Below, piece by piece: positions 1-59,900 of a DNA stretch of 59,900 nucleotides. Source of the DNA: Acidobacteriota bacterium (GTDB lineage Bacteria > Acidobacteriota > Terriglobia > Terriglobales > Acidobacteriaceae); contig JAJXZT010000067.1 in assembly GCA_021779935.1 (NCBI GenBank), positions 1 through 59,900 of the forward strand. Direction: 5' to 3'. The translations under genes and the position numbers were made by a program. The notes beneath the pieces were generated by a model that was not told the origin of the DNA, made no database searches, and saw only the letters and a program-made list of their open reading frames with translations. Every line of letters starts with the position of its first letter. Positions within the stretch are counted from its first letter, which is position 1.

Positions 1-126
1 ACTGAAATAGCCCCAGTTCCGCTCGTTTCTTGCGAACGAACATTCGCCACCAAGCCTGCTCAGGAAAACCAAGAACCGCCCCGATCACACCCGCACACGC
101 AGTCGGTTACTCAGACAGGCTCCTAG
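1..126 (+). CDS. C-terminal end of an upstream gene (partial)
   Basis: Frame 1 is open from the first base to a TAG at 124-126, while the other two forward frames stop almost at once. The 41 visible residues are rich in Pro, Gln, Thr and Ser, like a disordered tail. A hairpin terminator follows 12 bases later, which fits the end of a real transcript. No family can be assigned from this fragment, and chance openness is possible at this length. Confidence 0.4.
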   Translation, partial: TEIAPVPLVSCERTFATKPAQENQEPPRSHPHTQSVTQTGS

Positions 127-138
127 AGAAACCGACAG

Positions 139-170
139 AGGGCGCTTTGGTAATGACTGAAGCGCCCTTT
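139..170 (+). terminator. Rho-independent terminator of the upstream gene
   Basis: A perfect 9-bp stem (AGGGCGCTT with AAGCGCCCT) closes a 12-base loop and is followed by a short T run. It lies just after the partial frame ending at 126 and before the gene at 253. Confidence 0.65.
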
Positions 171-252
171 AACTGTGTTTTAATAGCGGTTCGATAGAAA
201 GATAGAGCGGTCGCTGGTCCAGGTTCCAGGAGGCCGCTGGTCACGACGAGAG

Positions 253-2505
253 ATGCGACGGATTCCATTCTTTGATCGAACCAGTCTCGCCGAACACGCG
301 CGGCAACTGAAGCTCGTTACCTATGTGCCCGAGATCGGGCTGCATGGGATTGTGGCGGGCGTCGACAACGTGCGCTCGGACGTGTACCTGAGTTCGAAGT
401 TCACGCTACAGACGCGCGCACACATTTCGGCGCTCATTGAGAAATACGGCAACGTGGAAGACCTGGCGCGCCAAGATCCGCTGCTGAGCGGCGGCGAAGG
501 CAGAAGCGCGTTTGGCGGATTTACGCGGCCACCGGCGGCGAACGCTCCCAAGGCCGGCGACCGCGCGGCAGAGTTCAAGAAAAGCCTGGCGGAGTTGCAG
601 GTGGTAAGCCTGAACTACGCCAAGGCGGAAGCCAACCAGTCGATTGACCTGCTGCTGCGATTGGCGATCGTGAAGTTATTCCGCACGGAACTGGCGGCGC
701 AGTTTGCGCATGTGCTGGAGCGCTGCCGGACAAAGCTGAAAAGTTTCGAGGGACCAAGACAGGCGCAGGCGAACAAGGGCATCGAACTGCGGGACCGCTT
801 CCTTCAACTCCAGGTAAACAAGAAGATCGTGTTGCGAAAGGCGGGGCAGGACCTGTTCGCGACGCTGCGCGAGGTGGAAAAGGAAACAGTCGCGCGCATG
901 CGGCGGTCGCTGTTCGGCGAGCCGGAGAATTCCTCATATGACCTGTTCATCAACCGGCTGATTTTTACCGAAGACGGGCGAGACGATTACCTGAACGCCG
1001 AGCATTACCTGATGCTCGGAAATTACGACCGCGATCCGGATCGCTACTCGACGCTGCTGGAGATTGTCCAGGATTTCATGGCGGAGCTGGAGATTGGAAA
1101 CGATTCGGGAGATGCGGACGCATACATCGATGCTGTTTTATGCTCGCCGGAAAATGCGCAGGAACTGATCGGAGGAGGCGGAACTCCGGAAGAGGGCACG
1201 GCGAAGGGCAGGGCGCAGAGAGCGCTGCTGGCGGCGTGGACGAACGGCCTGGAACAATCAGGTGTGATGCAGCACATCATCGATTCCTACGAAGTGATCC
1301 CGCTGCTGGGCGAGTACACCCCGCTGATCAATCCGCAGCAATTGAAGAATGCGCTGATTTCCAAGACCGAGCGCCAGAGAGTGGAGCAACTGCTGGAAGA
1401 GCACGGGAAGATGTCACCGGCAAACCTGCGGGCGGCGGCGAAACGGGCGGAGGGGTACGGAAGCTCCGACAAGACGAAGATCTCCGCACGGTTCATGGTG
1501 GACTTCCTTCGCTATCACCGCGATATGCGACGGCTGGAAGCAATTAATTCGGCGCTGGACGCGGTGAACGTGATCGGCAACGAAAAGCTACGCGAGCTTT
1601 CGGCGATCAACAACACGCTGTATGAATTCCTGCTGCCGGAAGAGCAGAAGCCGACGGAAGACAAAGTGGTACACCACGCGGTATTGAAGGCCGACATCCG
1701 CGACTCGACGACACTGACGCGGACACTTTCAGAGCGGGGCCTGAATCCGGCATCGTACTTCAGCCTGAACTTCTACGAGCCGGTGAACAAGCTGTTGGCG
1801 AAGTACGAAGCGACGAAGGTTTTCATCGAGGGCGACGCGGTCATCCTGGCACTGTTCGAACGCGAGGGGGAACCGGGGTTTGGCGTGGCGCGAACGTGCA
1901 TGCTGGCACGCGAGATGATGGACATTGTGCGAGCGTACAACGAACTCTCGCAAAAGTCGGGGCTGCCGTCGCTGGAGTTGGGAATCGGAATCTGCTACCA
2001 GGATTCGGCGCCGATGTACCTGATGGACGGAACGGCGCGCATCATGATTTCGAAGGCGCTGAACGAGAGCGACCGGCTGTCATCTTGCAGCAAGGCCGCC
2101 CGGAAATACATGAATGGACGGAACGTTCCGTTCAACGTGTTCTCGTTCCAGACAGTGGAAGATGCGGATACGGGCGGCATTCCGGAAGAATTTCTGCTGC
2201 GATATAACATCGGCGGCATCCACCTGAATGCGGCGGCGTTTGATAAACTTCGACAGGAAATTTCGCTTCAGGAGCGCGTAATTGAGTGTCCACTGCTCTG
2301 GGGACGCGAGCGAGTGAAGCTCTATAGCGGATTGGTTCCGGTGGCGGCGGGAGTATTCCGGCACATCCTGGTGCGCGAGGCGTTCGTGCCGCACATCAAC
2401 GCGTCGGACTTCACTGTGAAGGAGTGGACGACGCGGCGTTATTACGAAATTTGCACGAACCAGTCGCTGTATGACTGGGTTGAACAAACGAAGAACACCG
2501 GGTAG
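253..2505 (+). CDS. Large protein with C-terminal class III adenylate/guanylate cyclase-like domain
   Basis: A 750-residue protein without a clear signal peptide or membrane segment. Residues 1 to about 450 are mostly helical and I do not recognise a family. From about residue 470 it resembles a class III nucleotide cyclase catalytic domain: ADIRDST carries the first metal Asp (D481), IEGDA the second (D528), then a LGIGI strand, and NESDR (N604 to R608) matches the Asn-x3-Arg transition-state pair. Those residues suggest an active cyclase or cyclase-like output domain, with the long N-terminal part as the regulatory input. Substrate choice (ATP or GTP) cannot be read. It is monocistronic, with a strong terminator at 2535. 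Confidence 0.7.
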   Translation: MRRIPFFDRTSLAEHARQLKLVTYVPEIGLHGIVAGVDNVRSDVYLSSKFTLQTRAHISALIEKYGNVEDLARQDPLLSGGEGRSAFGGFTRPPAANAPKAGDRAAEFKKSLAELQVVSLNYAKAEANQSIDLLLRLAIVKLFRTELAAQFAHVLERCRTKLKSFEGPRQAQANKGIELRDRFLQLQVNKKIVLRKAGQDLFATLREVEKETVARMRRSLFGEPENSSYDLFINRLIFTEDGRDDYLNAEHYLMLGNYDRDPDRYSTLLEIVQDFMAELEIGNDSGDADAYIDAVLCSPENAQELIGGGGTPEEGTAKGRAQRALLAAWTNGLEQSGVMQHIIDSYEVIPLLGEYTPLINPQQLKNALISKTERQRVEQLLEEHGKMSPANLRAAAKRAEGYGSSDKTKISARFMVDFLRYHRDMRRLEAINSALDAVNVIGNEKLRELSAINNTLYEFLLPEEQKPTEDKVVHHAVLKADIRDSTTLTRTLSERGLNPASYFSLNFYEPVNKLLAKYEATKVFIEGDAVILALFEREGEPGFGVARTCMLAREMMDIVRAYNELSQKSGLPSLELGIGICYQDSAPMYLMDGTARIMISKALNESDRLSSCSKAARKYMNGRNVPFNVFSFQTVEDADTGGIPEEFLLRYNIGGIHLNAAAFDKLRQEISLQERVIECPLLWGRERVKLYSGLVPVAAGVFRHILVREAFVPHINASDFTVKEWTTRRYYEICTNQSLYDWVEQTKNTG

Positions 2506-2534
2506 AGCCGGAAGTGAAATTGATTTCAGACGAG

Positions 2535-2557
2535 GGCCGGCACGCGCCGGCCTTTTT
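2535..2557 (+). terminator. Rho-independent terminator
   Basis: Stem GGCCGGC/GCCGGCC with a 4-base loop followed by TTTTT. It ends the gene at 253-2505. The opposite strand has an A run here, so it acts on the plus strand only. Confidence 0.8.
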
Positions 2558-2562
2558 CATGT

Positions 2563-4431
2563 TCAGAAAGCTTTGCGCAAATGGAAGGGCACACGCACGA
2601 CGGCTTCAACGGGAATGGGCGTGCCATTTTTTGTTCCCGGACGGAAGTGCCATTGCGAGAAGGCGCGAACCGCAGCCTGGTCGAGCAATTTGTCGACGCT
2701 GTTGAGAACCTTGACGTCCGCAACGCTGCCATCGGGGCGAATGATGGCGTAGAGGACGACGGTGCCCTCGATGCCGTCGCGCACGGCCTGCGGAGGATAC
2801 GCGGGATCGCTCTTGCGAATCACGACTGGCGTGGAGATTTCAGACTGCACGGCGGGGTTCGGCGAGAGCTCGGCAAAGTGAACAACCCAGCTTCCCGTGG
2901 CGGAATTGAAATTGGGCAGGTTCTGGGTGAGCGCGTAGACACGCTTGTTGCCGAAGACGGCTCGATCTTCGGGGCTTTCCGGAGTACGTTGCGGTGGAGC
3001 GGTGGAAGGACGGGGAATCGAAGCCTTGGCGAGAGCAGCGGCCATTTCCCGGAACGACGGATGGGCGCCAACTCCGGGAGTGCCAGCGACGGGAGAGACT
3101 GGCGCATTCGCGGGTGGAGGCGCGACGGTGATTCCGGCAAGCGGATTGTTGGCGGCGCTATTGCCGTTGCCCGCACCATTTCCGCCGCCATGCGCGCCGT
3201 TGCCTTCAGGGGAGCCGGAAGAAGATCCGGGAGAGCCGGACGCATCGGGCTTTCCTTCAGGACCGGCGGCAAACGAACCGCGACGATTGCCGACCGGGAT
3301 TTCGATGGGACCGTGTACCTCCGCGGGGTTCGCGCTGAGAGCGATGATCTGTCCGGCTCCGTGCTTATCGACAATGCCAGCAGTGCTGGGAGCTGCGGGG
3401 GCTCCAGAGGAGGCGGATTGGCCGGATGCTCCTCCGGCGGCGGGAGAGACGTTGCGCGAGCCTCGCGCCTCGGAGGCACGCTGCTCGGCCACGGGAAGAC
3501 TCGGCGGGAGATCCTGCGGTCCGTAACGCGCGATGTTCAACGTACCGGGACGTCGCGCGAGCGCCGCAGCACTGACCGGAGGCGGTACGACGGCAGACTG
3601 AATCAAGTCAGCGGGAATGGTGAGCTTGGAGTTGGTGTTGATTTCCGGCGCCGGACCGACAACTTCCTGCGAGACGGCCGGCATGCGGAATTTGTTGGCG
3701 AAGTTCGTGTGCGGCGCGGGTCCAACGACGACAGGCTTGGCGTAGGGAAGTTTGTCGCGCGGGATGATCTTCGACACATCCGGCGCGGGACCGACGACTT
3801 CGGTGGATTCACGGGGAAGCTTGAGCTTCGAGATGGGCCGCTCGCTGGCCGCAATCGGCTGCATCGGCATGACCGGATTCCAGGCGACGATGTTGGGCAG
3901 ACGAATGTCGTGATTGAGCTTGATATCGGGCGGCGTGATGATGGTCTGGCGATGATTATCGGCGCCGGGAGGAACGGAGATAATTTTCTGGCGAGCCAGA
4001 ACCGGCTCAGCCTTCTTCGGAGTGTGCGAAGGGGTTCCAGGGCCTTCGATGGGCGGAAGGTATTCGCTGATGGGATAGTAGGCGAGCTTGGCGTGGTCGA
4101 ACGGACTGCGCAAGGTTGGCGTGGGATGGCTTAGTTCCCACCGGCCAACGGCAAAAAGGACGAGAACGACGGCGACGTGAAGAAGCGCGGAGTCGAATAG
4201 GGCTCGCCAGGAGATGCGCTCGGAGACGAACACGTCCGGCCAGAAGTGTCCCGGCAAAGAGGTCGGATGAATGGCGGGCAGGGGGCGAAAGAGAATCAGG
4301 TCAAGAAGATTGTTACAGAAATTACCCCACCAGGACTGAACAGGCACCAGGAACACAGGCGGAGTTACGTCGCCTGCCTGCGGCGGCGCGAGGGAAGGAG
4401 AGGCTTCGCGACTGCTGCCATCTTGAGTCAT
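2563..4431 (-). CDS. TonB-family energy-transducing protein with long disordered linker
   Basis: A 622-residue inner-membrane protein. One membrane helix lies near residues 78-97 (ALLHVAVVLVLFAVGRW), then a very long Pro/Gly/Ala/Ser-rich linker suited to spanning the periplasm. The C-terminal 85 residues form a TonB_C domain (YPPQAVRDGIEGTVVLYAII, then WHFRPGTKNG). The linker repeats VVGPAP motifs about every 25-30 residues, a small internal repeat. TonB-type proteins pass proton-motive force from ExbBD to outer-membrane transporters; no exbBD or TonB-dependent receptor is in this window. ATG at 4431 is preferred over an upstream TTG. Confidence 0.82.
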   Translation of the reverse strand: MTQDGSSREASPSLAPPQAGDVTPPVFLVPVQSWWGNFCNNLLDLILFRPLPAIHPTSLPGHFWPDVFVSERISWRALFDSALLHVAVVLVLFAVGRWELSHPTPTLRSPFDHAKLAYYPISEYLPPIEGPGTPSHTPKKAEPVLARQKIISVPPGADNHRQTIITPPDIKLNHDIRLPNIVAWNPVMPMQPIAASERPISKLKLPRESTEVVGPAPDVSKIIPRDKLPYAKPVVVGPAPHTNFANKFRMPAVSQEVVGPAPEINTNSKLTIPADLIQSAVVPPPVSAAALARRPGTLNIARYGPQDLPPSLPVAEQRASEARGSRNVSPAAGGASGQSASSGAPAAPSTAGIVDKHGAGQIIALSANPAEVHGPIEIPVGNRRGSFAAGPEGKPDASGSPGSSSGSPEGNGAHGGGNGAGNGNSAANNPLAGITVAPPPANAPVSPVAGTPGVGAHPSFREMAAALAKASIPRPSTAPPQRTPESPEDRAVFGNKRVYALTQNLPNFNSATGSWVVHFAELSPNPAVQSEISTPVVIRKSDPAYPPQAVRDGIEGTVVLYAIIRPDGSVADVKVLNSVDKLLDQAAVRAFSQWHFRPGTKNGTPIPVEAVVRVPFHLRKAF

Positions 4432-4533
4432 TGGCCCCAAGGACTGTGATTATATCCGAGTTGGTACTGCGAGAGGCCGTTGACGGACGTACCTGTAATA
4501 CGAAGCGGAATTGCGACTATACTCAATGTCATT

Positions 4534-5013
4534 ATGAAGAAGATTTACTCGTGCATCGTCGTGGTGCTGGCGATGGCGACCCTGGCGTGCGGACAACGGA
4601 AGCCCGTACCCAGCAGCCCAGCGCAACAGCCGCAAGCCACGGAAGATATCTCGGGAATGTATACCTTCCTGCGCGATGGCGAATTCGTGCAGGTCAGCGT
4701 GGACGCTGCCGGAGTGACGGGATTCGTATCGCGCTACGGCGACTCGGATACGGACAAGGGCACGTTTCTCGACCAGTTTTTCGACAAGGGATCGCTGAAC
4801 GGAAACAAGCTGACGTGGATCACCAAGCCGGTTCACGACACATGGTTTGAGTTCGCGGGAACCGTGGCACGCGGGCCGGGAAAGACTCCGAATGACGAGG
4901 CTTACCGGGTGCTGCAAGGCAAGCTGACGATCTACAAGAAAGACGCCAGCGGAAAGACTACCAGTACGACACGCGACGTGGAGTTCAAGTCGTTTCCGGC
5001 GGACGTGGAATAA
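4534..5013 (+). CDS. Putative small lipoprotein, unknown function
   Basis: Start chosen at ATG 4534, which gives MKKIYSCIVVVLAMATLACG: a basic N terminus, hydrophobic core and a Cys after LA, a loose lipobox (the -3 residue is Thr, not the usual Leu/Val/Ile). The longer frame from 4480 would bury this signal. The mature part, about 140 residues, begins with a Pro/Gln/Ser stretch and then a predicted beta-rich domain. I recognise no family. It converges with the ferritin-like gene on the other strand. Confidence 0.65.
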   Translation: MKKIYSCIVVVLAMATLACGQRKPVPSSPAQQPQATEDISGMYTFLRDGEFVQVSVDAAGVTGFVSRYGDSDTDKGTFLDQFFDKGSLNGNKLTWITKPVHDTWFEFAGTVARGPGKTPNDEAYRVLQGKLTIYKKDASGKTTSTTRDVEFKSFPADVE

Positions 5014-5039
5014 GTCCGGCTGGAAGGCGAACAAGAAAA

Positions 5040-5064
5040 GAGGCCGCGGCTGATGCCGTGGCCT
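5040..5064. terminator. Bidirectional terminator hairpin
   Basis: A 10-bp stem (AGGCCGCGGC with GCCGTGGCCT, one mismatch) and a TGAT loop between convergent genes. The minus-strand exit reads CTCTTTTCTTG, a better U tract than the plus-strand exit. Confidence 0.6.
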
Positions 5065-5096
5065 TCGTGTTTCCAGGTGAGAGAGCTGGGCTAAAT

Positions 5097-5615
5097 TCAC
5101 TTGGCGGACTTCGGGTTCTCCAGCATTTTCTTTTCGAGGAAAGTCACGTGGTCGGTCTCGAATTCCGCGAGTTCGCGATAAGTGCGGCGAAGGCCCGCGT
5201 CGGATGTGTTCTCGACAAGCGTGGCGTAGAACTTGCGAGCCTGGATTTCCGCGGATAGGGCGACCTGCAAGGCGCGCAACCTGGCGGATGGGGCAGCGGG
5301 AGCATTCTTTTCTCCGCCAAAGACATCGCCATCTTCCAGCTTTGGCAACTCAATCATCTCCTGCAAATCCTCTTCGGTGAGCGCGCAGGCGGCGTTGCCG
5401 TAGGTTTCGGTATAGCGATTCTGGAGCATGGTGCTGTGATGGCGTTCCTCGACCGCCATATCCCAGAAGACGCTGGCGATTTCCAACGATTGCAGGTCCC
5501 GGAATTCAACGAACATTTCAGCGAAACGGTGGTACAGCTCCGCGTTGCGCTCTTCAATGAAGACGGCAACGTGCAGGGCTTCCTGCGGGGAAAGCGTAAG
5601 GAACGACCGTTTCAT
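5097..5615 (-). CDS. Ferritin-like / rubrerythrin-type diiron protein
   Basis: A 172-residue four-helix protein. Two EExxxx and ExxH-type repeats are visible: VFIEERNAELYHRF and VEERHHSTM in the first half, AEIQARKFY and EFETDHVTFLE in the second. These supply the Glu and His ligands expected of a ferritin-like diiron centre. There is no C-terminal rubredoxin domain, so it is a short rubrerythrin-like or ferritin-like member, likely handling iron or peroxide. ATG 5615 is used because the longer frame adds a poor N-terminal extension, and GGGGAGG lies upstream. It is downstream of the Cys-rich gene at 5759 on the same strand. Confidence 0.78.
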   Translation of the reverse strand: MKRSFLTLSPQEALHVAVFIEERNAELYHRFAEMFVEFRDLQSLEIASVFWDMAVEERHHSTMLQNRYTETYGNAACALTEEDLQEMIELPKLEDGDVFGGEKNAPAAPSARLRALQVALSAEIQARKFYATLVENTSDAGLRRTYRELAEFETDHVTFLEKKMLENPKSAK

Positions 5616-5758
5616 GATGGCCTCGGCCTCCCCGTCCGAATGGCGGACGGTTTCTATCTGGTTCGACGGGAGGGCCCGCCTCGCCGGTGCAATTTTTCCT
5701 TGGAATTTCGAGATTGCCAACACAAATCTCCCGAAATCGAAAAGAAAATGGGAGTGAA

Positions 5759-6139
5759 CTATCGGGTCTGGATAACGGAATTCGCTTCACACTGCGCTTC
5801 AAGGCGCGCAATGGTGCTGCGCAGCCAGTGTCCGAGTGCAACGACAAGCCGCTTCCTGTCGCCTGTTTTCAACAGGCTGGCGATGGTTTCACCACCATTG
5901 AGGGATATGTAATGGCAGGGAACATCTTCGGTACGGTAACGAGCCGGTACGAAATCGTAAAGCAGGCATTCATGGCAGGCATGGGGCCGCAGCGGGTCAC
6001 CAAAATTCAGGCACGTGTAAGTGCTACGGAACGGAGACGATGCGACACCAGATCTGACGACACGCTCGTATCCACCCTGCTCGAGGAAATTGAGTTCGTA
6101 CCGCAGGACCTGGATCACGTCGCGGGTATCTTGCGACAT
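5759..6139 (-). CDS. Conserved-looking small Cys/His protein, unknown function
   Basis: A 126-residue cytosolic protein. Four Cys (43, 55, 58, 75) are flanked by His (53, 56, 76) in LRPHACHEC and DVPCHYI, a pattern fit for zinc or an iron-sulphur cluster. The N terminus (DVIQVLRYELNFLEQGGY) and C terminus are helical. I cannot name the family. It is divergent from the radical SAM gene at 6314 and upstream of a ferritin-like gene, so a role linked to iron or redox is an inference from neighbourhood only. Codon use fits a coding sequence rather than a shadow. Confidence 0.6.
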   Translation of the reverse strand: MSQDTRDVIQVLRYELNFLEQGGYERVVRSGVASSPFRSTYTCLNFGDPLRPHACHECLLYDFVPARYRTEDVPCHYISLNGGETIASLLKTGDRKRLVVALGHWLRSTIARLEAQCEANSVIQTR

Positions 6140-6313
6140 GTTGTACTCCCGGAGCGCGACTGGGCAGTGCTGCGCTCAAGAAGATTGTTCCGCGTTGGCG
6201 GCTCCGCCGAAGTGATGGCCCTCACCGGGGAGAGTGACGGCTGTGACTTAGGTCATCGCGGCGAGCGCAAGCGCCTGCGAAAGTGGAGCTTCATGGGGCA
6301 AGAGGAGCGGGCA

Positions 6314-7495
6314 ATGAACTTCAATCATATCGACTTTAATGAGCGGCCCTTTATCGTGATCTGGGAGACGACGCAGGCGTGCGACCTGGCATGCGTGCAC
6401 TGCCGCGCATGCGCGCAGCCGCTGCGGAATCCATTTGAACTTTCCACCGAAGAAGCCAAGCGGATGATCGACGAGATTGCGGCAATGCAGACGCCGCTGT
6501 TCGTAATGACGGGGGGAGATCCGCTGAAGCGGCCAGACATCTACGACCTGGTGAGCCATGCGGCGAGCAAGGGCGTACGGCCTTCGTTGACACCGAGCGC
6601 GACTCCACTGCTGACGCGGGAGGCAATCGTAAGACTGAAAGAGTCTGGACTGGCGCGACTGGCCATCAGCCTGGATGGACCGACGGCGAAGATTCACGAT
6701 GCGTTCCGGCGCGTGGCGGGGTCCTATGACTGGACGCTGCAAGCGGTCCGGTGGGCGCGCGAGATTGGGCTGCCGGTGCAGATCAATACGACGATCACGC
6801 GGCATAACCTGCAATACCTTGACGACATGATCGAGCTGCTGGAGACCATGGACATCGTGCTGTGGAGCGTCTTCTTCCTGGTGCCCACGGGCCGCGGACA
6901 GACAGTGGATTTGATTTCAGCGGATGAGTTCGAAGAAGTTTTTGCCCGGCTGTACGAAACTTCGAGGCACGCAAAGTTCGATATCAAGAGCACGGAGGCA
7001 CAGCACTACCGGCGTTACCTGCTGCAACGCAGAACGGAGCTGCGGCGCGAGGGCGTGGAGCAGTCACGGTTGCCGCAGGTGCTGGGAATGCCGCAGTCGG
7101 AAGACGGCATTGGCCGGGCGCGGAAGGGAATCAACGACGGGAAAGGATTTGTGTTCATTTCGCACCAGGGCGAAGTGTTTCCGAGCGGCTTCCTGCCGGT
7201 GTCGGCGGGCAACGTGAGGAGGGAATCACTGGCGGACTTGTACCGCAACTCGCCGCTGTTCAAGGCTCTTCGGGATGAAGAGAATCTCCACGGGAAGTGC
7301 GGCGTCTGCGAATTCCGGCAGGTATGCGGCGGATCGCGGGCGCGGGCATATGCGCTGACGGGAGATATGTTCGCGGAGGAGCCGTGTTGCGCGTACCATC
7401 CGAAAGCCGCTCCCAAGGAAGCTCCGGCAGAGAGTCCCGTGCCTCCACAACTGAAAGTGTGGGAAGAAGGGCCGCTCGGGTGCGGACGGCTATAG
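6314..7495 (+). CDS. Radical SAM/SPASM domain protein
   Basis: A 393-residue radical SAM enzyme. The cluster motif CDLACVHC (C23, C27, C30) binds the SAM 4Fe-4S cluster; MTGGDPL follows as the GGE-like motif. The C terminus has a SPASM-type set of Cys (CGVCEFRQVCGG, then CC near the end) for auxiliary clusters. The opening RPFIVIWETTQACDLAC resembles the TIGR04053 / AhbC-AhbD-like group, whose members modify peptides or tetrapyrroles; the substrate here is unknown. Start at ATG 6314 with GAGGAGCGG just upstream. The 200-residue upstream extension of this frame overlaps the gene on the other strand and is rejected. Confidence 0.85.
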   Translation: MNFNHIDFNERPFIVIWETTQACDLACVHCRACAQPLRNPFELSTEEAKRMIDEIAAMQTPLFVMTGGDPLKRPDIYDLVSHAASKGVRPSLTPSATPLLTREAIVRLKESGLARLAISLDGPTAKIHDAFRRVAGSYDWTLQAVRWAREIGLPVQINTTITRHNLQYLDDMIELLETMDIVLWSVFFLVPTGRGQTVDLISADEFEEVFARLYETSRHAKFDIKSTEAQHYRRYLLQRRTELRREGVEQSRLPQVLGMPQSEDGIGRARKGINDGKGFVFISHQGEVFPSGFLPVSAGNVRRESLADLYRNSPLFKALRDEENLHGKCGVCEFRQVCGGSRARAYALTGDMFAEEPCCAYHPKAAPKEAPAESPVPPQLKVWEEGPLGCGRL

Positions 7496-7537
7496 ATCGA
7501 TATATGTCACTATAGTGGCGAAATCGGCCTGAATACA

Positions 7538-7564
7538 AAAAGTCCGGCACGTGGCCGGACTTTT
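7538..7564. terminator. Bidirectional terminator
   Basis: AAAAGTCCGGC, loop ACGTG, GCCGGACTTTT: an 11-bp perfect stem with A and T flanks, so it works for both the radical SAM gene (plus) and the response regulator (minus). Confidence 0.88.
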
Positions 7565-7585
7565 CATATTCGATGAGCCGAAGGA

Positions 7586-8254
7586 TTACTGTTCGATGAG
7601 CCGGTTGTTGATGGCAAACAACGCCAGTTCGAGACGGCTTGAGACCCCTACCTTATCGAAGATATTCGTGAGGTGATGCTTCACGGTGTCTTCGCTGAGG
7701 GAGAACTTCTGGGCGATTTCCTTGTTGCTGAGGCCAGCAACGATGGTGCCGAGGATCTCGATTTCACGACGAGTGAGACCGTAGCTCTTGGCCTTGGGCT
7801 GCGGCTGTGAAGCGAGCTGGTCGCGCAGATACTGGACCATGTCGGTGACAGCTTCCCGTCCCACCCAGAACTGTCCGCTCATGACGGTACGCATAGCCTT
7901 AATGAGCATCTGTGTGGCCGCATCCTTCATGACGACACCACGAGCGCCGACCTGCAGTGCCTCGATGATCTGCCGCTTTTCAATGGCGGCGGTCAAGAGA
8001 ATGACGCGCGTGGTGGCACGGAGCTCGGAGAGTTCCCGCAGAGCCTCCAGACCGGGCATGCGGGGCATGGCTAGATCCAGCAGAAGGATATCGGGATGGG
8101 CCTGCTGGACGAGTTGGACAGCCTCGGCGCCGTCCGCCGCTTCACCAACAATCTCGAACTCCGGTTCAGACTCCAGAAGCCGGCGAAGGCCGTCGCGAAA
8201 GATGGTGTGGTCATCCGCGATGACGATGCGGACAGTGTTTATCTTATTGTCCAT
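7586..8254 (-). CDS. NarL/FixJ-family response regulator
   Basis: A 222-residue two-domain regulator. The receiver has the acidic pair DD near residues 14-15, the phospho-acceptor D60 in ILLLDLAMP and a Thr in ILLTAAIEKR; the C terminus is a LuxR-type helix-turn-helix (LTRREIEILGTIVAGLSNKE, then SEDTVKHHLTNIFDKVG). ATG 8254 is chosen: it overlaps the last 11 bases of the histidine kinase gene, so the pair is translationally coupled and is almost surely cognate. The target genes are not visible. Confidence 0.9.
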   Translation of the reverse strand: MDNKINTVRIVIADDHTIFRDGLRRLLESEPEFEIVGEAADGAEAVQLVQQAHPDILLLDLAMPRMPGLEALRELSELRATTRVILLTAAIEKRQIIEALQVGARGVVMKDAATQMLIKAMRTVMSGQFWVGREAVTDMVQYLRDQLASQPQPKAKSYGLTRREIEILGTIVAGLSNKEIAQKFSLSEDTVKHHLTNIFDKVGVSSRLELALFAINNRLIEQ

Positions 8255-10034
8255 GGGACGTATGTCCTTTCTTAGGGAGCTTGATTTCAAGGCGAGTGCC
8301 ATGGCCGGGATGAGAATCGATGTTCAATTCGCCTCCAATACCGTGTACACGCTCTTTGATGATGGCTGGGCCCTTAGTGCTGCCAAGTAAATCGCGAAAT
8401 GACATATAACCGGAAAAATCGAAACCACGGCCATCGTCGGCGATGGTCAGTTTCCAATACCCATCTTCGTCATCGAAGGCGACGATGACGCTGCCGGCAT
8501 GGGCATGTTTCCGGACGTTAGCCAGGCCTTCCTGCACAATGCGAAGCAGTTCCCGGCAGGTGCGCGGCGAAATATTGACTTCCCCGGAGTGATCAGAAAC
8601 GAATCGGGCGATCATACCAGTATCGCGCCGGAAACGATCGACTAAATCAGCCATGTGGTCGAGCAACTGCTGCGGGCCCAGGTCGACGGGCTTCATCTGC
8701 TGCATGAGTTCGCGGAGGTTCAGTACCTCGCCGCGAAGCAGCGTCTGGATTTCGTCGAGTTCGGTTCCGATGCTTGGCATATCCCGTTCAGCACGACGGC
8801 GGAGTACATCGACGCGCATTTCCGCAGAGATCAAGGATTGAATGGCTCCGTCGTGCAATTCACGCGCCACCCTGGCACGTTCCATGGCGCCCACACGCGC
8901 CCGCAGCCTTCGAACAAGATAGACGCTGTAGGCGGCGGACATCGACTGCCGGAAGAGTAAATCGAGGAACCGCAGTTCCTTTTCCGCATTGCGGCCGGGG
9001 TCCCCGTTGACGATGATAAGCCGAACGCTCCATTCGTGGCCAAGTTCGTAACTGCTGCCGATGAGCGAGCGGACCTTGCCGCTGTAAAACGGAACATCGG
9101 GAATAGTTTCGGTTCCCAGAGACTCGCTGTAGCCACCATTTGCATCGACGGATGCACTGGCAATGTCGCCATTTGGCATCTGCGCTACGTAAAAGGTCCG
9201 AGGCCGGTTGCGCAACAGGTACGTCTCCGACTGCCGTGGCATCTCCGACACGGTGGGACGCACATCCGGGGCACCTGCAGCCTGGCTATTCCAGATAAAA
9301 ACACGATCCGTCGCCAAGTCCTGTGTAATTACAAACACGCGATCGGCACGAAAGATGCGAATGTATTCCGCAAAAGCTGCCTGCAAGGTCGCGGCCATGC
9401 CGTGTTCGGGACGTGCCGCGTTGAGCACACGGGTGATGACGGAGCTTTCCGCGCGCCGCTCCTTCTCATTTTCACCGAGGACGCCGACCAGGTAGCCGAT
9501 CGCCAGCAGGTAGGCGGAGCGGATGATGAGCCGATTGATTTCGAATTCACCGCCGAGTAACTCATGGAAAGGTTTGCTGGTGGCGGTGAGGAACATGGCT
9601 TCAAGATCAAGAAGCGCCACGCCGCCGATGGAAGTGAGCATGGTTTCCGGGAATCCCCAGCGGAAGGCGGCGCCGATATGGGCAAAGATGAAGAGCACGA
9701 AGAACGGGCTGCTGGGACCATGCGTGAAGAGCATGATGAGCGAGGGCAGCACAATGTCAATGACGTGCATGGTGATGCGTGCCGGCTCGGACGCGCCGCG
9801 GAAGCGAATCCAGACGAGCGCCAGGACGCTGTAGCAAAGCCAGAGAGTCAGGAAGGTGTAAACAGTGCGCGCATAGACTGTCGGCTCGGTCGGATCCATC
9901 ATGACGGCCGCAAGAGACAGAACAGTCAATACGATACGGGCGCCACTCAGGACCGTCTCAATGTGGAGACGCTCCGTCTGGGTAGGCACCGTGTGTAATC
10001 GCGTGAGATACCTGTAAGAGTTGGGCCAGCGCAC
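8244..10034 (-). CDS. NarX/DegS-type membrane sensor histidine kinase
   Basis: A 596-residue kinase. About five membrane helices lie between residues 28 and 186, then a GAF-like region (about 205-375). A HisKA_3 dimerisation domain follows with RELHDGAIQSL, whose His394 is the phosphorylation site, and a HATPase domain with VQEGLANVRKHA (N box), ADDGRGFD (G1) and GHGTRLEIKLP (G2). Start is GTG 10034, with no better ATG in the first 40 codons. It shares 11 bases with the regulator downstream. The signal may be sensed in the membrane or by the GAF-like region. Confidence 0.88.
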   Translation of the reverse strand: MRWPNSYRYLTRLHTVPTQTERLHIETVLSGARIVLTVLSLAAVMMDPTEPTVYARTVYTFLTLWLCYSVLALVWIRFRGASEPARITMHVIDIVLPSLIMLFTHGPSSPFFVLFIFAHIGAAFRWGFPETMLTSIGGVALLDLEAMFLTATSKPFHELLGGEFEINRLIIRSAYLLAIGYLVGVLGENEKERRAESSVITRVLNAARPEHGMAATLQAAFAEYIRIFRADRVFVITQDLATDRVFIWNSQAAGAPDVRPTVSEMPRQSETYLLRNRPRTFYVAQMPNGDIASASVDANGGYSESLGTETIPDVPFYSGKVRSLIGSSYELGHEWSVRLIIVNGDPGRNAEKELRFLDLLFRQSMSAAYSVYLVRRLRARVGAMERARVARELHDGAIQSLISAEMRVDVLRRRAERDMPSIGTELDEIQTLLRGEVLNLRELMQQMKPVDLGPQQLLDHMADLVDRFRRDTGMIARFVSDHSGEVNISPRTCRELLRIVQEGLANVRKHAHAGSVIVAFDDEDGYWKLTIADDGRGFDFSGYMSFRDLLGSTKGPAIIKERVHGIGGELNIDSHPGHGTRLEIKLPKKGHTSHGQ

Positions 10035-10454
10035 CAGTTTGATCTCAGCCTGACACGAGAGATGCGAGGATTATTTCGCAAAGTTGATGCATAGAGCAAC
10101 TGACGAATGAGAGGAATCGGCTGTCACGCCCCGGAGTGATACGGCTCACTGAATGAATGTGGGGTCAGACCTACGGTAGAGGCGTCGGAAAAGGCCGCCA
10201 GAAGCCACGGTGGCCGGCCGGCTCCCGGCAGGAAAAAGGCTGAAAGGCCGTCCGCCGGGCGGAGGAGTGCATGAAGTCACGTACGAAGCGTACGTGGCTG
10301 AAGGGCAGTGAGGCGGAGGATCAGAGACGTCGGAAACGCCCCGGAAAGCGCTACTTCAGCCGTAAAAAGAGATTGTCTCCAAGGGCGACGACTTGCCATA
10401 CTCCCGTTACGTATGTTCCCGCACTGGCCTCCGAGCTGAAAGGAGAAGCGAACC
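10035..10454. other. Intergenic region with hairpins, no gene assigned
   Basis: A 420-base gap between divergent genes. The half nearer 10455 is G-rich and structured: a perfect 8-bp hairpin CACGTACG-aag-CGTACGTG at 10278-10296, several GGAAA/GAAA-loop-like segments and GC-rich stems around 10190-10265. A 96-codon frame at 10271 overlaps the next gene and looks like a shadow. It may be a long 5' leader or a non-coding RNA; I do not match it to a known family. Confidence 0.35.
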
Positions 10455-10871
10455 ATGCTACGACAGGGATTTTTCAGGTTAGCGTTCGCGATTGCTCTCT
10501 TCGTACTGCTCTCGCTGACATTGGCGTCGGCACAAAGCGGCAGCACAACCCCGAAATATAACAAGGCCACCGAAACAAAGATCAAAGGAGTGGTTGACGA
10601 AGTAAAGATCATTCCCGGCGCCAACGAAGGGGTCCACCTGATGGTGAAGACCGACACAGAAACCATTCTGGTTCACGTGGGACCGGAGAAGTTTCTGGCG
10701 GCGATTGAAGTCAGCTTCGCCAAGGGCGACCAGGTGGAAGTGACAGGATCAAAGGTGAAAGATGCGGATGGCACGGACGAAATCCTGGCGCGCGAGATCG
10801 TGAAGGGCGATAACGTCATCGTATTGCGCGACGACAAGGGCGTGCCCGTGTGGATCGGTTGGAAGATGTAG
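10455..10871 (+). CDS. Exported small OB-fold-like protein, unknown function
   Basis: A 138-residue protein with a clean signal peptide (about residues 1-26, ending ASAQ). The mature part alternates short strands (KIKGVVDEVKII, HLMVKTDTETILVHVGP, GDQVEVTGSKV, ILAREIVKGDNVIVLRD), the pattern of a small OB-like beta barrel seen in several periplasmic proteins. No catalytic motif is visible. The start has AAAGGAGAAG upstream with good spacing. It stands alone behind a long structured leader. Confidence 0.72.
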   Translation: MLRQGFFRLAFAIALFVLLSLTLASAQSGSTTPKYNKATETKIKGVVDEVKIIPGANEGVHLMVKTDTETILVHVGPEKFLAAIEVSFAKGDQVEVTGSKVKDADGTDEILAREIVKGDNVIVLRDDKGVPVWIGWKM

Positions 10872-11005
10872 AACGCCCATGGATTGAAGGTTGTCAATCA
10901 ACCCATACTTTAGTGGTGGGCGATTTTCAGCGTCGGAAAAAATATCCGAAAAGGGAATGGCGGCAGAATGATCTGCGGTCATCGTGTTTCCGGAAGCAAA
11001 TTTGA

Positions 11006-11416
11006 CTAGCGCTTACGCTCGCGAGGGGAATTTGCATTGCCGTTTAGAACGACGGGCGTGCGACGCATGGGGACGAGCGCGCCTTCCTTGGGCGTGGCAG
11101 CCTGGGCTCGCGTCATCACTTCCTGCTGAACGTAGCGAACAAACTCCTGCATCTGCTGCTGCATCTGCTCCATCTTCTCGCGCATGTTGAGGATGATGCC
11201 GATACCGGCGATGTTCACGCCGAGGTCGCGCGCCAGGGAAAGAATGAACTCCAACCGCTTGAGGTCGTCCTCCGTGTAGAGCCGGGTGTTGCCCTCCGAA
11301 CGCGACGGCTTCAGCAATCCTTCGCGCTCATAGAGGCGGAGCGTCTGCGGATGGATGTCGTACATCTCCGCGACGACGGAGATCATGTATGCGCCTTTGC
11401 CTTTGCGTTTCGTCAT
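11006..11416 (-). CDS. hspR: HspR, MerR-family heat-shock repressor
   Basis: A 136-residue MerR-type regulator. The N-terminal winged helix (MISVVAEMYDIHPQTLRLYE, then GLLKPSRSEGNTRLYTEDD) matches HspR; a coiled coil with Met/Gln-rich heptads follows (EKMEQMQQQMQEFVRYVQQE). HspR binds HAIR inverted repeats and represses dnaK operons, often with DnaK as co-repressor. Here it is the last gene of the dnaK-cbpA cluster, and a HAIR-like site lies in the dnaK promoter, which together make the identity strong. RBS GAGGAAACTCG precedes ATG 11416. Confidence 0.9.
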   Translation of the reverse strand: MTKRKGKGAYMISVVAEMYDIHPQTLRLYEREGLLKPSRSEGNTRLYTEDDLKRLEFILSLARDLGVNIAGIGIILNMREKMEQMQQQMQEFVRYVQQEVMTRAQAATPKEGALVPMRRTPVVLNGNANSPRERKR

Positions 11417-11449
11417 CGAGTTTCCTCGTCGTGTCCTTGAGCTTGCCCG

Positions 11450-11971
11450 TCAACCATGAATAGCCAGCCACTTCTCGCGTGAAATCTGGTAGACCAGAGT
11501 CTGAAAGTCGTGCCACCTGATCTCGCGATCGATGCTCAGACCATTCTTCTCGGCCACGCGGCGGGAGGCCAGGTTTTCCGGACGAATTAGCGAGATCACG
11601 TGCGTCACGCCGGTGTTCTCAAACGCATATTTCATCGACCCGCGTGCCGTTTCCGTGGCATACCCGCGCTTCCATTGGTCGCGCCGGACCTGGTAGCCGA
11701 CTTCAAGCTCCGTCCCGCGATCGGTCTCCTGCCAGACCGGCCCGCCGGAGCCGATCAGTTCCCCAGTTTCCCGCAACGTAATCGCAAACAAGCCGAACCC
11801 ATGATCGGCGTAACGCTTGCGATTGCGGTCGATCCACTCTCGCGTTCTTTGCTCGTCGAATACTCCGCCGTACACCCACATCAGTTCTGCGTCCGCGTGG
11901 ATGAGCCGTAGAGCATCGAAATCGTCAGGCACTAACGGCCGCAATATGAGCCGTTCGGTATCAATCGTCAT
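11450..11971 (-). CDS. GNAT-family N-acetyltransferase (RimJ/RimL type)
   Basis: A 173-residue acetyltransferase. It opens with MTIDTERLILRPL, the usual start of RimJ/RimL-like members; the acetyl-CoA loop lies in YQVRRDQWKRGYATET, and ENLASRRVAEKNGL is the typical C-terminal helix. The longer frame (to 12271) runs back over cbpA and is rejected. It sits between cbpA and hspR on the same strand with short gaps, so it probably rides the heat-shock transcript. The acceptor (a protein N terminus or a small molecule) is unknown. Confidence 0.85.
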   Translation of the reverse strand: MTIDTERLILRPLVPDDFDALRLIHADAELMWVYGGVFDEQRTREWIDRNRKRYADHGFGLFAITLRETGELIGSGGPVWQETDRGTELEVGYQVRRDQWKRGYATETARGSMKYAFENTGVTHVISLIRPENLASRRVAEKNGLSIDREIRWHDFQTLVYQISREKWLAIHG

Positions 11972-11997
11972 TCGTAAATCGACAATCGTAAATTCTT

Positions 11998-13020
11998 CTA
12001 AACCTTGCGGAACAGCTCCGCCCGCGGGTCTTCCGGCTGAAGCTTTTCCAGTTTCTGCCAGAGTTCCTTGGCGGCCACGTTCTGCACTTCGGGGACAACG
12101 ATTTTCAACTCGACGATCTGGTCGCCAGTGGCGCCGTTGTGCGTGGCCGACTTCACGCCTTTCTCGCGCATGCGGAGTTTCTGGCCGCTCTGCGTGCCGG
12201 GAGGGATGCGAAGCTGGGCGCGGCCGTCGATGGTGGGGACTTCCACCTTGGAGCCGAGCGCGGCCTCCCATGGCATGACCGGGACGGTGATGTAAATGTC
12301 GTCGCCTTCGCGGCGGAAGACCGGATGCGGCTCAATGTTGATGACCAGGTAGAGGTCGCCATGAGGACCGCTGCGCAGGCCCGGGTTGCCCTTGTTGGCG
12401 AGGCGTATGCGCTGGCCGTCGCGCGTGCCGGGCTTGATGTTGACGCGCAGCGACTCGGTCTTCATGCGGCCTTGCGGGTCAGGACGCTGGATCTGGAGAT
12501 TGACTTCGCCGCCGCGAATAGCCTGCCAGAAGGGCACGTGGACCTGGTATTCAAGATCGGTGCCGGCCTCGGGCCCGTGCTGTTGCGCGCCGAATCCGCC
12601 GCCGAACATTCCGGAGAAGATATCGCGGAAGCCGCGCCCGCCCTGTTGCGTCGCCTGGGAGAAATCGAAGTTGCTGAAGTCGAAGGGTACTTCCTGCGCG
12701 CCGCCACGCGAGGCGCCTCCGCCGGGGAATCCGCCGCCAACGCCCTGGCCGCCGCCGCGCGCGTAGGCCTCGGCGGTTGCCGGGTCGATATTGTCAGAGT
12801 AAAAGCCGACCTGGTCGTATATCTTTCGCTTCCTGGGATCGCTGAGAACGTCGTTGGCCTCGGAGAGTTCCTTGAACTTCTCCTCGGCGCGCTTGTTGTT
12901 GGGGTTGACGTCGGGATGATACTTGCGCGCGAGTTTGCGGAAGGCCTTGCGGATCTCGTCCGCAGTCGCGGTCTTCTTGACTCCAAGAATTGCGTAATAG
13001 TCTTTTTGTTGGTTGGCCAT
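11998..13020 (-). CDS. cbpA: DnaJ/CbpA-type Hsp40 co-chaperone
   Basis: A 340-residue Hsp40. Residues 6-70 are the J domain with the KYHPDVNP catalytic HPD loop that stimulates DnaK ATPase. A Gly/Phe-rich linker follows (about 85-150), then two beta-barrel substrate-binding domains. The four CxxCxGxG zinc motifs of type I DnaJ are absent, so it is the CbpA (type II-like) kind. It is encoded downstream of dnaK with two small genes between; no grpE is seen in the cluster. Confidence 0.9.
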
Positions 13021-13051
13021 TATCCAGTTTCGTACGCAAGTTTGCTGTTGC

Positions 13052-13069
13052 GAGTTTCAAGTTTCAAGT
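13052..13069. repeat. Heptamer repeat AGTTTCA
   Basis: About two and a half copies of a 7-base unit AGTTTCA just upstream of cbpA. The same unit recurs at 13641, 29755 and 38309. Confidence 0.55.
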
Positions 13070-13096
13070 AAGAAGCAAGATGCGGCTCAAGACCCG

Positions 13097-13627
13097 TTAC
13101 TCTTTTCCTGTCGGTTTCCTGGCGGCTTCCGGTTTTGGCGGTTCGATCTTTGTCGCCTGCCAGTTTACAGCCTGCCATTTTCCATCGCGCTTCACGAACG
13201 TTCCCGAGTTGCGGTAGTAGTCCGTTGTGTCGCCGGAGTGGGCGACGAGCTTGAAGTCGAGTACGGCGACGTTGCCGTACTGGCGCACCTGCACGTCTTC
13301 GGCTCCGTAGGAATCCTTATCGGTATATTTTGCGCCCTTGGCGGCAGCTTCGCGGACGGACTTCATGATCTCGGCCTTGGTGCGGACGACGCCGGTGGCG
13401 CCGACATAGACGAGATCGCTGGCCCAGAAGCGGTCGTGCATCGCCGGGTCGTTCACCTTGGAGAGAAACTCGTGGAGCAGGCTGGAGATTTCAGCCTGTG
13501 CGCGCACGGCGGTGGAGCCGGCGACCGCACCCTTGCCGGACGGCCTTACACCCTGCGCCGCGGCATCGCCCGTGGCGAGCGCGCCAATGAGCAGGATCAT
13601 GGCAACTGCCTGAGGAATCTTCTGCAT
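13097..13627 (-). CDS. Exported SnoaL/NTF2-like (DUF4440-type) protein
   Basis: A 176-residue protein with a signal peptide (MQKIPQAVAMILLIGALATG, cleavage near AAAQG). The rest has the NTF2-like cone pattern: FLSKVNDPAMHDRFWASDLV, a Gly-rich turn, then VAVLDFKLVAHSGDT and YYRNSGTFVKRDGKWQAVNW, the usual end of DUF4440 proteins. These small folds bind or turn over varied ligands and no activity can be assigned. It lies inside the dnaK-hspR cluster, an unusual place for a periplasmic protein. Confidence 0.78.
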   Translation of the reverse strand: MQKIPQAVAMILLIGALATGDAAAQGVRPSGKGAVAGSTAVRAQAEISSLLHEFLSKVNDPAMHDRFWASDLVYVGATGVVRTKAEIMKSVREAAAKGAKYTDKDSYGAEDVQVRQYGNVAVLDFKLVAHSGDTTDYYRNSGTFVKRDGKWQAVNWQATKIEPPKPEAARKPTGKE

Positions 13628-13640
13628 AAAGCCTCACGGA

Positions 13641-13670
13641 AGTTTCAAGTTTCAGGTTTCGAGTTTCAAG
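13641..13670. repeat. Heptamer repeat AGTTTCR, four copies
   Basis: AGTTTCA, AGTTTCA, GGTTTCG, AGTTTCA in direct tandem, in the gap upstream of the SnoaL-like gene. It belongs to the same repeat family as 13052, 29755 and 38309. Confidence 0.65.
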
Positions 13671-13689
13671 CAAAAACCGGAAACAGCGT

Positions 13690-13872
13690 TTAGTTCATTG
13701 TCTGCCGATAGTCCGGTTCAAAATACATGAACATATCCGCGAATGCGGAAGCACCGTCGTCAAAAACCCGCACAGGCCGAAGACCGGTACTCGTTGGAGT
13801 CGACAACGTCCAGCCATCTTCGCTGGAGTTGAAATTCAGTAAGTACATCTTGCCGTTTACTTCGAAATGCAT
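13690..13872 (-). CDS. Small hypothetical protein between dnaK and cbpA
   Basis: A 60-residue frame beginning MHFEVNGKMYLLNF, an amphipathic beta pattern, ending YFEPDYRQTMN. ATG 13872 is used rather than GTG 13878; AGGG lies upstream. It shows no signal, membrane helix or known motif. It is read in the same direction as dnaK and could be a minor member of that transcript. Short length makes the call uncertain. Confidence 0.45.
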   Translation of the reverse strand: MHFEVNGKMYLLNFNSSEDGWTLSTPTSTGLRPVRVFDDGASAFADMFMYFEPDYRQTMN

Positions 13873-13879
13873 GATCACC

Positions 13880-13905
13880 CTAAAGCTACTAACTAAAGCT
13901 ACTAA
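13880..13905. repeat. Tandem 13-bp repeat
   Basis: CTAAAGCTACTAA occurs twice head to tail and is followed by degenerate GCTGCTAAG-like units to about 13926, in the gap between dnaK and the small gene. Confidence 0.7.
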
Positions 13906-13954
13906 GCTGCTAAGTCACTGAGCTGCGAAAAACCTTAAGCAGCGAGTTATGCAG

Positions 13955-13974
13955 AAGGGGCGCTCGCGCGCCCC
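13955..13974 (-). terminator. Hairpin after dnaK
   Basis: On the minus strand GGGGCGC, loop GCGA (a GNRA tetraloop), GCGCCCC, then TT. The U tract is weak, so it may be a partial terminator or a processing/stability hairpin that lowers expression of the genes after dnaK. Confidence 0.5.
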
Positions 13975-14003
13975 CTCCATCGCAATGCACCTCTGTTGGG
14001 CGC

Positions 14004-15938
14004 TTAATTCTTCTTGCTGTCGTCGACGTCGACGTACTCGGCGTCGATCACGCCATCGTCCTTCTTGTGGCCTGCGTCGGCGGCGCCGCCATCGGTTGGA
14101 CCAGCCTGCGGACCGGGACCGGGCTGGGCCTGCGCCGAGGTCGCCTTGTACATGGCTTCCGCCAACTTGTGCGAGGCAGCCTGGAGCCGGTCGCGCGCTC
14201 CCTGCATGACCTTGATGTCGCTGCCCTCGAGCGCCTTCTTGGCGTCGCCCAGGGCATTTTCGACATCGCCACGCTCGGCGCCGGAGATCTTGTCGCCGTT
14301 CTCGCGCAGCATCTTTTCAATCTGGTAGACCATGCCGTCAAGTTGGTTGCGAGTTTCGATCTCGTCGCGCTTCGCCTTGTCCTCGGAGGAGTGGGCTTCG
14401 GCTTCCTTCGCCATCTGCTCGACCTCTTCCTTGCTCAAGCCGGAAGAAGAAGTGATGGTGATCTTCTGGTCCTTGCCGGTCGCCATGTCCTTGGCGGCGA
14501 CGTTGAGGATGCCGTTTGCGTCGATGTCGAATGTGACCTCGATCTGCGGCACGCCTCGCGGAGCCATCGGAATTCCATTCAAATGGAATTTGCCGAGAGT
14601 GCGGTTCTGCGCAGCCATTGGCCGTTCACCCTGCAGGACGTGGACTTCGACGGAAGTCTGGCTGTCAGCCGCCGTGGAGAAGACCTCGGTCTTGCGCGTC
14701 GGAATGGTGGTGTTGCGCGGGATCATCGTCGTCGCCACGCCGCCCAGCGTCTCTATGGAGAGCGTAAGGGGAGTGACGTCGAGCAGCAGCAGGTCTTTCA
14801 CTTCACCCTGCAACACGCCGCCCTGAATGGCCGCGCCGACTGCAACGACTTCGTCCGGGTTGACGCCCTTGTGTGGCTCCCGGCCGAAGGTTTTCTTCAC
14901 CAATTCCTGGATGAAGGGCATGCGCGTCTGACCGCCGACGAGAACCACTTCGTCGATCTGACCGGCGGTGACGCCCGCATCCTTCATGGCGTTTTCGCAC
15001 GGCTTGACGGAGCGCTCGACGATGTCGCGAACCATTTCTTCGAGCTTGGAACGGGTGAGCGTCTTCACCAGATGCTTGGGACCGGAGGCATCAGCCGTGA
15101 TGAACGGCAAGTTGATCTCGGTCTGCATGGTGGTGGAGAGCTCAATCTTGGCGCGCTCGGCGGCGTCACGAAGACGCTGGAGGGCCATTTCATTGCCCTT
15201 GCCGCGCAGGTCAAGGCCTTCGTCCTTCTTGAACTCTTCGATAAGCCAGTCGACAACGCGCTGGTCGAGGTTGTCGCCGCCAAGGTGCGTATCGCCATTG
15301 GTCGACTTGACTTCGATGACGCCTTCGCCAACTTCGAGGATCGAAATGTCGAAGGTGCCGCCGCCGAAGTCGTATACCGCGATGGTCTCATCCTTCTTCT
15401 TGTCGAGGCCATAGGCAAGCGCCGCTGCCGTGGGCTCGTTGATGATGCGCTTGACGTCGAGACCGGCAATCTTGCCGGCGTCTTTGGTGGCCTGACGCTG
15501 CGCGTCGTTGAAGTAAGCCGGGACGGTGATGACGGCGTCGGTGACGGTCTCGCCAAGGTAGTCCTCGGCTGCCTTCTTTAGTTTCTGCAAAATCAACGCG
15601 GAGAGCTGGGGCGGAGTGTAGTCCTTGCCCTGCGCGAGGATGGCGACGTGATCGCCCGACTGGACGACCTTGTAGGGCACCATCTTCATCTCTTCGTTGA
15701 CTTCGTCAAAACGGCGTCCCATGAACCGCTTGATGGAGTAAATCGTGTTTTCCGGGTTGGTGATCGCCTGGCGCTTCGCCACCTGGCCGACCAAACGCTC
15801 GCCGGTCTTGGTGATGGCGACCACGGAAGGCGTGGTGCGGCCACCTTCTTCGTTGGCAATGACCTTGGGCTCACCGCCTTCCATAACGGCTACCACGGAG
15901 TTCGTGGTGCCAAGATCGATGCCGATAATTTTTGCCAT
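14004..15938 (-). CDS. dnaK: Chaperone DnaK (Hsp70)
   Basis: A 644-residue Hsp70. The nucleotide-binding domain has [13 protein letters not shown] (phosphate 1), [17 protein letters not shown] (phosphate 2) and [17 protein letters not shown] (adenosine loop); the substrate-binding domain begins after [14 protein letters not shown]; the tail ends in acidic residues after a Gly/Pro/Ala-rich stretch. It folds and protects proteins with Hsp40 and GrpE. TAGGAGG precedes ATG 15938 by 9 bases. Transcription is likely from the sigma-70 promoter at 16054-16082, overlapped by an HspR site. Confidence 0.98.
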
Positions 15939-16053
15939 TGGAGCCTGCCTCCTACTGAGTTCTGAAGCCCGGAACGATATGCGTCGGGGCTGATGCCGTA
16001 AAAGCTATGCAACGAGAGCGATTTGAGGTCAACGTTGGCCTATTACGGGTTGC

Positions 16054-16082
16054 ATCATAGAACTTGAGTGTTCTGTTGTCAA
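16054..16082 (-). promoter_or_regulatory. Sigma-70 promoter of dnaK
   Basis: On the minus strand TTGACA (16082-16077), 17 bases, TATGAT (16059-16054). This is a near-consensus housekeeping promoter, placing a start near 16047 and a leader of about 110 bases before dnaK. Confidence 0.75.
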
Positions 16083-16083
16083 G
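16063..16083. promoter_or_regulatory. HAIR-like HspR operator
   Basis: CTTGAGT, 7 bases, TGTCAAG. The known HAIR consensus is CTTGAGT-N7-ACTCAAG; the left half is perfect and the right half matches 5 of 7. It covers the -35 element and most of the spacer of the dnaK promoter, so HspR bound here would block RNA polymerase. The hspR gene lies at the far end of the same cluster, closing a feedback loop. Confidence 0.78.
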
Positions 16084-16179
16084 TTATTGGATGAGTTGGA
16101 AGCGGTGAAAGATGCACGAATATGGGGTTTGACGAAGCCACGGAGGATGCTATTATCCATCGTTCTTTCAGCGACTTAG

Positions 16180-17517
16180 ATGAAAAAGAAAACCCTCAAT
16201 CGACGCCTGACAATTTTGCCGCTGATGATGGCGACCTACTTCATGGTCTCCGGGGGACCCTACGGGCTGGAAGACTTGATTGGAGGGGCGGGCTACGGGT
16301 GGGCGATCGCAATTCTGATCATCACGCCGTTGATCTGGAGTCTGCCGACTGGATTAATGGTCGCGGAGCTGTCGTCGGCCGTTCCGGACGAGGGTGGGTA
16401 CTACGTGTGGGTTCGTCGGGCGCTGGGGCCGTTCTGGGGCTTCCAGGAGTCGTGGCTGTCGCTGGCGGCCAGCATTTTTGACATGGCGATCTATCCGACG
16501 CTGTTCGTGCTCTACCTGCAACGGTTGTGGCCGTGGGCGGGAGAGGGCGGACATGCGGTGGTGGTGGGCGCGGCGATGATCGTGTTGTGCACGGCGTGGA
16601 ACCTGGCGGGAGCAAGCGCCGTAGGCGAAGGGTCGGCATGGATGGGGCTGGTCCTGCTGGCGCCGTTCGCGGTGGTGTCGGCCGTGGCCGTGATGCATCC
16701 CGGAGCGGTGACGCACCATGCGGCGGGAAACCGCGATCTGCTGGGCGGATTGATGATCGCGATGTGGAATTACATGGGCTGGGACAATGCGTCGACGGTG
16801 GCGGGGGAAGTGGAACGTCCACAGAAGACGTATCCGATTGCGATCCTGGGAGCAGTGGCGCTGGTGACGGTGACGTACCTGGTGCCGGTGGCGGCGATGG
16901 CGTGGGCGAGGGTTCCGCTGACGGCCTGGCAGGACGGCGCGTGGGCTGACGTGGCGGGGATGATTGCCGGACACTGGGCGGAAGTTGCGGTTGTCGTCGG
17001 AGGCATTCTCAGCGCGGTGGGCATCTTCAATGCACTGGTGATGTCGTACACGCGGCTGCCGGCAGTGATGGCGCAGGATGGATATCTGCCGAAAATATTG
17101 GCGAAAACGTCGGCGCGGACCGAAGTGCCGTATGTGTCGGTGGTGGTGTGTGCGGCGGCGTGGATGCTGTCGCTGGGGTTGAGCTTTACGCACCTGGTGC
17201 TGCTGGACATGCTGCTCTATGGGCTGAGCCTGGTGCTGGAGTTTGCGGCGCTGGTGGCATTGCGCGTGAAGGAACCGCAACTGGCGCGGCCGTTCCGAGT
17301 GCCGGGAGGAACATGGGCGGCACTGCTGCTGGGAGTGCCTCCGACTGTGCTTGTGCTGCTGGGCATTGTGCGCAATCGCAGCGAACGGCTGGGAGATGTG
17401 AGTGCGTTCACGCTGGGCGCGGCGGTGGTGGCGCTGGGGTGCGCATTCTATGCCATTGCGCGCTGGAGGAAGGTACGCGCCGATGTGACTGGCTTAGCCG
17501 AGACAAAAGCGGATTGA
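16180..17517 (+). CDS. APC-superfamily amino acid permease
   Basis: A 445-residue membrane protein with about 12 hydrophobic segments. It opens with the helix-1 region TILPLMMATYFMVSGGPYGL and carries the helix-1/2 SGGPYG unwound motif typical of amino acid/polyamine antiporters of the APC family. It likely moves amino acids by H+ or Na+ symport or exchange; substrate is not readable. It starts 240 bases from dnaK on the opposite strand; no strong SD is seen before ATG 16180, which suggests a short or leaderless 5' end. Confidence 0.85.
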   Translation: MKKKTLNRRLTILPLMMATYFMVSGGPYGLEDLIGGAGYGWAIAILIITPLIWSLPTGLMVAELSSAVPDEGGYYVWVRRALGPFWGFQESWLSLAASIFDMAIYPTLFVLYLQRLWPWAGEGGHAVVVGAAMIVLCTAWNLAGASAVGEGSAWMGLVLLAPFAVVSAVAVMHPGAVTHHAAGNRDLLGGLMIAMWNYMGWDNASTVAGEVERPQKTYPIAILGAVALVTVTYLVPVAAMAWARVPLTAWQDGAWADVAGMIAGHWAEVAVVVGGILSAVGIFNALVMSYTRLPAVMAQDGYLPKILAKTSARTEVPYVSVVVCAAAWMLSLGLSFTHLVLLDMLLYGLSLVLEFAALVALRVKEPQLARPFRVPGGTWAALLLGVPPTVLVLLGIVRNRSERLGDVSAFTLGAAVVALGCAFYAIARWRKVRADVTGLAETKAD

Positions 17518-17588
17518 GTGCGAACGTTGCGGAAACGAAATCCCGGTCATCAGGACATGGATTGTCATTTGTAAATGTTTCGAGCAGG

Positions 17589-18314
17589 TCAGTCGTAGCG
17601 TTCGTAGATGATCTGGTGGCGATCCCAGCCGAGTTCGTCCTTCAATAAGTGGCGAATGGCAGAGACCATCTGGTTGAGGCCACAGACGTAGGCTTCCATG
17701 TCGGTGCGGCCGTTGACGATCTCGCGGGCCCGGTCCTGTACGTAGCCACGTGCTCCCGTCCAGTCATCAGCGGCGCGGCTGAGGGTGACAATGTAGTGGA
17801 AGTTCGGATTTGCGGCAGCGAGTTTCTCGAACTCCTCGCGGTAGTAGATGTCCTGCGGATGGCGCGTGCCATAGATGAGCCAGAACTGGCGATCCTGATG
17901 ATGCTCCAGGTTGTCAAAGAGCCAGTGGACCATTCCGCGGAAGGGAGCGATGCCGGTGCCGGTGGCGATGAAGAGCGCGTCGCGGCGGTCGCCTTCCTTG
18001 ATGACGAAGTGTCCATACGGTCCATGAAGGTGAATCTCAGCGCCGGGTTCAAGGTCGCAGAGATAGTTCGACATGAAACCTTCGTCGACGCGATTCAGGC
18101 AAAGGTCGAAACGATTGTCGCCGTGAGGGGCCGAGGCGACGGAGTAGGCGCGGGTGATGAACTTGCCGTCCGGCTTGGGTTCGCGCACGGAGACAAACTG
18201 GCCGGGGATGAAATCGAAACGGCCATTGCCAATGACCTCGAACTCGAGGTGCTTGGTTCGATCAGACAAAATGACGGAGCGCGTAAGTCGCGCGGTGAGC
18301 AAATCCTTTTCCAC
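17589..18314 (-). CDS. Ferredoxin/flavodoxin--NADP+ reductase-like protein
   Basis: A 241-residue FAD oxidoreductase. RAYSVAS is the FAD-binding RxYS motif in the N-terminal barrel; GTGIAPFRGM is the NAD(P) pyrophosphate loop; VCGLNQMVSAI near the C terminus matches the CG motif of the nicotinamide site. No iron-sulphur domain is present. It passes electrons between NADPH and ferredoxin or flavodoxin. Start is GTG 18314; a weak SD makes this less sure. Confidence 0.85.
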   Translation of the reverse strand: MEKDLLTARLTRSVILSDRTKHLEFEVIGNGRFDFIPGQFVSVREPKPDGKFITRAYSVASAPHGDNRFDLCLNRVDEGFMSNYLCDLEPGAEIHLHGPYGHFVIKEGDRRDALFIATGTGIAPFRGMVHWLFDNLEHHQDRQFWLIYGTRHPQDIYYREEFEKLAAANPNFHYIVTLSRAADDWTGARGYVQDRAREIVNGRTDMEAYVCGLNQMVSAIRHLLKDELGWDRHQIIYERYD

Positions 18315-18402
18315 TATGTATCCAGTAAAACCCGGTGGGTTTCTTCCATTCTAAAGCACGTATCGGCTATTCAGGGAAATCGTCCCGTAATTCCGGAGGC
18401 AA

Positions 18403-18428
18403 ACGAAAGGGCGACCCGAAGCCGCCCC
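18403..18428 (-). terminator. Terminator of glmS
   Basis: On the minus strand GGGGCGGC, loop around TTCG, GGTCGCCC then TTTCGTTTG, 23 bases after the glmS stop codon. Confidence 0.7.
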
Positions 18429-18450
18429 GATACAACAATCGTTTGTCCGA

Positions 18451-20325
18451 TTACTCAACCGTGACGGACTTGGCGAGATTGCGCGGTTGATCGACGTCGC
18501 ATCCGCGGCGGACGGCGATGTGATAGGCGAGCAACTGCAAGGGAACGATTTCAAGGATCGGCGATAGCAGTTCCGGCGCCTGGGGAACGAAGACGACATA
18601 ATCCGCCGACTCGTGGATCTCATCGTCACCCTCGGTGGCGATGGCGATGACCTGTCCGCTGCGCGCCTTTACTTCCTTCAGGTTCGAAATGGTTTTCTCG
18701 TAACGGAGCACGGAGTTGGGATCGTTGACATCCTTAGTGGCAAGAATTACGACAGGAAGATTCTCATCGATGAGCGCGTTGGGGCCGTGCTTCATCTCCC
18801 CTGCGGGATAGCCTTCGGCGTGAATGTAGGAAATTTCCTTCAGCTTGAGCGCGCCTTCGAGGGCGATGGGGTAGTGGATGCCGCGTCCGAGGAAGAGGAA
18901 GTCGGTGGCTCGGTTGTACTGCTTGGCGAGGTCTTCGAGTTCTTCTTCGCGCGCCAGTACAGATTCGAGCTTGCCGGGGAGCATCGAGAGTTCTTCGACC
19001 AACTTGCGTGATTCCTCTTCGGTAACGGTGCCACGGATTTGACCGAGATAGAGAGCGAAGAGAAAAAGCGCGGTCAATTGCGCGGTGAACGCCTTGGTGG
19101 AAGCGACGCCGATCTCCGGGCCGGCATGAGTGTAGATAGTGCCGTTGGCTTCACGGGCGATCATGGCTCCGACGACGTTGCAAATGGCGAGCGTCTTGGA
19201 GCCCTTTGCCTTGGATTCGCGCTGTGCAGCGATGGTGTCCGCGGTTTCGCCCGACTGGGTAATCAGCATGGTGATTTCGTCGGGGCCGGTGAGCGGGTCG
19301 CGATAGCGGAACTCGCTGGCGTAATCGACCTCGACCGGGACCTTTGCCAGGCGCTCAATCATGAACTTGCCGGCGAGCGCGGCATGCCAACTGGTGCCGC
19401 ACGCGGCGATCTGCATCTTCTTAATGTTCTTTAACTCGTCCTCGGAAATGTCCATTTCATCGAGGAAGATTTTGCCGGTGTCGAGCGAGAGGCGGCCCAT
19501 CGAGGTGTCGCGAATGGCGCGGGGCTGCTCATAGATTTCCTTGAGCATGAAGTGCTTGAAGCCGCCCTTTTCCGCCATGATGGGGTCCCAGGTGACGTGC
19601 TGCACCTGTCGGGTGATGGAGTTGCCGTCGAAGTCCGTCAACTGCACGCCGCTGGGAGTGATGGTCGCAAGGTCGCCATCGCCAAGGAAGAAGAGGTCGC
19701 GGGTGTGGTAAAGAATGGCCGGAACGTCGGAGGCGACAAAGTACTCATCCTTGCCGAGGCCGATAACGGCAGGCGGGCCATTGCGCGCGGCGACGATCTT
19801 GTTGGGCTCGTCGACGGAGATGACAGCGAGCGCAAAAACGCCGGCTAGTTCGCGAACCGTCAGACGGACGGCTTCTTCGAGTGGAATTTTCTGTCCATTG
19901 CTTCCGGCGGCAATGTGCTTTTCGATGAGGTGGGCGATGACCTCGGTGTCGGTCTCAGTCGAGAAGGTGTGGCCGCTGGCGCGGAGCTGCTTCTTGAGCT
20001 GCATGTAGTTCTCGACGATGCCGTTGTGTACGACGACGATGTGGCCGGTGCAGTCGCGATGCGGGTGGGCGTTCTCTTCGCTGGGACGGCCGTGCGTTGC
20101 CCAGCGCGTGTGGCCGATGCCGTAGGTACCACTGAGCGGCTTAAGGCGGATGACCTCTTCCAGATTGCGCAGCTTGCCTTCTGCGCGACGAATCTGGAGG
20201 CCTTCGCCATTGCCGGAAACGGCGATACCGGCGGAATCATAACCGCGGTATTCGAGCCGCTTCAATCCATCGATGATGACCGGTACGACACGCTTCTTAC
20301 CGACGTATCCAACAATTCCGCACAC
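18451..20325 (-). CDS. glmS: Glutamine--fructose-6-phosphate aminotransferase (isomerizing)
   Basis: A 624-residue enzyme that makes glucosamine-6-phosphate, the first step to UDP-GlcNAc for wall and LPS. It has an N-terminal Ntn glutaminase domain starting CGIVGYVG, two SIS sugar isomerase domains and the C-terminal tail LAKSVTVE. The catalytic Cys must follow the initiator, so the start is GTG 20325 (GTG-TGC), with AAGGAG 7 bases upstream; the longer ATG frame at 20358 would hide the catalytic Cys. No glmS ribozyme is visible upstream: the 69-base gap to purS is too short. Confidence 0.97.
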
Positions 20326-20394
20326 GGGAATGCTCCTTGGTGAGCCCGAGAGCCTCACTCGTCACTGGGTGTGAAGCGAAAGAACTCGCCATAC

Positions 20395-20640
20395 CTAATC
20401 TTCGAGGGAGTACCGAAAATCCTCGATGACGGGATTCGTGAGAACTTCGCGGGCAATACGCTCGACTTCCGCCTGTGCGGCATCGCGCCCAAGCTTCCCG
20501 TCGAGAGTGACCTCGAAGAACTTTCCCTGGCGAACGTCTTCCACGCCCTGGTACCCCATCTTGGTCAGTGCGCCCTGAATGGTTTTTCCCTGCGGGTCCA
20601 GAACGCTCTTTTTGAGAGATACGTATACGTAAGCTTTCAT
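20395..20640 (-). CDS. purS: Phosphoribosylformylglycinamidine synthase subunit PurS
   Basis: An 81-residue protein with the PurS pattern: MKAYVYVSLKKSVLDPQGKT, GALTKMGYQGVEDVRQGKFF, then NPVIEDFRYSLED. PurS bridges PurL and PurQ in the small-subunit form of FGAM synthase (purine step 4). PurQ and PurL are not in this window. It is upstream of glmS on the same strand with 69 bases between, a pairing of two glutamine-using pathways. Confidence 0.93.
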   Translation of the reverse strand: MKAYVYVSLKKSVLDPQGKTIQGALTKMGYQGVEDVRQGKFFEVTLDGKLGRDAAQAEVERIAREVLTNPVIEDFRYSLED

Positions 20641-20731
20641 GATCGGATGTCGAGATTATACCGCGTGAGCGGGACATTCCGCTCTGCAGGGCAGACGAAA
20701 GAAGTTCTCAGCCGGAGGGATTGCCGAATTT

Positions 20732-21535
20732 CTACAGTGGTTTGTTGTGAGCGATTCGATTCAGTTCCAGTGTCCACTCATAGGTCAATGCCGAGACCGG
20801 TTCGGTGGCATAGCGGATCTTCCACTCGCGGGGAAGGGTGAGTCCGTCGACCACCTGGAAATTGCCGAACTCTTCCTGGACGCGATAGTAAATGCGAGTA
20901 CCGTGTTCCAGTTGGTTGTGGGAGAGGGACGGCGCCACCGTGAAGCTGTAAACCGTCATCACATGGTGAAAGGTTTCCGGGTCGAAGTAAAGTTTGATTT
21001 CGAGGTCGGAGTCCTGTTTATTGGCGTAGTAAGACACGACGTGCAGTTCACGGCGGCCCACCTTCTTCAGCCCCTCATAGCGCAACCTGGCGTTGTGGGA
21101 AGAGAGGTCAAGCAGAGGCCAGTTAGCTCCAAGGACGCCGCCAAAGAGTCCTTCCTTGAGGATGACATCGTGACGGAACATGAAGTCGCCGAGAGGAGAG
21201 CGAGCATTGGGGGCGATGGTTCCGATGTCGACCTTTCCTCCATCCAAAGAGAAGCTCTCGCCCGGGTAATCCATCGCGGAAAAGCGAAGATCGAACTTGG
21301 AGGTGCTGGCTGTCGAATAAAGAATGCCTCCACCCTGCAACGACCCGGTTCCGCCGACGATTACCTTCATTACTACGGAACCTTCCGCTGTGCGAGATTT
21401 TGCGGCGGCACGCGCTTCGGCTGTCCCAATGGACGCCAGATGGCGCGCGATCACCTCATCGAGCTTTAATTTATCTCCGGCAAAACAAGGAACGGCAAAG
21501 AGGAGTAAAAGGGCGAGAAATTGCAGGTTACGCAT
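20732..21535 (-). CDS. Exported protein, LolA-like fold suspected
   Basis: A 267-residue protein with a signal peptide (MRNLQFLALLLLFAVPCFAG). The rest has a short N-terminal helix (DEVIARHLASIGT), then many beta strands with YSTASTSKFDLRFSAMDYPG, ELHVVSYYANKQDSDLEIKL and YFDPETFHHVMTVYSF, which resemble outer-membrane lipoprotein-sorting folds. That resemblance is by pattern only. ATG 21535 is chosen for the signal peptide; the frame runs on to 21634 without benefit. Confidence 0.68.
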   Translation of the reverse strand: MRNLQFLALLLLFAVPCFAGDKLKLDEVIARHLASIGTAEARAAAKSRTAEGSVVMKVIVGGTGSLQGGGILYSTASTSKFDLRFSAMDYPGESFSLDGGKVDIGTIAPNARSPLGDFMFRHDVILKEGLFGGVLGANWPLLDLSSHNARLRYEGLKKVGRRELHVVSYYANKQDSDLEIKLYFDPETFHHVMTVYSFTVAPSLSHNQLEHGTRIYYRVQEEFGNFQVVDGLTLPREWKIRYATEPVSALTYEWTLELNRIAHNKPL

Positions 21536-21664
21536 CAATGCTCTCTGAGTATAAGAATTGCTGCTGGCAAAGTGCCGCGTCCGGCGTAAGTAAAGAGGAC
21601 AGAGAAGACTCTCGCAGAAACAGGATGAGAGCAAGAGAAATCGGCGGCAGGAGCGGACGCCGGC

Positions 21665-22435
21665 CTAGAGGCCGAAGAGTTCGCGCAATCGCCGGGTTTG
21701 CGCACGGCTGACGGGAATTTCCGTCTGCTTCCTGTCGTCCATGCGGATCTGGTAGGAGCTCTTGAACCAGGGAACGACTTCCTTGATGCGATTGATATTC
21801 ACCAGGTAAGAGCGGTGCGCACGCCAGAAGAGATTGGGGTCGAGCGAAGCCAGCAACTCCTCGAGCGTACGGCAGTTTGACTGGCCCTCCATGCCCTGGG
21901 CCACCACGGTGATGACGCCATCTTCGATGGAGGCGTAACAGATATCTTTCTGATCGACGAGGAAGAGACGGCCCGCGGCCTTCAGCAAGATTTTTGACGG
22001 CTGCGGCTTCTGTGCCTCCAACATCTTCACAAGGGTTTCGAGCCGGTCATTGGGCGAGCCAGAGGCCTCGCGGTTCTTGCGAAACTTGTCGATGGCCAAC
22101 AGGACGCGCTTCTTGTCGAAGGGCTTGAGCATGTAGTCGAGTGCGTTTACTTCAAAAGCACGCACGGCATATTGGTCGAATGCCGTGGCAAAGACGATGC
22201 TTGGAAGCGGGATCTTTTTTTCGAGAAGCTTTTTGATTACGCCGAAACCGTCGAGGCCGGGCATCTGCACGTCAAGAAAGACGAGGTCGGGCATGTGCTC
22301 GCGAATGAGAGAGATGGCTTCGAGGCCATTTTTACCCTCGGCTACCACTTCAACATCTTCGGCATCCTTAAGCAGGTATGCGAGCTCATTCCTCGCGAGT
22401 TGCTCATCATCCACGATAAGAACAGACAGGGGCAT
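21665..22435 (-). CDS. LytTR-family response regulator
   Basis: A 256-residue regulator. The receiver has the DDEQLARNEL acidic start, phospho-acceptor D55 in FLDVQMPG, Thr in FATAFDQYAV and Lys in LKPFDKKR. A LytTR DNA-binding domain follows (ICYASIEDGVITVVAQ, LFWRAHRSYLVNINRIKEV). No sensor kinase of the LytS type is beside it, so it is an orphan here or serves a kinase elsewhere. It is divergent from rlmB. Confidence 0.92.
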   Translation of the reverse strand: MPLSVLIVDDEQLARNELAYLLKDAEDVEVVAEGKNGLEAISLIREHMPDLVFLDVQMPGLDGFGVIKKLLEKKIPLPSIVFATAFDQYAVRAFEVNALDYMLKPFDKKRVLLAIDKFRKNREASGSPNDRLETLVKMLEAQKPQPSKILLKAAGRLFLVDQKDICYASIEDGVITVVAQGMEGQSNCRTLEELLASLDPNLFWRAHRSYLVNINRIKEVVPWFKSSYQIRMDDRKQTEIPVSRAQTRRLRELFGL

Positions 22436-22595
22436 TGGGATTCCTCGACGTACTGTGGAGTATAGCCGCTATGTGGCCGGGTGGAAAAGGAAGCTCCGCG
22501 AATGGGAAGATGGGCGGGTGAATGGCAGCAGGAGCGCGTGAACGGGGCGGAATGGTTCGCAAGCGACATGGCGGCTGACGTACACTAGAGGTCAC

Positions 22596-23366
22596 ATGAG
22601 CGAAGTAATCTATGGCATCCATGCGGTGAGCGAGGCCCTCAAACGGCGCGAACGCCGCTTTGACTACGTGGCGATCGCACAGGACCGCGACGACCCGCGC
22701 GTGCAGCGCATTATTGAAGATTGCCATTCCCAGAGTGTTCCGGTCCGCTTCGTCCCTCGGGTGGAGATCGACAGAAACACGCGGACGACCACGCATCAGG
22801 GCGTGATGGCCTTTACGTCGAGCAAGAAGTACGGCGACATTGACGACATCCTGGAGAACAAGCACGGGAAGTATGCATTCCTGGTTGTGCTGGACGGAGT
22901 GGAAGATCCGCACAACCTGGGTGCGCTGCTGCGTTCGGCCGATGGTGCAGGCGTGGACGGCGTGGTGATCCCCGAACGTCGCGCCGCCGGAATCACAGGG
23001 ACGGTCGTGAAATCCTCCGCCGGCGCAAGCGAGCACTTGAACGTGGCACGGGTGGTGAACATCGCGCGCACACTGGAAGATCTGAAGGATCGGAATATCT
23101 GGACGGTGGGCCTGGATGAGCGCGGTGGCCAGAATTACGACGAACTGGACTACAACATGGATTGCGCAATTGTGCTTGGCGCCGAAGGCAAGGGTCTGCA
23201 CGAACTGGTGCGCAAGAAGTGCGACCTGCTGGTTTCCATCCCCATGGTGGGCGCGATTTCCTCGCTGAACGTCTCCGTGGCGGGGGGCATCGTGATGTAT
23301 GAGGTTCTGCGCCAGCGCCGTGTTCGTGAGCGTGGCGGAAACACACCCGGAAAACACGCGAAATGA
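22596..23366 (+). CDS. rlmB: 23S rRNA (guanosine-2'-O)-methyltransferase, SPOUT family
   Basis: A 256-residue SpoU-type methyltransferase. It has an N-terminal substrate-binding domain (MSEVIYGIHAVSEALKRRE), motif 1 DPHNLGALLRSADGAG, motif 2 VLGAEGKGLHELV, and motif 3 VSIPMVGAISSLNVSVAGGI, which form the SAM-binding trefoil knot. RlmB methylates G2251 in the peptidyl-transferase loop. AGAGG precedes ATG 22596. It overlaps the next gene by ATGA. Confidence 0.92.
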   Translation: MSEVIYGIHAVSEALKRRERRFDYVAIAQDRDDPRVQRIIEDCHSQSVPVRFVPRVEIDRNTRTTTHQGVMAFTSSKKYGDIDDILENKHGKYAFLVVLDGVEDPHNLGALLRSADGAGVDGVVIPERRAAGITGTVVKSSAGASEHLNVARVVNIARTLEDLKDRNIWTVGLDERGGQNYDELDYNMDCAIVLGAEGKGLHELVRKKCDLLVSIPMVGAISSLNVSVAGGIVMYEVLRQRRVRERGGNTPGKHAK

Positions 23367-25114
23367 AAAAGACCGCAGTCTCCCTGGCGTTCCTCTTAGT
23401 GGCAGTTCTCTCGGCGCAGTCGTATGCGCTGAATCGGGACGCGTTTACATTCGTACGCTACGACCTGAAGGTGAGAGTCCAGCCAGCGGTCAGCGGCATG
23501 GACGTTGCAGGCACCGTGGAGTTGCGCAACGATTCGAAGTCGCCACAGAAAGACGTTGCGATGCAGATCACGTCGACGTTCCGCTGGCTGAACGTGCAGG
23601 CAAATGACCAACCCGTGTCTTGGCTGACGCAACCCTACACTTCCGACATAGATCATACGGGCGAACTCAGCGAGGCGATCGTCTCGCTGCCGTCGCCGGT
23701 TGCGCCCGGGGGATACGTCACGCTGAACGTTCACTATGGCGGAACAGTGAAGGAAGATTCGACGCGCCTGACGCGCATTGGCACGCCGCAAAGCGTCGCA
23801 TTTCGCAGCGATTGGGACAGGATCGGTTCAAATTTCACGACTGTGCGAGGGGTTGGATTTGTTACGTGGTACCCGGTTTCGATGGACGCCGTGAGCCTGA
23901 GCGACGGGACGGAAGTATTCGACGCGCTGGCCGGGTGGAGATTCCGTCACACGAATTCGCAGATGAAACTGAGCATCATGGCCAACGTGGATCCAGGCGA
24001 TTCCGACAAGGATTCATCGATATTCATCGATTGTCCATCGGGAGGCTGGCAACCCGGCGCCGGATTTAATAAGCCGGCAGTGTGTTCGTTCTCGCATGTT
24101 GGCAAAGACGCCCCGGCTTTTGCAATTTCGACGTTCCAACAGATGGAAAGACCTCAACTCGACGTGATGTATCGCGCGGCGCACACACAGTACGCACGGG
24201 ATTACGCGGTTGCAGCAGAAAGCGCGCTGACGACGATTACCGGCTGGTTTGGACCGGTGAAACACAAGGCCACGATTGTCGAGCTGTCAGACCCTGACGC
24301 GCTGCCTTACGAAGCCGGAACTTATTTGTTCACTCCGATCAAGAAGCTGCCGGAAACAGCGCTGGAAGTCGCGCTGGCGCGGGTAATGACGCATTCATGT
24401 TTCGACTCGCCGCGACCGTGGGTGCGCGAAGGACTGGCGGTTTTTGCGCAGGCGCTGGTGCGCGAACAGCAGGAGGGGCGTAAGGCCGGCTTGCGGTACC
24501 TGAACCAGTTTGTGAACGCGCTGGCTGTAGCGGAAGACCAATCGCACGCGATGATTCCAAACGGGCCGCCGGGCCAGGCGACTGCCGTTCCGCAGCCGCT
24601 GATCAGCACGAACGATGAACTGTTCCTGCGAACGAAAGCTGGATTTGTGTGGTGGATGCTGCGCGACCTGATTGGCGATGACGCGATGCGGAGGTTCATC
24701 AGGAGCTACAACCCGGCCGAGGATAAAGATTCCGGCTATGTACAGCGATTGGCCGAAGCGGCCGGAGCACGCAAGGACCTCGAAGCGTTTTTCGATAGCT
24801 GGGTCTACCGCGATCACCTGTTGCCCGACTTCAAGGTCGACTCGGCATACGCGCGCAAGACGCTGAGCAACACATACCTGGTTGCGGTTACGGTGGAAAA
24901 CCTGGGCGACTCATGGGCGGAAGTTCCGGTGGTGGTGCAATCGGCAGAGGGCGAACGCATGTCGCGGATCGCGCTTGGTCCCAAAGGAAAGGGAATCGCG
25001 CGCATCGTGATTCCGGCGTTGCCGACGGACGTGGTGGTGAATGACGGCAGCGTGCCGGAGGCGAACCTCGACAACAACCGTGCAAAGGTCACGACGGCGG
25101 ACATGCTCCGCTAG
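23363..25114 (+). CDS. Exported M1-peptidase-like protein lacking the zinc motif
   Basis: A 583-residue protein with a signal peptide (about 1-22, AQSYAL). The first half resembles the M1 N-terminal beta domain (RYDLKVRVQP, MDVAGTVELRND). Around residues 335-360, where M1 enzymes carry HExxH and a downstream Glu, the sequence reads RVMTHSCFD then PWVREGLAVFAQ: the GLAVFA helix is kept but HExxH is not. It is thus probably an inactive or repurposed M1-like protein in the periplasm. The C terminus has an immunoglobulin-like end. It is translationally coupled to rlmB (ATGA). Confidence 0.72.
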   Translation: MKKTAVSLAFLLVAVLSAQSYALNRDAFTFVRYDLKVRVQPAVSGMDVAGTVELRNDSKSPQKDVAMQITSTFRWLNVQANDQPVSWLTQPYTSDIDHTGELSEAIVSLPSPVAPGGYVTLNVHYGGTVKEDSTRLTRIGTPQSVAFRSDWDRIGSNFTTVRGVGFVTWYPVSMDAVSLSDGTEVFDALAGWRFRHTNSQMKLSIMANVDPGDSDKDSSIFIDCPSGGWQPGAGFNKPAVCSFSHVGKDAPAFAISTFQQMERPQLDVMYRAAHTQYARDYAVAAESALTTITGWFGPVKHKATIVELSDPDALPYEAGTYLFTPIKKLPETALEVALARVMTHSCFDSPRPWVREGLAVFAQALVREQQEGRKAGLRYLNQFVNALAVAEDQSHAMIPNGPPGQATAVPQPLISTNDELFLRTKAGFVWWMLRDLIGDDAMRRFIRSYNPAEDKDSGYVQRLAEAAGARKDLEAFFDSWVYRDHLLPDFKVDSAYARKTLSNTYLVAVTVENLGDSWAEVPVVVQSAEGERMSRIALGPKGKGIARIVIPALPTDVVVNDGSVPEANLDNNRAKVTTADMLR

Positions 25115-25247
25115 TACCACTTGTTTTCAGAATGCACGACGGATTAGAAGTATCGGTTCCGGGATTTCAGAATTCACGCAGTCACGAACGGGTCGCGCGC
25201 GAATTAAGGATTGTCAGTCGCGCGGCGAGCCGGCGAAAGGCGGGTCC

Positions 25248-26681
25248 TTGAGCTACATACAATTTCTGGGCGCAGCGGGTACGGTCACAGGCTCCAAACA
25301 CCTCATCAATAGTTCCAACGATCAGAGCGGGCGGCACGGCATCCAGGTCCTGGTGGACTGCGGAATGTTCCAGGGGCCGAAGGAATGGCGCGAACGCAAC
25401 TGGCGCGACCTTCCGATAAGGGCCGAGGACATCGATGTGGTCATCCTGACGCATGCTCACCTCGATCACTCGGGTTGGATACCACGGCTGGTGAAGGAAG
25501 GGTTTCGCGGGAGGATTTACGCTACATCGGCAACTGTCGATCTATGTGGCATCCTGCTTCCGGACTCCGGCTACCTGCAGGAAGAAGACGCGGCGTTCCA
25601 CAATAAGAAGAAGACCTCGAAGCACGAACCGGCACTGCCTCTCTACACGTTCGAAGAAGCGAAGGAGAGCCTAGATCGATTCACGCCAGTTGACTTCGGA
25701 CAGACGATCGAGCTTTCGCCGGACCTGAGTTTCCGCTTTGTGCGCGCGGCTCATATCCTCGGATCTGCGATGGCTGAAGTCTCGCTGCAAGCCGATGGAC
25801 ACCGGCGGACGCTGCTCTTCACGGGCGACATCGGACGCGTCCGGGACAGCGAGATCGCGCCGGGGAAGGTCGTCTATGAAGGCCCGACCGAGGGCGAATC
25901 TCCGGACGTGCTGGTAATGGAGTCGACGTATGGGAATCGCGTGCATCCGGAAGATAATCCAAAGCCCGAGCTTGCGCGGCTGATCACCGAAACGGTGAAG
26001 CGCGGCGGGAGCATCGTGGTGCCGGCATTCGCCGTGGAACGCACGCAGAAGTTTCTTTTTCTCATCAAGGAGATGATGGAAGAAGGCATGATTCCGCGCA
26101 TGCCCGTCTATGCGGATTCGCCGATGGCGATTCATGCGGTGAAAATCTTCCTGAAGCACTCCGAAGAGTTCAGCGTTGAGACGAAGCGGCTGATTAAGAA
26201 GTTTGGCTCGCCGGAAGAATGGCCGAACCTGCACTTTGCGCTTACGCCGCAGGAGTCGAAGAAAATCAACGAGTCGAAGTATCCGTCGATCATCGTCTCC
26301 GCCAACGGCATGTGCACCGGCGGGCGTATTCAGCATCACCTGATGCAGAAGTTGCCGGACCCGAGAAACCTCATCCTGTTTATTGGATTCCAGGCGGTGG
26401 GCACGCGAGGGCGGCAAATCAAGGACGGCGAGAAGCAGGTCAAAATCTTCGGGCAGATCGTTCCTGTGCGCGCGCAGGTGGCGGCGCTTGAACAATTCAG
26501 CGATCACGCCGATACGCCAGAGCTGCTGGAGTGGCTGCGGGAGTTCAAGAAGCAACCGGGAGTGACACACCTCGTACACGGCGATCCGGACGCGTCGGCA
26601 GCGCTAAGGGAGTCGATTGAGAAAGAACTGCGCTGGAACGTGGACGTTGCGCAATACATGCAGCGCGTGGAGATCGAATGA
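25248..26681 (+). CDS. Beta-CASP metallo-beta-lactamase-fold nuclease
   Basis: A 477-residue protein. Motif LTHAHLDHSG is the HxHxDH zinc site; VMESTYGNR and FAVERTQKF mark the beta-CASP insert; SANGMCTGGRIQHHL and the C-terminal VHGDPDAS complete the CPSF73/RNase-J-like pattern. Such proteins cut RNA, either endo- or 5'-exonucleolytically. The frame has no ATG near the conserved start; TTG 25248 gives (M)SYIQFLGAAGTVTGS, the usual family opening, with AAAGG 7 bases upstream. It has no KH or RNase J C-terminal domain. Confidence 0.87.
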   Translation: MSYIQFLGAAGTVTGSKHLINSSNDQSGRHGIQVLVDCGMFQGPKEWRERNWRDLPIRAEDIDVVILTHAHLDHSGWIPRLVKEGFRGRIYATSATVDLCGILLPDSGYLQEEDAAFHNKKKTSKHEPALPLYTFEEAKESLDRFTPVDFGQTIELSPDLSFRFVRAAHILGSAMAEVSLQADGHRRTLLFTGDIGRVRDSEIAPGKVVYEGPTEGESPDVLVMESTYGNRVHPEDNPKPELARLITETVKRGGSIVVPAFAVERTQKFLFLIKEMMEEGMIPRMPVYADSPMAIHAVKIFLKHSEEFSVETKRLIKKFGSPEEWPNLHFALTPQESKKINESKYPSIIVSANGMCTGGRIQHHLMQKLPDPRNLILFIGFQAVGTRGRQIKDGEKQVKIFGQIVPVRAQVAALEQFSDHADTPELLEWLREFKKQPGVTHLVHGDPDASAALRESIEKELRWNVDVAQYMQRVEIE

Positions 26682-26807
26682 GCGCGTTGCGATGGCTGGC
26701 CGAGTTGGCATTTGCGTAAGCAGAAATCTTCCGCCTTAAATTTTCACAACGCGCAAAGCGAGTGAAAATCCACGCAACTGCTTCAGCGGCGTGTCATCTA
26801 GAGAGAC

Positions 26808-27338
26808 ATGAGACTCGGAACTTGGATAGCTGTTCTCGGCGGAACTGTGGCGGTGCTGGCGATCACTACGCGCGGCTCCGCAAATATCGGCTCGCTGGAG
26901 ACGGTTGCGCACGTAGACCTGCAACGCTACGCGGGGCGATGGTATGAGATTGCTCGCTACCCGAACTGGTTTGAACGTGACTGCGAGAGAGATGTCACGG
27001 CGACATATACGCCGACGGGCGAGGGGAAGATTCGCGTTGTAAACGCCTGCCGCACAGCCGACGGAAAGAGCAAAGTGTCAACGGGTAGAGCTAAGGTTGT
27101 CGATCCCACGACGAACGCAAAGCTGAAAGTGACGTTCTTCTGGCCGTTTTATGGCAACTACTGGGTCATCGATCTTGGCAAGGACTACGAGTATGCGGTG
27201 GTCGGCGAGCCGAGCCGGGAGTACCTGTGGATACTGAGCCGGACTCCGCAGATGGATGAGAAGACGTACGAGGGAATCTTAAAGCGATTGCCGGCGCTAG
27301 GATATGATCCAGGGAAGCTGATAAAGGTGGCTCAGTAG
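26808..27338 (+). CDS. blc: Lipocalin (Blc type)
   Basis: A 176-residue protein with an N-terminal hydrophobic signal (about 1-25; no lipobox Cys, so perhaps not a lipoprotein). It has the lipocalin signature YAGRWYEIARYPNWFERDC, the strand TFFWPFYGNYWVIDLG and the C-terminal EYLWILSRTPQMDE, close to bacterial outer-membrane lipocalin Blc. It binds lipids such as lysophospholipids in the envelope. It stands alone. Confidence 0.9.
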   Translation: MRLGTWIAVLGGTVAVLAITTRGSANIGSLETVAHVDLQRYAGRWYEIARYPNWFERDCERDVTATYTPTGEGKIRVVNACRTADGKSKVSTGRAKVVDPTTNAKLKVTFFWPFYGNYWVIDLGKDYEYAVVGEPSREYLWILSRTPQMDEKTYEGILKRLPALGYDPGKLIKVAQ

Positions 27339-27705
27339 GGACCAACGACAGCCCACAGTGATTCGACGAGCTGTATAGTCAATTCCCCCGCAGTATTTTG
27401 GAATATTGAAGGCAGTAACACCCCAACAGGCCTATGTGTGCCGGAATCGCCTGCCGTTGACAATGGTTTACGCCTCCCTGTCCAGCCGCATATAATCATT
27501 AGTTTTGTGGCCCACGAGTGGATTTTGCCGGCTGTTGCTATTCCGGCGAGTCATTCGAACCCGGAAGGCGTGCACATAGCCTGCCGGGTATTCCGAAATG
27601 GAAGGTTCTGCGTCTGGTTCTGCGCCGGTTGGTTCGACGCATGGGGGCATGACGCTTCAGAAAACGCAATTCAACCCAAGCGAGTTTGATCGCAGCACTT
27701 AAACT
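27339..27705. other. Intergenic leader upstream of sucC
   Basis: A 367-base gap. An 83-codon frame (27438-27689) is open but has no recognisable protein signal and is not called. A TATAAT box lies at 27491 and implies a leader near 200 bases before sucC. Confidence 0.4.
27467..27496 (+). promoter_or_regulatory. Possible sigma-70 promoter of sucCD
   Basis: TTTACG (27467-27472), 18 bases, TATAAT (27491-27496). The -10 is perfect and the -35 matches 4 of 6. A TTGACA at 27457 is 28 bases from the -10 and cannot pair with it. Confidence 0.45.
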
Positions 27706-28884
27706 ATGAAAATTCACGAATACCAGGCGAAAGCCATATTGTCGAAGTATGGAGTGGCGGTTCCGCGGGGCGAGATGGCTGCCTCACGGGAAGAGGCGGA
27801 GCGGGTCGCTAATGATCTGTTTCGTGCGGGCGCCAGCGGCGTAGTGGTCAAGGCGCAGATACATGCCGGTGGTCGCGGCAAGGGCGGCGGCGTAAAGATC
27901 GCCAAGAGCGTGGAAGAAGCCAGCCAGCTTGCCGAAAAGATGCTCGGCATGCAACTGGTGACCCACCAGACGGGGCCGGAGGGCAAGAAAGTCCAACGGT
28001 TGCTGATTGAAGAGACGCTGCCGATTGCGAGCGAACTCTATCTCGGCATCGTGCTGGACCGCACGGTTTCGCGCCCGTGCTTCATGGCATCGTCCGCGGG
28101 CGGCATGGAAATCGAAGAGGTTGCCGCGAAAGACCCGAACGCGATCATCAAGGAATACGTAGACCCGGCGATTGGCTTCCAGCCCTTCCAGGCGCGCAAG
28201 CTGGCGTTCAAGCTGGGATTGAAGCCGGAGTTCATCAATCCGGCAGTGAAGTTCATGATGGCGCTTTACCGGGCGTACGAGGACACGGATTCCTCCCTGT
28301 TCGAAATCAACCCGTTCATCACGACGACTGACGGAAGGGTTTTCGCGCTGGATGCGAAAGTGAACTTCGACGACAACGCGCTCTTCCGGCACCCCGACCT
28401 GAAGGACCTGCGCGACATCACCGAAGAAGATGCACTCGAAGTGGAAGCCAGCAAGTACAACCTCAACTACATCAAGCTGGATGGCAACGTGGGTTGCATG
28501 GTCAATGGCGCCGGACTGGCGATGGCGACCATGGACATCATCAAGTTTGCCGGCGGCATGCCAGCGAACTTCCTCGACGTGGGCGGCGGTGCAAACTCCG
28601 AACAGGTGACGCACGCGTTCGAGATCCTGCTGATGGACAAGAACGTGAAGGCCGTGCTGATCAATATCTTCGGCGGCATCCTGCGCGTGGACACCCTGGC
28701 GCAGGGCGTGGTGGACGCTGCCAAGAAAACGAATATCCAGTTGCCGATCGTGTTGCGACTGGAAGGCACCAACGTTGAGCAAGGCCGGGAAATCCTGGCG
28801 AAGAGCGGTTTGAATTTCACGGTAGCAGAGACGATGAAGGACGCGGCGGAAAAAGTCGTGGCGGCAGCGGGAGGAAAACGGTAA
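27706..28884 (+). CDS. sucC: Succinyl-CoA synthetase beta subunit (ADP-forming)
   Basis: A 392-residue TCA-cycle subunit. It begins [17 protein letters not shown] (ATP-grasp N terminus), with the Mg/ATP region [18 protein letters not shown] and the CoA-ligase signature [20 protein letters not shown] near residue 290. Pairs with SucD to make succinate and ATP (or GTP) from succinyl-CoA. The stop TAA shares its last base with the ATG of sucD, so the pair is coupled. Confidence 0.97.
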
Positions 28885-29756
28885 TGAGCGTACTTGTTGA
28901 TCAGAATACTCGCTTGATCGTCCAGGGCCTGACCGGCCGTGAAGGCACTTTCCACGCGAAGCAATGTGCCGAGTATGGCACGAAGGTTGTCGGCGGCGTA
29001 ACGCCCGGCAAGGGCGGCACCACGCATGAAGGCTGGCCGATCTTCAACACCGTGCAGGACGCGATGAAGGCGACCGGCGCGAATGCAACGGTCATCTTTG
29101 TTCCACCGCCGTTTGCGGCCGACGCGATCCTGGAAGCCGTGGATGCGGAGATCCCTCTGATCATCTGCATCACGGAAGGAGTACCGACCCGCGACATGGA
29201 AAAGGCGTGGCGGTACATGGAAGGCAAGAAGTCGCGGCTGATCGGGCCGAACTGCCCGGGGATCATCTCGCCGGGAAAGTGCAAGATCGGCATCATGCCG
29301 GCACGTATCCACCTGCAAGGACATGTCGGTATCGTCTCGCGCTCTGGCACGCTGACGTACGAAGCAGTTCACCAGTTGACCGTGCGTGGCATAGGGCAAT
29401 CGACGGCCATCGGCATCGGTGGAGACCCGATCATCGGGACGAACTTCATCGATGCGCTGACGCTGTTCAATGAAGACCCGGAGACCGAGGCGATCATCAT
29501 GATCGGCGAGATCGGCGGCAACGCCGAGGAGACGGCTGCGGAGTTCGTGAAGCAGCATGTCAAGAAGCCGGTTGTGAGCTTCATCGCCGGACAGACTGCG
29601 CCTCCGGGACGCCGCATGGGTCATGCCGGCGCGATCATTTCCGGCGGAAAGGGCACAGCCAGCGAGAAGATCAAGGCGCTGGAAGCGGCCGGAATCATGG
29701 TCGCGAAATCGCCCGCACTAATCGGCGAAACGCTGGTACAGGCGCTGAAGAAGTAG
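28884..29756 (+). CDS. sucD: Succinyl-CoA synthetase alpha subunit
   Basis: A 290-residue subunit that binds CoA through a Rossmann fold ([20 protein letters not shown]) and carries the phospho-His in [20 protein letters not shown], the catalytic His that moves phosphate to the beta subunit. It overlaps sucC by one base. It is followed by heptamer repeats and ndk, giving a central-metabolism/nucleotide cluster. Confidence 0.97.
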
Positions 29757-29777
29757 TTTCGAGTTTCGGGTTTCGAG
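29755..29777. repeat. Heptamer repeat AGTTTCG
   Basis: AGTTTCG, AGTTTCG, GGTTTCG, AGT in tandem just at and after the sucD stop codon. Same family as 13052, 13641 and 38309. Confidence 0.65.
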
Positions 29778-29866
29778 TATGGCTGGGATGCCAGGATTCA
29801 CTTGGAACCCGAAACCGATTCATTGCAATTAAAGTGTTGGAAGATAGAAAGGTATATCGAGATTTC

Positions 29867-30292
29867 ATGAAGACGCTGCAACGCACACTTGCCATTGTGA
29901 AGCCCGACGCGGTCGCAAAGAACGCCTCCGGTGACATTATCGCGACCATCGAGCAGAACGGATTTCGCATTATCGGATTGAAGATGTTGCATCTGAAGAA
30001 GGCGCAAGCCGCCGGATTCTACGCCGTCCACGTCGGCAAGCCGTTCTACGACTCCCTGGTGAAGTTCATGACGGAGGGGCCCGTGGTCGTGCTGGCTCTC
30101 GAAAAGGAAAATGCGATTGCCGACTGGCGCAAACTGATGGGCGCAACCAATCCGGCGAACGCAGAGGCTGGCACCATCCGGAAGAAGCACGCGGAGAGCA
30201 TCGAGCGCAATGCGGTGCATGGTTCGGACGCGGAAGACACCGCGCGCTTCGAACTGAGCTTCTTCTTTGCCGGTTATGAACTGGCGAAGTAA
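29867..30292 (+). CDS. ndk: Nucleoside-diphosphate kinase
   Basis: A 141-residue enzyme that swaps gamma-phosphate among NTPs. It starts [16 protein letters not shown], the family opening; the phospho-His lies in [12 protein letters not shown]-terminal FFFAGYEL matches known Ndk tails. ATG 29867 is chosen over a GTG 33 bases upstream because of the conserved N terminus. Confidence 0.96.
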
Positions 30293-30304
30293 GACACAAA
30301 GATC

Positions 30305-30358
30305 ACCACAGAGGTCACGAGGGAGCATGACCTTCGCAGAACTCATGGTCTCTGTGGT
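30305..30358. repeat. Palindromic intergenic element
   Basis: Two 17-base arms (ACCACAGAGGTCACGAG at 30305-30321 and CTCATGGTCTCTGTGGT at 30342-30358) pair at 14 of 17 positions around a 20-base loop, between ndk and the tautomerase. ACCACAGAG-type palindromes are scattered in many genomes; it may also act as an RNA-stability hairpin. Confidence 0.55.
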
Positions 30359-30378
30359 TCTTGTTCTTGGAGGGAATG

Positions 30379-30582
30379 ATGCCGGCGGTTCAGATTACAT
30401 TGCTGGAAGGGCGTACGACGGAACAGAAACGCAAGATGGCGAAGCGCATCACGGATGTATTAGTTGAGGATGGCGGCGCGAATCCGGCGGCCGTCGTGGT
30501 GACGTTCGTGGAAGTGCCACGCGACAGCTACGCGAGTGGCGGCGTGCTGATCTGCGACAAGCAACAGAATCCGCCGAAGTAG
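30379..30582 (+). CDS. 4-Oxalocrotonate tautomerase family protein
   Basis: A 67-residue protein. After removal of Met the N-terminal residue is Pro, the catalytic base of this family (MPAVQITLLEGRTTEQK). Two ATG codons are adjacent (30376, 30379); the second is chosen because it leaves Pro1 and lies 5 bases after GGAGG. The Arg in EGRT is in the place of the conserved Arg11. It may isomerise keto-enol acids; the substrate is unknown. Confidence 0.85.
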   Translation: MPAVQITLLEGRTTEQKRKMAKRITDVLVEDGGANPAAVVVTFVEVPRDSYASGGVLICDKQQNPPK

Positions 30583-30601
30583 CGCTTGACGATGCAGGAT
30601 C

Positions 30602-30632
30602 AAGGCGCGGCCGAGACTGCGCCTTTTTGTTT
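30602..30632 (+). terminator. Rho-independent terminator
   Basis: AAGGCGC, loop of 10, GCGCCTT followed by TTTGTTTTG, 20 bases after the tautomerase stop. Confidence 0.85.
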
Positions 30633-30640
30633 TGAGCTGC

Positions 30641-31117
30641 CTATTTCGCCCCCCGCAGTTGCTTCCAGAATTCTTCAGAGCGCCTCGCGAGTTCAGCTTC
30701 GGAAAACTGTTCTTTGTTGGTGGAGATGCCCCACACATGGCCGAAAGGGTCCGTAACCTGAGACATGCGATCGCCCCAGAACATGTCGGCCGGCGACATG
30801 GTGTTCGTGCACCCGGCGTCGACGGCCCGCTTGTGCCAGGCGTCGCAGTCATCCACGTATAGCTGGAGCCCCCCGGTAGTGCCACCGAGTTTGCGCGGCG
30901 AGTGCACCGTGCTCTGCGGAAATTCGTCGTTGAGAAAAATCGTGGAGTCGCCGATTTTTAGTTCGGCGTGAGCCACGGCGCCATTGCCGGGGGCCAACAT
31001 GCACATGGCGACTTCGGCGCCGAACGCCTTCTTGTAGAACTCGATAGCGGCTTTACCATCGTCGACGGTGATGGAGGCCGTTACAGTATGGAGACCGCGG
31101 GGAACTCCGTTGCCCAT
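30641..31117 (-). CDS. VOC-superfamily protein (PhnB/glyoxalase-like)
   Basis: A 158-residue protein with two beta-alpha-beta-beta-beta modules: GLHTVTASITVDDGKAAIEF then ELKIGDSTIFLNDEFP, and GLQLYVDDCDAWHKRAVDAG then MSQVTDPFGHVWGISTNKE. The pattern matches PhnB-type VOC proteins. The metal site is not complete by eye, so it may bind a ligand without turnover. AAAGGAG precedes ATG 31117. Confidence 0.82.
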   Translation of the reverse strand: MGNGVPRGLHTVTASITVDDGKAAIEFYKKAFGAEVAMCMLAPGNGAVAHAELKIGDSTIFLNDEFPQSTVHSPRKLGGTTGGLQLYVDDCDAWHKRAVDAGCTNTMSPADMFWGDRMSQVTDPFGHVWGISTNKEQFSEAELARRSEEFWKQLRGAK

Positions 31118-31213
31118 GGTGTACTCCTTTGCGCTGGCTTCGCGGCAGATGAAGCGAGATGGGCGGAGATTATATCCCTAAACAATGAATAGACATGTGT
31201 GATTTTGTAAAAG

Positions 31214-31238
31214 GAAAAAGCCCGGCCGAAGCCGGGCT
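31214..31238 (-). terminator. Terminator after the ABM gene
   Basis: Minus strand AGCCCGGC, TTCG tetraloop, GCCGGGCT then TTTTCC: a strong intrinsic terminator for the purA-ABM transcript. Confidence 0.9.
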
Positions 31239-31258
31239 GATGCTGCGCCATGAGGCTG

Positions 31259-31546
31259 TTAGCCGACTGGAGTGTAAAGCTGCCGCTGGCGCTCGAAGAC
31301 AATCTTGTCGAGTCCCTCGCTGACGTATTCCTTGAAGTAGGAAGTATTCCAGTGAAGGTGCAGGGAGGCTTCGCTGGTGTACTGCTCATAAAATGCGAAG
31401 CGGGTCGGATCTTCGGTCGACTGGTGTCCGACGTACATGATGCACCCGGCTTCCTTGCGAGTGTTCTCTTCCATCAGGCGCATCAGGCGCTTGCACTCTT
31501 CCTCCGTGCCCGGCTTCACTTTCATTTCCACGATCAGAACAATCAT
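31259..31546 (-). CDS. Antibiotic biosynthesis monooxygenase (ABM) domain protein
   Basis: A 95-residue protein with the dimeric alpha/beta-barrel pattern: MIVLIVEMKVKPGTEEECKR, RKEAGCIMYVGHQSTEDPT, FAFYEQYTSEASLHLH. Members act as quinol monooxygenases or heme-handling enzymes. ATG 31546 is preceded by GGGAGG; the longer frame is rejected. It lies 54 bases after purA on the same strand. Confidence 0.85.
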   Translation of the reverse strand: MIVLIVEMKVKPGTEEECKRLMRLMEENTRKEAGCIMYVGHQSTEDPTRFAFYEQYTSEASLHLHWNTSYFKEYVSEGLDKIVFERQRQLYTPVG

Positions 31547-31600
31547 TTTGCCTCCCAGGTAGCCGCGACCGGTTGATGGCAACGCAGCCGCGATTGTTGG

Positions 31601-32926
<1,326 letters not shown>

Positions 32927-33068
32927 CTACAACCCTCGAAGGGCTGTCAGAATTCGCACACAGAGGACCCTTGAAATAACTGCAGGACTTGACAGGGGAT
33001 TCGCTTAACAGAACTGTGTACATATGATTTTACCGTGTTTTGCCACTCGCGGGAAAGCGGAACATTGA

Positions 33069-33497
33069 TCAATAGCCGGACTTGATGTATGTCCAGCCTG
33101 CTTCCTGTTTGCGAACGATTTCTCCCACCCCGGAGTCAACCAGCGAGACAAAGGGAAACATATCCGCCGAAGTGAGTCTCTTGTCGCGCATGGTGCGACG
33201 GGAGGCCACGAAGCGAACACCGTGCTCAGACAGGCGCTGGATGCGAGCGGCAAAATCCGTGTCAGTCTTGTGGAGCATGGAGAGCGCCGGTCCGTGGACG
33301 ACCACCTCGATTTCAATGTTCGAAGGGCCGAATTCGCGCTGGAGGGTCTCGACGTTGCTGAGGGCAAATGCCCAGCCGTCGGAGAGCACGGTGACGACCT
33401 CGACAACAACACGGTGGCGTGGAGTCTGCGCACGCAACGGAGAGGGCGACAAGAGGGCAAGCACGAACAGGATGACGATCAGGACACGTAGACGCAT
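33069..33497 (-). CDS. Exported DsrE-family protein
   Basis: A 142-residue protein with a signal peptide (MRLRVLIVILFVLALLSPSP, cleavage near RAQT). The mature part has the DsrE/YchN alpha-beta pattern: VVVEVVTVLSDGWAFALSNV, IEIEVVVHGPALSML, GVRFVASRRTMRDKRL. Cytosolic DsrE proteins relay sulphur by a Cys; this mature part has no Cys, so it may not carry sulphur. The longer frame overlaps mutM and is rejected. Confidence 0.78.
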   Translation of the reverse strand: MRLRVLIVILFVLALLSPSPLRAQTPRHRVVVEVVTVLSDGWAFALSNVETLQREFGPSNIEIEVVVHGPALSMLHKTDTDFAARIQRLSEHGVRFVASRRTMRDKRLTSADMFPFVSLVDSGVGEIVRKQEAGWTYIKSGY

Positions 33498-33609
33498 GGG
33501 CGGCCTCTTCCATGGAGCGGAAATCTCAATGAAAATGATAGCTCCGGGAGGGGGCCGAGGACGGTCCGGTGAAAGATATTCCGGGAGTACGTGCGATAAA
33601 CTGAGAGCG

Positions 33610-34443
33610 ATGCCAGAGCTGCCTGAAGTCGAGACCATTGCCAACGGCCTGCACAAACGCGTTGCCGGAGACGTGATCGAATCCGTGTGGATTGGCGACA
33701 AGTCCAACCTGCTGAAATCTCCAGCGGTGGAAATCGCGAAAATGCTGGAAGGCGCCGAGATCGCCCACGCGCGGCGAGCAGGCAAACATATTGTGATTGA
33801 CCTAGCCGAGCCGCGCCGGAGAAAAGACTCCGCGCACAAGCCTCGCGGCCAATGGATTGTGCACCTGGGCATGACGGGCAGAGTGCTGGTGTGCGATGTG
33901 GGAACTGAACAGGCGAAGCACACACACCTGGTGGCACAACTGCGGTCGGGAAGAGAGCTTCGCTTCGTGGATCCGAGACGATTTGGAAAACTGCAAGTGG
34001 TGGCGGCGGAGTCGTTTCGCGCTCCGGGAGACGAACCGATTGGCGCCGACCGCGAGCGATTCATCAAAATGTTCAAGGGCCGGAAAACGCCGATCAAGAG
34101 CGCCTTGCTGAACCAGAAGTTACTGAGCGGAATCGGCAACATCTATGCCGACGAATCGCTGTTTCGGTCGGCGATCAGGCCGAGGCGGCGCGCGGCGACA
34201 CTAACTCGCAATGATCTGATGCGGCTGTACGATGCGATCCAGGTGGTGCTGGCCGAAGCGATTGCCGCCGGCGGGTCATCCGTGTCCGATTACGTGGACG
34301 CCAATGGTGACGAGGGATTCTTCCAACTGGAGCATCGCGTCTATGGCCGCGAAGCCGAGCCATGCATGGTTTGCGCCACGCCGATTAAACGGGTAGTGAT
34401 CGCAGGCAGAAGCAGTCACTATTGTCCGAAGTGCCAGAAGTAG
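33610..34443 (+). CDS. mutM: Formamidopyrimidine-DNA glycosylase (Fpg)
   Basis: A 277-residue base-excision repair enzyme for 8-oxoG and FapyG. After Met removal Pro1 is the Schiff-base nucleophile (MPELPEVETIANGL). The H2TH region includes LLNQKLLSGIGNIYADESLF, and the C-terminal zinc finger is CMVC-x16-CPKC. The start is fixed by Pro1: ATG 33610, while the in-frame extension to 33082 is rejected. It is divergent from the DsrE gene. Confidence 0.96.
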   Translation: MPELPEVETIANGLHKRVAGDVIESVWIGDKSNLLKSPAVEIAKMLEGAEIAHARRAGKHIVIDLAEPRRRKDSAHKPRGQWIVHLGMTGRVLVCDVGTEQAKHTHLVAQLRSGRELRFVDPRRFGKLQVVAAESFRAPGDEPIGADRERFIKMFKGRKTPIKSALLNQKLLSGIGNIYADESLFRSAIRPRRRAATLTRNDLMRLYDAIQVVLAEAIAAGGSSVSDYVDANGDEGFFQLEHRVYGREAEPCMVCATPIKRVVIAGRSSHYCPKCQK

Positions 34444-34491
34444 AAGTGCAAACCGCGCGTAGCGTGGTATAGAGTGAAAGTTGAAACACCT

Positions 34492-34516
34492 ACTCGCGCG
34501 GCCTGCGCGAGTTTTG
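34492..34516 (+). terminator. Terminator of mutM
   Basis: ACTCGCGC, loop GGCCT, GCGCGAGT then TTTGT, 49 bases after mutM and before the ROK kinase. Confidence 0.75.
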
Positions 34517-34563
34517 TATGGATCTTCATATCTGGAATTGCAGAGCATATTGAAAGGGTCGCC

Positions 34564-35553
34564 ATGCATTCATACGCAATTGGAGTGGACCTGGGCGGTA
34601 CGAATCTTCGCATCTCCGCCGTCGACGAAAACGGTACGCTGCTGGAGAAGACAACGCTTGGCACGGAAGTTTCCAAGGGCCGCGACTTTGTCATCGGAGA
34701 AATGACGGACGCGATACGCACCTTGCGCGACAAGTTGCGCGGCACGGGTGAATTGCGCGGCATAGGAATCGGCGTGCCCGGAATCATCGACATGGATACG
34801 GGCCTGATGCGCGAATCGCCGAACCTTCCGGGATGGAGCGAGTACCCGGTACGCGCAGAGATCGAAAAAAGGCTGGGAACGCCGGTGATCCTGGAGAACG
34901 ATGCGAATGCCGCGGCGCTTGGAGAAAAATGGCTGGGCGCGGGCCGCGATCAGGACAGCCTCTGCATGTTCACGCTGGGTACCGGTGTTGGCGGCGGACT
35001 GGTGTTTAACGGCAAGATCTGGCACGGCAATAACGGCATGGCGGGAGAACTGGGGCATACAGTCGTGGAGCCGGAAGGTCATCCGTGCGGCTGCGGTGGA
35101 CGCGGTTGCGTGGAGCAGTATGCATCTGCGACGGCGGTGGTGCGCATGGCGCATGAAGCGATTGCCAGCGGAGCCGCTCCGGAGTTGAAGCGCGCTGCCG
35201 AAACACACGCCTCGGAATTCAACTCGCGAGTGGTGTACCAACTCGCCTTGCAGGGAGACAAGCCGGCGCAGGATATCTATCGCAGAGTGGGACGAGCATT
35301 GGGCATCGTGATCACGAACATGATCAACGCGCTGAATCTGCCGATGTATGTGATCGGCGGCGGAGTGTCGAGCGCGTGGGATGCGTTTGCTCCGACACTG
35401 CTGGAGGAAGTGCAGGCGCGGTCGTTCATCTACAGCGTGACGACTCCGCCGGCGACGCTGCGCACGGCTCCGAGGAAAACGACGGTAATTACGCGTGCAT
35501 TGCTCGGAAGCGATGCCGGATTATTCGGCGCGGCGAAGTTGCCCATGTTGTGA
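34564..35553 (+). CDS. ROK-family sugar kinase (glucokinase-like)
   Basis: A 329-residue kinase. IGVDLGGTNLRISAVDENG is the phosphate loop; VILENDANAAALGEKWLGAG holds the catalytic Asp; GHTVVEPEGHPCGCGGRGCV is the ROK zinc motif (CGCGxxGCxE). Members phosphorylate glucose, ManNAc or related sugars. ATG 34564 is used; the longer frame adds 30 residues that overlap the mutM terminator. Confidence 0.9.
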   Translation: MHSYAIGVDLGGTNLRISAVDENGTLLEKTTLGTEVSKGRDFVIGEMTDAIRTLRDKLRGTGELRGIGIGVPGIIDMDTGLMRESPNLPGWSEYPVRAEIEKRLGTPVILENDANAAALGEKWLGAGRDQDSLCMFTLGTGVGGGLVFNGKIWHGNNGMAGELGHTVVEPEGHPCGCGGRGCVEQYASATAVVRMAHEAIASGAAPELKRAAETHASEFNSRVVYQLALQGDKPAQDIYRRVGRALGIVITNMINALNLPMYVIGGGVSSAWDAFAPTLLEEVQARSFIYSVTTPPATLRTAPRKTTVITRALLGSDAGLFGAAKLPML

Positions 35554-35576
35554 TTGCTGGAGATTGCGCAATAAAC

Positions 35577-35601
35577 GAAGGCCGCCACGCAGGCGGCCTT
35601 C
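35577..35601. terminator. Bidirectional terminator
   Basis: GAAGGCCGCC, loop ACGCA, GGCGGCCTTC: a perfect 10-bp stem between convergent genes. The U tracts are short on both sides. Confidence 0.7.
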
Positions 35602-35617
35602 AGTGTCTTCGCACGGT

Positions 35618-36751
35618 TTACTTCGCAGCGGCGGAAGCTTGCATGACCTTCTTGAACGCGAGAAGAAAGCGCTCATTTTCCTGACGCGTCCCTATGGTGA
35701 CGCGAATTGCCGTGGGTGCTCCCCAGGAACCGGTGAGTGGGCGAATGATGATTCCTTCCTGCTGCAAGCGGGCGCCGACGGCAGAAGCACTCTCGCCGAC
35801 TTCGCAATAGATGAAGTTCGACCAGGTTTCAACCGGGTGATACCCCATCTGCCGGAGGCCAGAGAGAAGATACTTTGCGCCCTCAAGGTTGTTGCGCATG
35901 GTGCGCTCGTAGTGATCGTGGTCGGTTAGAGCGGCGAGAGCTCCGGCCTGCGCGACTCCGGAGACCATGAACGCCGTTCGCACACGCGCGAAATATCCCA
36001 TCAATTCCGCAGGCCCCATGCCGTAACCAGCACGCGCGGCGGCCAGTCCCTGCGCCTTGCTGAAGGTGCGGAGTACCACGACGTTGCGATTCTGCCGGAC
36101 GTAATCGACCGAGTGCGAATACTCTATGCCGCGTTCACGCGCGAAGTATGCGGCGAAATCGTAATAGGCTTCGTCGAGCGCGACGATGACGTGATCCGGC
36201 AATCGATCGAGAAAGCGATCAAGCGCTGCGGCATCGACGATGGTTCCCGTGGGATTGTTGGGGTTGGCGAGAAAGATGAGACGCGTATTGGCATCGACGG
36301 CGGCAGCGATGGCGTCGAGATCGTAGGTATCGTCCTTCATCGGCACGGTGCGGAACTCGGCTCCCGTGGATCGCGTGACAATGGGATAGACGATGAATGA
36401 CCGCTCGCTGGTGATGGCATTGAGTCCGGGACCGAGCAGCGTCCGCGCAATGATGTCGAGCAGCGGAGTGGAGCCGGCAGTGACAAGAATGTTTTCCGGA
36501 TCGAGCGAATGCGCGGCAGCAAGGCGCTGCTTGAGTTCGGCGGCGTCATTGTCCGGGTAGAGATGGATGGTGTGGGCTGCCTCTTCCATCGCTCGCTCTG
36601 CCAATGGGGAAGGGCCGAGCGGATTCTCATTGGAGGCAAGCTTGACGGCCTTGATGCCAGTCTCTTCCTCGGCCTGCTTGATCGATTTGCCGGGGACATA
36701 CGAGGGCAGAGCGCGGATGCGTTCGGGCACTAGTTCAGAAAAGTTCGACAT
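35618..36751 (-). CDS. hisC: Histidinol-phosphate aminotransferase
   Basis: A 377-residue PLP aminotransferase (fold type I). NPNNPTGTIVD and DEAYYDFA hold the pyridoxal contacts; the Schiff-base Lys lies in RTFSKAQGLAAARAGYG. It starts RALPSYVPGK, typical of HisC. It converts imidazole-acetol phosphate to histidinol phosphate, though some members use aromatic substrates. It is 21 bases after the pseudouridine synthase gene, likely one operon; other his genes are absent here. Confidence 0.92.
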   Translation of the reverse strand: MSNFSELVPERIRALPSYVPGKSIKQAEEETGIKAVKLASNENPLGPSPLAERAMEEAAHTIHLYPDNDAAELKQRLAAAHSLDPENILVTAGSTPLLDIIARTLLGPGLNAITSERSFIVYPIVTRSTGAEFRTVPMKDDTYDLDAIAAAVDANTRLIFLANPNNPTGTIVDAAALDRFLDRLPDHVIVALDEAYYDFAAYFARERGIEYSHSVDYVRQNRNVVVLRTFSKAQGLAAARAGYGMGPAELMGYFARVRTAFMVSGVAQAGALAALTDHDHYERTMRNNLEGAKYLLSGLRQMGYHPVETWSNFIYCEVGESASAVGARLQQEGIIIRPLTGSWGAPTAIRVTIGTRQENERFLLAFKKVMQASAAAK

Positions 36752-36772
36752 GAGTTCCTCTTGTTGACGCCC

Positions 36773-38260
36773 TTAGTCGCGCCGCCGGTTCGGCGGACGA
36801 TCGTCGCGGCGTGGGCGCGAGGTGCTACCACGGTTATCGCGAACAGGCCGTGAATTTTCGCGCCGGACACCACGGGGAGCGCGTTCGCGATCTCCACGAG
36901 GCGGTCCGCTGGGCTTCGGCCGATCACTTCCTGGTCCTCCGCGAAATGGGCGTTCGCGGTCTTTACTGAATTCGCGGCGAGGGGCGCGGTCGCGATCACC
37001 ACGAGGTGGCCCGGTAGGCTTCGGGCGATCACTTCTCGGTCCTCCGCGAAATGGGCGTTCGCGGTCGTTACTGAATTCGCGGCGAGGAGCGCGTTCGCGG
37101 TCACCACGAGGTGGCCCGCTGGGCTTCGGGCGATCACTTCTCGGTCCTCCGCGAAATGGGCGTTCGCGGTCGTTGCTGAATTCGCGGCGAGGAGCGCGGT
37201 CGCGATCACCACGAGGCGGCCCGGTGGGCTTCGGGCGATCACTTCCTGGTCTGCCGCGAAACGGACGTTCGCGGTCACTGCTGAATTCGCGGCGAGGAGC
37301 GCGTTCGCTGACGAATTCACGAGGACGCTGCGGCGGTGCTTCGCGAAAATCGCGTGGTTCGCGGCGTGGTGTGGCATTACGGTCGCTCGTGGTCGGCCGT
37401 TTCGAGCGGGCCGTGTCAGCACGCTCGCGTGGAGGTCCGGCGAGGGGCAGGCGCTTTCTCGGTGGCGCGACGCGGAACGGCTTGCCGATGGATTTCCGCA
37501 GTTCGCTGACTTCGCGGAAATTGAGCTGGCGCCACTGGCCGGGTTCCACGTCGAGCGTAATGGTGCCGTAGCGAACGCGCTTGATCTTTTCAACGTGGAA
37601 GCCGATCTGCTCGAACATGCGGCGGATCTGGCGATTGCGGCCCTCGGTGAGCGTTACTTCGTACCAAGGGTTGTCCTGCGTGCGTACCAGGTCGATGTGT
37701 GCGGGCTGCGTCTTGACGCCGAAGGAGCGGCGCTCAACTCCGGGCTGCTTCTTGCCGCGCACGCCGGTCATTCCAGGCTCGGGAGGAAGCCAGACGCCGT
37801 CGCGCAACTTCTGGATGTCTTCCGCGGTGGGCTGTCCGCTGACCTTGACCTGGTAGGTCTTGGGGACGTGCGAGCCGGCATGCGTAAGCTCCGCCATCAG
37901 GTCGCCGTCGTTGGTCAGGAGCAGCAGACCTTCGCTCATGTAATCGAGGCGACCGACAGGGAAGACGCGCTCCTTGATGGTCTTGAGTGAGTCCATGACG
38001 GTCGGGCGGCCCTCGGGGTCGCTGACCGTGGTCATGACGCCCTTGGGCTTATAGAGCACGAAGTAGACGTGCCGCTCGCGTCCACCGACAAGCTTGCCGT
38101 TGACGCGAATTTCGTCGGTACGCGGATCGGCTTTGGTGCCGAGTTCCGTGACGGTGTGGCCGTTGACAGAGACCTGCCCGGCGGTAATGAGCTCTTCGGC
38201 CTTGCGGCGCGAGGCGAGCCCGGCGGCAGCGAGAATCTTCTGTAAACGTTCAGCAGCCAT
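36773..38260 (-). CDS. rluB: RluB-like rRNA pseudouridine synthase with repeat-rich basic tail
   Basis: A 495-residue protein. Residues 3-50 are an S4 RNA-binding domain (RLQKILAAAGLASRRKAEEL); residues 65-250 are the RsuA/RluB catalytic domain with the Asp nucleophile in PVGRLDYMSEGLLLLTND (D106) and RNRQIRRMFEQIG. From residue 321 a 35-residue unit (APRREFS.DRERPFRG.P.SDRPKP.GPPRGDR.R) occurs four times, followed by more Arg/Asp/Pro/Gly-rich sequence to the end. The tail is RGG-like, disordered and probably RNA-binding. RluB modifies U2605 of 23S rRNA in E. coli. Confidence 0.9.
   Translation of the reverse strand: MAAERLQKILAAAGLASRRKAEELITAGQVSVNGHTVTELGTKADPRTDEIRVNGKLVGGRERHVYFVLYKPKGVMTTVSDPEGRPTVMDSLKTIKERVFPVGRLDYMSEGLLLLTNDGDLMAELTHAGSHVPKTYQVKVSGQPTAEDIQKLRDGVWLPPEPGMTGVRGKKQPGVERRSFGVKTQPAHIDLVRTQDNPWYEVTLTEGRNRQIRRMFEQIGFHVEKIKRVRYGTITLDVEPGQWRQLNFREVSELRKSIGKPFRVAPPRKRLPLAGPPRERADTARSKRPTTSDRNATPRREPRDFREAPPQRPREFVSERAPRREFSSDRERPFRGRPGSDRPKPTGPPRGDRDRAPRREFSNDRERPFRGGPRSDRPKPSGPPRGDRERAPRREFSNDRERPFRGGPRSDRPKPTGPPRGDRDRAPRREFSKDRERPFRGGPGSDRPKPSGPPRGDRERAPRGVRRENSRPVRDNRGSTSRPRRDDRPPNRRRD
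36881..37300. repeat. Four tandem 105-bp coding repeats
   Basis: Four in-frame copies of a 105-bp unit encode residues 321-460 of the RluB-like protein. Differences between copies are few at the protein level, so the array is likely recent and may vary in copy number among strains. Confidence 0.85.
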
Positions 38261-38308
38261 AACCTCTAATCATACAGGAGATCGACAAGGAAGCAGGAAG
38301 CGGGGAGA

Positions 38309-38325
38309 AGTTTCAAGTTTTGAGC
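38309..38325. repeat. Degenerate heptamer repeat
   Basis: AGTTTCA then AGTTTTG, a short member of the same heptamer family found at 13052, 13641 and 29755. Confidence 0.4.
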
Positions 38326-38329
38326 AAGA

Positions 38330-38351
38330 AAAGGGCCGCCCGGGAGCGGCC
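38330..38351 (-). terminator. Terminator after scpB
   Basis: Minus strand GGCCGC, loop TCCCGG, GCGGCC then CTTTTC. It separates the scpA-scpB operon from the RluB-like gene. Confidence 0.7.
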
Positions 38352-38373
38352 TTCCCTTGTCATTCGGAGTGAA

Positions 38374-39441
38374 TCAGTTTTCGTTTTCCGCGGACGGTTC
38401 GGCAGCGCTCTCCTCAACCGCAAGCGGCTCATCGGATGCTTCGGCTGGAGCCTCATTCGCCGGAGCTTCGCTTCCGCCATCAGCGGCAGGCGTTGGTGAG
38501 CCAGCATCGGCGCTCGGTGTAAAGAGTTCGCCCTGGCCGTCTGAGGCGAGTTTTTCGAACTCTTCCATGCTCGGCAGTTCGGAGATTTCGTTAAGCCCGA
38601 ATCGCATGAGGAAGTCCTTGCTCGTTTTGTAGAGCATCGGACGGCCGACGACCTGCTTGCGTCCAGAGGTCGTAATGAGCTTGCGATCGAGCAGGGTTCC
38701 GATGACACCCGCCGATTCGACGCCGCGAATTTCGCTGATCTCTGGCACCGTGACCGGTTGCTTATAGGCAACGACGGCAAGGGTTTCCAGCGCCGCAAGC
38801 GAGAGTCTCACTGGCGGCTTGAGGCTTTTGGCAAAGGCACGGACAACGTCGTGATGCTCGGCCCTGGTCGCCATCTTGAAGCCGCCGGCGATGGCGCGGA
38901 TTTCGATACCGTGGTCTTCGGTGTTGGCGTAGTCGTCGATGAGCTCGGTGATAACGCTGCGCACGCGAGCACGAACACGCGCGTCTTCAGAGAGCTCCTT
39001 CTTCGTGGCCTTCTTCTTTTTGCTGGCGGTGGTGTCCGGGGCTTCCATGCGAGCAGAGTCAGACTCCGCCGGCGCCTCTGTCTCCGTGCCGGTTACTTCC
39101 TCGGTCGTGGCCGCAGAATCCGCGTCATCTGTCTGAGCAGCTTCGGAGGCTGGAGAGGGTTCTTCTTCCGGCCGAGGATCGGCAACTTCCGCCGCGTGAG
39201 ATGAATCGTGCTGATCGATGTGATCGGCTTCCGCAAGCGTCCGTTCGAGCGGATCGGAAACACCATCGCCGCTCTCAACAGGTGTGCCGCTGTCGTCGGA
39301 GTTTACGGCCTCAGCCGCACGTTCAGCAGCGGCGGCCTCCTCGGCAAGGACGATGTCCTTGACGAGGAGGGAAATCTGCTCGACGGTGATCGGCTCTTCA
39401 GCCGCGTAAATGATTGCTTCGATCTTTGCCTTCAGTGACAT
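38374..39441 (-). CDS. scpB: Segregation and condensation protein ScpB with acidic insert
   Basis: A 355-residue ScpB; typical members are about 180-220. It starts MSLKAKIEAIIYAAEEPITV, the first winged helix, but after residue 33 an insert of about 115 residues rich in Glu, Asp, Ala, Ser and Thr (to about residue 150) separates it from the rest (ARVRSVITELIDDYANTEDH, then LAALETLAVVAYKQPVTVPE, the second winged helix). Another acidic tail of about 50 residues ends the protein. ScpB bridges ScpA and SMC. It follows scpA by 69 bases. Confidence 0.9.
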   Translation of the reverse strand: MSLKAKIEAIIYAAEEPITVEQISLLVKDIVLAEEAAAAERAAEAVNSDDSGTPVESGDGVSDPLERTLAEADHIDQHDSSHAAEVADPRPEEEPSPASEAAQTDDADSAATTEEVTGTETEAPAESDSARMEAPDTTASKKKKATKKELSEDARVRARVRSVITELIDDYANTEDHGIEIRAIAGGFKMATRAEHHDVVRAFAKSLKPPVRLSLAALETLAVVAYKQPVTVPEISEIRGVESAGVIGTLLDRKLITTSGRKQVVGRPMLYKTSKDFLMRFGLNEISELPSMEEFEKLASDGQGELFTPSADAGSPTPAADGGSEAPANEAPAEASDEPLAVEESAAEPSAENEN

Positions 39442-39510
39442 TCGACTGATAAGCCTCTAAAACGGTGTGGACTCACTTTGTTGCCGGATCAAAGGCCGGC
39501 GTTTGCATCT

Positions 39511-40380
39511 TTAGCGCCAGTCGTCGCGAATCGCGCCAGTATCATCTGAGTTGCCGAGCACATTGTCGAAGTTGGCGTGTTTCTTGACGACGATATCGCC
39601 GAAAACGGCGTCCTGCCGGCAAAGTACAGCCTGCAGGCGGATCAACTCGAGCAGCGCGAGGAAGCAGCAGATGAGCGCCTGCTTCGACTGCACGTTATGG
39701 AGCAACTGTTTTAGACGGATTGGCCGGTCCTCGACCATCAACCGGCGGCGCACATACTCAATCATCTGCCCGACCGTTACCGATTCTTCGTCAAACTTCA
39801 ACAGCGGCCTATCTTTGGCGCGCGAAAGAATCGTCTGGAACGTGCGAACAAGGTCGACGACGTCAGCGGCGAGCTCGGGTTCGGTGCCCTCCGCGTCCCG
39901 GAAGTCCTTGAGCGACGGATTGGACCAGACGGCTTCTTCGATCTGTTGCTTCTGCATGAGCATTTGTGCGGCGATCTTGAATCGCTCGTGCTCCAGCAGC
40001 CGATTGACGAGCTCCATGCGCGGGTCCATCTGATCGGCCGGCGCGTCGGGATCCTTCGGCAACAGCATCTTCGATTTGATCTGGATGAGCAGAGAAGCCA
40101 TGTAAATGAACTCGGCGGCAACGTCCACGTCGAGATGCTTGATGTGTTCGACGTAATGCAGATACTGCGCGGTGATCTGCGCGATGGGGATGTCGTAGAT
40201 GTCGATGTCCTGCCGTCGAATGAGATCGAGCAGGAGATCGAGCGGGCCGTCATAGACGAGACCGACCTGAACGGCGAACGGGAAGGTGTCGCCCGCCTGT
40301 TCGATCTTCCTGGCGACCGATGTCTTGAGCGCTGACTGCTCAGTCGCGGTCGATGATGGAGTCGTGGGCTGCTCGGCCAT
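39511..40380 (-). CDS. scpA: Segregation and condensation protein ScpA (kleisin)
   Basis: A 289-residue kleisin. The conserved N-terminal region is FAVQVGLVYDGPLDLLLDLI then DIYDIPIAQITAQYLHYVEH, and the C terminus has the winged helix that binds SMC heads. A short polar N-terminal extension is present. ATG 40380 lies 4 bases after the trpS stop, so translation is likely coupled; the longer frame into trpS is rejected. Confidence 0.93.
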   Translation of the reverse strand: MAEQPTTPSSTATEQSALKTSVARKIEQAGDTFPFAVQVGLVYDGPLDLLLDLIRRQDIDIYDIPIAQITAQYLHYVEHIKHLDVDVAAEFIYMASLLIQIKSKMLLPKDPDAPADQMDPRMELVNRLLEHERFKIAAQMLMQKQQIEEAVWSNPSLKDFRDAEGTEPELAADVVDLVRTFQTILSRAKDRPLLKFDEESVTVGQMIEYVRRRLMVEDRPIRLKQLLHNVQSKQALICCFLALLELIRLQAVLCRQDAVFGDIVVKKHANFDNVLGNSDDTGAIRDDWR

Positions 40381-40384
40381 CGAA

Positions 40385-41539
40385 CTACTTGTTCCCCTCT
40401 TTGGAATTCGCGGAGTCAGGCGCCTCATACTGATGCGACATGTGCATGGCTTCATGCGCCTGCTCAATGGTCTCCTGGGCGGCGCGACGGGCTCGCTCGG
40501 AACCGGCTTCAAGAATATCCCATGCCATCTTCGGATTCTGCTCAAAAGGACGGCGCCGCTCCTGAATGGGGTTCAACACGTCCATGAGGTGGTCGGCGAC
40601 CCAGCCCTTGCACTCAATGCAGCCAATGCCGGCGCTGCGACAACCGATGTTCACCTTCTCCATCGTTTCCTTGCTGCTGAAGATCTTGTGAAGATCGCCT
40701 ACCGGGCAGACATCGGGATTGCCAGGGTCCGTGCGCCGCACGCGCGCGGGATCGGTCACCATTGTCTTGAGCTTCTGCCGGACAACAGTCTCCGGATCGC
40801 TGAGGGAGATGAAGTTGCCGTAAGACTTCGACATCTTGCGGCCGTCGGTGCCGGGAAGTTTTGCCGCCGGGGTCAGCAGAGGCTGAGGCTCCGGGAAGAC
40901 GTATGCGCGTTTATCCTCGGGCACGGTGCCGCCCCGAAGGATACGCCCACTGCGCGTTTTCGAGGGCTTCCAGTAAAACTGGTTAAACCGGCGCGCAATC
41001 TCGCGCGTGATTTCGACGTGCGGAACCTGGTCCTCGCCAACCGGGACGAACGCGGCCTGGTACATGAGGATGTCGGAGGTCATGAGCACGGGATAGCCGA
41101 GGAATCCATAGGTGCCCAGATCCCTGTCCTTGAGGTTCTCGCGCATCTCCTTGTAGGTCGGGACGCGTTCGAGCCAACCCACGGGAGTCATCATCGACAG
41201 GAGCAGGTGAAGTTCGGCGTGCTGCGGCACGTGGGACTGGATGAAGAGCGTTGCCTTCTCCGGGTCAAGTCCGGCGGAGAGCCAGTCGATGGCGATCTCG
41301 GTCGTGTCCTGTTTGATGCGCGACGTGTCAGCGTAATTCGTAGTGAGCGCGTGCCAGTCGGCGACGAAGAAGAAGCAGTCGTAATCGCTCTGCAGTCGGA
41401 CCCAGTTCTGGAGCGCGCCAACGTAATGGCCGATGTGGAGCTTGCCGGTGGGTCGCATGCCGCTGAGTACGCGACGATTCGCGGGAGCGGGCTGCGCCGC
41501 CGATTTTGTATTAGAAGTTTGTTGATCGATTTCCGGCAT
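40385..41539 (-). CDS. trpS: Tryptophanyl-tRNA synthetase
   Basis: A 384-residue class I synthetase. PTGKLHIGHYVGALQNW holds the HIGH motif and GRKMSKSYGN the KMSKS loop. About 20 residues of Pro/Ala/Gln-rich extension precede the catalytic core. The start codon overlaps the stop of the M50 gene by one base (TGATG), and scpA follows within 4 bases: a protease-trpS-scpA-scpB operon. Confidence 0.97.
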   Translation of the reverse strand: MPEIDQQTSNTKSAAQPAPANRRVLSGMRPTGKLHIGHYVGALQNWVRLQSDYDCFFFVADWHALTTNYADTSRIKQDTTEIAIDWLSAGLDPEKATLFIQSHVPQHAELHLLLSMMTPVGWLERVPTYKEMRENLKDRDLGTYGFLGYPVLMTSDILMYQAAFVPVGEDQVPHVEITREIARRFNQFYWKPSKTRSGRILRGGTVPEDKRAYVFPEPQPLLTPAAKLPGTDGRKMSKSYGNFISLSDPETVVRQKLKTMVTDPARVRRTDPGNPDVCPVGDLHKIFSSKETMEKVNIGCRSAGIGCIECKGWVADHLMDVLNPIQERRRPFEQNPKMAWDILEAGSERARRAAQETIEQAHEAMHMSHQYEAPDSANSKEGNK

Positions 41540-42216
41540 CAGATTCTCATCAGAATTGCATTAAAGAGTCCCACGACGGGCGCCATTAGTCTCCATAGGA
41601 AATTTCCGCCAAAAATCAACAGTGCAAACAGGCCAATGAGACCGATACGGTCGTACATGTCGCGGGCGGATTCGGGGAGAGCGTGACGCAGGACGTGGCT
41701 TCCATCGAGCGGCGGAATCGGAATGAGATTGAAGATCGCCAGCAAGATGTTGATGAACATCATTTGATAAAGCATCAGCACGATCGGGGTCAGCGCGCCG
41801 GCTTCGTAAATCATCCCATGGATGTAACTCTGCACCACCATGCGCCCCGCTGGCGAGATTGCCGAGATGACCGCCAGGACCACGACCGATGCGAGGCAGA
41901 CGAGGAGATTACTCGCCGGACCTGCAACGGAAGTCAGGATGTCATCGCGAACGGGATTGCGAAAGTTGCGGGGATCGACCGGTGTCGGCTTGGCCCATCC
42001 GATGATCGGGAATCTGGTAAACGCGCAGATGATCGGCAGCAGGACCGTTCCAAAGAGATCGATGTGCTTGATCGGGTTCAAGGTGACACGCCCGAGCATG
42101 CGGGCCGTGGGATCGCCACAACGCGAGGCCATCCATGCATGCGCCGATTCGTGAATACTGATGGCGAAGAGGAAGGCGATGAGCTGAAATCCGATGATGA
42201 CGTATGTCAAATTCAT
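41539..42216 (-). CDS. Site-2-protease-like M50 membrane metallopeptidase
   Basis: A 225-residue membrane protein with about five to six helices. ISIHESAHAWMA is the HExxH zinc motif in the first helices, and FNLIPIPPLDGSHVL holds the third ligand Asp (NxxPxPxLDG). It is of the short type without PDZ domain. Such enzymes cleave within membrane helices; the substrate is unknown. ATG 42216 has no rival. Confidence 0.9.
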   Translation of the reverse strand: MNLTYVIIGFQLIAFLFAISIHESAHAWMASRCGDPTARMLGRVTLNPIKHIDLFGTVLLPIICAFTRFPIIGWAKPTPVDPRNFRNPVRDDILTSVAGPASNLLVCLASVVVLAVISAISPAGRMVVQSYIHGMIYEAGALTPIVLMLYQMMFINILLAIFNLIPIPPLDGSHVLRHALPESARDMYDRIGLIGLFALLIFGGNFLWRLMAPVVGLFNAILMRI

Positions 42217-42363
42217 GTCGAGGCAACATCGATAGTATCACGGAGAAGCCGCGGAAATACGGGCTGGCAGAAGGTTGCGCAGGAGTTTTCCACAGGCCAG
42301 AACGGCGGAGGATTCGGGGCTCTGAAGCTTCGCAAGAAACAACCGTCCTGGATGGCGCAAAGC

Positions 42364-44460
42364 TTATCTCACGCGCGCCAGGACGATCGTCATATCGTCC
42401 GGCTGCTCCTCTCCGGCGATCCATTCCTCTACGGCTGCGAGAGAGATGGCGGCAATCTCTTCGAGTGGACGTTCACGATGCTGCGCCACCAGTCCGATGA
42501 CGCGGTCTTCGCTGAACTCCGCGCCGTCGTGCTCCGGTTCCGAGAGGCCATCGCTGAAAGCTACGAGCAGATCGCCCGAGTGGACGGGAATCTGCGCCTG
42601 CTCAAATTGCATCTCGTCGAAGAGTCCCACGACAGTGCCGCCAGCGGTGAGCCGTTGGACAGTGCCAGACGACGAAATAAGCGCTGGCGGGATGTGTCCG
42701 CCATTGCAGTAGGTGAGCAGACCGCGCTCGGGTTGAATTAGGCCGAGGAAGAGCGTCGCGTATTTCGACGCAGGAGTGCTGCGATAGAGCTGCGAGTTTA
42801 GTTGGCCCATCAAGTTGCCGATGGGACCAGGGCCGGTGGTTGCCGGCGACGAGCTTAGGACAATGCCACCATCCTCTACATTCGCGGCGCCGGTGCTGAG
42901 CGCCTGCTGTGAGCCGACGGCTGCCAGGTCCTGCGCGCGCACGGCGGAATGGATGCTCGCCATGAGGAGCGCGGCGGAGATTCCCTTGCCGCTGATATCG
43001 CCCATGGCGATGAGCGCATCCTGCCCGTAGAAGATGAAGTCGTAATAATCGCCGCTGACCGAACGGGCCGGCTTGCAGACGCCGAAGACCTCCACACGGC
43101 CGGAGTCGAGATTGAGGCGGGGAAAGAGCTGCTCCTGCACTTCCTTGGCAATGGCGAGTTCGCTTTCGAGCCGCTGCTTTTCCTTCTGTTCTTCGATGAG
43201 GAGTTCGATGTTGGCGCTCATCGAATTAAAAGACTTCTCCAGCTCGGCGAGCTGGTCACGTCCGCGGAAGGGAATGCGGTGTGCGAAATCACCGCGGTTG
43301 ACGTGCTTGGTGCCGATATAGAGTCCGTGCACTGCCGCGGTAATGCTGCGCGTCAACTTGACACCGATGAAGAGTGCGATAAGCTCTACCACGCCCAAAA
43401 ATCCAGCGATGATCCATAGTGCCTTGATAATGCCGCTGTGAAGCGCGTCGGAACCGGAAAACAACTCGTTGTACATTGAGGATGGCCGGATCGTCGCGGC
43501 AAGAGTAATCAGCCCGACTTTGCCAGTCGTCGGATCGACGACCCGTAGTTTCGATCCCGAATTCCAGTCCGTCGCCAGCAATGCGTCGTTGTACTGGATT
43601 TGTGGGTCCCACCAGAATCTCCTGGGTCTAACGGCGCCGCCTTTTACCAGGACCGTCTTCTTGATGTCACCGCTGACGATAATTCCTCTTTGTTTCTTGC
43701 CGTTTAACGTAATTTGGCCTTTGTGGGAAATGTCAATCCCGTGAACCAGAGTGATTTCCAAGCTTCCCAGGTTGTTCGCGAGCTGATCGATGAATGGTTG
43801 ATCGACGGGAGCGCTTGAGATTATGCAGAAGGCCGGCATGCTCTGCACGGAGCGCAGGGAGAGCTTGTCATGATCGATCACCATTCCGGAAAAGTCGCCG
43901 TGCGACCATGCCGGTATCACGGGAGGTTTGCAGTCGATGGCGGGGAAGACCTTCACTTCCGCGGAAGGAAATTCGTGCTGAAGGACCGCGTAAGAAGTGA
44001 AGGAGTCAAGGCGCGCAGTTGGTTTGGCCGCAACGTCGGCCCTCAGGTCAGCCGTGGCCGTATGCAACCTCGCCGTAGCCAACGCGATCCGCTGCCTGGT
44101 CGCGTATACGGCGATTTGTCCGGCACTGAGAATCGTCACGATCGCCACCATCAATCCCACAAGCGCCAGTGGCACGACGCCTATGAACACGTAGGCGACA
44201 AACAGGCGATTCCGCAACCGCCACAGGAGCGACCGTATCATCCAGCGCACTAGTCCGATGGTGACGAAGACAAATGTGGCAACCCACAAAACGCCTTCGA
44301 TCGCGCTAAGGAGGTCGCTGCGGCCCAGTACGGGGATATTGGACAGCAGGCGAAGTGCTTCGGCAGGCAGCGCGCAGTAGATGGCGATGCGAGTGATCCG
44401 AGTCGCGTTAGCCCAACGGTTTGACAGCCAGCTTCGAACCTGTGATGCATTCATGGCCAT
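42364..44460 (-). CDS. Membrane PP2C-type (SpoIIE/RsbU) serine phosphatase with HAMP
   Basis: A 698-residue sensor phosphatase. Two or three N-terminal helices (about 45-130), a periplasmic region, another helix (about 345-368), a HAMP segment (TRSITAAVHGLYIGTKHVNR) and a short coiled coil lead to a SpoIIE/RsbU domain: VSGDYYDF, GDISGKGISAALLMA, YCNGGHIPPAL and DDMTIVLARV hold the metal-binding Asp residues. Such enzymes dephosphorylate anti-sigma antagonists (STAS proteins). No STAS or RsbW partner is nearby. ATG 44460 or 44454 is possible. Confidence 0.9.
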   Translation of the reverse strand: MAMNASQVRSWLSNRWANATRITRIAIYCALPAEALRLLSNIPVLGRSDLLSAIEGVLWVATFVFVTIGLVRWMIRSLLWRLRNRLFVAYVFIGVVPLALVGLMVAIVTILSAGQIAVYATRQRIALATARLHTATADLRADVAAKPTARLDSFTSYAVLQHEFPSAEVKVFPAIDCKPPVIPAWSHGDFSGMVIDHDKLSLRSVQSMPAFCIISSAPVDQPFIDQLANNLGSLEITLVHGIDISHKGQITLNGKKQRGIIVSGDIKKTVLVKGGAVRPRRFWWDPQIQYNDALLATDWNSGSKLRVVDPTTGKVGLITLAATIRPSSMYNELFSGSDALHSGIIKALWIIAGFLGVVELIALFIGVKLTRSITAAVHGLYIGTKHVNRGDFAHRIPFRGRDQLAELEKSFNSMSANIELLIEEQKEKQRLESELAIAKEVQEQLFPRLNLDSGRVEVFGVCKPARSVSGDYYDFIFYGQDALIAMGDISGKGISAALLMASIHSAVRAQDLAAVGSQQALSTGAANVEDGGIVLSSSPATTGPGPIGNLMGQLNSQLYRSTPASKYATLFLGLIQPERGLLTYCNGGHIPPALISSSGTVQRLTAGGTVVGLFDEMQFEQAQIPVHSGDLLVAFSDGLSEPEHDGAEFSEDRVIGLVAQHRERPLEEIAAISLAAVEEWIAGEEQPDDMTIVLARVR

Positions 44461-44549
44461 GATGTTATTCCCACCCCACCCGAAACATTCGTATCACGGT
44501 TCGTGATTGCTGACGACGGCAATTTGTGTGGTGTGCTGCCGGTAATGCC

Positions 44550-44577
44550 AAAAGAAAAAGGCAGGCCGAAGCCTACC
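44550..44577 (-). terminator. Terminator of the acyltransferase gene
   Basis: Minus strand GGTAGGC, TTCG, GCCTGCC then TTTTTCTTTT. Confidence 0.9.
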
Positions 44578-44594
44578 CTTATCGTGCCATCCGG

Positions 44595-45407
44595 TTACCG
44601 TTTTTCTTCGACAATCTCCTGACTGACGGGGATGGGCTTCACCTTGAGCGTCTTGGCTGGAATTCCGCCGACGATGTGACAAGCCTCCACGTCGCGAGAG
44701 GCAAGCGCCATGGAGCCGACGATCGCGTGATATCCAACTCGCACGCCGCTGAGAACGGTGGCGTGGTAGGTGACTCGCGCCTTGGGGCCGATCTCGGTCA
44801 AGGCGTTGGTTACGTCACTGGAGTCAACCATCGCATGCGAATGCGAGTACACGTTCGCGTAGTCGGATATGGATGTGCCCTCGCGAACGATGATTTCGCC
44901 GCGGTCGTCAAGCAGCACATATTTGTGGATAACGCAGTCGTCCTCGATGGTGAGGTTATAGCCAAATGAAATCTCGACACCATGGAAGATCTTCACGTTG
45001 CGTCCCAGGTGCTTGAGGACGTGGCGCGCAATCATGTAGCGCATGCGGAAGCCGAGCCAGTGATTGATGCCGAGCGGAGAGCGGTCGAACATCATCCAGA
45101 ACCAGATGAGCGGCTTGCGCTCGGCGTACTTCCGGGCATCGATGTCGCCGTAATACTCGGGCTCGAGTGTTGCGTTGCGCGGGTCGAAGGAGTGAATCTG
45201 GGCAAGCTGCGCGAGAGAACAGGAGTCGGGATCGGGGTCCTGGTATTTTCTCCCGAGATAGATCTCGTGAAGCGCATTGCGTACAACCAGGCTGCGGTGT
45301 TCCGGATCAGGGTTGGAGAACTCGCGGTCGAGTTCGTCGATCCACGCCAGGAACTTTTGTTCCGCGGTCGAGGTCGGGTGAAGATCGCGATATATGTACT
45401 GTGGCAT
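44595..45407 (-). CDS. Left-handed beta-helix acyltransferase (hexapeptide repeat)
   Basis: A 270-residue protein. Residues 1-110 are helical and specific to this group; from about residue 130 repeated hexads (IFHGVEISFGYNLTIEDDCV, IGPKARVTYHATVLSGVRVG, ASRDVEACHIVGGIPAKTLK) form a left-handed beta helix as in maltose/galactoside acetyltransferases. The catalytic His could be in SHSHAMV. The acceptor is likely a sugar or glycolipid. It is monocistronic with its own terminator. Confidence 0.85.
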   Translation of the reverse strand: MPQYIYRDLHPTSTAEQKFLAWIDELDREFSNPDPEHRSLVVRNALHEIYLGRKYQDPDPDSCSLAQLAQIHSFDPRNATLEPEYYGDIDARKYAERKPLIWFWMMFDRSPLGINHWLGFRMRYMIARHVLKHLGRNVKIFHGVEISFGYNLTIEDDCVIHKYVLLDDRGEIIVREGTSISDYANVYSHSHAMVDSSDVTNALTEIGPKARVTYHATVLSGVRVGYHAIVGSMALASRDVEACHIVGGIPAKTLKVKPIPVSQEIVEEKR

Positions 45408-45488
45408 TCATGTCCTGCTGTTTTAATGGGCTGATAACAGGATGCCGCAAAAGGGGTGGCCGTTGCAAAAGTTCAGCGGAAGATTCTG

Positions 45489-46061
45489 CTAACGCTGCGT
45501 GACGGTAAGTGTATTCGAGCCGACAGTGGCGGAATTGACGCGAGAGGGCAGCCGGAAAGTGCTGTCCAGCCCAACTCTTTCGCCGTATTTCGGCTGGAGG
45601 TAGAGCTCGACAAAGAATTGCAGGGCAATGCGCGGGACGCTTACTTGATCGATACTTACCGATATCACATGCACACGGCCAATTCCGCCACTGGCGCCGG
45701 CACGGGCCACGACCTCGACTTCGTGCACTCCCGAGAATATCTGCATGAGCGGGTTGGAGGAAGCCGGACCAGATTTTATACGGTCGAAATCGATGTGTGC
45801 CAGGCCGGTTACGACCCCCGGTGTGGAACTGAAGCGGACTTTTTCAACCCCTGCGGGGAGCTTCATGCCGCCCTGGTTTACCCAGGCGTTCAGCTCTGTG
45901 GCGGAAAACACAGTTGGCTCCGGGTTCGGTCGCTCACGCTTTCCATTTTCCCGCAGGTAATCGAATTTCCTCTCGGCATCCTGGTAGGCAATGCTGTGCG
46001 ACTGCGCGAAACCGAAGGCGCAAACACAGGCGACGAAAAGAGCCAGGGCAGGTGTCTTCAT
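45489..46061 (-). CDS. Exported protein coupled to AsmA, unknown function
   Basis: A 190-residue protein with a signal peptide (MKTPALALFVACVCAFGFAQ). After a short helix it has ATELNAWVNQGGMKLPAGVE, then alternating strands (VVTGLAHIDFDRIK, RVHVISVSIDQVSVPRIALQ). The LNAWV and PAGV pattern recalls domains found with AsmA/DUF-type lipid carriers, but I can give no family name. It overlaps asmA by ATGA and is the last gene of the rnc-lepB-lepB-asmA operon. Confidence 0.72.
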   Translation of the reverse strand: MKTPALALFVACVCAFGFAQSHSIAYQDAERKFDYLRENGKRERPNPEPTVFSATELNAWVNQGGMKLPAGVEKVRFSSTPGVVTGLAHIDFDRIKSGPASSNPLMQIFSGVHEVEVVARAGASGGIGRVHVISVSIDQVSVPRIALQFFVELYLQPKYGERVGLDSTFRLPSRVNSATVGSNTLTVTQR

Positions 46062-48580
46062 TTCCGCTTCGCTGTCTGCGTACCGTGAGATAAATCAGCG
46101 ATCTGCGGTTTCTGTACCGGCCCGGTGACCTTGTATGCCGGCCCGTTTTCACGCTGGAATTGCATCTCAAGCTCGTGCCCGGCGGAGGCAGTTCCGCTTA
46201 CGAAATAAACGGACGGCCCAGCTTGCATCCTGCTGTCCATCATGCGTAATTTGCCGGACTCGTATTCCACGCGAGAAACGAAGTGCGTGAAATGAAGCGG
46301 CGAATTCCCGTTGAGCACAATGGTCCGCAACACGCCATTTTTCCAGTCGAGCGAAGCCGAGCCTTTGGCGGAGCCCTCAATATCGTCCTGCGTCCAACCG
46401 GAGAAGACTATTTCAAACTGGCCGCTAAGGGTGCCCGTGCCCCAGTTCTTCTTTCCTAACGCGGCAAGTTGTGCCACGTTGATGTTCGTGACGCTGCCGG
46501 TACCGGAATATGTAGGCGTGTCACTGCCAAAGTCCACCGTCCACTGGCTGGTCTGCTTGCCTCCAAGCATATCCGCACTCAGGCCCTGGAGATGCAATGT
46601 GCCCTTGTCGAGTTGGAAATCGGCGGAAACATGCGTAGTTGCCAGCGATCCCACGCTAAACTTTCGGGCGGATACTCGTCCGAAGGCTTGCAGGCGCGGG
46701 ATGAGAGTACCTTCCGACGACGAACCGAAGAGTCTGTACCAGGGACGCTTCTTGAGGCGCGGGTTGAAGAGCGCGTTCAGTTGGTCGACGTCGAGTTCCT
46801 CGGCCTGCAGATTGAGTTGCGGGATGCAAGGCTCGGTTTGAAGACACTGGCGGGGAAACTTCGCGTTGCCCGTGAACTTGATGGGCCCGACCTGCGCGAC
46901 CATCTTGGAGAGGATGAAATTGTCACCAGAGAATTCAACATCGCTGGAGGCGATTTGAATTGGACTGGTGATGCCGGGAACCTCGGCACGGGCAGATTTC
47001 AGGCGAGCCGTTCCCGAGACCGAAGGCCGGGGAAGGCCGGCCCACTTTCCGCTGATGTCCAGATTAATGTTTGCGCTGCCGTAGATGCCGATCTTGGGAA
47101 CTGCGATGCCGAGCGCGCGTCCCACCTGCACGAGGCGCAGTATCTCGGCTTCGCCCTTGACGCGAACGGAGTACCCTTTCGGCGAAACCCAACCATCGGC
47201 CGAGGCCGGAGGCCCAGAGCTCAATGGGACGGTGAACGTCGAAGTCTCAATAACTCTGCCTGGTTCGGGAGAAGGCATCTCCGGGAAAAGATGGTGAATG
47301 CGCCGCGTGGAGCGGGCAGGAGAGCCCAATTCGAATTGAATACGGCCAATCTTCAAGTCTGGCCCGAGCACGGACGAATGAAACACCAGGTCGATGGCGG
47401 AGCCGTCGCCAACAAGCGTCGGCTTTTTTCCCTGTGCCGGCTTGTGCAGGCTCATGGCGGCCATGAAGGTGCCCGTCCCGGAGAGGTCGGTGGGCAGGTC
47501 ACGTTTGGCGTGGCGCGCCAGCGCTACAATCGCGTTGGCGGGCACGTTCTCGGCGGCGAGGCTTATGTCGTAGGACGATGCATTCAGTCCGTCGATTGAT
47601 CCGCTGACAGTCAGCAATCCGCTCCCGCCTACCGGAGCCTGGCACTGGAATCCGTGAAGCTCGGCGCGACCCAGGTCGATCGTGCCCGAGCACTGGGCGA
47701 AGAGGTTCATCGCCTCGCCGTAGACGATGTCATAGCGGCGGAAGTCGGACACACTGGTGTCCGTCACAACGTGTAGCTTGCTCGGTTTTCCGCTGAAAGT
47801 CGCGGAAAGATCGACTCCTCCCCGCCAGCCGCGATCGTGTCCGGTGACGAGTTTTGAGTCCTGCCCCAATTGTCCGTGCTGCCACGCAACCTTCAGATTC
47901 AGAGGTGTGTCTCGAAGATATTCGGCGCGGCGAAAACTGCCTTCGGCGCGAACCGTTCCGGTGTCAGTGATGTTGGTATCAGTGCGGACCGGGCGCGCCT
48001 CAAGCCGCATGCGCCACTCGTTTTCAGCGGGACTCCATAACGCGAAGTCCGCATCCGTGAACGAGAAGACGCTTTTCACCAGGCCGAACTGAAAATTAAT
48101 GCGGCCGTTTTCGGCTTCAATATAGGGGAAGCGCCGGCGATTTTCCGGCCGGGGGGCGGTAGTAGGAGCTACCGGTGTGCGCGTGGCCTTCCAGAGAAGC
48201 GACTCGATGTTCCAATGGCCGTCCGGAGCGCGTACCAGGTTCAGGCTCGGGTAGCTGAAGCTGAGCTTGGCGATTTCGAGGCGTCCTCGCCAGAGAGAAC
48301 TGAGGCGCAAAGACGCGATGACGGAATCGGCGCGAAGCATGGGCTCGGAGCTTATGGAGGGATCGTCGCCAATGACGATATTTTCCAGCTCGAAGCCAGG
48401 TTGGGGAAGGATTCGGAGGGAAACCGATCCAATACTGACCGGCCTCCCGATGGCATTACTGATGGAGTCTACAATGCGCGCGCGATAGCGGTTCACGTTG
48501 ATGAACGGAGGAACCACAAGCGCCAGAAAAAGAACCGCAGCCACTCCAAGCGTTATTTTTTTTCCCGAAACCCTGGCCAT
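46058..48580 (-). CDS. AsmA-family protein
   Basis: An 840-residue inner-membrane protein with one N-terminal helix (ITLGVAAVLFLALVVPPFIN) and a long beta-rich periplasmic body. It starts with an AsmA N-terminal pattern (RIVDSISNAIGRPVSIGSVS) and ends with the AsmA_2-like region (GTLSGQFEIVFSGWTQDDIE, GSASLDWKNGVLRTIV). AsmA-like proteins are thought to form lipid-transfer grooves to the outer membrane. It shares one base with the upstream lepB. Confidence 0.85.
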   Translation of the reverse strand: MARVSGKKITLGVAAVLFLALVVPPFINVNRYRARIVDSISNAIGRPVSIGSVSLRILPQPGFELENIVIGDDPSISSEPMLRADSVIASLRLSSLWRGRLEIAKLSFSYPSLNLVRAPDGHWNIESLLWKATRTPVAPTTAPRPENRRRFPYIEAENGRINFQFGLVKSVFSFTDADFALWSPAENEWRMRLEARPVRTDTNITDTGTVRAEGSFRRAEYLRDTPLNLKVAWQHGQLGQDSKLVTGHDRGWRGGVDLSATFSGKPSKLHVVTDTSVSDFRRYDIVYGEAMNLFAQCSGTIDLGRAELHGFQCQAPVGGSGLLTVSGSIDGLNASSYDISLAAENVPANAIVALARHAKRDLPTDLSGTGTFMAAMSLHKPAQGKKPTLVGDGSAIDLVFHSSVLGPDLKIGRIQFELGSPARSTRRIHHLFPEMPSPEPGRVIETSTFTVPLSSGPPASADGWVSPKGYSVRVKGEAEILRLVQVGRALGIAVPKIGIYGSANINLDISGKWAGLPRPSVSGTARLKSARAEVPGITSPIQIASSDVEFSGDNFILSKMVAQVGPIKFTGNAKFPRQCLQTEPCIPQLNLQAEELDVDQLNALFNPRLKKRPWYRLFGSSSEGTLIPRLQAFGRVSARKFSVGSLATTHVSADFQLDKGTLHLQGLSADMLGGKQTSQWTVDFGSDTPTYSGTGSVTNINVAQLAALGKKNWGTGTLSGQFEIVFSGWTQDDIEGSAKGSASLDWKNGVLRTIVLNGNSPLHFTHFVSRVEYESGKLRMMDSRMQAGPSVYFVSGTASAGHELEMQFQRENGPAYKVTGPVQKPQIADLSHGTQTAKRK

Positions 48581-49383
48581 CAGCGCACCACATGGAACAT
48601 CCGTGACCAGCGGGTTTCATCAAAGAAGTGGATGACAACTTTCCCGGCAAAGGCCAGGCGGTCGCCGATGCTCTGCTTGAGATATTGACCCGCCGGGGTC
48701 TCGAAGGACCAGTAGATAAACATGGGCCGCCCAATAATATTCTTCTGTGGGATGAAGCCCCAATAGCGGCTGTCATAGCTGACGTCGCGGTTGTCGCCCA
48801 TGCCGAAATAGCTGTTCGGAGGTACGACGATATCTCCGTTTACGATGTGGTTGGGCAGGTCAATCGCCCAAGCGTCCGAGGGGGCAACCGTTGATTCGCT
48901 CGGTGGAATCGCCGGGAAGTTGTCGCGGTAGGGCGAATAGTCTCCCAACGAGTGGATCACGTACGGCTCATTCTGTAACTGGCCGTTGAGATAGACCTTG
49001 CCGTCGCGCAAGTGAATGCGGTCTCCGGGAACGCCGATGACCCGCTTGACCACATAGAGTCCGGGAGTCTCCGGCGAGAGAAACACCACGATATCGCCCC
49101 GCTGAGGCTTGCGATAAGGGATGATCCAGTCCATGTACTTGCTCTCGGGCGCGAGACGAACGCGGTCGACGAAGACGTGGTCGCCGATGAGCAGCGTGTT
49201 CTCCATGGAACTGGATGGGATCTCGAATGCCTGCAGGCAGAACGTGATGATGAAGAGTCCAATGACGAGCACCGACGCCATCGAAGCGATGAACTCGGCG
49301 GTGGTCTCCTTGGGTTTTTCGGGCTGCTGATCGGTTTCTTTTTCTTTATTAGCCAACGCGTCCTGTCCTGCACCTGGGCTCAA
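48580..49383 (-). CDS. lepB: Signal peptidase I (second copy)
   Basis: A 267-residue signal peptidase. One membrane helix (about 35-52), then EIPSSSMENTLLIGDHVFVD with the catalytic Ser, YVVKRVIGVPGDRIHL with the general-base Lys, and MGDNRDVSYDSRYWGFIPQ (box D/E). The variant SMENTL replaces the usual SMxPTL. Start TTG 49383 overlaps the stop of the upstream lepB (TTGA). It cleaves Sec signal peptides. Confidence 0.93.
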   Translation of the reverse strand: MSPGAGQDALANKEKETDQQPEKPKETTAEFIASMASVLVIGLFIITFCLQAFEIPSSSMENTLLIGDHVFVDRVRLAPESKYMDWIIPYRKPQRGDIVVFLSPETPGLYVVKRVIGVPGDRIHLRDGKVYLNGQLQNEPYVIHSLGDYSPYRDNFPAIPPSESTVAPSDAWAIDLPNHIVNGDIVVPPNSYFGMGDNRDVSYDSRYWGFIPQKNIIGRPMFIYWSFETPAGQYLKQSIGDRLAFAGKVVIHFFDETRWSRMFHVVR

Positions 49384-50249
49384 CGAACGAGCCGCATGAT
49401 CCTGTGCCAGCGAATATCGTGAAACACCTGCGAGACGACGGCACGTAGAAAGGCAAGTTTACCATCCGGCAGGGGAGGCGCCTCAGAGTTATCGTCGCTG
49501 TCGCCTAAACTCCGCATCGACCAGTAGATAACCAAGGGACGTCCCACGATGTTTTCGCGCGGAACAAAACCCCAATAGCGGCTGTCGTCGCTGATATCGC
49601 GGTTATCTCCCATCACAAAGTAGTCGCCTGCCGGAACGATCAGCTCATCGTCCTCCACCAGCTTCCTCATCTCGTCATACCACCTTGTTCCGACATGCGC
49701 TGCGATCGAGTCTCCTGCGGGAAAATTGTCTCGATAGAAATCGGGGTAGGGAGATTGATAGATCACATATGGTTCGACAATCGGTTTGCCGTCGATGTAG
49801 ACGCGGCGACGGATAAGCCGAATGCGGTCCCCGGGGAGACCGATCACCCGCTTGACGAAATACTGCGATGGGTCGAGAGGATAGTGGAAAACGACAATAT
49901 CGCCGCGGCGGATGGGCTGATAGGGAATGACGTGTCGCCAGATACCCGCAGGTCCGAAATGCGCCTTGTCAACGAGGAGATAGTCCCCGATGAGCAGAGT
50001 GTTCTCCATCGACTCTGACGGGATACGGAAGGCTTGTACAACGAAAGTGATGACAAAAACCGCGATCACTACCGTGATCACCAGCGATTGCGCACTCGCC
50101 ATCCAGTTGGAGCGCTGAATCGGCCGTGGTGCAGGTGCGGGGACTGGCACGGTCGCATCTTCGGGGGGCAGGCAGGTGACCGGCTCTTCTTGAGGTTCGA
50201 TGGCCGGACCGGCGGGAGATTTCGGGGAATCTTCACTCTGCTGATTCAC
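49380..50249 (-). CDS. lepB: Signal peptidase I (first copy)
   Basis: A 289-residue signal peptidase with a Pro/Ala-rich cytosolic N terminus of about 45 residues, one membrane helix (about 52-70), RIPSESMENTLLIGDYLLVD with the catalytic Ser, YFVKRVIGLPGDRIRL with the Lys, and MGDNRDISDDSRYWGFVPR. It is a diverged tandem copy of the next gene. Start GTG 50249 overlaps the rnc stop (GTGA). Two copies may divide substrates or differ in expression. Confidence 0.93.
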   Translation of the reverse strand: MNQQSEDSPKSPAGPAIEPQEEPVTCLPPEDATVPVPAPAPRPIQRSNWMASAQSLVITVVIAVFVITFVVQAFRIPSESMENTLLIGDYLLVDKAHFGPAGIWRHVIPYQPIRRGDIVVFHYPLDPSQYFVKRVIGLPGDRIRLIRRRVYIDGKPIVEPYVIYQSPYPDFYRDNFPAGDSIAAHVGTRWYDEMRKLVEDDELIVPAGDYFVMGDNRDISDDSRYWGFVPRENIVGRPLVIYWSMRSLGDSDDNSEAPPLPDGKLAFLRAVVSQVFHDIRWHRIMRLVR

Positions 50250-50995
50250 GATGTCTCCGAATCTCCCGGCTGCTTCACCGATTCCAGGTATTGTAATACT
50301 TGCTGTGCCGCCATCTGGCCGGCGCGTTTCTTTGTCGGTCCCTGACCCTGCGACGCGTGTTCATGACCGCCCTCGCGGTTGCGAATACGGACTTCCACAG
50401 TAAAGACCTTCTTGTGTTCCGGTCCTTCTTCGGCAGTGATGACATACTCCGGTTCGGGACGTCCGGCGGCGTGCAACACTTCCTGCAAATGCGATTTATA
50501 GTCCGCCAGCAGAAGGTCCTGGGCCTGTTGCGCGATGTCCGCCAATTCCGGTTCAAGTATCTGCTTCAGGATAAAACGCCTGGCGACTTCCATGCCAGCG
50601 TCCAGGTAGAGTGCCGCCACCAGCGCTTCGAGTGCGTCTACAAGCAGAGTGTTCTTGGTGCGTCCGCCGGTTTTCTCTTCGCCTCGGCCCAGTCGCAGAT
50701 AGGCGCCGAGGTCGAGTTGATGTGCTGCGCGGATGAGGTGCCGTGCGCTGACAAGGTGGGCCTTGAGCTTGGAAAGCTCACCCTCCTTGTATTGCGGAAA
50801 CCGCGTGAAGAGTTCTTCGCTCGTGACCAGGCCAAGCACCGCGTCGCCAAGAAACTCCAACTGCTCGTTGTCGTCGCCGTGTTCTTCGAATTCGCGGGCG
50901 TGGGAGCTGTGCGTCAGCGCCTGCTCCAGAAGTTGGCGGCGCTGAAAAGTATGGCCAATGGCGGATTCAAGAGCGGAGGATGGTATTGACTTCAT
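50246..50995 (-). CDS. rnc: Ribonuclease III
   Basis: A 249-residue double-strand RNA nuclease. The catalytic domain has NEQLEFLGDAVLGLVTSEEL (signature) and a second acidic site near LLVDALEALVAALYLDAG; the C terminus is a dsRBD (DYKSHLQEVLHAAGRPEPEY, then KKRAGQMAAQQVLQYL). It processes rRNA and regulates mRNAs. It heads the rnc-lepB-lepB-asmA-orf operon. Confidence 0.96.
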   Translation of the reverse strand: MKSIPSSALESAIGHTFQRRQLLEQALTHSSHAREFEEHGDDNEQLEFLGDAVLGLVTSEELFTRFPQYKEGELSKLKAHLVSARHLIRAAHQLDLGAYLRLGRGEEKTGGRTKNTLLVDALEALVAALYLDAGMEVARRFILKQILEPELADIAQQAQDLLLADYKSHLQEVLHAAGRPEPEYVITAEEGPEHKKVFTVEVRIRNREGGHEHASQGQGPTKKRAGQMAAQQVLQYLESVKQPGDSETS

Positions 50996-51073
50996 AAGCG
51001 ACGACCCCGCAACCGACTCCGGCGTGTGTTACTGCATGGCGCCGGACTGGGCTGCGGGGCCTCCTGGTATCGG

Positions 51074-51946
51074 TTACTTTGTTTCCGGAACCGGGGACGC
51101 GGGCGCCGGCGGCTTCGGAGCGTTCGCAAGCTTCGTAGCGCGATCCCTTTCCTGTTGTGCCAACTGCGCGATCACCGTACCTGGCTGAGCCAACTGGAGT
51201 GCTTTTGAGGCGGTTGCAGCACATTCCTTGAACTTGCCCTGTTTGTCCTGTGCAAGCGCCATGCGAAGGTAGATGGCCGGGTCGGGCCCCTGCGGGAACA
51301 CGTCGATTGATTTCTGGAAATTCGTTTCTGCCGATGCGTAATCCTGCTTGGTGAAGTTCGCCATCCCGATTGCTCCGTAGGCGACGGAGCGAAGCTCGGC
51401 CTTCGCGCCGGCAATCTGTTCCGGTGTGGCGTTCGGAGGCGGCGTCACATTATCAATGTTCTGGAGCGCAAGGTTTGCAAACTTGATGGTGTCGGCAACG
51501 CGCTCGTCCTTATCCAGGTCGGTCGTGCGAGTGCGCTCGCCAAGGATGCTGGCCAGCGACGCGAGTGTAACCGGATCGTTGGGGTTATAGATGAGTGCCT
51601 TGCGGCCCATCTCAACCACCTTGTCGGCATTGTTCGCCCGTTGATAGAGCATCATTGCATGCTGATAGAGCATGCTGTTCAGTTCGCTGTCGGGATACTT
51701 TGCGATGAAACCGGCTACGCCCGCTTCGAATTGCGCTGGATCGGTGATCTGCGCGACCGCCTGATATGCCTTCAATTCCTCCTGTGTCTTGGCCTGGGGA
51801 ATCTTGGGGCCGGTGGGGGCTGCCGGGGTTGCCGGTTGCTGCGCCTGCGGTGTTTGAGCCGGGGCGTTCTTCTGGTTTTGAGGAGTCTGGGCGGTGGCCA
51901 GCGTGACCAGCAGCAGCGCCGTTAGAGCTATGGTAAATCTCTTCAT
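51074..51946 (-). CDS. Exported TPR protein
   Basis: A 290-residue protein with a signal peptide (MKRFTIALTALLLVTLATAQ), a Gln/Pro/Ala-rich linker (to about residue 50) and several TPR-like helical pairs (VAQITDPAQFEAGVAGFIAK, DKVVEMGRKALIYNPNDPVT, TKQDYASAETNFQKSIDVFP). It ends in a Pro/Ala tail. Likely a periplasmic scaffold. AAGGAG precedes ATG 51946. It follows the next TPR gene on the same strand by 57 bases. Confidence 0.82.
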   Translation of the reverse strand: MKRFTIALTALLLVTLATAQTPQNQKNAPAQTPQAQQPATPAAPTGPKIPQAKTQEELKAYQAVAQITDPAQFEAGVAGFIAKYPDSELNSMLYQHAMMLYQRANNADKVVEMGRKALIYNPNDPVTLASLASILGERTRTTDLDKDERVADTIKFANLALQNIDNVTPPPNATPEQIAGAKAELRSVAYGAIGMANFTKQDYASAETNFQKSIDVFPQGPDPAIYLRMALAQDKQGKFKECAATASKALQLAQPGTVIAQLAQQERDRATKLANAPKPPAPASPVPETK

Positions 51947-52003
51947 GTTGTTCTCCTTGGAAACGCCAACGGTGCGGGCGCCCAATGATTAGTGGATTCT
52001 TTA

Positions 52004-53503
52004 TTACTTTCTCTGGACTGGCGGTGCGTACGGTTCCTTCAATCCATGCTCCGCCGCCGTCTTAATTTCCGGAGATGAATCGCCGGCTTTGAGCGCCGCC
52101 TGGTAGTGCTCAAGTGCTGACTGCCGGTTGTCCTGCAAATCGAAGATCCTGCCGAGATAAATGTTGGACCAGGCAAGAATTTTCGGATCACTCGAATTCT
52201 TCAGCGTGAGTTCGAAATATTTACGCGCTCCGGTAATGTCTCCGGAGAAGGTAGCCACGCGCGCCAGAACGAACAATGCCCGCCCCGGTTCCTCGTTGCG
52301 CTGCATCGCCTGGGTAGCGAAGTTCCTGGCGCCGACAAGGTTCCCGGCGGCCAGTGCACGTTCGGCAAGCCGTACCAGGGTGCCTTTGTTCGTCAGCGAC
52401 TGCAGCGACTCAGGTTCAGCCGTCGCCGTCGCCGCCCACTCGATTCGCGTTGCGCGTTTTACCTCATCAGGGACGTTTATATAGTAAAGGAAATCGCCAA
52501 TGGAATTGCGAAGTCCCTCCGGTGTCTTCTCGAATTGCGTGAGCTGATCGTAGAAGTAGCGGGTGAGAATAAAGCCCTCATGCATAGCCGTGTCGACGGC
52601 TTTCAACTGCGGTGTCTCCGCCCCCCTGGACCCGCCGATGAGGTGCGCTTCAATCGCGCGAATCAGGCACTCGGTGACCAACAGGGAGGTATCCGACTTG
52701 TAGGCTTCGTTCATCGGCGCGGTCTTCACCACGTCGAGCAGCGGCGCCAACCGCTGCATGGTCTGTGTGCGTCCGCCGATCATGGGATCAATGAGGTAAT
52801 GCAGGTAGGCATGGCGTATCTGGTCGAGCCGGATTCCGGCCGCGTCCGGCGATACGACCACGTAATAATCTTCTCCGTAATTGCGCGAGTTTACCTGGCT
52901 CGGTGCGGCCTGCGGATCCAGGTAGACGACAAAGCGGCTGCTGGTGTAACGGCTGGGTTGCTTCAGATACATGTCCGTTGCCAGCAGCATGTTGCTGACC
53001 GGGTCATGAAACTCGCGGATTAACTCGTCGTAGTCGGCGCGGTGACGCTTCCATATCTCCGAGAGCTCAGTTGTAACGGCGAAGTTCTGCAGCAGAGGCA
53101 CAAAGCCCAGAACATATGTTGCATCCGGCGGCAGGTCGGCTTCCTTGACGCGCAGCGAAAAAACCGGCGGATCAGTCAGGTTCAGGCCGAGCGAAACGTA
53201 CTGCGCCAACTGGCGCGATGGGTCGGGAAGCTTGTGATCGCTGTAGAACGCACATAAGCTCTGGAGCGCATCCTGTGCCTGCGGCGACTGCGCCGCCTTC
53301 AGCACTTCGGAACGTATCTCCGAACGAATGGGCAGCGACTGCGAGAGATCCTGATCGTAGCCACAGGTGTTGATGGCGGCCAGAACCGAGAACATGGCCT
53401 GGCTTGTGTCGAGCGTGATGCGCGGAGACTCCTGTGCAAATGCCGGAGCGAGCATCAGAACGGACACGGCGACAACAGTCAGAAAACGGGAACGTGAGCC
53501 CAG
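52004..53503 (-). CDS. Exported TPR-containing protein, probable CTG start
   Basis: A 499-residue protein if it begins at CTG 53503: (M)GSRSRFLTVVAVSVLMLAPA, then FAQ, a full signal peptide. AGGAGG lies 5 bases upstream, and the frame has no ATG, GTG or TTG between that SD and GTG 53467, which would remove the charged N region. The mature part has a long helical domain, a predicted strand-rich centre (RYTSSRFVVYLDPQAA, NYGEDYYVVVSPDA) and C-terminal TPRs (GALFVLARVATF-like, AWSNIYLGRIFDLQDNRQSA). Function is unknown; two TPR proteins follow each other. Confidence 0.78.
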   Translation of the reverse strand: MGSRSRFLTVVAVSVLMLAPAFAQESPRITLDTSQAMFSVLAAINTCGYDQDLSQSLPIRSEIRSEVLKAAQSPQAQDALQSLCAFYSDHKLPDPSRQLAQYVSLGLNLTDPPVFSLRVKEADLPPDATYVLGFVPLLQNFAVTTELSEIWKRHRADYDELIREFHDPVSNMLLATDMYLKQPSRYTSSRFVVYLDPQAAPSQVNSRNYGEDYYVVVSPDAAGIRLDQIRHAYLHYLIDPMIGGRTQTMQRLAPLLDVVKTAPMNEAYKSDTSLLVTECLIRAIEAHLIGGSRGAETPQLKAVDTAMHEGFILTRYFYDQLTQFEKTPEGLRNSIGDFLYYINVPDEVKRATRIEWAATATAEPESLQSLTNKGTLVRLAERALAAGNLVGARNFATQAMQRNEEPGRALFVLARVATFSGDITGARKYFELTLKNSSDPKILAWSNIYLGRIFDLQDNRQSALEHYQAALKAGDSSPEIKTAAEHGLKEPYAPPVQRK

Positions 53504-53651
53504 AGGACCCTCCTGCGAACCAAAGGCTTGGGACTTGCGGCGCTGACAAGTGTACGGGGTTCATCGACGAGAATCAAACGGCAGAAGGACTCCCGCATCG
53601 ATGCAAACCCGCAAGGAGTCCAGAGAGGCGGTTGCCGCAACGACGGCAGGT

Positions 53652-54317
53652 TCACCCTCGGACGCTGATCCTGGAAAACGACAGAATCGCACGGCCGCTC
53701 GTCGGCTGGCCGAAAGTCGTTGCCGGCCGGAACGTAGTGAAAATCAGCATATTCTTGAGTTCCGGCATGATCTCTTTTGCATTGTCAGGTGCGGACAGGA
53801 TGCGATAATCCTGCACCCGCCCGTTGGCATCTACGTACGCCTCCACTATCAGCGAGTTGTCATTGAATGCGCCGACTTCAAATCCGAAGGGCGAAGACGC
53901 CAGTTCGGGCGGCGTGTACAGCATCGTCGGCACATCGTTGGACGCTGACAATTGCGTGGGCATCAGGACCCCTATCAGAAGTCCAAAGATAATGATGGCG
54001 CTGACCATTCCAGCCGTCGCCGGCACCATAAACGCATTGACCGCATTCTGCCAGCGGATGAGAACGCCTTCCCACCGGCTGCGTCCGCGTGCGGCTACCT
54101 CCTGGGAAATCATCACACGCAGTTTGAGCGCGAGGTCGGGAGGCGCAGCCTTGCGGCCAAGCCCCGAAACCAATCGCTGCGTCCGGCTCAACTTCTCCAT
54201 TTCCACCCGACACGCGGCGCAACGCTCCAGATGCTGATTGATGGCTTGCATCTCCTTGCCGTTCATCTCGGAATCCAACACTCCCGAGAATTTGGCTTTC
54301 GCGTCTGTGCACTTCAT
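53652..54317 (-). CDS. Anti-sigma factor with zinc site and TonB-C-like periplasmic domain
   Basis: A 221-residue transmembrane regulator. Its N terminus has the zinc anti-sigma pattern: C3, H29, C33, C36 in INQHLERCAACR. A membrane helix spans about 99-121 (GMVSAIIIFGLLIGVLM). The periplasmic part has SLIVEAYVDANGRVQDYRIL and FTTFRPATTFGQPTSGRAIL, close in pattern to a TonB C-terminal domain. It probably holds the sigma factor of the upstream gene until an envelope signal frees it. ATGA overlap with the sigma gene. Confidence 0.85.
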   Translation of the reverse strand: MKCTDAKAKFSGVLDSEMNGKEMQAINQHLERCAACRVEMEKLSRTQRLVSGLGRKAAPPDLALKLRVMISQEVAARGRSRWEGVLIRWQNAVNAFMVPATAGMVSAIIIFGLLIGVLMPTQLSASNDVPTMLYTPPELASSPFGFEVGAFNDNSLIVEAYVDANGRVQDYRILSAPDNAKEIMPELKNMLIFTTFRPATTFGQPTSGRAILSFSRISVRG

Positions 54318-55075
54318 GGTGTTACCTCGATTTCCCGATTCCCCTCGGCGGCACGATGTAGCGGGTGCCCCCGATGCTCGGATGACCGTCCGGAACGAAC
54401 GCGAGTGCCGAACTCGGAGCCAAACTCACTGGAATAGCGCTCAAGACGTTTCTTCAGCGCATCGCGACCGCGCACCAGGCGCGATTTCACGGTTCCCAGC
54501 GAGGCCTCCATGACCTCGGCTATCTGTTCGTACGACAATTCTTCAATGTCGCGCAAGATCACGGTAGTGCGATACGGCTCGGGCAGCTCTTTCAGAACCT
54601 GCTCAACCCGCGCCCGTACTTCCTTATGCATGACCAATTCCAGCGGCGATGCGCTCTCATCGGCCAGCGTGTCCTTTACGGCCAGCGAAGACCCAGGGTT
54701 TTCCGTTTCGGAGTCAGGGGAGGGCTCGATCGAAGTCTCGTGGACTTTGTGCCGAAACCACCAGCGGCGCCGGTTCGATGCTTCATGCACGGCAATCCTG
54801 TAAATCCATGTCTTGAGGCTGGATTCGCCGTGAAACCGGTTGATGCCGCGAAATACCTTCAGGAAAACTTCCTGAGTGGTATCTGGTGCGTCCGAGGGAT
54901 CGTCGAGGATGCGATAAACGAGGCTATAGATAGGCTGGTGAAATTGAGCAATAAGCCAAGCGTAGGCGTCCTCGGATCCCGCCTTGAGTTCGGCGACGAT
55001 CGAGGCTTCTTCCTGGTGCACGCCAATCGCGTTGGCAAGCTCGCCCACGGTTGTTGCTCCTGCTACGGCTCTCAC
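54314..55075 (-). CDS. ECF RNA polymerase sigma factor (RpoE-like)
   Basis: A 253-residue sigma-70 family factor of ECF type. Region 2 is FHQPIYSLVYRILDDPSDAP then VFLKVFRGINRFHGESSLKT (region 2.4 WIYRIAVHEASNRRR); region 4 is LPEPYRTTVILRDIEELSYE then IAEVMEASLGTVKSRLVRGR. About 40 residues precede region 2 and a 40-residue basic tail ends it. GTG 55075 has GGAGG 6 bases upstream. It overlaps its anti-sigma gene. A GGAACT-N16-TCGAA box upstream suggests self-control. Confidence 0.93.
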   Translation of the reverse strand: MRAVAGATTVGELANAIGVHQEEASIVAELKAGSEDAYAWLIAQFHQPIYSLVYRILDDPSDAPDTTQEVFLKVFRGINRFHGESSLKTWIYRIAVHEASNRRRWWFRHKVHETSIEPSPDSETENPGSSLAVKDTLADESASPLELVMHKEVRARVEQVLKELPEPYRTTVILRDIEELSYEQIAEVMEASLGTVKSRLVRGRDALKKRLERYSSEFGSEFGTRVRSGRSSEHRGHPLHRAAEGNREIEVTP

Positions 55076-55153
55076 CGTCCACCTCCCATACTAATAGGAA
55101 GTTACCTCCGCAACAACTTTCCAACGCCCTGCACAGCCAGCCGGTGCTCCGAT

Positions 55154-55180
55154 TTCGAACACCAGAAAAATCGCAGTTCC
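55154..55180 (-). promoter_or_regulatory. Candidate ECF-type promoter of the sigma gene
   Basis: Minus strand GGAACT (55180-55175), 16 bases, TCGAA (55158-55154). GGAAC and TCnnA are the usual ECF -35 and -10 features. It lies about 80 bases before GTG 55075, as expected for an autoregulated sigma gene. Confidence 0.45.
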
Positions 55181-55421
55181 CACATTCCCTGACTATCACG
55201 TGACCGGAGAAATTTCCGGGCACATCCATTTAGACCCCGCTGAGCGGTCAGATGTTCCAGCGGATTTCACATTATGAAGACTTTTAGGAAGGTCGACATT
55301 GTTTCCATTTTATTTTCTATGAGTTAGAAGCCAGTGTGGAAATGATTTAACAAAGTACAACACGGATCAACCCAATAGAAGTCAGAACAACCGGCGAAAC
55401 CAGAGGGGTAACGGATAGAAT

Positions 55422-55466
55422 TGGTGGACCTAGTCGGGATCGAACCGACGACCTCTTCCATGCCAT
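55422..55466 (-). other. att site: 3' fragment of a tRNA-Ala(GGC) gene
   Basis: Read on the minus strand: anticodon loop with GGC, 3' stem GGAAG, variable loop AGGTC, T stem GTCGG, loop TTCGATC, CCGAC, acceptor TAGGTCC, A, CCA, in exact tRNA lengths (5, 5, 5, 7, 5, 7, 1, 3). No D arm, 5' acceptor half or matching 5' anticodon stem exists upstream. Integrases of tyrosine type recombine at the anticodon-loop-to-CCA segment and leave such a copy, so this is read as one end of an integrated element; the intact tRNA and the integrase should lie beyond the other end. Confidence 0.75.
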
Positions 55467-55540
55467 GAAATTCAGAAAACCGTAATTTATAGACGGGACA
55501 GCACTTACGAACCGGCAAAACCGGCCCTCTGGGCGGTATT

Positions 55541-55560
55541 TGCGACAAAAATGCGACAAA
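55541..55560. repeat. Direct repeat TGCGACAAA beside the att site
   Basis: TGCGACAAA occurs at 55541-55549 and 55552-55560 with an 11-base period, about one helical turn, which suits arm-type binding sites for an integrase or excisionase. The role is an inference. Confidence 0.5.
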
Positions 55561-55580
55561 CTTTTTAGCTACGGGCCGAA

Positions 55581-55604
55581 GGGCTGGCCGTGTGGGACCA
55601 GCCC
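55581..55604. terminator. Possible hairpin near the island edge
   Basis: GGGCTGG, loop of 10, CCAGCCC. It has no U tract; it may only be a structure in the att region. The 55,181-55,680 stretch is AT-rich and holds no other gene. Confidence 0.3.
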
Positions 55605-55614
55605 GAACATTTGT

Positions 55615-55649
55615 AAAAATGCACGCTAACGGTTGGAATGTTAGCGTGC
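55615..55649 (-). terminator. Terminator of the three-gene island operon
   Basis: Minus strand GCACGCTAAC, loop of 9, GTTAGCGTGC then ATTTTTAC: a perfect 10-bp stem 27 bases after the cold-shock-domain gene. Confidence 0.85.
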
Positions 55650-55675
55650 AATAGTGTGATGCGAATCGTCAGATT

Positions 55676-56680
55676 TTACTCAGTGCGAACCAGCTCGGCA
55701 CGACTGGAGGCCTTGCCCTTCTTTCGATCAAAGCTGTCGACGATATTGAAACTGACTTTGGTTCCTGGAGCGAGTGCCGAGCGCGGTCCTTCAAAATCTC
55801 GCAACTGAAAATAGATATCAGTTCCGTCGTCTGTCTTAATGAAACCCGCTCTGTCATCAAATAAGGACTTTACCCGCCCGAGAGATCTTGGACGGCCCCC
55901 AGTCATTTGTTGACCCCAGAAAGGTTGCAGTTCGCGCATGTACGCCGACGAAGGCTGCACCTCAGATTTTCCCTCAGTACAATTAATTTGGTGGGAGGTG
56001 GCCAGCTCGCGCACATCCTCGCGAATCCTGCCACCGACCTCCTTTTGCAGAGCGATATGAAGCAGCAAGTGTTTACGTGCGCAGTCACGATCACCCTTTG
56101 CATCCAAAACTCTCGCCATGAGAATGAAAAGCCTGACCTTTGCCCCCGGCTTTCCAGTCATGGTGCTGGCCTTCACGCAAGATAACCACGACTGCTCCAC
56201 ATTCCCTTGCTGAAATTCCATTTCGGCGATCAGATGCTCCATGTACCATTCCGGTTTCATGCTGACTAACCGGCGCAATTCCTTACACGCAGCATCCGTT
56301 TGTCCCGAAGATCCAAACGCCCTTGCTCGGTAATATGAGAGCCAAATATCGTAGGCTCCCATTCGGGTGGGAAACGCCACCAATTCTGAATTGGCAAAAT
56401 CGATGCACTTCGCAAATTCGCCGGCAAAAAGGAGGGCTTTACAGCGGCGAAGTGCATATGTCTCGCTCTCGCTCGCTGAAACCGCGCCCTCCTTTGGCTT
56501 GACGAAAGGCGAGGGCTTCGGAGCTTCAAGCAGTTGTGGGTTCAGGCGGTTGAGATAGGAAAGTGCCTGCCGAGCTTTTTCTTCCCCTCCAGATGCCACC
56601 AACAGCTTGCTAATCGTTAGTACCACCCAGGTGAAAGGCGAGAATTTCTCTTGCTTAGTCAATGCGAGAATTCGGTCCAC
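55676..56680 (-). CDS. Helical-repeat protein with C-terminal cold-shock-like domain
   Basis: A 334-residue protein, third gene of an island operon. Residues 1 to about 255 are helical and TPR-like (CKALLFAGEFAKCIDFANSE, RAFGSSGQTDAACKELRRLV, LMARVLDAKGDRDCARKHLL). The last 70 residues match a cold-shock/OB domain: GRVKSLFDDRAGFIKTDDGT, then DIYFQLRDFEG and APGTKVSFNIVDSFDRKKGK, with the aromatic GFI and IYF RNA-binding strands kept. It may bind single-stranded nucleic acid through the CSD and partners through the repeats. GTG 56680 overlaps the previous gene by 22 bases. I do not know a named family with this layout in full. Confidence 0.75.
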   Translation of the reverse strand: MDRILALTKQEKFSPFTWVVLTISKLLVASGGEEKARQALSYLNRLNPQLLEAPKPSPFVKPKEGAVSASESETYALRRCKALLFAGEFAKCIDFANSELVAFPTRMGAYDIWLSYYRARAFGSSGQTDAACKELRRLVSMKPEWYMEHLIAEMEFQQGNVEQSWLSCVKASTMTGKPGAKVRLFILMARVLDAKGDRDCARKHLLLHIALQKEVGGRIREDVRELATSHQINCTEGKSEVQPSSAYMRELQPFWGQQMTGGRPRSLGRVKSLFDDRAGFIKTDDGTDIYFQLRDFEGPRSALAPGTKVSFNIVDSFDRKKGKASSRAELVRTE

Positions 56681-57423
56681 GGATGCAATTGCCTGATCAA
56701 GTCCGGAATTAGCTTCGTCGCCTTCTTCCTCCGGAGTGTCGCCGGCATTTTGGAGCGGCTTGATGTGAATATCGTATTCACACCAGCCTTCAAGATTGTC
56801 AATGACCGCGAAATGTGTTCCCCGTCAATGCCGCTATCGAAGACATGGTCGTGAAGCCCTGCATCTTGCAAATCGAGCGCGGCCTGATGGGGAACATAGA
56901 TGTCGATGTTCGGGTATCTGGTCAGAGCTGTCTGAATCAGATCTAAAGAAGAACTTGCCTTATCCTGCAATAGTTGAACATGATCGTGGTCCGGTCCCTC
57001 TATGACGATGTCATAGCCTGGTTGGACTGAGCTTTCTGCCAGTCTCGCAACGTAGCCGGTAGGTAAATTCCCGTGATTCAAATACTTGACGTGTTGTAGC
57101 TCAAACAATTTTCCCTTGAGGGCCGAAAAAATACCTCTCAGTTCTTCGGGGTCTTCATGGGCCTGAACGAATTCGACAAAATTGCCAACGTGCGGAAATT
57201 GCAAATGAAAGGCTTCGAGCACCTGCGGGTCGATATCCGCCTCGGTAAGGCCCCCCGAACTTATCGCATGCAGAATATCCGCAAGCGAGGTTCCGGCCAG
57301 CGTCGCACTGTCCAGCCATTCCTGATCGGAGAGCCGTGGAAACAGGACTTCACGCCAATGCTTCTTCGGAACTCCAAATCGCTCGCGAGTCTGGCTTACA
57401 AATTGCGCCAAGTTGGAGGTCAT
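56659..57423 (-). CDS. Putative PD-(D/E)XK-like nuclease-fold protein
   Basis: A 254-residue protein, second gene of the island operon. A helical N-terminal half (residues 1-95) precedes GKLFELQHVKYLNHGNLPTG, then QPGYDIVIEG, then LLQDKASSSLDLIQTALTRY. The ordered Glu (KLFE), Asp (PGYD) and Gln-x-Lys (QDKAS) fit the core of PD-(D/E)XK nucleases, with QxK in place of ExK. A C-terminal ILKAGVNTIFTSSRSK may pack on the core. The fold is inferred from motif order alone. ATGA overlap with the gene before and 22-base overlap with the gene after. Confidence 0.65.
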   Translation of the reverse strand: MTSNLAQFVSQTRERFGVPKKHWREVLFPRLSDQEWLDSATLAGTSLADILHAISSGGLTEADIDPQVLEAFHLQFPHVGNFVEFVQAHEDPEELRGIFSALKGKLFELQHVKYLNHGNLPTGYVARLAESSVQPGYDIVIEGPDHDHVQLLQDKASSSLDLIQTALTRYPNIDIYVPHQAALDLQDAGLHDHVFDSGIDGEHISRSLTILKAGVNTIFTSSRSKMPATLRRKKATKLIPDLIRQLHPWTEFSH

Positions 57424-57734
57424 TTCAACACCGCGACAACGATGGCTATGATTGCAGCAATCGCAGCCGTGATCGCGATGCCCACGGCGAACCGCGCTCG
57501 CTTCTGAGCCTGTCTAATTCTCAGTTCTGCCGAATCGCGGGCCTCTTCAAGAGCGAGTATGCGGATGACCATAGCTGAGTAGACAGCTTCCATCTCGCTT
57601 TGGACCTCTTCCATGTTCCGAGCGATTTCGGCACCCGTTACCTTGTCCATTGCGCCTTTGTAGCCTTCCAGAAGCTGTCTCCCAGTGTTCTTTACAGCCT
57701 CGGTGCCATGATCAACCGACGTTTTGATATCCAA
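57420..57734 (-). CDS. Small membrane-anchored coiled-coil protein
   Basis: A 104-residue protein, first gene of the island operon. Residues 30-75 are heptad-like (ARNMEEVQSEMEAVYSAM, RDSAELRIRQAQKRARF), then one C-terminal membrane helix (AVGIAITAAIAAIIAIVVAV) ending in Lys: a tail-anchored layout with the coiled coil in the cytosol. It could tether the two other products to the membrane. Start is TTG 57734 with AGG 9 bases upstream, so the exact start is not sure. Confidence 0.6.
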   Translation of the reverse strand: MDIKTSVDHGTEAVKNTGRQLLEGYKGAMDKVTGAEIARNMEEVQSEMEAVYSAMVIRILALEEARDSAELRIRQAQKRARFAVGIAITAAIAAIIAIVVAVLK

Positions 57735-57761
57735 GTTGTCGCCTCATTTTGGGTTACTTCA

Positions 57762-57890
57762 ATGAAAGTACCTGCAGAACAATTTTACAAGCGTAAATAC
57801 CAGTGTAATCAGTGCTTAAGGGTGTTTTACTGGGAGACGCCATGTCCTGAGGACGGAGATAAGGATTTTGCGGAAGGCGACGGCATGTGA
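57762..57890 (+). CDS. Tiny Cys-pair protein upstream of abiEi (uncertain)
   Basis: A 42-residue frame, MKVPAEQFYKRKYQCNQCLR then VFYWETPCPEDGDKDF: a CxxC pair with a later Cys, as in a small zinc ribbon or a fragment of one. It ends 42 bases before abiEi on the same strand. The frame is short; a chance ORF is possible. Confidence 0.35.
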   Translation: MKVPAEQFYKRKYQCNQCLRVFYWETPCPEDGDKDFAEGDGM

Positions 57891-57908
57891 CAAAAACAAT
57901 GCTAATAT

Positions 57909-57928
57909 CATTACGTGCAGAGGTAATG
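57909..57928. promoter_or_regulatory. Possible AbiEi operator
   Basis: CATTAC, 8 bases, GTAATG: an inverted repeat just before abiEi that covers its AGAGG ribosome site. AbiEi antitoxins are known to repress their own operons at inverted repeats. Confidence 0.45.
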
Positions 57929-57932
57929 TCAC

Positions 57933-58547
57933 ATGGCTGAGATGCAGAAAACCCGCGTGCTCGACCTTCTGAAAACCAAGGGAATGCTTCGCCTAAAGGA
58001 TTTCCTAGCCGAAGATATCGGCCAAGAGACGCTGGCGCGCCTAGTTCGTGAGGGACAGATTGTCCGACCCTCCCGGGGACTCTACCAGCTTTCCGATGCC
58101 CCTATGGATGCCAGCCAAATTCTCGCCGAGGCCGCCGCACTCGTGCCCAAGGGCATCGTCTGTCTCATCTCCGCTCTTCAATTTCACCAGCTCACGCTTC
58201 AAATGCCTTCCTCGGTGTGGATGGCAATCGAGCGCACGGCATGGAAGCCGACGATTAGCTACCCATCCATTCGATTCGTCCGTTTCAGCGGGTGGGCTCT
58301 TACGGAAGGCATCGAGCGGTACTCGATTCAATCGTGCCATGTCCCCATCACCGACCCTCCTCGCACAATTGTGGATTGCTTCCGGTATCGCAACAAAATC
58401 GGCATTGACGTAGCAATGGAAGGACTGCGTGAAGGCATCCGGCAGCGCAAATGCACGCCGGATCAGCTTTGGCATTATGCAAAGAAGGCGCGGGTTTGGA
58501 CGATCATGCGCCCGTATGTAGAAACAGAGGTGGCACATGTCTCGTGA
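57933..58547 (+). CDS. abiEi: AbiEi antitoxin (type IV TA system)
   Basis: A 204-residue protein with an N-terminal winged helix (RVLDLLKTKGMLRLKDFLAE, LARLVREGQIVRPSRGLYQL) and the AbiEi C-terminal domain (ITDPPRTIVDCFRYRNKIGI, then AMEGLREGIRQRKC). It counters AbiEii and represses the operon. It overlaps abiEii by 11 bases. AbiE gives phage resistance by abortive infection and helps keep mobile DNA. Confidence 0.9.
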   Translation: MAEMQKTRVLDLLKTKGMLRLKDFLAEDIGQETLARLVREGQIVRPSRGLYQLSDAPMDASQILAEAAALVPKGIVCLISALQFHQLTLQMPSSVWMAIERTAWKPTISYPSIRFVRFSGWALTEGIERYSIQSCHVPITDPPRTIVDCFRYRNKIGIDVAMEGLREGIRQRKCTPDQLWHYAKKARVWTIMRPYVETEVAHVS

Positions 58548-59442
58548 GGTCCGCAATATCGGTGCATCGGTACGAGCCAGGCTTCTTGCGCGTGCGCGAG
58601 CGGAAAAGACCGATTATCAAATTATGCTGACGCGCTATGTGCTGGAGAGATTGCTCTACCGGCTCAGCATATCCGCCCACCGTGACCGGTTCATCCTGAA
58701 GGGAGCAATGCTTTTTGCGACTTGGCTTCACGACCCGTTCCGGCCAACCCGTGATCTGGACCTGTTGGGCTATGGCGCAAATGACACAGAGTCAATCGCA
58801 AACACCTTCAAGTCCATTTGCGGGACCGAGGTTCCAGATGACGGCGTGAATTTCGATATTGACGGCCTTACTGCGGCACCGATTCGAGAAGAGTTGGAGT
58901 ATGGAGGCGTTCGAGTACAAACCTATGCCGTCATCGACGGAGCACGCATCCCGATCCAAATAGATATCGGCTTTGGCGACATTATCACGCCGGGGCCGGT
59001 CGAGATTGCCTACCCCGTTCTCCTCGACGATCCTGCGCCGCATCTCCGCGCCTACCCGATGGCAACCGTCGTGGCAGAGAAATTTAACGCCATCGTCGTG
59101 CTTGGAATCGCCAACAGCCGCCTCAAAGACTTCTATGATCTCTGGCTCATTTCACGCACGTTTGAATTCGAGGGAGCTGAACTCTCTGCCGCGGTGCAGC
59201 GGACTTTTGAACGCCGTGAGACTCCGATGCCTGCCGATGTCCCAACCGGGCTGACCAGGCTCTATGCGGAGCAGTGGGATGCGCGCTGGAAAGCCTTTCT
59301 CGGACGTGAGCATATGAACGCTGCACCAGCGGAACTGAACCAGATTCTTGAAGACTTGCGAAGGTTTCTGGTTCCCCTGGCACCCGCGCTCGGCACCAAG
59401 TCCCACTGGCCTGCAGGTGGCCCCTGGTCAGATCGGGTATAG
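58537..59442 (+). CDS. abiEii: AbiEii nucleotidyltransferase toxin (type IV TA system)
   Basis: A 301-residue nucleotidyltransferase. FILKGAMLFATWL then RPTRDLDLLGYG is the GG/DxD-type NTase motif (the usual GG is here KGAM; RDLDLL holds the Asp pair); IQIDIGFGDII gives the third Asp, and VAEKFNAIVVLG with SRLKDFYDLWLI completes the DUF1814/AbiEii pattern. Such toxins modify tRNA or GTP-bound targets with nucleotides. It is coupled to abiEi and appears complete. Confidence 0.9.
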   Translation: MSREVRNIGASVRARLLARARAEKTDYQIMLTRYVLERLLYRLSISAHRDRFILKGAMLFATWLHDPFRPTRDLDLLGYGANDTESIANTFKSICGTEVPDDGVNFDIDGLTAAPIREELEYGGVRVQTYAVIDGARIPIQIDIGFGDIITPGPVEIAYPVLLDDPAPHLRAYPMATVVAEKFNAIVVLGIANSRLKDFYDLWLISRTFEFEGAELSAAVQRTFERRETPMPADVPTGLTRLYAEQWDARWKAFLGREHMNAAPAELNQILEDLRRFLVPLAPALGTKSHWPAGGPWSDRV

Positions 59443-59472
59443 GTTGAACTTATCTCTCGGAAGGGAAAATAC

Positions 59473-59776
59473 GTGAAAGACATCACACGAATTGAAATGC
59501 CCGAAGCGGGGCAAATCGTTTTTATGCATTTCTTATCCCCGACGAACTACCGTGAATATCGTGCCGCAGGAAAGCGCTATTCACATAACGATGAGCCCGC
59601 AGATAATGTTGCTATAGATCAAATGTTCAATTCCTTAGGGCTTGCGGATTGCGCTGGAAAGCCGTTCCTGTCGATGTATGCGGTCACGTATGAGACCTAT
59701 CGCGCTGTTGTGAAAAACAGTAGTGCTTACGGCCAACTGTATCGTGCCTTCACCCTCGATTCGAGAGAATTGGCTA
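59473..59776 (+). pseudogene. Unknown ORF, probably cut by an IS element
   Basis: A frame starting GTG 59473 (AAGGG 7 bases upstream) encodes MKDITRIEMPEAGQIVFMHF and continues with SPTNYREYRAAGKRYSH. It shows good coding character but I recognise no family. At about 59777 it meets an IS5-like left end, so about 101 residues are kept; the frame runs on by chance through the IS to the window end. It follows abiEii by 30 bases on the same strand, so it may be a third, now broken, gene of that operon. Confidence 0.5.
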
Positions 59777-59900
59777 GAACCTGTCTCATAAACATGTGGA
59801 GACTGAAAATGGTGCATTCTAGGGATGCTCTGTGTGTCTCCGCAAGCGCCGATGGCAGGACGCTGGGAGTTAACCGAGGAACAGTGGGAGGTGGTCGAAC
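59777..59900 (+). mobile_element. Left end of an IS5-like insertion sequence (partial)
   Basis: GAACCTGTCTCATAAAC at 59777-59793 looks like a terminal inverted repeat of an IS5-family element, next to CTAG, a YTAR-type target. A transposase start lies 75 bases in. The right end is outside the window, so the inverted repeat and target copy cannot be checked here. Confidence 0.5.
59852..59900 (+). CDS. IS5-family transposase, N-terminal fragment at window edge
   Basis: ATG 59852 begins MAGRWELTEEQWEVVE, the usual opening (LTxEQWxxxEPLLP) of IS5-family transposase helix-turn-helix domains. Only 16 residues are in the window. The catalytic DDE part should follow to the right. Confidence 0.72.
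   Translation, partial: MAGRWELTEEQWEVVE

Follow-up and report, generated by a model that had tools for sequence, protein, structure and literature searches.

Three adjacent minus-strand genes of an acidobacterial genome, here called A, B and C, are best explained as a membrane-tethered candidate nuclease effector, A-B, that a deletion joined to C, an orphaned type III CRISPR accessory gene; we put the probability of this reading at roughly 55%. The preliminary description of the locus had proposed a new, conserved three-gene system. Across the genomes searched such a trio is unsupported: none of the 17 further B loci shows a C gene next to B (read by eye; the contigs of L007 and L009 end inside B), no full-length C was found in 15 other genomes, and B itself belongs to a known candidate family. 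The genes and their surroundings in the window (the whole stretch of DNA analysed, 59,900 nt, which is all of contig JAJXZT010000067.1 of Acidobacteriota bacterium GCA_021779935.1, our contig C53 of genome G000) are as follows.

58537 to 59442, plus strand: AbiEii neighbour, by Pfam and PADLOC profiles
57933 to 58547, plus strand: AbiEi neighbour, by Pfam and PADLOC profiles
57420 to 57734, minus strand: gene A, 104 aa, predicted coiled coil and C-terminal membrane anchor
57429 to 57485, minus strand: hydrophobic putative anchor of A, residues 84-102, Kyte-Doolittle mean 2.91
56659 to 57423, minus strand: gene B, 254 aa, PD-(D/E)XK-like, PDC-M72B family
56800 to 57288, minus strand: core of B, the confident part of its model, residues 46-208, with E108, D138, Q153 and K155 invariant
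56784 to 56826, minus strand: proposed junction; B homology stops here and C homology starts in a different frame
55676 to 56824, minus strand: open frame of C, with no standard start from 56824 to 56680 and coding-like codon usage in the part tested (56824-56500)
55676 to 56680, minus strand: gene C as annotated, 334 aa, TPR and cold-shock domain
55709 to 55879, minus strand: cold-shock-like domain of C, residues 268-324 (Pfam CSD 1.5e-4, below cut-off; PADLOC CSD_V 8.1e-7)
55620 to 55650, minus strand: terminator-like hairpin downstream of C, an inverted repeat followed by T's
55423 to 55453, minus strand: 3' part of a tRNA-Ala, an att-like scar

Much of the earlier picture of the locus was borne out. 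The three open reading frames lie on the minus strand where they had been placed, with overlaps of 4 bases (ATGA) between A and B and 22 bases between B and C, and their G+C content is 0.51-0.54 against 0.58 for the window. An att-like tRNA scar on one side and an AbiE system on the other are likewise present: the scar consists of the 3' portion of a tRNA-Ala, a whole tRNA being absent there, and AbiEi and AbiEii stand upstream of A-B-C in divergent orientation. The defence context ascribed to the locus is also supported. The contig ends at 59900, so that the far side of the island lies outside the sequence. The scar has three near copies elsewhere in G000, two of them within whole tRNA-Ala genes and the third at a contig end. 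The terminator of the preliminary description was recovered as a terminator-like hairpin: 55620-55650 holds an inverted repeat whose 11-bp arms match perfectly, T's come after it on the minus strand, and with its flanks the element folds at -18.5 kcal/mol (z -5.9), though it is absent from the output of a mechanical terminator scan.

B had been read as nuclease-like, and profile comparison and structure prediction of this 254-residue protein agree with that reading, though the fold scores are middling. B matches the PADLOC candidate family PDC-M72B at E 1.6e-11; the 10 others scanned match the same family (11 of 11 B proteins, out of 18). In Pfam, NCBIfam and PHROGs, nothing matched B up to E 1. 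The E...D...QxK order is invariant in 15 of 15 aligned sequences (an alignment that leaves L057-L059 outside) at E108, D138, Q153 and K155, with glutamine in place of the second acid of the PD-(D/E)XK motif. In the predicted model, the confident core of residues 46-208 runs as helix 92-116, strands 125-128, 139-142 and 148-154, helix 160-169 and strand 174-177, which is the order alpha-beta-beta-beta-alpha-beta; mean pLDDT falls below 50 after about residue 210, and residues 16-44 are low too. Foldseek placed Ecl18kI on top at E 0.037, with unrelated folds lower in the list and nothing at E <= 1e-3, and structural comparison returned Bax1 (Z 7.8 over 86 residues), the influenza PA endonuclease (Z about 6) and PaqCI (Z 5.8), no Z value reaching 8. 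We take these four proteins to be PD-(D/E)XK enzymes. The Pfam model Endonuc-MspI was found in one of four B relatives scanned, at 1.5e-4 and below its cut-off; the active site of MspI, presumably, is also without the second acid. Sequence comparison of B with the PDB gave no convincing match, and rows for ribosomal eS1 were taken as chance. Overall, we assign B to the PD-(D/E)XK family, with a site that looks intact.

The small protein with a membrane anchor was also recovered: a single strongly hydrophobic stretch of A spans residues 84-102 and ends two residues before the C-terminus. Under a fixed rule for tail anchoring (a single hydrophobic segment no more than 8 residues from the C-terminus in a protein of at most 340 aa), only 5 of 237 open reading frames qualified in 13 B-holding sequences, a count that leaves L006, L007 and L011 outside, and all five lie directly upstream of B. 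The A protein of L008 failed this rule by having two C-terminal hydrophobic segments. More broadly, a coiled coil with a hydrophobic C-terminus stands directly upstream of B in eight of the 17 other loci (L006, L007, L008, L009, L018, L019, L057 and L058, the anchors of L057 and L058 judged by eye), a further eight (L010-L017) have a B with an N-terminal extension in place of A, and L059 has, by eye, a coiled coil without an anchor. Since distant lineages have either an A-like gene directly before B or an N-terminally extended B, A-B looks like a real, partly catalogued candidate module.

Homology among the A proteins is shown only in part. A profile built from three A proteins of the order of Alicyclobacillus ranked the window's A first of 429 window open reading frames (E 9e-4), a match carried by a short motif spanning residues 25-45, and scored the A of L018 above it. 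The A proteins of L006, L007, L008 and L009 gave no significant match to this three-sequence profile, BLASTP gave no alignment between the window's A and that of L019, and for A itself PHROGs returned two weak matches and NCBIfam none. It is thus the architecture of A that recurs, and the A proteins may be only partly homologous.

We count 18 B loci, namely the window, L006-L019 and L057-L059. A search near G000 found B in 4 of 200 genomes, G000 included and one match weak; a species collection gave 14 loci, two of which are contigs already found near G000; the PDC-M72B model matched once in 297 genomes of the phylum, in the window itself; and searches around three relatives gave 4 of 59 genomes (2 of them new and strong), 3 of 296 (none new and strong) and 4 of 300 (one new and strong). 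L006 is taken to be the contig of G126, and L009 that of G124 (same length and sequence), each counted once; both genomes belong to the same order as G000. Weak or partial matches in G089 (39 residues), G894, G1162, G1381 and G1358 are not among the 18. Searches of plasmids, phages and viral contigs found little or nothing of B.

The neighbours of B point toward defence, on the understanding that they were picked for scanning by eye and with no control, and are therefore context rather than measured enrichment. In G126 A and B are embedded together in a type III-A CRISPR locus with Cas10, Csm5, two CARF-HEPN proteins and Cas1 identified by profile and further csm genes and cas2 recognised by eye; this is the only such setting among the 17 other loci. 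In the Rhodoferax locus L010, B is followed, directly adjacent, by an ankyrin-type PDC-M72A protein, and in L008 a PDC-S04/Fic-type gene comes after B. Type I restriction-modification genes are found no more than about 1.5 kb from B in five of the 17 other loci (L010, L013, L015, L017 and L058). A LeoA-like, dynamin-family GTPase is encoded directly after the B relative of a Myxococcales bin (L011, 1266-3161), and in L059 (3633-4568) a 311-aa protein whose gene overlaps the end of B has zinc-ribbon-like cysteine motifs by eye and no PADLOC match at 1e-6.

If this module works as its parts suggest, A, a tail-anchored coiled coil, would hold B at the inner membrane, and in many relatives the hydrophobic C-terminal region of B, or its long N-terminal extension, would provide a second hold. 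A hydrophobic segment follows the core in nine of 12 B relatives tested; it is not present in L011, L012 or L019, nor in the window's B. B, as a candidate nuclease, would probably cleave the DNA of an invader close to the membrane, or that of the host after a partner signals infection. The partners of B differ between genomes, which suggests different triggers. One may go further and see in A-B a portable PD-(D/E)XK effector, tethered to the membrane and coupled in different genomes to different infection sensors. We hold this extension less likely than not and advance it tentatively; the sensors proposed under it, which are just as conjectural, would be cyclic-oligoadenylate signalling in G126, the ankyrin protein of PDC-M72, the LeoA-like dynamin of L011 and, in the window, C as a TPR/cold-shock RNA sensor acquired from type III CRISPR.

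C had been described as a TPR-like protein ending in a cold-shock domain. Both parts are supported, DUF7017 and TPR_14 matching above the Pfam cut-off and the cold-shock domain below it. C matches the PADLOC family PDLC01170, which combines TPR with a cold-shock-like domain, at 4.1e-39; NCBIfam gave weak matches below its cut-offs, PHROGs none, and sequence comparison with the PDB a weak cold-shock match only. A TPR-CSD family was reportedly described in a 2018 survey of CRISPR neighbourhoods.

When the 15 B-bearing genomes, G000 included, and G089 (whose B match is doubtful) were searched with a model of C, the only full-length match was in G000, and G525 gave a weak, partial one; for L057-L059 the analysis covered the neighbourhoods of B. 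Over the phylum, C was found in 11 of 247 genomes including G000, and four of the 10 others hold near-full-length relatives at 26-31% identity, the rest matching only in CSD or TPR parts. PDLC01170 itself, searched in 250 relatives, matched G000 and two further genomes in partial, TPR-only form, and in 299 genomes of Rhodoferax's phylum it gave three partial matches, to CSD or TPR only. Plasmids yielded little or nothing for C, and viral contigs one weak match.

Three of the four long C relatives (L070, L072 and L073 of L070-L073) have CRISPR-cas or CARF genes as neighbours: in L070 these encode a pair of CARF proteins and Cas6, in L072 Cas10 and a CARF-HEPN protein, next to an array of four repeats, and in L073 a CARF-HEPN-CARF protein and Cas1, with two repeats. 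Among these loci Cas10 was seen in L072 only, and L070 and L073 are type III-like, marked by their CARF proteins; L071 is a 7.5-kb contig whose neighbours fall outside the scan. By tblastn, B is not encoded in any of the four stretches. Long TPR-like open reading frames were noted by eye in the CRISPR loci of C relatives at L072 (14224-16239) and L073 (5142-7109), and in L026 (579-1926), a masked, repetitive region, a small cold-shock-domain open reading frame directly follows a nucleotide-cyclase-like one, also by eye. G000, a draft that is 99% complete, gave no match to the one Cas10 model searched (PF22335). C would have its origin in type III CRISPR-Cas loci, as a TPR/cold-shock protein that was probably an accessory binding RNA or single-stranded DNA, and it appears to have been orphaned in G000.

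The border between B and C also bears on this history. The preliminary description gave the two genes overlapping ends; the 22 shared bases are real, but they probably do not mark a designed border. Upstream, the C frame stays open as far as 56824, with no standard start above 56680. In a codon score built on 32 other long window open reading frames, the C frame reaches +10.8 bits over 56824-56683 and the B frame -6.2 to -7.3, so that the C frame is favoured by 17.0 bits; among overlapping control windows 41 of 5012 reach such a difference, and among stop-free ones (alternative frame open) 40 of 1478, and the foreign composition of the locus makes codon usage a weak guide. Above its start, the C frame encodes a peptide that aligns to a single W..Y....P stretch shared by all four C relatives, a fit equalled by 29 of 2000 shuffles, whereas the B-frame tail fits the C relatives no better than chance would (1014 of 2000). 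Upstream extension of C gains only 0.9 bits with the C profile and 1.7 bits with PDLC01170.

B and C are both shorter than their relatives at the ends that face each other. B homology ends at about residue 213 (near 56784), and C homology begins near 56785, followed in the C frame by an acidic, linker-like stretch. The four long C relatives have 438-470 aa against the 334 aa of C, including about 90 extra N-terminal residues. In view of the C-frame codon usage, the pLDDT drop and the longer C relatives, the last 41 or so residues of B and the GTG start of C may not be natural. We consider it more probable than not that DNA was lost near 56785, removing the C-terminal region of B and the first TPRs of C; such a deletion would have joined a shortened B to a shortened C out of frame. 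Against the explanation as a whole stand the middling fold scores, the slight match of the B tail to B relatives, the small gains from extending C, the three of 12 B relatives without a hydrophobic segment, the A proteins of L006-L009 that fall outside the A profile, the unreliable model of C (its open frame has pLDDT 44) and a CRISPR link for B that is confined to one genome.

The same junction could alternatively mark a single PD-(D/E)XK-TPR-CSD protein, one that a frameshift produces or that only a wrongly called base in the assembly divides, and its TPR-CSD part would replace the membrane tail of B as sensor. The abutting homologies, the switch of codon usage from one frame to the other at the junction and the acidic linker-like stretch would all suit such a fusion. 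We nevertheless find it doubtful, because neither TPR nor CSD occurs in any of 10 B relatives scanned with PADLOC or four scanned with Pfam, because inspection by eye revealed no slippery site, and because long terminal parts are missing from both partners, which argues for loss of DNA rather than of one base.

Less probable still is that the three genes are intact and act together, with C sensing nucleic acid, B cutting, A anchoring and translation coupled at both overlaps. The tight operon, with its ATGA and 22-base overlaps and common terminator-like hairpin, speaks for this, as does the B-frame tail (residues 214-254), which matches the C-termini of B relatives slightly better than chance (25 of 500 shuffles). 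It is opposed by the absence of C beside B in all 17 other loci (two of them cut inside B), by the roughly 90 residues that C lacks and the hydrophobic part of nine of 12 relatives that B lacks, and by codon usage that favours the C frame in 56824-56683. Most improbable of these alternatives is that B, though related to PD-(D/E)XK enzymes, binds nucleic acid without cutting it or fails to cut for some other reason, and that the role of the locus lies outside defence, as QxK instead of (D/E)xK and the want of a convincing sequence match among solved structures might suggest, given that E108, D138, Q153 and K155 are all invariant, that one relative matches MspI weakly and that the neighbours are defence genes.

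Among known systems, the closest is PDC-M72, which by the names of its PADLOC models comprises an ankyrin-type protein and the family of B, the tail-anchored A not being among the names seen. The window resembles it through B, and the Rhodoferax locus through B and PDC-M72A together; the window differs in that no PDC-M72A lies beside B, the only match in G000 being on contig C9 whereas the window is C53. PDC-M72 is named in no paper found in our literature search, which covered titles and abstract openings and gave no description of the A-B pair or the A-B-C trio. No named system with this gene order came up, in agreement with the earlier statement, but B had already been catalogued. C is like PDLC01170 in sequence and in the company its longer relatives keep (Cas10, CARF, Cas1 or Cas6 in three of four loci), and unlike it in being N-terminally shorter, placed after B and in a genome without a PF22335 match. 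Three other candidates were dropped: a type V retron (CSD matches only), a toxin-antitoxin system (no such profile match in A, B or C) and a programmed frameshift (slippery site not seen by eye).

A functional parallel is offered by SNIPE, which the portion of its report drawn on here describes as a membrane-bound GIY-YIG nuclease that cuts phage DNA during injection at the inner membrane, has variable membrane-targeting regions, and uses its membrane anchor both to position the nuclease and to protect host DNA (PMC13190303). By analogy, A-B may be a membrane-held nuclease as well. It differs from SNIPE in that A, B and C have no DUF4041 or GIY-YIG Pfam match at E up to 1, that the anchor is on a separate protein, and that the function of A-B is a predicted one. 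CoCoNuT systems, according to the part of their description used here, combine coiled coils, PD-(D/E)XK and CSD-like domains (PMC11090510), and A-B-C has a coiled coil, a PD-(D/E)XK-like and a CSD-like part; unlike in CoCoNuT, no McrB-like GTPase or McrC match was found in the five genes scanned (A, B, C, AbiEi and AbiEii). The section of PMC12669027 that we cite counts both PD-(D/E)xK DNases and membrane proteins as type III effectors; nothing like A-B was seen there.

In sum, an operon that looks tidy can be a deletion scar, a point of weight for gene trios put forward as new systems on the basis of single genomes. PDC-M72B, an uncharacterised candidate family, gains a recurrent tail-anchored coiled-coil partner and putative catalytic residues, and in one genome it stands within a type III-A CRISPR locus, which suggests a DNase effector anchored in the membrane. 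Should A-B prove to be a portable effector, it would represent a new class of membrane-anchored nuclease effector, type III CRISPR included.
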